Shown here: positions 1 to 21,615 of the stretch, one piece after another
How the letters are laid out: each line of letters begins with the position of its first letter
Numbering within the stretch: the first letter of the stretch is position 1
DNA from: a virus
Virus record (IMG/VR): IMGVR_UViG_3300030118_000964
Coordinates: 826-22,440 of that record
Length of the DNA: 21,615 nucleotides
Direction: 5' to 3' (one strand)
Made by a program: the position numbers and the translations under genes
Notes under the pieces: model-generated
What the model was told of the DNA's origin: nothing
Seen by the model: the letters and a program-made list of their open reading frames with translations, nothing else
The model's database searches: none

Positions 1-2566
1 CTAAACCGGCTAGGTTACCAGTTGCTGTTACACCACCTTGCCATGCTGACCCATTATAAACTCTGAGTTCGTTAGATGTTGTATCAAAGTATAGATCACC
101 TGCATCATTATTACTGGATGGGGCACTACTTGCTATACGGTATCTATCAGCAAAATCATTGATTCCACTAACATTAGATGCAACTGTATTTACGTTAGTT
201 ATAGACCCAGCAACAGTGTTTATATTCGTTGCATTAGATACTGCACTATTAATGTTGGTTGCATTACTATGTACACTGTTAACATTAGATATATTATTTC
301 CAACAGCATTAACGTTTGCAATGTTAGTCGCAACTGTATCTATTTCAGATGTGCCTTCAGTTAAATCAGAAGCAACAGTATTAATATTAGTTATATTGTC
401 AGATACTGTTTTTATTGGGTCATCCTTAACAGTTATGGTATTACCCATACCGCTATGGTTTGTACAATAATATTGGAAATTACTTGGTTGAGTTTCTGGA
501 ATTTTAATAGATATTTTTGCTCCAGATTGTCCTTGAGTACCAGTAACAGTTACGTTAGTTGAGTACTGTGAACTACCAGCGTAGAAACGTAATGGATGAG
601 ATCCAAGAGTATTAGAACTTAAGTCAAATGTATAAGTCCAACCTTTGTATAAAGTTAAAGCTGGTTTAGATACACCATCAATAAAATAAGCTCCTCCAGC
701 AGCAGTAACAGTAAAGGTTGCTTCATCTTCTAATATGTCTGCAACGATATCTAATGAACCATTAGAACTACCTGTGGTTACAGCATCACTTATAAGACCT
801 AAGTCTTCTTGATAAGTAATCGCACCTGAGACAATAGCAATATCGTTAAGAACATTCTGGTTAGGGGAGATGACAGCCCAATTAGTCCCGTCATATACCC
901 GTAAATTGTCATTGGAATTATCAAACCATAAGTCACCATTTTGAAGAGCACCTCCATCCGCTCTTTGAGTTGGGGCATTATTTGAAATTTGGTAAAGGTC
1001 TGCAAAGTTATTTATGTCAGCTACGTTTGCACCAGCTGCTGAAATATTAGTAATGTTGCTTGCAACCGTTGTAACTTCAGTAGCTTTTGGAACTAATCTA
1101 TGGAAGGCATAAGTATGGTTTGTGGAAGTAGATTCAACTAATAATCCAAATCCTTGAGGAATAGCAGATGTTACTCCGGTAATTAATACCTGACCATTAT
1201 TAAGTCTTCCGTTAGCAAGAGTTACTGTTCCGCTACTTGGTGTCAAAGTAGTTGTCACTGCACCAATACTTAAGATTGCAGATTGACCAGCTGTACCTTG
1301 AGGGTTTGTGTTAGGAAAACTATTTTCGTTTGGAATAACAGTAAAACCACCAACGTCATCTATAAGGTCAATAATCCTAGCGTTGATAGCAGCTGTAGTT
1401 GCTACCTTTGCATCTGAGTTAGACCATGTAGTTCCACTAGCAATAGTTTCTGAAGAATCCTGTCTAAGGAATAAAGCTTCAGCTTCTGTTTCTGTGTAAT
1501 ACCTACCGTCTAAGGCTCCGCCTGTAAGTTCAGTTTCTGTAAAATATCTGTTATCTAACTGACCATTATTTAGCTCAGTTTCTGTATAGTATCTGCCGTC
1601 AGCAGCTCCACCAGTTATTTCAGATTCTGTAAAATATAAATTATTTAACTGACCACCGTTTAGTTCAGCTTCGGTGTAATATCTATTATCTAAAGTCCCG
1701 GCTGCTATTTCGTTAGTAGTTAATTTGTCTGACTGTAATAGTGTTTTTATTTCTGCTGCTGTTTGATCAGCAGTAGCTGCCGTCTCTATGTTAGATAACT
1801 TCGATTTTTCTGCGTCAGTGTATGCGTTGGTATTTGAGTTACCCTCATACAGAGTTTTTATCTCACTACCTGTCTGGTCATCTTTAGCATTGGTTTCAAT
1901 AGTATCTAGTTTTGTACCATCGGCTGCTACATCTCTACCATCTACAGTCCCACCTACAACTATGTTTCCAGTTGTCTGTACAACTTGTGAACCAAAGTCA
2001 GGAGAAATCTTTGTACCGGCTATAGCTGCTGACGTATTTACGTCATCATTAACTATAGAACCATTTACTATGTTTGCTGAATTAATAGTTACGCCACTAG
2101 GTAATTGACCAGTAGCAATCTTGCTTTGTGCTATAGCAGCACTTCCACTAATGTCAGCATCAACAATAGTTGCATTTTTTATCTTTGCAGATGTTACAGC
2201 TTCATCTTTAATGTCAGATTCAATAATTTTTGAACGTGCTTCACTAAGACCAAACCTAGCCATATCATGTATGGCATTTAAGTCTGCTGCTCTAATAGAT
2301 GAACCAGCAGCAAATACGGCTGCTGCTGTATTAACATCTGTTTCTCTATATATATGTACGTTTCCAGTTCCTGCTGGAGCTGCTGCTCCAAGAGTAACTG
2401 TAGTTCCACTTACGGAGTATTCACCACTACCGGGAGTACCAGTTACATATGTTTGTAGAGTTCCACCAATTCTTACCTTGATGTCACTTGCTTGTAAATA
2501 TTCAATTGTGATGGCGTATGAGGTGGCACCGCCATTTTTAAATTCTTCAGTTGTTTGTACCGCCAT
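1..2566 (-). CDS. Tail fibre protein (T7 gp17-like), 3' end missing
   Basis: Partial gene: 855 codons are visible without a stop and the frame stays open to the left edge. The start is the ATG at 2566, preceded by an AGGTGG ribosome-binding site 8 nt upstream. Residues 1-130 resemble the N-terminal tail-attachment domain of T7 gp17 (begins MAVQTTEEFKNGGATSY; a conserved 'IRAADLN' stretch near residue 95). Further on come five copies of a roughly 14-residue repeat of the type LDxRYYTETELnnGq (about residues 289-360), a module containing 'NNFADLY...DLWFDNSNDNLRVYDG' (about 495-563), a cupredoxin-like domain (about 615-715), Asn-rich 'NINxVAxN' repeats (about 716-796) and a second copy of the FADxY/LRVYNG module (about 797-843). 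T7 gp17 is 553 residues, so this fibre is much longer. It follows the gp16-like gene as in T7. The N-terminal assignment is sure; receptor specificity cannot be read. Confidence 0.88.
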   Translation of the reverse strand, partial: MAVQTTEEFKNGGATSYAITIEYLQASDIKVRIGGTLQTYVTGTPGSGEYSVSGTTVTLGAAAPAGTGNVHIYRETDVNTAAAVFAAGSSIRAADLNAIHDMARFGLSEARSKIIESDIKDEAVTSAKIKNATIVDADISGSAAIAQSKIATGQLPSGVTINSANIVNGSIVNDDVNTSAAIAGTKISPDFGSQVVQTTGNIVVGGTVDGRDVAADGTKLDTIETNAKDDQTGSEIKTLYEGNSNTNAYTDAEKSKLSNIETAATADQTAAEIKTLLQSDKLTTNEIAAGTLDNRYYTEAELNGGQLNNLYFTESEITGGAADGRYYTETELNNGQLDNRYFTETELTGGALDGRYYTETEAEALFLRQDSSETIASGTTWSNSDAKVATTAAINARIIDLIDDVGGFTVIPNENSFPNTNPQGTAGQSAILSIGAVTTTLTPSSGTVTLANGRLNNGQVLITGVTSAIPQGFGLLVESTSTNHTYAFHRLVPKATEVTTVASNITNISAAGANVADINNFADLYQISNNAPTQRADGGALQNGDLWFDNSNDNLRVYDGTNWAVISPNQNVLNDIAIVSGAITYQEDLGLISDAVTTGSSNGSLDIVADILEDEATFTVTAAGGAYFIDGVSKPALTLYKGWTYTFDLSSNTLGSHPLRFYAGSSQYSTNVTVTGTQGQSGAKISIKIPETQPSNFQYYCTNHSGMGNTITVKDDPIKTVSDNITNINTVASDLTEGTSEIDTVATNIANVNAVGNNISNVNSVHSNATNINSAVSNATNINTVAGSITNVNTVASNVSGINDFADRYRIASSAPSSNNDAGDLYFDTTSNELRVYNGSAWQGGVTATGNLAGL
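425..735 (-). other. Cupredoxin-like domain inside the tail fibre
   Basis: About 100 residues within the fibre gene. Visible landmarks are an opening beta-rich stretch (EATFTVTAAGGAYFIDG), 'GSHPLRFY' with H657, and 'YYCTNHSGMG' with C701, H704 and M707. A His followed by Cys-x2-His-x2-Met is the ligand pattern of type I blue-copper proteins, with amicyanin-like loop spacing. Similar 'YYCxxHSGMG' modules occur in marine phage structural proteins. Whether it binds copper is not shown by the sequence; it may serve only as a stable beta-sandwich. Confidence 0.6.
1488..1705 (-). repeat. Tandem ~42-bp coding repeats in the tail fibre
   Basis: Five imperfect copies encode alternating RYYTEAEL / LYFTESEI / RYYTETEL / RYFTETEL / RYYTETEA units separated by Gly-Gly/Asn-Gly and Leu-Asp turns. 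The periodicity is about 14 residues, and the copies differ by synonymous and conservative changes. Such repeats usually form the shaft of trimeric fibres and can change copy number by recombination. Confidence 0.75.
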
Positions 2567-2582
2567 GGGTTATCCACCTTTG

Positions 2583-5500
2583 TTATTTAGGCATTTCTAG
2601 AATCTTATCTATTGTGCCTTTGTTTGCTTGTCTATTTTTTAATTTTTGATTTCTTTCTTCAAGTAACAATTTTTGGACGTCGTTATCGTTTTTAAGGCTT
2701 GCCCAAGCTCGTTTCTTAGCTCGGTCAAACGTTTTTGCAATTTTTTTGTAGTGAGGGAATGATTTTGGTTCAACATCAGCCATACCATTTTTTCTGTGCC
2801 ATTGCATTTCTGCAAGAGATATCTGCATATTCTCTGACCTAGCCATTTCATCAAACTTAGCTAATAAGTTTTGTTCTCCTATAGCTTTCTGGAACATTGA
2901 TCTGACCTTTGGACTGTCAGATAGATCTGTTCCATCTGGAGCTGTATATGTAGAAGTTCTCATATCATAGCCACTGTTAAATAGAAACTCTCTACCTTCT
3001 GAGTAGTCTAAATTAAAGTTAACAGGTGAAAACGCATTAAACATACGAGTAATAAAATCGTGATCTTTAATAGGTTTACCAGTTAATATATCATACTTAA
3101 TAGGTAGTGGGTCTACTGCTATGTTCTCAGTTATTAAGTTTCTGTTTCTTATAGAACTTTGTAAATCAGAACCTAGCTCTCTTGTGTATGGTGTTAACAC
3201 TTTACCTATCTCATTTCTAAGACCAGATAAAGGTACTGTGTTATTCATTAGAGAAGCAATGATTCTATTAGATTGTCCGGGTTGACCAGAGAATAGATCA
3301 ACGAAAGATTGCATACCAGCTAGATAGGATTTACTTGTAATTGTACTTCCCATTGCCATAGCTAATTTTAATAATCTATCTTCAGCCCATTCTTCACCCA
3401 TTAATTGTTGGTGATCTCCTATATCTCCTACTAATGCAAGTATTTGGTTGTATGGTTCAAAGGCATCATAGTTAACCCAGACATCACCAAGTTTTATAGT
3501 CCTTGGTTTCCATCCCATATCTAACCATGCTTGTCTTTGCTTTCTATCTGTTGGTCCATTACCATGTAAATTACCACTAAGATATGCCATAGATGCCATA
3601 CTTATTGCAGCAGAACCTATTGCTAGTCTACCATTTTGGATAGCTTTAGCATTCATCAAATCCTGGGGGGTCTTAATTCCATACTGTAATAAGTCAGAAA
3701 GATCATCTCCGGGTTTTGCTTTAGCTATTGAGTTGAACTCTTTAACAAAGAAGTTAAAACCGGGAGTATGTTTAGCAGTTAATGCTAATCCATTGACACC
3801 AGTTCTAGCGAATAGGAAGAAAGGTCTAGCCCATGGTGCTTCGTCAAATGCTTTAGCCAAGCTCTTACTAAAACCTGTTAGGTCTTGAGTAAGTGTAGCT
3901 TCTCTTCTACTGAAATCAGCCATTTCGTCAGCTAAACTACCATCAGGTTTAAAGATCTGTTGATTAAATAAATCTTCTTGATTCTTAAAAAATGTCTGAT
4001 CTAGGTTACTGAAGTTACCATCAGGTAATCTATCAGCAGCAGCTAGAAATGCTTTTTCTCTAGCTCTAGCTCTACCTATCATTAGTGCAAAGGTATCGTC
4101 AGTAGCTGCCATAATCTTAGTAGAATATGTAAGAAGACTACTGTCATTTAACCCTCTAACCATGTTAGCTGTACGATATAATGCCTTATCTACTGTATTA
4201 CCTCTTGTTTCTGCCCAATGTCCATACATTTGCCATTGGTCATCTAGTTTATTTCTCTCTACAAATCTAGTTTTCATTGTAGATAATTCACCAGCCCAAT
4301 AACTATTTAATCTTTTTCTAAAATATTTAAAAGATTCTGGAACCATTTCACGCATTGCGTTAAGAGAAGCTAATGCAGCTCTAGTTATAGTTGCATCACC
4401 TTTCATCACACCTCCCATAGCCATAGCTAACGGTCTAGTAAATGCTGCGGTTGATGTACCCATAATTGCTCGAACTGATGTTTTAGGTCCAGATAAAACA
4501 CTATGAGTAAACATAGTACCCATCTCTCTCAAGAATGCACCAGTTTTTTTCTTATCGCCAGCAAATGTACCACCTCTCATTTTCTTACGCATAAATACGT
4601 CAAGATCATCTAGTGTGTGTACACCGTCAGCCATAGATATACCTTCAAATATAGTCTTAAATACTTCGTCACCGTCTTGTTCGGTAGTCATTTGTAGAGC
4701 TACACGAAACGCGTCTATACTTTCTTGTACATCTTTTTGTATTGCTTCTTTAAATTCTTTAGGTGATTTTCTTATACGTGCATCACCAAACTCTGATAAC
4801 ATCTGTGATACTTCAGCACTAGATGTTTTTCTTAACTCTAGTCCAGCTATAAGTTTCTCTACTAATTGTTGAGCAGGACCATCTATATCTTTTATATCTG
4901 CAATATCAGCTAATTCTCTAGCAGTTATACCAGCATCTCTAATATCATTAAACAAGGAAATATTAACCATGTCTAATGCTTTTATAAATCTAGGTTGTAC
5001 AATTTTACCAACTGTTCTACCTTTTTCGTTTTTAATTGGTATTGATGATTTAGTAAGTTTTTTAAAGAACTCTCCTGTACTTACGTCACTTGTGTTTCTA
5101 CCTTCATAGATTGACCTAAACATATCAAGGTCTTCACCTATACTATCTTGTAAAGTTTTACCTTGACGTCTAGCAGTTTCTTCTAACTGTTTTATAAAAC
5201 CTTGACTTCTAAAATTACCAAGAACTTCTTTTATAACTTCATCTGTCTCACCAGTTCCTTTAGCCATTCTACTAATCTGAGTATTAGAAAGCAAAGAACC
5301 TGTACTACCTTCTTCTGCACCCCATTCTGTTTTCATACGCTTTGCAGATTTATCTACAGCTTCAGCAGTACTGTTAGAAGTTGTAGCTCCCTGCCAAGGG
5401 TCAGCAATAGGTTCGTTCTTTGGTGCTCTAAACCCAGAGTCTTTCATCTGTGATTTAGCTTGTTCTCTTTTTTGTACTTCTACACTATCTAATCTAGACT

Positions 5501-6419
5501 TTCTAAACTCTTCAAACTTCGATCTGATTGCAGCAATATCTTCTCCTGCTGCTGCTTTTAATTCACCTCTAGCATCATATACTCTCTTAGCTGCATCACC
5601 TATTTCTTTACCAGCTTTTATACCAGTATCAGCTATGTTAGTGGCAATAGGTCTGCCTGCATCCACAGCTTGACCAGCAAGTAGTTTAGCTAGTGGTGTC
5701 ATCTTAAATATAGTTGCATCAAATACAGCACCTATACCCATACCCTCAACAATATGTCTTAGTTTATTTAGAGCTGGATGATCTGTATCATTAGTAGCTA
5801 AAGGTGAATCAAGCCATGGATATTTCTTAGCTATGATTCCTGATAAGTTATCAACTTCTTCGTTTTTAGCAACAAGGTCATAACGTAAACCAAGCAACGC
5901 ACCTTCTTTTAATGTGCTTGCTAATGTTCTAGCTTTTTGAGCTTTAGATAATAAACCTACAGCTTTACCAAATCCTCCTGTTACAGCTATAGTACCCAAG
6001 ACATCAGTAGAACCTCTGACTAGACCACCCCACCATGTTTTAGTTTCAATAGGGTCGCCGTCACCATACATAAACTGGTCCCACTCTGTTTGATATCCTT
6101 CTTCTGTCTTACCTTCTTCCTCCATTTCGCCATTGAAAAAGTCAATAACTCTTTCTGGTGCAGTGATGATGTTGGAAGCTATGTCTCTAGCACCAGCTCC
6201 TAAACCTATTAAAGTGTCAGCAGCATAATCTTTTGCTGTAGGACCTTCAGGTTTAGCTTCTTCAGGTACAACCTCTTCAGGCTCTTCCTGTACTGGGTCT
6301 ACTATTCCATTTTCTATATCAGCAGCTTCGATATTTTGAACTGCCTTTTGTGTGTCTTCTTCAGACATACCCTGACCAGAGATTCCTATTTCTAGCGTAG
6401 GTTCAAATTCTTCATTCAT
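2583..6419 (-). CDS. Internal virion protein D (T7 gp16-like)
   Basis: Large internal core protein of about 1278 residues (T7 gp16 is 1318), expected to be ejected first and to help form the DNA-translocating channel across the host envelope. I recognise it from size, position between the gp15-like and tail-fibre genes, and composition: an acidic Glu/Pro-rich N-terminus (residues 1-60), then long alpha-helical stretches with several Gly/Ala-rich hydrophobic segments. The start is taken as the ATG at 6419; a GTG at 6428 in the same frame would add three residues. Neither has a clear Shine-Dalgarno. Odd: the lytic transglycosylase domain at the N-terminus of T7 gp16 is not visible here, so peptidoglycan cleavage, if needed, must come from elsewhere. 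The stop lies 16 nt before the tail-fibre ATG. Confidence 0.85.
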
Positions 6420-6428
6420 AGTTACCAC

Positions 6429-6460
6429 GGTAATTATAGCCTAAGATAAGGCTAGTAATC
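6429..6460 (-). other. Hairpin at the gp15/gp16 junction
   Basis: The 46-nt gap between the gp15-like stop and the gp16-like ATG holds a 6-bp stem TAGCCT/AGGCTA (6449-6454 with 6437-6442) and a 6-nt loop. No U-tract follows, so it is not a typical terminator. An mRNA processing or stability element is possible. Confidence 0.35.
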
Positions 6461-6465
6461 CGCAG

Positions 6466-8535
6466 TTACTGGTCCTTTCTCATTAAGCCTTTTTTGTTAT
6501 AAATAGAAGTTTTTACGTTCTGTTCACCCTGTCCTTCGTCTTCGAGTCTAGCTCTTGTTATACGAGAACGTGTAGGGAATTTGTAAATAAGATTTAATAT
6601 TTTATCGTTTTTTGTATTTTCTTGAGGTTTTGTATCTACTGGCTCTTCTCCATAAAATTGAAGCTGTGAATTAGCTAAGTCAATAGGATTAACTCCCATT
6701 CTCATAGCTAGATCACGATAGTAGTCTGGTATCTCACTAGATTGTTTTAATGGAGTTTTACTCCACAGTATTAACTCTCTTTGTGTGTTTCTATCAGCGT
6801 TAATCTTTTTCTTTCTCCATTGACCATTAGCAGATTGAGTCATACCTTTTTGTATGCTTTTACTGTATGTATTATCTGATGGGTCAAGATCAGGATTCAT
6901 CATAGAATTGACTGTTCTTTCACTTCTTAATACTTCTTCTACAGCAGCTCTACCAGCTTTCATACCATCTTCAGGTCTACCTACAGTTTGACCATCTCTT
7001 ACAGTAGCTTGTTTGTAAGCATTATTAAACACTTCTTCTAGACCGGCATATAAATTTAGCCATTCTACTGAAGCAGTTTCTGTGCTTCCAAATGTATCTC
7101 CTGTACCTTCGTCAGTATATGCTTTTAAATATTTAGCTGCCGAGTCATGTAAATCAGTTCCCGGTACGAGTGCACCTGTAGTAAGTATCTTATCTTTATA
7201 TTGGTTAAACTTAGCTGTACTTACATTAGCCATCTCAAAATCATATACACCACCTTGATAGCGTATGGATTGTTGAATCATGTCCTCTGCAACATCGTCA
7301 GGTAAGTGACCTTTTAAAGCATCTGATAACTCTATAGGTACATATCCGTCATACTTATCTTTGTAAAACGCATACAGTTGTGCTTTTTGTTCGTTAGTAG
7401 GAGCTTGTAATTCTTTTATAACTGATAAGTCAGCAGCTATAGAGTTTTCTTTTGCTTCGTCTCTAGCATCTTGACCTAGTTTAGCAGCACCAGCTAGTTC
7501 TCCTTCTAAACCACTCCACTCTTTCCAAGAACCCATTGTCTTAATAGAACCATCACGAGCTGTTATTTCGTGATTAACTATAGACATAGCTTCTCCATAA
7601 GATATTGCATTTTGACTAACTAGATCAACTAGGTTTTCTTTAAATGCTGTTCTTCCTGCGGAAATAGTAGTTCTATTTCTAGCTGCATACCTAGCTGCCC
7701 AATCGTGGGCAAGTTGATGTCCATCTGCTGGATTAGCTGTTGAGAATCCAACTGCAATCATATTGCTATCAGATGCTTTTACTTGTGCCTGATAATTAGC
7801 TTCTCTTTCTATAGCTTGTTTCTTACGTCTAGCCTCATCAAACTTATCTATTTCTGGTTTAACAACAGTAGCTACAAGTGCTTCGTTTAATCCTGCAAAT
7901 TGTCTAGCATATTCAAACTTAATCTTTGTTTCTAAAGCTGCGATTTCTGCTGGATTTTCAAGATCATTATATTTTAGACCTTTAACTTCTTGACCATCTC
8001 TTATTAAATCTATAGTTGTAGTTTCATAAGCATCATAAACATACTGGTCATAGTCTTTAGCTTTCTGTAAAGCATACTGTTCTGCAACCATATACTTTTC
8101 CCAACCAGCCATCTTACGAAATTCTTGAGCGGTGATAGAGTCACCGGTTTCCTCTTCGTATTTAGTAGCAAACTCTTGTGTAGCTAGATCATCTTCAAAT
8201 AACTGATCTCGCTCACCTCTAAATCTTGCTTCTAGTTCTGGACTAACACCTCTAGTTAAGATGTCTAATTTGATCTGTGCTTCTCTGTCTGCTCTATATT
8301 TTTCTTGTTTTTTCTTTATTATGTCTCCGACTTTAGATGAAAGAGTAGCTAAGCCCTCGTACATCTTTTCTGTATTTCTAACTCTATCAGCAGAGTTTTT
8401 TTCTAACTGCTGTAGGTATCTTTCTTCTGATTGCTGGATAGCTCTATCAGATGCTTCTTGTTCTGGGATAACATCTAGTACTTTTTGAGGAGTTACTGAC
8501 TGCCCAGATATGTTGTAATCAGGTATTATGCTCAT
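6466..8535 (-). CDS. Internal virion protein C (T7 gp15-like)
   Basis: Predicted 689 residues against 747 in T7 gp15. It is a largely alpha-helical, charged protein with a coiled-coil-like segment in residues 25-130 (many Glu/Lys/Gln heptads) and no signal peptide or membrane span. In T7 this protein forms part of the internal core stack and, with gp16, the ejection nanotube. The assignment rests on position (gp14-like, this, gp16-like, fibre) and size. The ATG at 8535 lies 2 nt after the gp14-like stop, which suggests coupled translation. No enzymatic motif was recognised. Confidence 0.85.
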   Translation of the reverse strand: MSIIPDYNISGQSVTPQKVLDVIPEQEASDRAIQQSEERYLQQLEKNSADRVRNTEKMYEGLATLSSKVGDIIKKKQEKYRADREAQIKLDILTRGVSPELEARFRGERDQLFEDDLATQEFATKYEEETGDSITAQEFRKMAGWEKYMVAEQYALQKAKDYDQYVYDAYETTTIDLIRDGQEVKGLKYNDLENPAEIAALETKIKFEYARQFAGLNEALVATVVKPEIDKFDEARRKKQAIEREANYQAQVKASDSNMIAVGFSTANPADGHQLAHDWAARYAARNRTTISAGRTAFKENLVDLVSQNAISYGEAMSIVNHEITARDGSIKTMGSWKEWSGLEGELAGAAKLGQDARDEAKENSIAADLSVIKELQAPTNEQKAQLYAFYKDKYDGYVPIELSDALKGHLPDDVAEDMIQQSIRYQGGVYDFEMANVSTAKFNQYKDKILTTGALVPGTDLHDSAAKYLKAYTDEGTGDTFGSTETASVEWLNLYAGLEEVFNNAYKQATVRDGQTVGRPEDGMKAGRAAVEEVLRSERTVNSMMNPDLDPSDNTYSKSIQKGMTQSANGQWRKKKINADRNTQRELILWSKTPLKQSSEIPDYYRDLAMRMGVNPIDLANSQLQFYGEEPVDTKPQENTKNDKILNLIYKFPTRSRITRARLEDEGQGEQNVKTSIYNKKGLMRKDQ

Positions 8536-8537
8536 TG

Positions 8538-9281
8538 TTAATAACTCTGAAATGTTCTAATTTGATGACCAAATGTAGGGTCTGTCATATAAGTATAGCT
8601 CTGTCCCATTGACGTTCCTGTACCAGAAGAAAGAGTTTTATTACTTAAACCATCACCTGTACCCATTCCTGCACTTAAGCCAGCACCTAACGCCTCACCC
8701 ATGCCAAGCATAAGTGTCAGACCTACGTTCTGCATTACTGGAGGTGGTGGTGCTATATCTTGTACTGGTTGGATAGCTACTTTTCCAAAGGCTTGATTTA
8801 GCGTTCCTTTTAACTGTCTATTAATATCTCCATACGTTTCTCTAGCATCATAGCCAGCTTGTGTTAAACCTCTAGATCTCATTGCTTGAGAAAGACCAAA
8901 GGTAGCACTGTTCTGAACTAGCTGTCTAGCTAAGCTTGCACCTCTAACTCCACGTTCTGCTGCTGAAGTTTCAATAGCACCTTCGTTAGCTAACATCTTT
9001 TTAAAATCCTCTTGATTTTGTAAAATAGCCAGAGATCTTGCGTTATTTAATTGTTGTTGTGTTCTTGAATAAGCTCGTTGAGCTGCAATATTTGCTTGGT
9101 CAACTTCTTGCTCAAACTGAACTTTCTTTGTTTGATAGGTAGCTCTAGTCTGCATCCACTTACGTTCTCTAACTTTAAGTTGATGCTGGTACTGCCTACG
9201 CTTTTCTTTGTTCGCTTGGGACGCTGCTGCTGCGTTGCCTACGGCACCTACTGCTGGTCCTATTGCTGCTGGATCGCACAC
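8538..9281 (-). CDS. Internal virion protein B (T7 gp14-like)
   Basis: 247 residues (T7 gp14 is 196). It begins from a GTG at 9281 with MCDPAAIGPAVGAVGNAAAA, an N-terminus typical of gp14-like proteins: Met-Cys followed by an Ala/Gly-rich hydrophobic segment. Then comes a basic and Gln-rich helical region (residues 25-130) and a Gly/Met-rich low-complexity C-terminus after a PPPP run near residue 180. T7 gp14 is an ejected core protein placed in the host outer membrane. The GTG is preferred because the next ATG (residue 44) would remove the conserved N-terminus. The first 86 nt overlap the 3' end of the gp13-like gene in another frame, and no clear Shine-Dalgarno precedes the GTG. Confidence 0.85.
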   Translation of the reverse strand: MCDPAAIGPAVGAVGNAAAASQANKEKRRQYQHQLKVRERKWMQTRATYQTKKVQFEQEVDQANIAAQRAYSRTQQQLNNARSLAILQNQEDFKKMLANEGAIETSAAERGVRGASLARQLVQNSATFGLSQAMRSRGLTQAGYDARETYGDINRQLKGTLNQAFGKVAIQPVQDIAPPPPVMQNVGLTLMLGMGEALGAGLSAGMGTGDGLSNKTLSSGTGTSMGQSYTYMTDPTFGHQIRTFQSY

Positions 9282-9705
9282 GGCAAAATTCTATAAAGGA
9301 TAAATTGTTTGGTCCGTAGGGAAATCTCCTAAGAAATTTAAAACCTAAAAACCTAAGTAACTTGAGATGGACTTTGTTTCTTTCGTCAACAATGTTCCAC
9401 AGTAACTTTTCTGTTCTCGCGTTTACATATCTCTTTGCTTCTCTTGCAAAGGTATGTGGATAGTCGTAGATAGCTGGGGTACAAAGCATCCAGATTTGTC
9501 CACCTTCGTGGACTCCTGCCATGCCTGCTATCTCGCCATTTGGCACTTCAAAATAAACTGATTCGCAGTTTTGAAAACCTACAACCAGTGCATTTAAAGG
9601 GTCATGTCCATGACCTTCTGTGACCTCCCGATAATCGTCGGGTAATAAATTGGAAGCCACACGAATTGCAGCTTCCAAGTTTGCTGGGTGAATGTATTTA
9701 GACAC
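9196..9705 (-). CDS. Internal virion protein A (T7 gp13-like)
   Basis: 169 residues; T7 gp13 is 138. Residues 75-140 (HEGGQIWMLCTPAIYDYPHT..., then ...LLWNIVDERNKVHLKLLRFLGFKF) follow the T7 gp13 pattern 'VWRLS... LWNYVWVGNTSHIRFLKTIGAVF', a fold resembling GNAT acetyltransferases without evidence of catalysis. In T7 it is needed for virion morphogenesis. The ATG at 9705 overlaps the gp12-like stop by 8 nt. Odd: after the natural-looking end 'SFIEFCRV' (about residue 141) the frame continues for about 28 residues rich in Arg and Ser (RSSSNRTSSRCRRQRSSS...), entirely overprinted on the start of the gp14-like gene. That tail is either a real basic extension or non-selected read-out of the overlap. 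Confidence 0.85.
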   Translation of the reverse strand: MSKYIHPANLEAAIRVASNLLPDDYREVTEGHGHDPLNALVVGFQNCESVYFEVPNGEIAGMAGVHEGGQIWMLCTPAIYDYPHTFAREAKRYVNARTEKLLWNIVDERNKVHLKLLRFLGFKFLRRFPYGPNNLSFIEFCRVRSSSNRTSSRCRRQRSSSVPSEQRKA

Positions 9706-12658
9706 GCTGATAATTATTAGTTGTATAAACTCCTTCCCACGTCATGTTGTGTATTGTCGCTGGAGCTGGGTGTGTAGATTTAATAGTTAATGCTGCGTTT
9801 ATATTTCTTTCGTATATAGGAATTGTTCTTAAGGTATTATCATCAACTATTCCTCCGGTGTTTGCTACATATTGGTTTGCACTAGCTACTTCAAACACTT
9901 CTGTATAGTCAGTTCTACCAAGTCTTGTAAGTGTTGTTTCATATATACCTATTGGACCAAATCCAAACTTAACTCTATGAATAACTGTATTAGCTCTAGT
10001 ATCAGCTCTCCAGTTTTGACCGCTTTGAGTTAGGTAGTAGATAGTAGGAAGTTTAACTTCCATTGTGAATTGATAACCAATAAGAAATGTTTCTCCAGAC
10101 CAATTACCATCTAGTTCTAAATTACTTCCATTGATAGTAATCAGACCATATCTACCTAAGTTATTACCTGCATCTACATCGTAAGCTGCTAGTTGATTTG
10201 AACTTTCTAAGCCAGTCGGTTTAGCTTTTGTAGACTTACCTGTTGTAGCATTATAAGTCCAACCACTGGTTGACATTAAATGATCTAGATGTACTCTATT
10301 CTCTGCTAAAGCAAAGGTATTAGAGTCCATTTTGATTGCATATTTAAGTAGCTGATCTTTATTGTTATTTCTTACAACTACATATAAGTTGTCATCTTGC
10401 ATACAGTGGTACTGAATTGTTCCAGTCAATGTCCACTTAAACCAAGAAGCTAGTTTTCTTTCTTGTATTTGGTCAAAATATCTATAACCATATAAAGTAT
10501 TTGTACCTTCTTCACTAAAGAAAATAACAGAGTTTTCTCTAGAGTTAGATATAAGTTTTAGATCTTTTTCAAATAATCTAGAAACTACTGCACTCTGTTC
10601 TATTACTTGTGGTTCTCCCTCTCTCTGTACCTGTGCCATCTCAAAAAATCTTGAGAACTTACCAGCATTATCTAGGAAACCTAATGTAGTTCCAAGAGAA
10701 ATAGGGTTACTTGCAAAGTTAAAGTTGTAAGTAGAAAGAGCATTTATCTTAGCTGTAGTAGGACTGAATACATCACTATCTGTAGTCAACATAAACTGTT
10801 GATTTTTAGAAAATAAAACTAAACCTGTGTTAGTTTGTATGCCATCAAATAATATTGCTGGATATTCTGAACTAGCTGATATATCTATTGGATCACTAGC
10901 AATTAGCTGTATAGCTGACTTAGCAAAAAAGTTAGTAAAGTCTCCGGGACGAGACATAACTATATTTTCATCAGCAAGTATTGCAAACCTATTTCTAAAG
11001 AAAAGTAGTTTATTAATATTTTTCCCTATAAATGAAGGTTCAGGATTAGTTACGTCATCACCAACTAAAGCGTCATCCCATTGAGGAACGGCTGGTTGAG
11101 TAACACCACCAATACTATATGTAGATCCATCTAATTCAGTAAGTCTAAAATTACCATCAGCAGTTCTTATAAGAAGCACTGGCATCTTAGATCTTTTAAG
11201 TCTTATCTTTCTTCCGGGCTTAGCACATTCTTCCCATGTACCCTCACCATCTTTATCGTTATTACCAAAGAATTTGACATAGTGATTATCTTCTTCAGCA
11301 ACACTATTAATAACTTCGACTACCATTCCATGCTTGCACTGAGAAGGTAGATCTCCTACATCATTTACAGAGCCTGCGACTACATTTAATAATTCACCTA
11401 CTGGAGTTGAAGCATTAAATATAGCTGACCTTTTAATATGTAAACCTGTACCAATCTGACTTATATCAGAAGCACTAAAATTACCACTAGCTATTAACTC
11501 AGTTCTTATATCACCAAGAATACTCTCAGCAGTAATAGTAGTTTCAGTATCGAAAGGTGTAGGTTGAGGTCTAACTAACGCAAGGTTTGCTTGAACAACT
11601 GAAGTACTTATTTCATCTATGGTTATTTTGTAGTAACCATCTTTCATAAATACATAGAAATAGTCACCTTGCTGCCAACCTTCTCCACCATGAAGTAAAT
11701 CATGCGTGGTTGTATATCTAGCTTGATATGTAGTTGTTTGACTACTACCAGATCCTTCTGTATATGGTACGGATTGACCAGTTGTAGCTATGCGAAAATA
11801 TAAATTCTTTCTACCAGTCTGACTGCCTTGATTAGATGAGTTAAATATATTAACTGTATAACTGTAGTTAGTATCTGACTGGTTTCCATTAGCCAGAGTT
11901 CCACCAACAGCTCCTTCGTCAACAAGAGTGTCTCCAGTACTAACACTAAATATTCGTGTTCCTACATTAGGTGCAAACGCATCTCTACCATCACCAGCTT
12001 GTGTACCACATCTAGCATTATTAGCATCACCTCTAGTAGCATGTGTTCTCATACGAAATGAAGAATCACAGTAATTATTACTTGAGTTAACTAGAGCTAC
12101 ACTTATACGTGTTGCTGTTGTAACTGTTGTTGTATTGGTATTGTCAAAAACATTTAACGCATACTGTTTTGCGTAACTGATAGATTTCAATTCCAGAAAA
12201 ATTTCTTTCTGAAAATTTCCAAGAGGTTCAACCGTTGTATCCATCTCAGTCGTAATGGATCTGTTATTGATGTAGGTGAAATCATTAAGAGTTAATGTCT
12301 GTATATCCTCGTCACCTGTGTGAGTTAGATATGTGTTATTTCCAATAGCATTAACAACTGTTTTTTCTGCACCAGTTAAACAGTCCCACATTTTAATAAC
12401 ACCATTACGTGCTATCTGTCCTATATATTGTTCGCTCTCATCACGATAGTAATGAAACCATTTACCGTCTGCTGTTGAATTATTTGTTCCATCAGATAAA
12501 GATGCCACAAACTTTCCAGCAGGTCTTTTTAATAATCCTTGTGTAACGTCAGGTATAGCGTTCACTAAATCTTTCACCTGTCCGGGAATCTTTTGCTCGT
12601 CAGGTTGTTGTGAAATGCCAGCCGTTAACGCTGGAATAGTTTGTGTAATGTTTGCCAT
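9698..12658 (-). CDS. Tail tubular protein B, nozzle (T7 gp12-like)
   Basis: 986 residues, longer than T7 gp12 (794). The N-terminus MANITQTIPALTAGISQQPD is typical of the family ('...GVSQQPD...'). It is beta-rich with many Thr/Asn, as expected for the hexameric tail nozzle below the gp11 adaptor. Landmarks include 'LLFFRNRFAILADENIVMSRPGDFTNFF' around residues 555-580 and the C-terminal 'HNMTWEGVYTTNNYQRV'. Start and gp11 stop overlap by one base (TAATG at 12656-12660), so translation is probably coupled. The extra length appears to lie in the N-terminal half, in Ser/Thr/Asn-rich stretches near residues 190-320, and could be an added surface domain. Confidence 0.93.
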   Translation of the reverse strand: MANITQTIPALTAGISQQPDEQKIPGQVKDLVNAIPDVTQGLLKRPAGKFVASLSDGTNNSTADGKWFHYYRDESEQYIGQIARNGVIKMWDCLTGAEKTVVNAIGNNTYLTHTGDEDIQTLTLNDFTYINNRSITTEMDTTVEPLGNFQKEIFLELKSISYAKQYALNVFDNTNTTTVTTATRISVALVNSSNNYCDSSFRMRTHATRGDANNARCGTQAGDGRDAFAPNVGTRIFSVSTGDTLVDEGAVGGTLANGNQSDTNYSYTVNIFNSSNQGSQTGRKNLYFRIATTGQSVPYTEGSGSSQTTTYQARYTTTHDLLHGGEGWQQGDYFYVFMKDGYYKITIDEISTSVVQANLALVRPQPTPFDTETTITAESILGDIRTELIASGNFSASDISQIGTGLHIKRSAIFNASTPVGELLNVVAGSVNDVGDLPSQCKHGMVVEVINSVAEEDNHYVKFFGNNDKDGEGTWEECAKPGRKIRLKRSKMPVLLIRTADGNFRLTELDGSTYSIGGVTQPAVPQWDDALVGDDVTNPEPSFIGKNINKLLFFRNRFAILADENIVMSRPGDFTNFFAKSAIQLIASDPIDISASSEYPAILFDGIQTNTGLVLFSKNQQFMLTTDSDVFSPTTAKINALSTYNFNFASNPISLGTTLGFLDNAGKFSRFFEMAQVQREGEPQVIEQSAVVSRLFEKDLKLISNSRENSVIFFSEEGTNTLYGYRYFDQIQERKLASWFKWTLTGTIQYHCMQDDNLYVVVRNNNKDQLLKYAIKMDSNTFALAENRVHLDHLMSTSGWTYNATTGKSTKAKPTGLESSNQLAAYDVDAGNNLGRYGLITINGSNLELDGNWSGETFLIGYQFTMEVKLPTIYYLTQSGQNWRADTRANTVIHRVKFGFGPIGIYETTLTRLGRTDYTEVFEVASANQYVANTGGIVDDNTLRTIPIYERNINAALTIKSTHPAPATIHNMTWEGVYTTNNYQRV

Positions 12659-13275
12659 TATCTAATAAGTGCTTTGTAAGGTTGATAAGATCTGTAATTA
12701 CTTTGATGTGGAAATCCAAAGAATGTATGATCTCCCTGCTCACAGTCATACTCCAATGCAGCAGCTTTAGTCTGTTCTTCCTCTAGTTGTAGAAGCTTTA
12801 CTAAATCTGGATTAGAAACTAATTGTGTTGCTGCTCTTACTGATGCTCTAGCAATTATGTATCTCTGTATTGTCGGAGGTACATCTGTAAAAGCACGTAA
12901 GTAAGTTATGTCAAAATATAAGTCGCCTGTGAAAACATCAGTGTGTTCAACGTTGTCGTATAGCTTTCCATTTTTTCTTACTACATCTCTAGTTCTGTCA
13001 TACAATCCATCATGTACATCAAACCTTAAGTAGTCAGAAGGAATTAGGTAGTTACCATTTGCATCAGGAGATCTAAGTACATGATCTTCTTTATTAAAAT
13101 GCCAGCCTTCACCTTGTACATTTTTATTTGTTTCATCTAAAAGATTTTTTATAAAACCAATCTCTGGATTTTGTAATGCGTTACCTGTGAGAGATGTAAT
13201 CGGTGATTGACCAATGCTACCCAAGATAGAATTAACTGCGGATAGTTCGGTATCGGTTGCTATTTGAGTAGTCAT
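12658..13275 (-). CDS. Tail tubular protein A, adaptor (T7 gp11-like)
   Basis: 205 residues (T7 gp11 is 196). Diagnostic features are 'ELSAVNSILGSIGQSPI' at residues 10-26, 'NVQGEGWHFNKE' around 53-64, and 'YDRTRDVV', 'LYFDITYLRAFTDVPPTIQRYIIARASVRAA' toward the middle and end. In T7 twelve copies form the ring joining portal to nozzle. The ATG at 13275 lies only a few bases after the U-tract of the terminator behind the capsid gene, and no Shine-Dalgarno is present (the upstream sequence is all T/A). Expression therefore depends on read-through of that terminator and on leaderless-like or A/U-rich initiation. Confidence 0.93.
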   Translation of the reverse strand: MTTQIATDTELSAVNSILGSIGQSPITSLTGNALQNPEIGFIKNLLDETNKNVQGEGWHFNKEDHVLRSPDANGNYLIPSDYLRFDVHDGLYDRTRDVVRKNGKLYDNVEHTDVFTGDLYFDITYLRAFTDVPPTIQRYIIARASVRAATQLVSNPDLVKLLQLEEEQTKAAALEYDCEQGDHTFFGFPHQSNYRSYQPYKALIR

Positions 13276-13304
13276 AAATAAAAAAAGGGAGCCGAAGCTC
13301 CCGT
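13276..13304 (-). terminator. Rho-independent terminator after the capsid gene (T7 T-phi position)
   Basis: Stem GGGAGC/GCTCCC with a TTCG loop on the minus strand (13302-13287), followed by seven T residues (13286-13280). It lies between the capsid stop and the gp11-like start, exactly where T7 carries its late terminator, and would make capsid mRNA more abundant than tail mRNA. Confidence 0.93.
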
Positions 13305-13318
13305 ATAAAGAATAAAAA

Positions 13319-14464
13319 TTAACCGTTCTCTGGGTATGTTGTACCGAACGCTGAAGGTGCTGTTGCGCCTACATATAGTTCAACGGCTGCTGCTGGGTTT
13401 AGGAAATCTGCGCCCATAGCTAGTCTTCCAAGGATTACGTCACCTTGGTAAACAACTGATACATCACCAGAAGTTACCTGAACCTGTGGTCCGATAGCTT
13501 CTACTACACCTGCTGCTTCCTTCTGGAAAATTAATCCACAAGATTTAGCGAAGTCTGTGCTGTTACCGTAGTTGTTGTTTAGTCCTGTTACAGACTTTCT
13601 GCCGTCAGCTAAAGCTGTACCGACATGGTCTCCTAAGTTTGAAGGAGAAGTCTCACCTGTAGTTCCGCCATAAGCTACACCATGCTTAGCTAAGAATGGA
13701 ATGTTCATTGACTTGTAGATATGAATACCTGCAATTTCAATGATTCCATTACCTGACTGTAATGCTGAACCTTGAACGTCTCTATTGATAAGTCCGTTTG
13801 AACCAATGTCTTGGATCAAAGCGTAGTACTGACGAGGGTTAAGTACTGCACATCTTCCTGCTGAAGATACACCTTTCTCGTCTAGTGCTGCTGCTGCGTC
13901 ATAGAAAGCATTAACTAAGTTGCCTGCGTTGTAAGCATCAGAATCATTAGTTGTAGATCCAACTCTGATCTGTGTTCCACCGGGCTCCTTGAAGTTAGTC
14001 TTTGCTACAGGTGAAGCCTGTCTAGCACCTTTAGCAATAGCTCTGAAGATGAGTCTGTCATACTTCTCTGCTAATGCGTATCCAATCTTCTTGGAAATTT
14101 CTCCTCTCAACTCGAAGTGTGCGAGTGTTTCATCTAGCTCATACACGAAGGCTGAACTGATTAATAGGTCGTCGCAAGTTATTGTTTTTTCTGCAACTGG
14201 AGGTGCGCCATCACTGTTACCTAAGATACTGTTTCCGGGAGTATGGAACTCGGCTTGTGTGCGACCTGTGTAGATGAACTGCAATGATTTGCCGTTCTTT
14301 AAGGTACGCTTCATAACCAAATCACGAGCTATAGACTCGTGTTGGAAGCCTTTGAACATTTCTCCACTGAACAATTTTAAGTAAAGTTGGCGAGGGTCGG
14401 AACCACCATTCAACGCACCTTGACGGGTGAGTGATGATGTCATTCCTGAACTCTGTTGAGCCAT
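13319..14464 (-). CDS. Major capsid protein (T7 gp10-like)
   Basis: 381 residues (T7 gp10A is 345). It is an HK97-fold shell protein: the N-arm begins MAQQSSGMTSSLTRQG, followed by 'ALNGGSDPRQLYLKLFSGEMFKGFQ', 'GKSLQFIYTGRTQAEFHTPG' and the central 'YDRLIFRAIAKGAR' helix. The C-terminal half includes 'GRCAVLNPRQYYALIQDIGSNGLINRDVQG' spread over the P/A-domain region. It lies between a structured 184-nt leader and a strong terminator, which gives it its own high-output segment. Codons look more GC-balanced than in the neighbouring tail genes, as expected for a highly expressed gene. No strong Shine-Dalgarno precedes the ATG at 14464. No programmed frameshift giving a gp10B-like form was recognised. 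Confidence 0.95.
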   Translation of the reverse strand: MAQQSSGMTSSLTRQGALNGGSDPRQLYLKLFSGEMFKGFQHESIARDLVMKRTLKNGKSLQFIYTGRTQAEFHTPGNSILGNSDGAPPVAEKTITCDDLLISSAFVYELDETLAHFELRGEISKKIGYALAEKYDRLIFRAIAKGARQASPVAKTNFKEPGGTQIRVGSTTNDSDAYNAGNLVNAFYDAAAALDEKGVSSAGRCAVLNPRQYYALIQDIGSNGLINRDVQGSALQSGNGIIEIAGIHIYKSMNIPFLAKHGVAYGGTTGETSPSNLGDHVGTALADGRKSVTGLNNNYGNSTDFAKSCGLIFQKEAAGVVEAIGPQVQVTSGDVSVVYQGDVILGRLAMGADFLNPAAAVELYVGATAPSAFGTTYPENG

Positions 14465-14500
14465 GATTTATCTTAAAAAGTAAGGGTATTATGTATCGTC

Positions 14501-14513
14501 TTCTAGCCTAGAA
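14501..14513. promoter_or_regulatory. 13-bp perfect inverted repeat upstream of the capsid gene
   Basis: TTCTAG-C-CTAGAA, about 40 nt before the capsid ATG. It could be an operator-like site, a phage promoter element or an RNA hairpin too small to be stable. Low confidence as to role. Confidence 0.3.
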
Positions 14514-14519
14514 TGTTGT

Positions 14520-14554
14520 CAGTCTTAATTGGTCTAACGTGAGACTGGCACGTT
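14520..14554 (-). ncRNA. Predicted H-type RNA pseudoknot in the capsid leader
   Basis: On the minus-strand RNA, stem 1 is AACGTG/CACGTT (14554-14549 with 14541-14536). Its loop holds CAGTCT (14547-14542), which is perfectly complementary to AGACTG at 14525-14520. The two 6-bp stems stack with no linker between them, and loop 3 is 10 nt. This is the geometry of small pseudoknot riboswitches and of translational regulators. It does not match any riboswitch consensus I know. Confidence 0.45.
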
Positions 14555-14648
14555 TTGTGGTCTTTTCCCACCGTCGACGGCTAATGGTATCCTCCTCGGA
14601 GGGCAAAAGCCAAATGGAAAGAGAGTCCGACTCTGAGGTGCTCTCGTT

Positions 14649-15263
14649 CTACTTTGTAATAGTCACATTAAATGACATTGTTATTCTTAATTCATCATGT
14701 TGTTGTGATGAACGTGGTGCGAGATGATCTTGATCAGGTGTAAACATTATCAAGTCTCCTTCTCTTTGTTGAAAAGATTCAACACCGGCACTGAAACATT
14801 CAAAAAATGGATGTTTAATATATGTTCCAGTTCTATTTAATATTGAATAATAAGGTGTAAACCTATTAGTAAAAACAGCTGGCTTTGCATACTTAGGAAG
14901 TTGCAAATAATATATCCCACTAACTACATTGTTACCAAGTTCATTACCAATGTGGTTATGTGTATCTTGGTACATATCCCAAGCATATACATTCCACCAT
15001 GCAGTTAAGTCCCACTTTGCATCTGGGAATCCAAAGTATTGCATCCATTGAGTAACTGCACTGGTGATATCTTCTCCTAATTCTTTGGGCATGGTTAAAA
15101 TTCTTTCAAACCAGCAATGAGAATTAGTATTCCAGTCCCAACATTTCTCTGGGTGCTCTTTAAACTCTTTAGTTAATTTTGGTATATATATTTTTTTATA
15201 CTTTTCCGTCTTCTCTAAGTTCAGTCTTGAAATAGGTTGAGGGAAAAGGGTGAATAATTCCAT
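14649..15263 (-). CDS. 2OG-Fe(II) oxygenase-like protein
   Basis: 204 residues. The central and C-terminal parts follow the phage '2OG-FeII_Oxy_5'-type pattern: 'AWWNVYAWDMYQDTHNHIGNELGNNVVSGIYYLQLP' around residues 88-123, then 'EGDLIMFTPDQDHLAPRS' (168-185) and 'ELRITMSFNVTI' (191-202). Candidate iron ligands are H102 or H104 and the distal H180; R193 is the likely 2-oxoglutarate-binding arginine. Such enzymes hydroxylate proteins or small molecules using O2 and 2-oxoglutarate; the substrate is unknown. The gene lies alone between a terminator and the capsid leader, with its ATG 10 nt after the terminator U-tract and no Shine-Dalgarno, so it depends on read-through. The first strand ligand is written HNH rather than the classical HxD, so activity is probable but not certain. 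Confidence 0.7.
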   Translation of the reverse strand: MELFTLFPQPISRLNLEKTEKYKKIYIPKLTKEFKEHPEKCWDWNTNSHCWFERILTMPKELGEDITSAVTQWMQYFGFPDAKWDLTAWWNVYAWDMYQDTHNHIGNELGNNVVSGIYYLQLPKYAKPAVFTNRFTPYYSILNRTGTYIKHPFFECFSAGVESFQQREGDLIMFTPDQDHLAPRSSQQHDELRITMSFNVTITK

Positions 15264-15272
15264 AGTTTTTTT

Positions 15273-15302
15273 AAATAAAAAGAGCAGCCGTGTGACTGCT
15301 CT
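15273..15302 (-). terminator. Rho-independent terminator before the 2OG oxygenase gene
   Basis: Stem AGAGCAG/CTGCTCT (15302-15296 with 15287-15281) and an 8-nt loop TCACACGG, followed by TTTTATTT on the minus strand. It ends the RNR-portal-hli-psbA transcript. Its proximal arm begins 9 nt after the stop codon of the 16-residue peptide. Confidence 0.88.
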
Positions 15303-15311
15303 GTATTATTC

Positions 15312-15362
15312 CTATACAATTTTTGTATAAGAAATGCCACGATATACGAAAGTAACTTTCAT
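15312..15362 (-). CDS. 16-residue YRG peptide (DUF4278-like start)
   Basis: ATG at 15362, stop TAG at 15312-15314; sequence MKVTFVYRGISYTKIV. A good Shine-Dalgarno, GGAG, sits 6 nt upstream (15369-15372). The 'YRGxxY' core is the hallmark of DUF4278 proteins, small cyanobacterial and cyanophage proteins of unknown function. It directly follows the predicted glutamine riboswitch, matching the known arrangement of 'Downstream-peptide' RNAs, which precede very short ORFs in marine Synechococcus, Prochlorococcus and a phage. It is very short compared with usual DUF4278 members, so it may be a truncated relic or a true regulatory leader peptide. Confidence 0.65.
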   Translation of the reverse strand: MKVTFVYRGISYTKIV

Positions 15363-15368
15363 CGTTAT

Positions 15369-15433
15369 CTCCATATACCCAAGCCCCGTTCCATGCTTGA
15401 GTCTTCATGCGTCCCGTAAGGGATGAACGGACG
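15369..15433 (-). ncRNA. Glutamine-II riboswitch (Downstream-peptide RNA motif)
   Basis: The minus-strand RNA has P1 CCGUUC/GAACGG (15430-15425 with 15391-15386), a hairpin UCCC-UUAC-GGGA (15423-15412), a CAUG/CAUG helix (15409-15406 with 15395-15392), and a pseudoknot of up to 8 bp between ACUCAAGC (15402-15395) and GCUUGGGU (15384-15377). The conserved strings CGUUCAUCC, GGGACGCAUG and CAUGGAACGGGG match my memory of the Downstream-peptide family, shown to bind L-glutamine. The pseudoknot ends 4 nt before the GGAG that serves the YRG peptide, so control of translation initiation is likely. Identified from remembered consensus, not by a covariance search. Confidence 0.8.
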
Positions 15434-15494
15434 TAAGATCATGTGCTTTGGTTTTTGTATCCAGTGTCTAGAAACACCAGCAATGATAAAGCAA

Positions 15495-15608
15495 TTAGTT
15501 ATCAGTGTTATCGTCGTCAGAAAGTTCTTTATCAGTTTCTTTCTCTTCTTCTTTTTGAGGTGCATAGTAGGTGACGCTTGCTCTCATAGCATTTGATTGA
15601 TGGCTCAT
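15495..15608 (-). CDS. 37-residue acidic protein coupled to psbA
   Basis: Short ORF starting at an ATG that shares ATGA with the psbA stop (15605-15608), so ribosomes finishing D1 could re-initiate directly. The product starts [18 protein letters not shown] and ends in a very acidic, Asp/Glu-rich tail; there is no membrane span or recognised domain. An alternative overlapping frame (15365-15565) is longer, but it has no ribosome-binding site and its 3' half is the riboswitch, so the coupled ORF is preferred. Function unknown; a role near D1 expression is only suggested by position. Confidence 0.5.
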
Positions 15609-16684
15609 CCTATAGATGGTGCTGTTAGTGCAACTTGTGTTGACTCAGCAGAAGCCAAGTCAAGTGGGAAGTTGTGAGCATTACGCTCGTGCATTACCTC
15701 GAAACCAAGGTTAGCTCTGTTTACAACGTCAGCCCATGTAGGAACTACCTTTCCATTAGCATCAACAACTGATTGGTTAAAGTTGAAACCGTTAAGGTTG
15801 AATGCCATTGTGCAAACTCCCATAGCTGTTAGCCATATGCAAATAACCGGGAAAGCAGCAAGAAAGAAATGTAGAGAACGAGAATTATTGAAAGACGCAT
15901 ATTGAAATATCAATCTCCCAAAGTACCCGTGTGCAGCGACAATATTATATGTCTCTTCATCCTGCCCAAATTTATAGCCATAATTCTGCGAGACCTCCTC
16001 TGACGTTTCGGCAATAAGTGAGGAAGTAACAAGACTTCCGTGCATAGCAGAGAAAAGAGATCCACCGAATACCCCAGCAACACCAGCCATATGGAATGGG
16101 TGCATGAGTATATTATGTTCTGCTTGGAATACGAACATAAAGTTAAAAGTACCAGAGATACCAAGAGGCATACCATCACTAAAACTCCCCTGTCCGAAAG
16201 GGTAAACCAAGAACACTGCGAGAGCTGCGGATAGTGGTGCTGTGTATGCTACAAATATCCATGGTCTCATTCCTAGTCTGTATGAAAGTTCCCACTGTCT
16301 ACCAGCGTAGGCTGCAACACCTATCAGAAAATGGAAAACTATAAGTTGGTATGGTCCGCCGTTATATAGCCACTCGTCCAAAGTGCCAGCTTCCCATATA
16401 GGGTAAAAGTGCAATCCTATTGCGTTGGAGCTTGGAACTACTGCTCCAGAAATAATGTTGTTTCCGTACAACAACGAGCCTGATACTGGCTCACGTATGC
16501 CATCTATATCAACTGGTGGTGCAGCGATAAAGGCGAGTAAAAAACATGTAGCGGCTGTAAGTAAGCAAGGAATCATAAGCACACCGAACCATCCCACATA
16601 GAGACGGTTGTTGGTGCTTGTTACCCACTCGCAAAACTTCTGCCAATTATTACTGCTTTCTCTGGTTACTGAGATTGCAGCCAT
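15605..16684 (-). CDS. psbA: Photosystem II D1 protein
   Basis: Full-length D1 of 359 residues, in register with host numbering. Visible key residues: Y161 (TyrZ), H198 (P680 ligand), H215 and H272 (non-haem iron), S264 (QB site), and the Mn-cluster ligands D170, E189, H332, E333, D342 and A344. Five membrane helices are expected. The C-terminal extension after A344 ([15 protein letters not shown]) should be removed by the host CtpA protease. Residue 130 is Gln, as in low-light D1 forms. The region around 223-232 reads [12 protein letters not shown] where hosts usually have RETTExESQ, a phage-typical change in the degradation-linked stromal loop. The ATG directly follows the hli stop with no gap. 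It replaces photodamaged host D1 during infection. The sequence looks intact, without intron. Confidence 0.99.
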
Positions 16685-16891
16685 TTAGAATACACCGGGG
16701 ATAATTTGACCGGTTGTTACGTAGGCACCTAGTGCTGCTACGAAGCCAAGCATTGCTGCCCAGCCGTTAAATCTTTCTGCTTCGGGTGTCATGATTGGAT
16801 GTGTATTGTGGTGTGTCATTTCAATAATTCTGACTGGTGGTTCGTAAGGGTATTCGTTATCGAATAATGTATCTAGATCTTTTGTTTTCAT
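16685..16891 (-). CDS. hli: High-light-inducible protein (phage type)
   Basis: 68 residues. The C-terminal part PEAERFNGWAAMLGFVAALGAYVTTGQIIPGVF (residues 37-68, one trans-thylakoid helix) is the Hli signature; chlorophyll-ligand E39 and N42 are present. The usual Arg of 'ExxNGR' is Trp44, a form common in the multicopy phage-associated Hli group of Prochlorococcus and its phages. A 35-residue hydrophilic N-terminal extension with His/Glu precedes it. Hli proteins bind chlorophyll and carotenoid and protect photosystem II and its newly made D1. The ATG overlaps the scaffold stop as TAATG, and psbA follows immediately, so Hli and D1 are made from one coupled message. Confidence 0.95.
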   Translation of the reverse strand: MKTKDLDTLFDNEYPYEPPVRIIEMTHHNTHPIMTPEAERFNGWAAMLGFVAALGAYVTTGQIIPGVF

Positions 16892-17685
16892 TAGAATTGC
16901 AAATCAGATTGATCTAGTTTTGCAACGACATCAGCTCTATATGCTGGGTCGGTGTCATAGCGTGGGTCTCCCATCGCTGCGACAAGTTCGGCTTGTGATC
17001 TGAACACATCGCCTGTAGAGGATGCAGGTTTGCCTTGTAGCATTCTGCCTTCGTATCCATTAGCTTCGTTGTACTCAGCTTGTAGACCTTGGAAAGCAAT
17101 GTTGATTGCCATAGGATTACCAGAGTCAACTACAGAATCAAAGGCATCAATGGCTCCTTCAGTTAAGTTGTCAGCAGCCCATTCAATGACTCTGTTGTAG
17201 TTAGCTTCTCCGCCTGCTGCATTCTGTACCTGATTTACATCTGATTCAGAAAGCTGCACTGCTTGTTGAGGAGCTTGCGGATTGTTGGCTTGGATCTCTA
17301 AGTAAGCATTAACCAAATCTTGGCTGCTCATTTCGGAGAACCTAGATATTGTTTCCTCACTAAGTTGACCATCATTCGCGTAGTATTCCTCGGAAGCATC
17401 ATTTATTAAACTGACCGCAGGAGCATATTCAGATACCTCCTCATCAGTTTCTTCCTCTTCTGCATATCCTTCGTCGCTTTCTTCGTAGTCTGGTTCTTCT
17501 TCTTGTCCAAGTTTCTTTTGTAATGATAAGTAAGCTGCTTCTAAATCTTCAGCATTTTTATATTTACCAGCTAGTAGTCCTTCTTGTTCTGCTACTAACT
17601 GTTCTCCTACCTCAAGGGAGTTCTGTTCCTCTTCGGAAAGAACCTCTGTTTCAGGAGTATTATCATACGAATAAGTTTCACTCAT
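16891..17685 (-). CDS. Capsid assembly scaffolding protein (T7 gp9-like)
   Basis: 264 residues (T7 gp9 is 307). Strongly acidic: the first 90 residues are rich in Glu/Asp with a run near residues 60-85 (EEEPDYEESDEGYAEEEETDEE). A helical middle part and 'NRVIEWAADNLTEGAIDAFDSVVDSGNP' follow, then the conserved C-terminal 'FRSQAELVAAMGDPRYDTDPAYRADV', which is typical of podovirus scaffolds and binds the capsid protein. Overlaps the portal stop by one base (TAATG). Unlike T7, the capsid gene does not follow directly: hli, psbA, the riboswitch block and an oxygenase gene are inserted between scaffold and shell. Confidence 0.93.
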   Translation of the reverse strand: MSETYSYDNTPETEVLSEEEQNSLEVGEQLVAEQEGLLAGKYKNAEDLEAAYLSLQKKLGQEEEPDYEESDEGYAEEEETDEEVSEYAPAVSLINDASEEYYANDGQLSEETISRFSEMSSQDLVNAYLEIQANNPQAPQQAVQLSESDVNQVQNAAGGEANYNRVIEWAADNLTEGAIDAFDSVVDSGNPMAINIAFQGLQAEYNEANGYEGRMLQGKPASSTGDVFRSQAELVAAMGDPRYDTDPAYRADVVAKLDQSDLQF

Positions 17686-19247
17686 TATTCAGGTTGTTCT
17701 TGTGGTGGTTGCATTCCTTGCATGTTCTGAGAGTCAGCTAATTTAGAATTAGCAAACTGTCCAGCCTGCTCAAGTAGAGTCTGGTTCTGCTGATTCTGCA
17801 TCTGCTCTTCTTTCTGTTCTGCAAGTTGTTGTTCAGTCTTAACAAGATTAAGTACATCAATACCTTGTGCAGCAGCAAGACGTTTGATTGCTTCTAGAGG
17901 ATTAATGAATCTCATTAATGACTCTGGACCTAGTGTCTGTGCAATAGTTTGCACGAACATAGTTAAAGCTTCTCTATCTTGACCACGACCTAAAGCATTT
18001 ACACCAGCTACAATTGCTGGTCTTACAACATCTTTAGGTAACTTAGGTAGTTCGTTACTTCTCTGTAAAACTAAAAGTGTTCTATCTAAATAGGGTATGA
18101 GGAAAGATGTAGTTAACAAGCTGAAGATGCCACCGAGCTGTTGCTCTAGTTCTAACTGAGTTAGTCTGACTTCTTCTGCTGTTACTCTTTCTGCATTCCT
18201 TACATTCATAACAAGGAAAGCTTCAAGTAATCTTCTCTCTATTGTTTGTGCCATCTGTGCAGCAGTACTGAAGTCAGCAGTCTTACCTACTTGTACAACT
18301 TGTACATCTTCTGCCCTGCCTTGTACGATGGCTCCATTTCCAGCCTTTGCAATAGTTGCTGGTTTCGTAGTTGAAGATGGACTGACCAGAAAGATTACCT
18401 TACTGGCAGCAGCAGCTCCTTCCACTAAAGCTTGTGATAATCCTTCAAGAGATTTGAGATCACCAAGGAACTCTTCTACTCTGCCACGACCATACTGTTC
18501 TCCGTCTACTGAATTGAAAGTCAGGACTAACCATGGACTTGCATTCTTAGGAGCTGTACTACGTGATCCGGGAATTATCATATCGTTTACTTCTTGGTAC
18601 CATGTCCATCTGCCGTTTTCTAGTTTCACGCACGTGTAAACTTCGACATCATCAGTATGTGTACCAGCATTTGTTTCGTCGATGCCCGTGTTGGGTTCCT
18701 TGACTGGAAGGTCAGGACCGAGTACGTCTCGACTTATCAATTCCTTTGTAACTATTTCTAGGACGTTACCATTTCCGTCTCTGTTGACGACGTACCTATT
18801 GAGCGGATAGTTCTTAATACCATCTTTACCCATAAACAAGAGAGCATTGCCACCAACAATTAAATGTTTAAGTGCTTGGTGTACTACAACTCTGTCACTT
18901 GATGCAGCGATATAGTCCATGACCATTCGTTCCATCTTGGATAAAGAAAGATCAAGTTCTGATCTTGCTTCAGGAGGTAAATCTTCACCTAACTTGTCCT
19001 CTCTTACCTGAAATTTAAAGAAGGAACCTTGTGGTGGAAGAATTGCCAGCATAAGTTTTGCTGCCAAACCGACCACGCACTTGGAACCTACTGACTGCCA
19101 AGGTATATTTAGAGTTTCGTGTGTAGGTCTTGAAGATGTATCGTCTTGAATTAAATAAGGTAACGTGAGTTCTGAACAATCAACGGCTTTGTCTAGGAAT
19201 TGTCTTCGATCTGTTACCAGTTCATTGTATCTCTTACGTGCGGTCAT
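17685..19247 (-). CDS. Portal (head-tail connector) protein (T7 gp8-like)
   Basis: 520 residues (T7 gp8 is 536). Typical stretches are 'RRQFLDKAVDCSELTLPYLIQ' at residues 14-34, 'NIPWQSVGSKCVVGLAAKLMLAILPPQGSFFKF' around 47-79, and 'NVRNAERVTAEEVRLTQLELEQQLGGIFSLL' around 350-380, the wing/stem region. The C-terminal 50 residues are Gln-rich and low complexity. It forms the dodecameric vertex through which DNA is packaged. A GGGGG ribosome-binding site about 9 nt before the ATG and a one-base TAATG overlap with the upstream stop support the start. Confidence 0.96.
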   Translation of the reverse strand: MTARKRYNELVTDRRQFLDKAVDCSELTLPYLIQDDTSSRPTHETLNIPWQSVGSKCVVGLAAKLMLAILPPQGSFFKFQVREDKLGEDLPPEARSELDLSLSKMERMVMDYIAASSDRVVVHQALKHLIVGGNALLFMGKDGIKNYPLNRYVVNRDGNGNVLEIVTKELISRDVLGPDLPVKEPNTGIDETNAGTHTDDVEVYTCVKLENGRWTWYQEVNDMIIPGSRSTAPKNASPWLVLTFNSVDGEQYGRGRVEEFLGDLKSLEGLSQALVEGAAAASKVIFLVSPSSTTKPATIAKAGNGAIVQGRAEDVQVVQVGKTADFSTAAQMAQTIERRLLEAFLVMNVRNAERVTAEEVRLTQLELEQQLGGIFSLLTTSFLIPYLDRTLLVLQRSNELPKLPKDVVRPAIVAGVNALGRGQDREALTMFVQTIAQTLGPESLMRFINPLEAIKRLAAAQGIDVLNLVKTEQQLAEQKEEQMQNQQNQTLLEQAGQFANSKLADSQNMQGMQPPQEQPE

Positions 19248-19504
19248 TAGTTAAGACCCCCAGATGTCTGGTCTGTACCTGTATTTACTTTTGGATTTAA
19301 TTTAATCCTTAATGATCCTGTACCTTTTGAGTACTGGTTTTTATTTTTATTACCACGGTCATCCTTTGCTCTTCTTACCTGTGGGTTCACATCCTTAATC
19401 ATAGGATCAGGAGGTGGTGCTGTAGGTGTAGGAGGTAGTGGTGGTGGGGGTGCTGGTGGTAATGGTGGTGGTGGTGCAGGCGAGCTGCCTCCGAAGATAC
19501 ACAT
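19247..19504 (-). CDS. Proline-rich gp7.3-like tail assembly protein
   Basis: 85 residues: MCIFGGSS, then a proline-rich tract (residues 9-34 with runs of four prolines), then a basic segment (QVRRAKDDRGNKNKNQ) and the C-terminal 'GTGSLRIKLN...SGGLN'. The 'SL-x-I/V ... GG-x-N' ending and the position just before the portal gene match T7 gp7.3 and its podoviral analogues, small virion proteins needed for tail assembly and adsorption. The sequence is otherwise low complexity, so homology is inferred from context and the C-terminal pattern. One-base overlaps join it to both neighbours. Confidence 0.6.
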   Translation of the reverse strand: MCIFGGSSPAPPPPLPPAPPPPLPPTPTAPPPDPMIKDVNPQVRRAKDDRGNKNKNQYSKGTGSLRIKLNPKVNTGTDQTSGGLN

Positions 19505-19692
19505 TAGATTTCGTCCTCTTCTAATAATGATTTGATGTAATCAACTACACTGGCTTGACCAGATCTATACATAATAGATTCAATTGATTCTTTTGGGTGG
19601 ACTGGTTCCCACCCGAAGTTATCGTCTAACTTCTTCACTAAGTCATCAAGCTTATCGTTATAAAGCCTAAGAGTATTGAGGGAGATTGACAT
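19504..19692 (-). CDS. Small protein of unknown function (62 residues)
   Basis: Starts at the ATG at 19692 inside the 3' end of the RNR beta gene (26-nt overlap), giving MSISLNTLRLYNDKLDDLVK and so on. An upstream in-frame ATG at 19782 would add 30 basic residues encoded wholly over the RNR gene and is less likely. The protein is charged and helical, ends 'DYIKSLLEEDEI', and has no membrane span. I do not recognise it. Its stop overlaps the next start by one base, so it belongs to the coupled chain between RNR and portal. Confidence 0.65.
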   Translation of the reverse strand: MSISLNTLRLYNDKLDDLVKKLDDNFGWEPVHPKESIESIMYRSGQASVVDYIKSLLEEDEI

Positions 19693-20380
19693 TCGAGTGT
19701 TCAAAAAATGCAGGCATTCTTGCTGCCTTGGTCTGTGAAAATTCTGGTGCTTTGCCTTCGTACATAAGTCTGTCGCTGGCATCTAACCAAAATTTTTTGT
19801 CCAAATATCTATCGGAACTATTTTTAAGTGGTTCCATAACCCAGTTGATAGTTGCTTTCCTTAGTAGATCTAGGGAACGACTAGGCTTTAGACCTAGCTC
19901 TGCACATACCAAACTGTTTGTAGCTACGTGGACTTGTTCGTCTCTTGATATATCTGCACTTACTGTTCTTAGACCTGCATCACCATTGAATCTAAAGAAT
20001 GGTAGAAGAACAAAAAAGATTGCTCTCTCTGCTACCAATGCTTTACAAATGGTGTGGTCAGGGTGTTCAGTCCAAGCATCACGTAGTCGTAGTGCTTCGG
20101 CTTCGGCTTTTTCATCTACGCCTAGTGCGTTGGTGATATAACCCAGTGCAAGATCATGTTTGATTTCGTCTTGAACGTTTGATTCTAGAAGTGCTCGTGC
20201 AGTGTCGGGAACTTCTTTATCAAGTGCTTCTGTAATGAAGTCGCCAACTGGTAACTCCATATGGCGTATTGCAAGAGCACGGTAGATGGTTTCTTCGGCT
20301 CCACTTTTAAGTTTTCCTTTAGATGTTTGTACGGGTGTCCATGTTCTTTTTCTGGACAATAGTTTTATGTAGGGGTTCAT
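19667..20380 (-). CDS. nrdB: Ribonucleotide reductase small (beta) subunit, minimal form
   Basis: 237 residues, far below the 340-390 of usual NrdB. The ferritin-like metal site is recognisable: E72xxH75 ('DEIKHD'), E118 ('VAERAIFF') and E148xxH151 ('SRDEQVH', like E. coli 'ARDEALH'); E42 is the likely sixth ligand. The radical tyrosine of class Ia/Ib enzymes lies four residues after the first His; here that position is Leu79 (the nearest Tyr is Y81). It starts on ATGA overlapping the alpha stop, so the subunits are coupled. It should generate the radical used by alpha to make dNTPs. Small size and lack of tyrosine recall the minimal cyanophage RNR clade described from Synechococcus phage S-CBP4. 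The C-terminal '...NLPQYS' keeps a tyrosine that could carry the radical path to alpha. Confidence 0.85.
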   Translation of the reverse strand: MNPYIKLLSRKRTWTPVQTSKGKLKSGAEETIYRALAIRHMELPVGDFITEALDKEVPDTARALLESNVQDEIKHDLALGYITNALGVDEKAEAEALRLRDAWTEHPDHTICKALVAERAIFFVLLPFFRFNGDAGLRTVSADISRDEQVHVATNSLVCAELGLKPSRSLDLLRKATINWVMEPLKNSSDRYLDKKFWLDASDRLMYEGKAPEFSQTKAARMPAFFEHSNVNLPQYS

Positions 20381-21615
20381 TGCTGACAGTCACAAGATAT
20401 TTCGTCTGGTTTATTACTCATAATTTGTGCCAAGTAGTCGTCAACAGAGGTATCATCTAGAGCTGCGTAAGCATCTGTCTTATCCTGTGTGTCTCCCATT
20501 ACTTGTAAGGCATAATATAAAGAAGTCTGTGGGCTGAGTAACCACTCTTCTATAAAAGCCTCATCGTAAGTCACCATATCGCTCCAACTGTTGAAGCTAT
20601 AGCCATGAAGCAATCCTGTTTTATCGAGCATAATCATTATCTGATCTGCCACTAATTTATAACTCTCCCATCCAACTTCGGATGCGATTTCTACGTCGCC
20701 ATATTTAACTTGCTCTACACCAAACTCACCTGAATCTCTGTCAACTATGCGACTGATTGGTGGAGCTATTTCTGGTGTAGAAGTAAAACCTTTTAAATCT
20801 CTACTTCTGTAAGAACAACTAGCGGTTGGAGCTATAGCGAATGCTCTTTCCATTTTGTTCTCACGTGCTATGTTAGCTGCTTCTTGTATGCCGAGGAAGA
20901 GTTCGCGTGCAGCTAATCCTGCGTAACCTTCGTAAGGCTCGGCATTGTTAACTGCCTTTAGTGCCTTACCAAACTCGGCATATGTAATGTTGTTGTTGGC
21001 TAGGAAGTTAGCTAAACCTAATACTCCTAGTCCTACTTGTCTGTCATTTTCTGGTTTAAGGTACTCTCCAGATTCTCCAACACCTGTCCTGCCATGGAGA
21101 CTGCACAGCTCGGACATGCCGTCACGGAAAGCCGGGCGTAAGTCGCCGATGCGACAGGCACCGAGATTGATGTGCTGTAAGAGACACGTTCCACGTGAGG
21201 GCAGGTAAACCTCAAGACAGACGTTGCTTCTGATCCTGTTGCCATGTTTGTCATATTTTATTTTTGATAACCAAATGTCTCCTGCTGCAATTCCTCTAAG
21301 TATTGCTTCCTTTGTTCTAGCTTCTGTATTAGCCCAGAGTTCTGGGGTGAGGTCAACACATCGTTTAACCCATGGGAGTTCTTGTCTGGAGACTTGCACG
21401 AAGTCAATAATATCGGCGTGATTAATATCGAGGTGAATAACACACGCCCCATTGCGGTACGTACCACCGCGTCTAAGTATTTCATTTAATGTTGAATAGA
21501 TTTTTGCGAATGAGACTGGTCCTGATGCAACGAGAGTATCAGGTCCTTTATTTGTTTCTGTTCCTGCTGGTCTAAGGTCCGACAAGTGGACCGCAACTCC
21601 TGCTCCAAATCGCAG
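20377..21615 (-). CDS. nrdA: Ribonucleotide reductase large (alpha) subunit, 5' end cut by the window
   Basis: 412 residues are visible and the frame is open to the right edge (begins LRFGAGVAVH). Counting from 'MSDLRPAG' (codon at 21585, really an internal Leu), the active site shows N121-x-C123-x-E125 ('SNVCLEV'), matching the N437/C439/E441 triad of E. coli NrdA, and C134, matching redox C462. The 'APTASCSY' motif is at 252-259, tandem Y357-Y358 ('SLYYAL') correspond to the radical-transfer pair Y730/Y731, and a C-terminal 'CDC' (398-400) resembles the reducible tail cysteines. The YY pair and the adjacent beta gene argue for a class I type enzyme rather than the cobalamin (class II) RNR of phages like P-SSP7. 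The protein is short downstream of the active site. The N-terminal regulatory part is outside the window. Confidence 0.92.
   Translation of the reverse strand: MRFGAGVAVHLSDLRPAGTETNKGPDTLVASGPVSFAKIYSTLNEILRRGGTYRNGACVIHLDINHADIIDFVQVSRQELPWVKRCVDLTPELWANTEARTKEAILRGIAAGDIWLSKIKYDKHGNRIRSNVCLEVYLPSRGTCLLQHINLGACRIGDLRPAFRDGMSELCSLHGRTGVGESGEYLKPENDRQVGLGVLGLANFLANNNITYAEFGKALKAVNNAEPYEGYAGLAARELFLGIQEAANIARENKMERAFAIAPTASCSYRSRDLKGFTSTPEIAPPISRIVDRDSGEFGVEQVKYGDVEIASEVGWESYKLVADQIMIMLDKTGLLHGYSFNSWSDMVTYDEAFIEEWLLSPQTSLYYALQVMGDTQDKTDAYAALDDTSVDDYLAQIMSNKPDEISCDCQQ

Follow-up and report, generated by a model that had tools for sequence, protein, structure and literature searches.

Picocyanobacterial Glutamine-II riboswitches (RF01704; PMC2864571, PMC6698751) act as ON switches, in keeping with the report that type-2 glutamine riboswitches activate expression (PMC6316151). 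Binding of glutamine stabilises the pseudoknot (PK), which probably competes with an alternative fold in which the ribosome-binding site is masked (PMC6698751). Host relatives of the phage peptide described below respond to nitrogen, and their domain, DUF4278, is the N-terminal part of IF17, the glutamine-synthetase inactivating factor (PMC6316151). In Prochlorococcus MED4, antisense RNAs opposite two host genes of this kind (Yfr6 and one similar to its peptide) are reported to rise early after infection by phage (PMC2518516). Glutamine riboswitches have already been noted in T4-like cyanophages, Pelagibacter phage Mosig and methylophage Melnitz (PMC9964418, PMC9602691, PMC9004378), so their occurrence in phages is not new.

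Here we analyse a stretch of viral DNA of 21,615 nucleotides (the window) that carries such an element. Like its picocyanobacterial counterparts, the element has the P1-PK-P2 layout with all ligand contacts and lies directly ahead of a short YRG open reading frame (ORF) whose start codon is close. Phage copies differ from those of the host in a conserved 5' CGU(C/A) flank, in a CGCAUG linker where hosts have CGCAGU, in the hairpin between Shine-Dalgarno (SD) and codons that the short-peptide phage class adds, and in the single YRG unit of the peptide, where hosts have two or three. The element shares with those of Mosig, Melnitz and the T4-like cyanophages that it is borne by a marine phage. 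However, the Melnitz riboswitch is described as similar to the glnA motif and as lying with ssrA, whereas this one is type-2 and precedes a YRG peptide and a T7-like capsid gene. We propose that this T7-like cyanophage has, within its late region, a Glutamine-II riboswitch that probably controls translation of a one-unit YRG peptide.

Aptamer identity and architecture

Comparison of the whole window with Rfam returned RF01704 (Glutamine-II / Downstream-peptide) at 15378-15432 on the minus strand, with model positions 1-60 aligned end to end at 54.6 bits (E = 6.2e-11; gathering cut-off 33 bits), far above chance. This is the sole Rfam match in the window at the gathering threshold, at which the three-way junction model of Glutamine-I (glnA, RF01739) was not matched, and the whole virus record of 22,440 bases contains one aptamer copy. 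An earlier note, made by reading the sequence, had placed a Glutamine-II riboswitch at this site on the minus strand, within a cyanopodovirus late region. Three lines of evidence bear out the family call: the covariance model, the full set of ligand-contact nucleotides and helices that covary among 108 unique viral copies; the sequence agrees with the site and strand, and the window genes and annotated relatives with the setting. By these measures the element is an ordinary RF01704 member and its RNA a predicted glutamine binder.

We mapped the window nucleotides onto the crystal numbering of PMC6698751. The PK helix pairs C1-C5 (15429-15425) with G36-G40 (15391-15387), and together with the long-range pair C19:G41 (15409:15386), A33.G42 (15394.15385) and G18 (15410) it makes up a glutamine-binding core that spans 15385-15429, all on the minus strand. 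The ligand-contact nucleotides C1, G2, G18, C39 and G40 are present at 15429, 15428, 15410, 15388 and 15387, as are C19, A33, G41 and G42 of the binding core at 15409, 15394, 15386 and 15385. The PK pairs and C19:G41 are invariant in 51 aligned viral leaders.

The P1 hairpin UCCC-UUAC-GGGA (15412-15423, minus strand; 15423-15420 paired with 15415-15412), which the earlier note had already seen, shows covariation at pair 4. P2, which that note overlooked, is an 8-bp helix of ACUCAAGC (15402-15395) with GCUUGGGU (15384-15377) on the minus strand and the best-covarying of the aptamer helices: both sides change in seven of eight pairs, slid registers are far less paired, and in the 108 unique viral aptamers 96-100% of the pairings at pairs 1-6 are standard, with as many as six types at a pair. 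These 108 copies were used for aptamer counts, and an alignment of 51 short-peptide leaders for helix tests. In that alignment, 96.8% of the cells assigned to pairs by the aptamer structure are paired, compared with 88.2% after shuffling and 25-62% in slid registers.

Two other pairings, proposed in the earlier note, differ from those of the family. The suggested pseudoknot of up to 8 bp has five pairs in the crystal (C1-C5:G36-G40) plus C19:G41 (PMC6698751); the bases that would extend it are already engaged in C19:G41, A33.G42 and P2, 26 of 108 viral copies have an A at position -1, and the extension is without covariation support. The suggested CAUG helix joins two CAUGs that are indeed complementary and that RNAalifold draws as paired, yet it is incompatible with the crystal pair C19:G41. 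Since both CAUGs are invariant in the 51-leader alignment, covariation cannot assess this helix. Both pairings are conceivable solely as a ligand-free fold, and such a fold is close to the nested MFE.

Host homologues are known, and the flank and linker of the phage copies are unlike those of the host, as might be expected of a relic acquired from a host with its gene, in which switching was lost. However, the contact nucleotides are invariant, the helices covary across many genera and the place in the genome is conserved, and we regard a relic as highly improbable.

The YRG peptide and its host relatives

Exactly 4 nt (15376-15373) separate the end of the aptamer helix from a GGAG SD sequence (15372-15369, minus strand), behind which is a 16-codon ORF at 15362-15312 on the minus strand, MKVTFVYRGISYTKIV, with one YRG-x-x-Y unit; the earlier note had seen both. 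An upstream ATG at 15374 (MEITMKVTF...) was rejected as the start because it shares bases with the SD and, in several relatives (e.g. L123 and L054), does not lie in frame with YRG. GGAG occurs 5-9 nt ahead of an ATG in 69 of 128 viral loci, and a minority of viral copies are without a recognisable SD or apparently have other platforms.

A YRG ORF follows the aptamer in 128 of 134 viral loci, and in the remaining six the contig ends inside or before the ORF. The Y, R, G and second Y are invariant in 87 unique viral contexts, for which YRG was a selection criterion and the second Y was not. The peptides are mostly 13-38 aa long, and 127 of 128 loci encode one YRG unit, the other encoding two. 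In Prochlorococcus and Synechococcus (63 loci), the same aptamer precedes three-unit proteins of 55-58 aa that belong to Pfam DUF4278 (E = 6e-11, 38-43 bits), and it also precedes 33-aa two-unit peptides, equal in length to the published Yfr6 peptide (PMC1242208, PMC2518516). The phage peptides are thus single-unit forms, against two or three units in host genes. No solved structure was matched for DUF4278 (best E 1.1). One Prochlorococcus Glutamine-II element (L269) precedes a 56-aa non-YRG protein (MNELSQIREKITRARRLYEAQ...), which is a second kind of host target.

Phage peptides share the L-x-YRG-x-x-Y unit behind the same riboswitch with host DUF4278 proteins and Yfr6-type 33-aa peptides (PF14105; PMC2518516, PMC1242208), but fall under the Pfam cut-off. 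The 20-residue readings had no Pfam match, so that the window peptide, read as 20 aa, did not match DUF4278 (PF14105), and longer phage peptides scored at most 22.9 bits against the profile (gathering cut-off 25.3). Peptides of 32-38 aa have a different N-terminal part, and some align, below the cut-off, with the C-terminal third of the profile. The simplest guess is that the peptide may be a mimic or competitor of host DUF4278-type proteins.

A hairpin between the Shine-Dalgarno and the codons

The proposed expression platform is a hairpin, P4 (15344-15376, minus strand), identified by covariation and drawn unasked by RNAalifold. It pairs 15376-15364 (AUAUGGAGAUAAC, which contains the SD) with 15356-15344 (GUUACUUUCGUAU, codons V-T-F-V-Y). 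Its 5' strand comprises linker, SD and spacer, and the start codon sits in the 7-nt loop; in the window it has 11 stem pairs and 4 more above a mismatch. In the 51 short-peptide leaders, 86.3% of P4 cells are paired, compared with 75.8% after shuffling and 24-44% in slid registers, and 60 cells are changed on both sides, compared with 21 after shuffling. The covariation score is 0.362 against 0.192 for shuffles (none of 500 reach it), and slides score ≤0.09.

Pair 81:121, which joins the linker base past P2 to the third base of the codon preceding YRG, is standard in 51 of 51 leaders and occurs as five types (UA, CG, GC, GU and UG). All nine of its changes on the capsid-protein tree fall on the same branches for both sides. 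Block transfer of the module between phages could inflate this tree result, and we therefore give more weight to the fact that pairing is kept through all pair types. At the early Val codon (GUA or GUU), the third base fits the spacer base (U or A/G) in 52 of 53 short ORFs. Codon use at the motif is unlike that of the genome, as expected if the codons double as structure: the Arg codon is CGT or CGC in 107 of 115 (AGA makes up 71% in the window's genes), the first Tyr is TAT in 113 of 115 and the second TAC in 101 of 115. From the aligned leaders, P4 is a predicted covarying hairpin that sets the SD against the peptide's own codons.

Is P4 part of the switch? The base of P4 shares GGU (15379-15377) with the 3' end of P2. 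All 51 leaders retain the P4 pair at columns 78:124 and 49 of them the one at 79:123, and the matching P2 pairs are the least kept, as competition between P2 and P4 would predict. P4 may thus be, for the short-peptide phage class, a fold of the kind invoked to hide the ribosome-binding site (PMC6698751). This overlap and conservation argue against P4 being a constitutive start-codon hairpin outside the switch, with glutamine controlling the peptide through another pairing, for instance one in which the ribosome-binding site is bound by the 5' flank and the PK strand. That arrangement draws on the conservation of CGU(C/A) in phage flanks, on an S-TIP37-like class in which the flank UUCGUACG pairs with GUACGAA ahead of the ATG and engages pseudoknot C1-G2, and on L024, with an anti-SD UAAUCUCC immediately 5' of the aptamer; phage classes outside the short-peptide one (L024, L127) seem to use a 5' anti-SD. 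But pairing of the flank with YRG codons is weakly supported in the short-peptide class, and we consider a constitutive P4 unlikely. A candidate helix P0, in which the 5' flank would pair with YRG codons, with runs of 6-9 pairs in about half of the short-peptide loci (above shuffles), was rejected; it is without an excess of double-change pairs and has 5 weak pairs in the window.

Without the shared GGU pairs, P4 loses 3.7 kcal/mol on average (-11.6 to -7.6 in the window), and in simple folding the short P4 still covers the SD. Folding without the pseudoknot gives a mean SD accessibility of 0.43 vs 0.45 between states, which is little change. This result and the continued cover of the SD by the short P4 count against glutamine-dependent opening of P4.

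Genomic setting of the module

The stretch from psbA to the terminator past the peptide matches 26 phage records by blastn, every one from a cyanophage or from an uncultured marine phage in the same families, and the matched stretches are without an annotated feature. Similarity mostly begins about 3 nt ahead of the aptamer (query 170-172 of 341), longer or closer alignments extend through the YRG codons, and P-GSP1 alone matches further upstream. All 13 relative records examined pass the Rfam cut-off. The module is present but not annotated in at least nine cyanopodovirus genera, with P-SSP7 among its carriers; genera with annotated context are Lingvirus, Tritonvirus, Tiamatvirus, Pagavirus, Tangaroavirus, Igirivirus, Cheungvirus, Sednavirus and Pekhitvirus. 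Related queries added S-CBP1, S-CBP4, S-TIP28, P-SCSP-R27W and others, and a pattern scan found the module in at least 119 IMG/VR contigs; in a pattern scan of genome contigs, many chance matches in unrelated bacteria without a YRG ORF were disregarded. Two contigs, L011 (~2890-3010) and L108 (~6185), carry the aptamer and YRG peptide with a terminase-like gene and without podovirus neighbour genes; they are other phage types.

Neighbour genes were located with proteins of the window as probes. Of 81 loci with enough sequence, 79 have the major capsid gene on the same strand no more than 2.5 kb downstream, and of 84 loci with enough upstream sequence, 53 have psbA within 1 kb upstream. The module is therefore part of the beginning of the capsid region, with psbA a frequent neighbour; since the other 31 of the 84 have no psbA at that distance, psbA was rejected as the regulated partner. 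In the window, psbA lies at 15605-16684, the major capsid protein gene at 13319-14464 and, between peptide and capsid genes, a 2OG-Fe(II) oxygenase gene at 14649-15263 (phrog_81, E = 1.6e-16), all on the minus strand. An intrinsic terminator past the peptide (15273-15302, minus strand; stem 15302-15281, then a U-rich tail) has equivalents in only 2 of 121 viral loci. We therefore view it as a local feature beside the inserted oxygenase gene and not as part of the module in general.

Could the switch act on more than the peptide? The constancy of the downstream capsid gene, the fact that most relatives have no terminator ahead of the capsid gene once the peptide has ended, and a gp222-like gene that starts 5 nt past the peptide stop codon in Tangaroavirus are what one would expect of a functional aptamer that targets the whole late transcript (the capsid gene or other genes past the peptide), with the short ORF as a leader peptide or coupling device. 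However, a mere leader would have no need of a conserved YRG-x-x-Y motif that corresponds to host DUF4278 proteins; the window has a terminator and a further gene ahead of the capsid gene, and the capsid gene has a structured leader of its own. We judge control of the whole late transcript to be quite improbable, and favour translational control of the peptide. In the Tangaroavirus loci L125, L126 and L132, the gp222-like gene has a signal-peptide-like start, and its proximity to the YRG stop codon suggests that it may be translationally coupled to the riboswitch.

A second structured RNA, at 14614-14556 on the minus strand, lies about 90 nt upstream of the capsid gene and follows the pattern UUGGC..GCC[4-bp hairpin]GGAUACC..GCCGUC..GACGGUGGG.A.AGACCACA. 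It occurs in 91 viral loci in all, including L123 (~4160-4225); its 4-bp hairpin is kept in 84-85 of 85 unique copies, with up to five pair types per pair. The window and relatives gave no Rfam match to it at the gathering score or at E up to 1, and we consider it a candidate undescribed capsid-gene leader RNA. Just upstream (~14646-14620, minus strand) is a hairpin with a GCACCUCAGAGUCGGA loop, and at the equivalent position other phages have a tRNA T-arm-like form (GGGAGGUGCAAUUCCUCCC).

Discussion

Translational control of the peptide by the aptamer and P4 would most likely be an ON switch, as has been described for the host riboswitches. When glutamine is scarce, the pseudoknot would be loose and a long P4 would hide the SD. 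Glutamine would stabilise the PK/P2 stack and withdraw the shared bases from P4, and the opened P4 would let ribosomes initiate. The peptide would then be made when host nitrogen is ample, and would probably replace or oppose host DUF4278 proteins. Published probing found P1 and P2 formed even without glutamine (PMC6698751), and for this reason competition between P2 and P4 alone may not be the switch. A 66-aa frame in the window (15365-15565, minus strand), with a conserved, membrane-like N-terminal half, is open across the entire aptamer, and its stop codon falls in the SD-ATG spacer; a few relatives are partly alike, and in others the frame ends well ahead of the aptamer. Ribosomes on this frame would unfold the switch, which counts against the model.

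The earlier note had suggested that the phage senses host nitrogen state, and this appears reasonable. As a fuller but tentative account, the module may encode a glutamine-gated one-unit mimic of the multi-unit DUF4278 proteins, with the peptide's own codons in the switch and the platform inside the coding sequence, and the peptide might displace or mimic host proteins late in the infection of nitrogen-replete cells.

Judged against the open-access literature, the fixed pre-capsid place of the module across cyanopodoviruses, the contrast between one unit and two or three, and the hairpin of SD and codons are apparently undescribed. P-SSP7, the model cyanopodovirus, and phages of many genera appear to carry an unannotated metabolite sensor beside the capsid gene. 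If working, it would tie late expression in an abundant group of ocean viruses to host nitrogen via RNA, and its target would be a peptide, mostly of 13-38 residues, that gene callers miss. The phage module may also offer a handle on the function of the host YRG/DUF4278 proteins.
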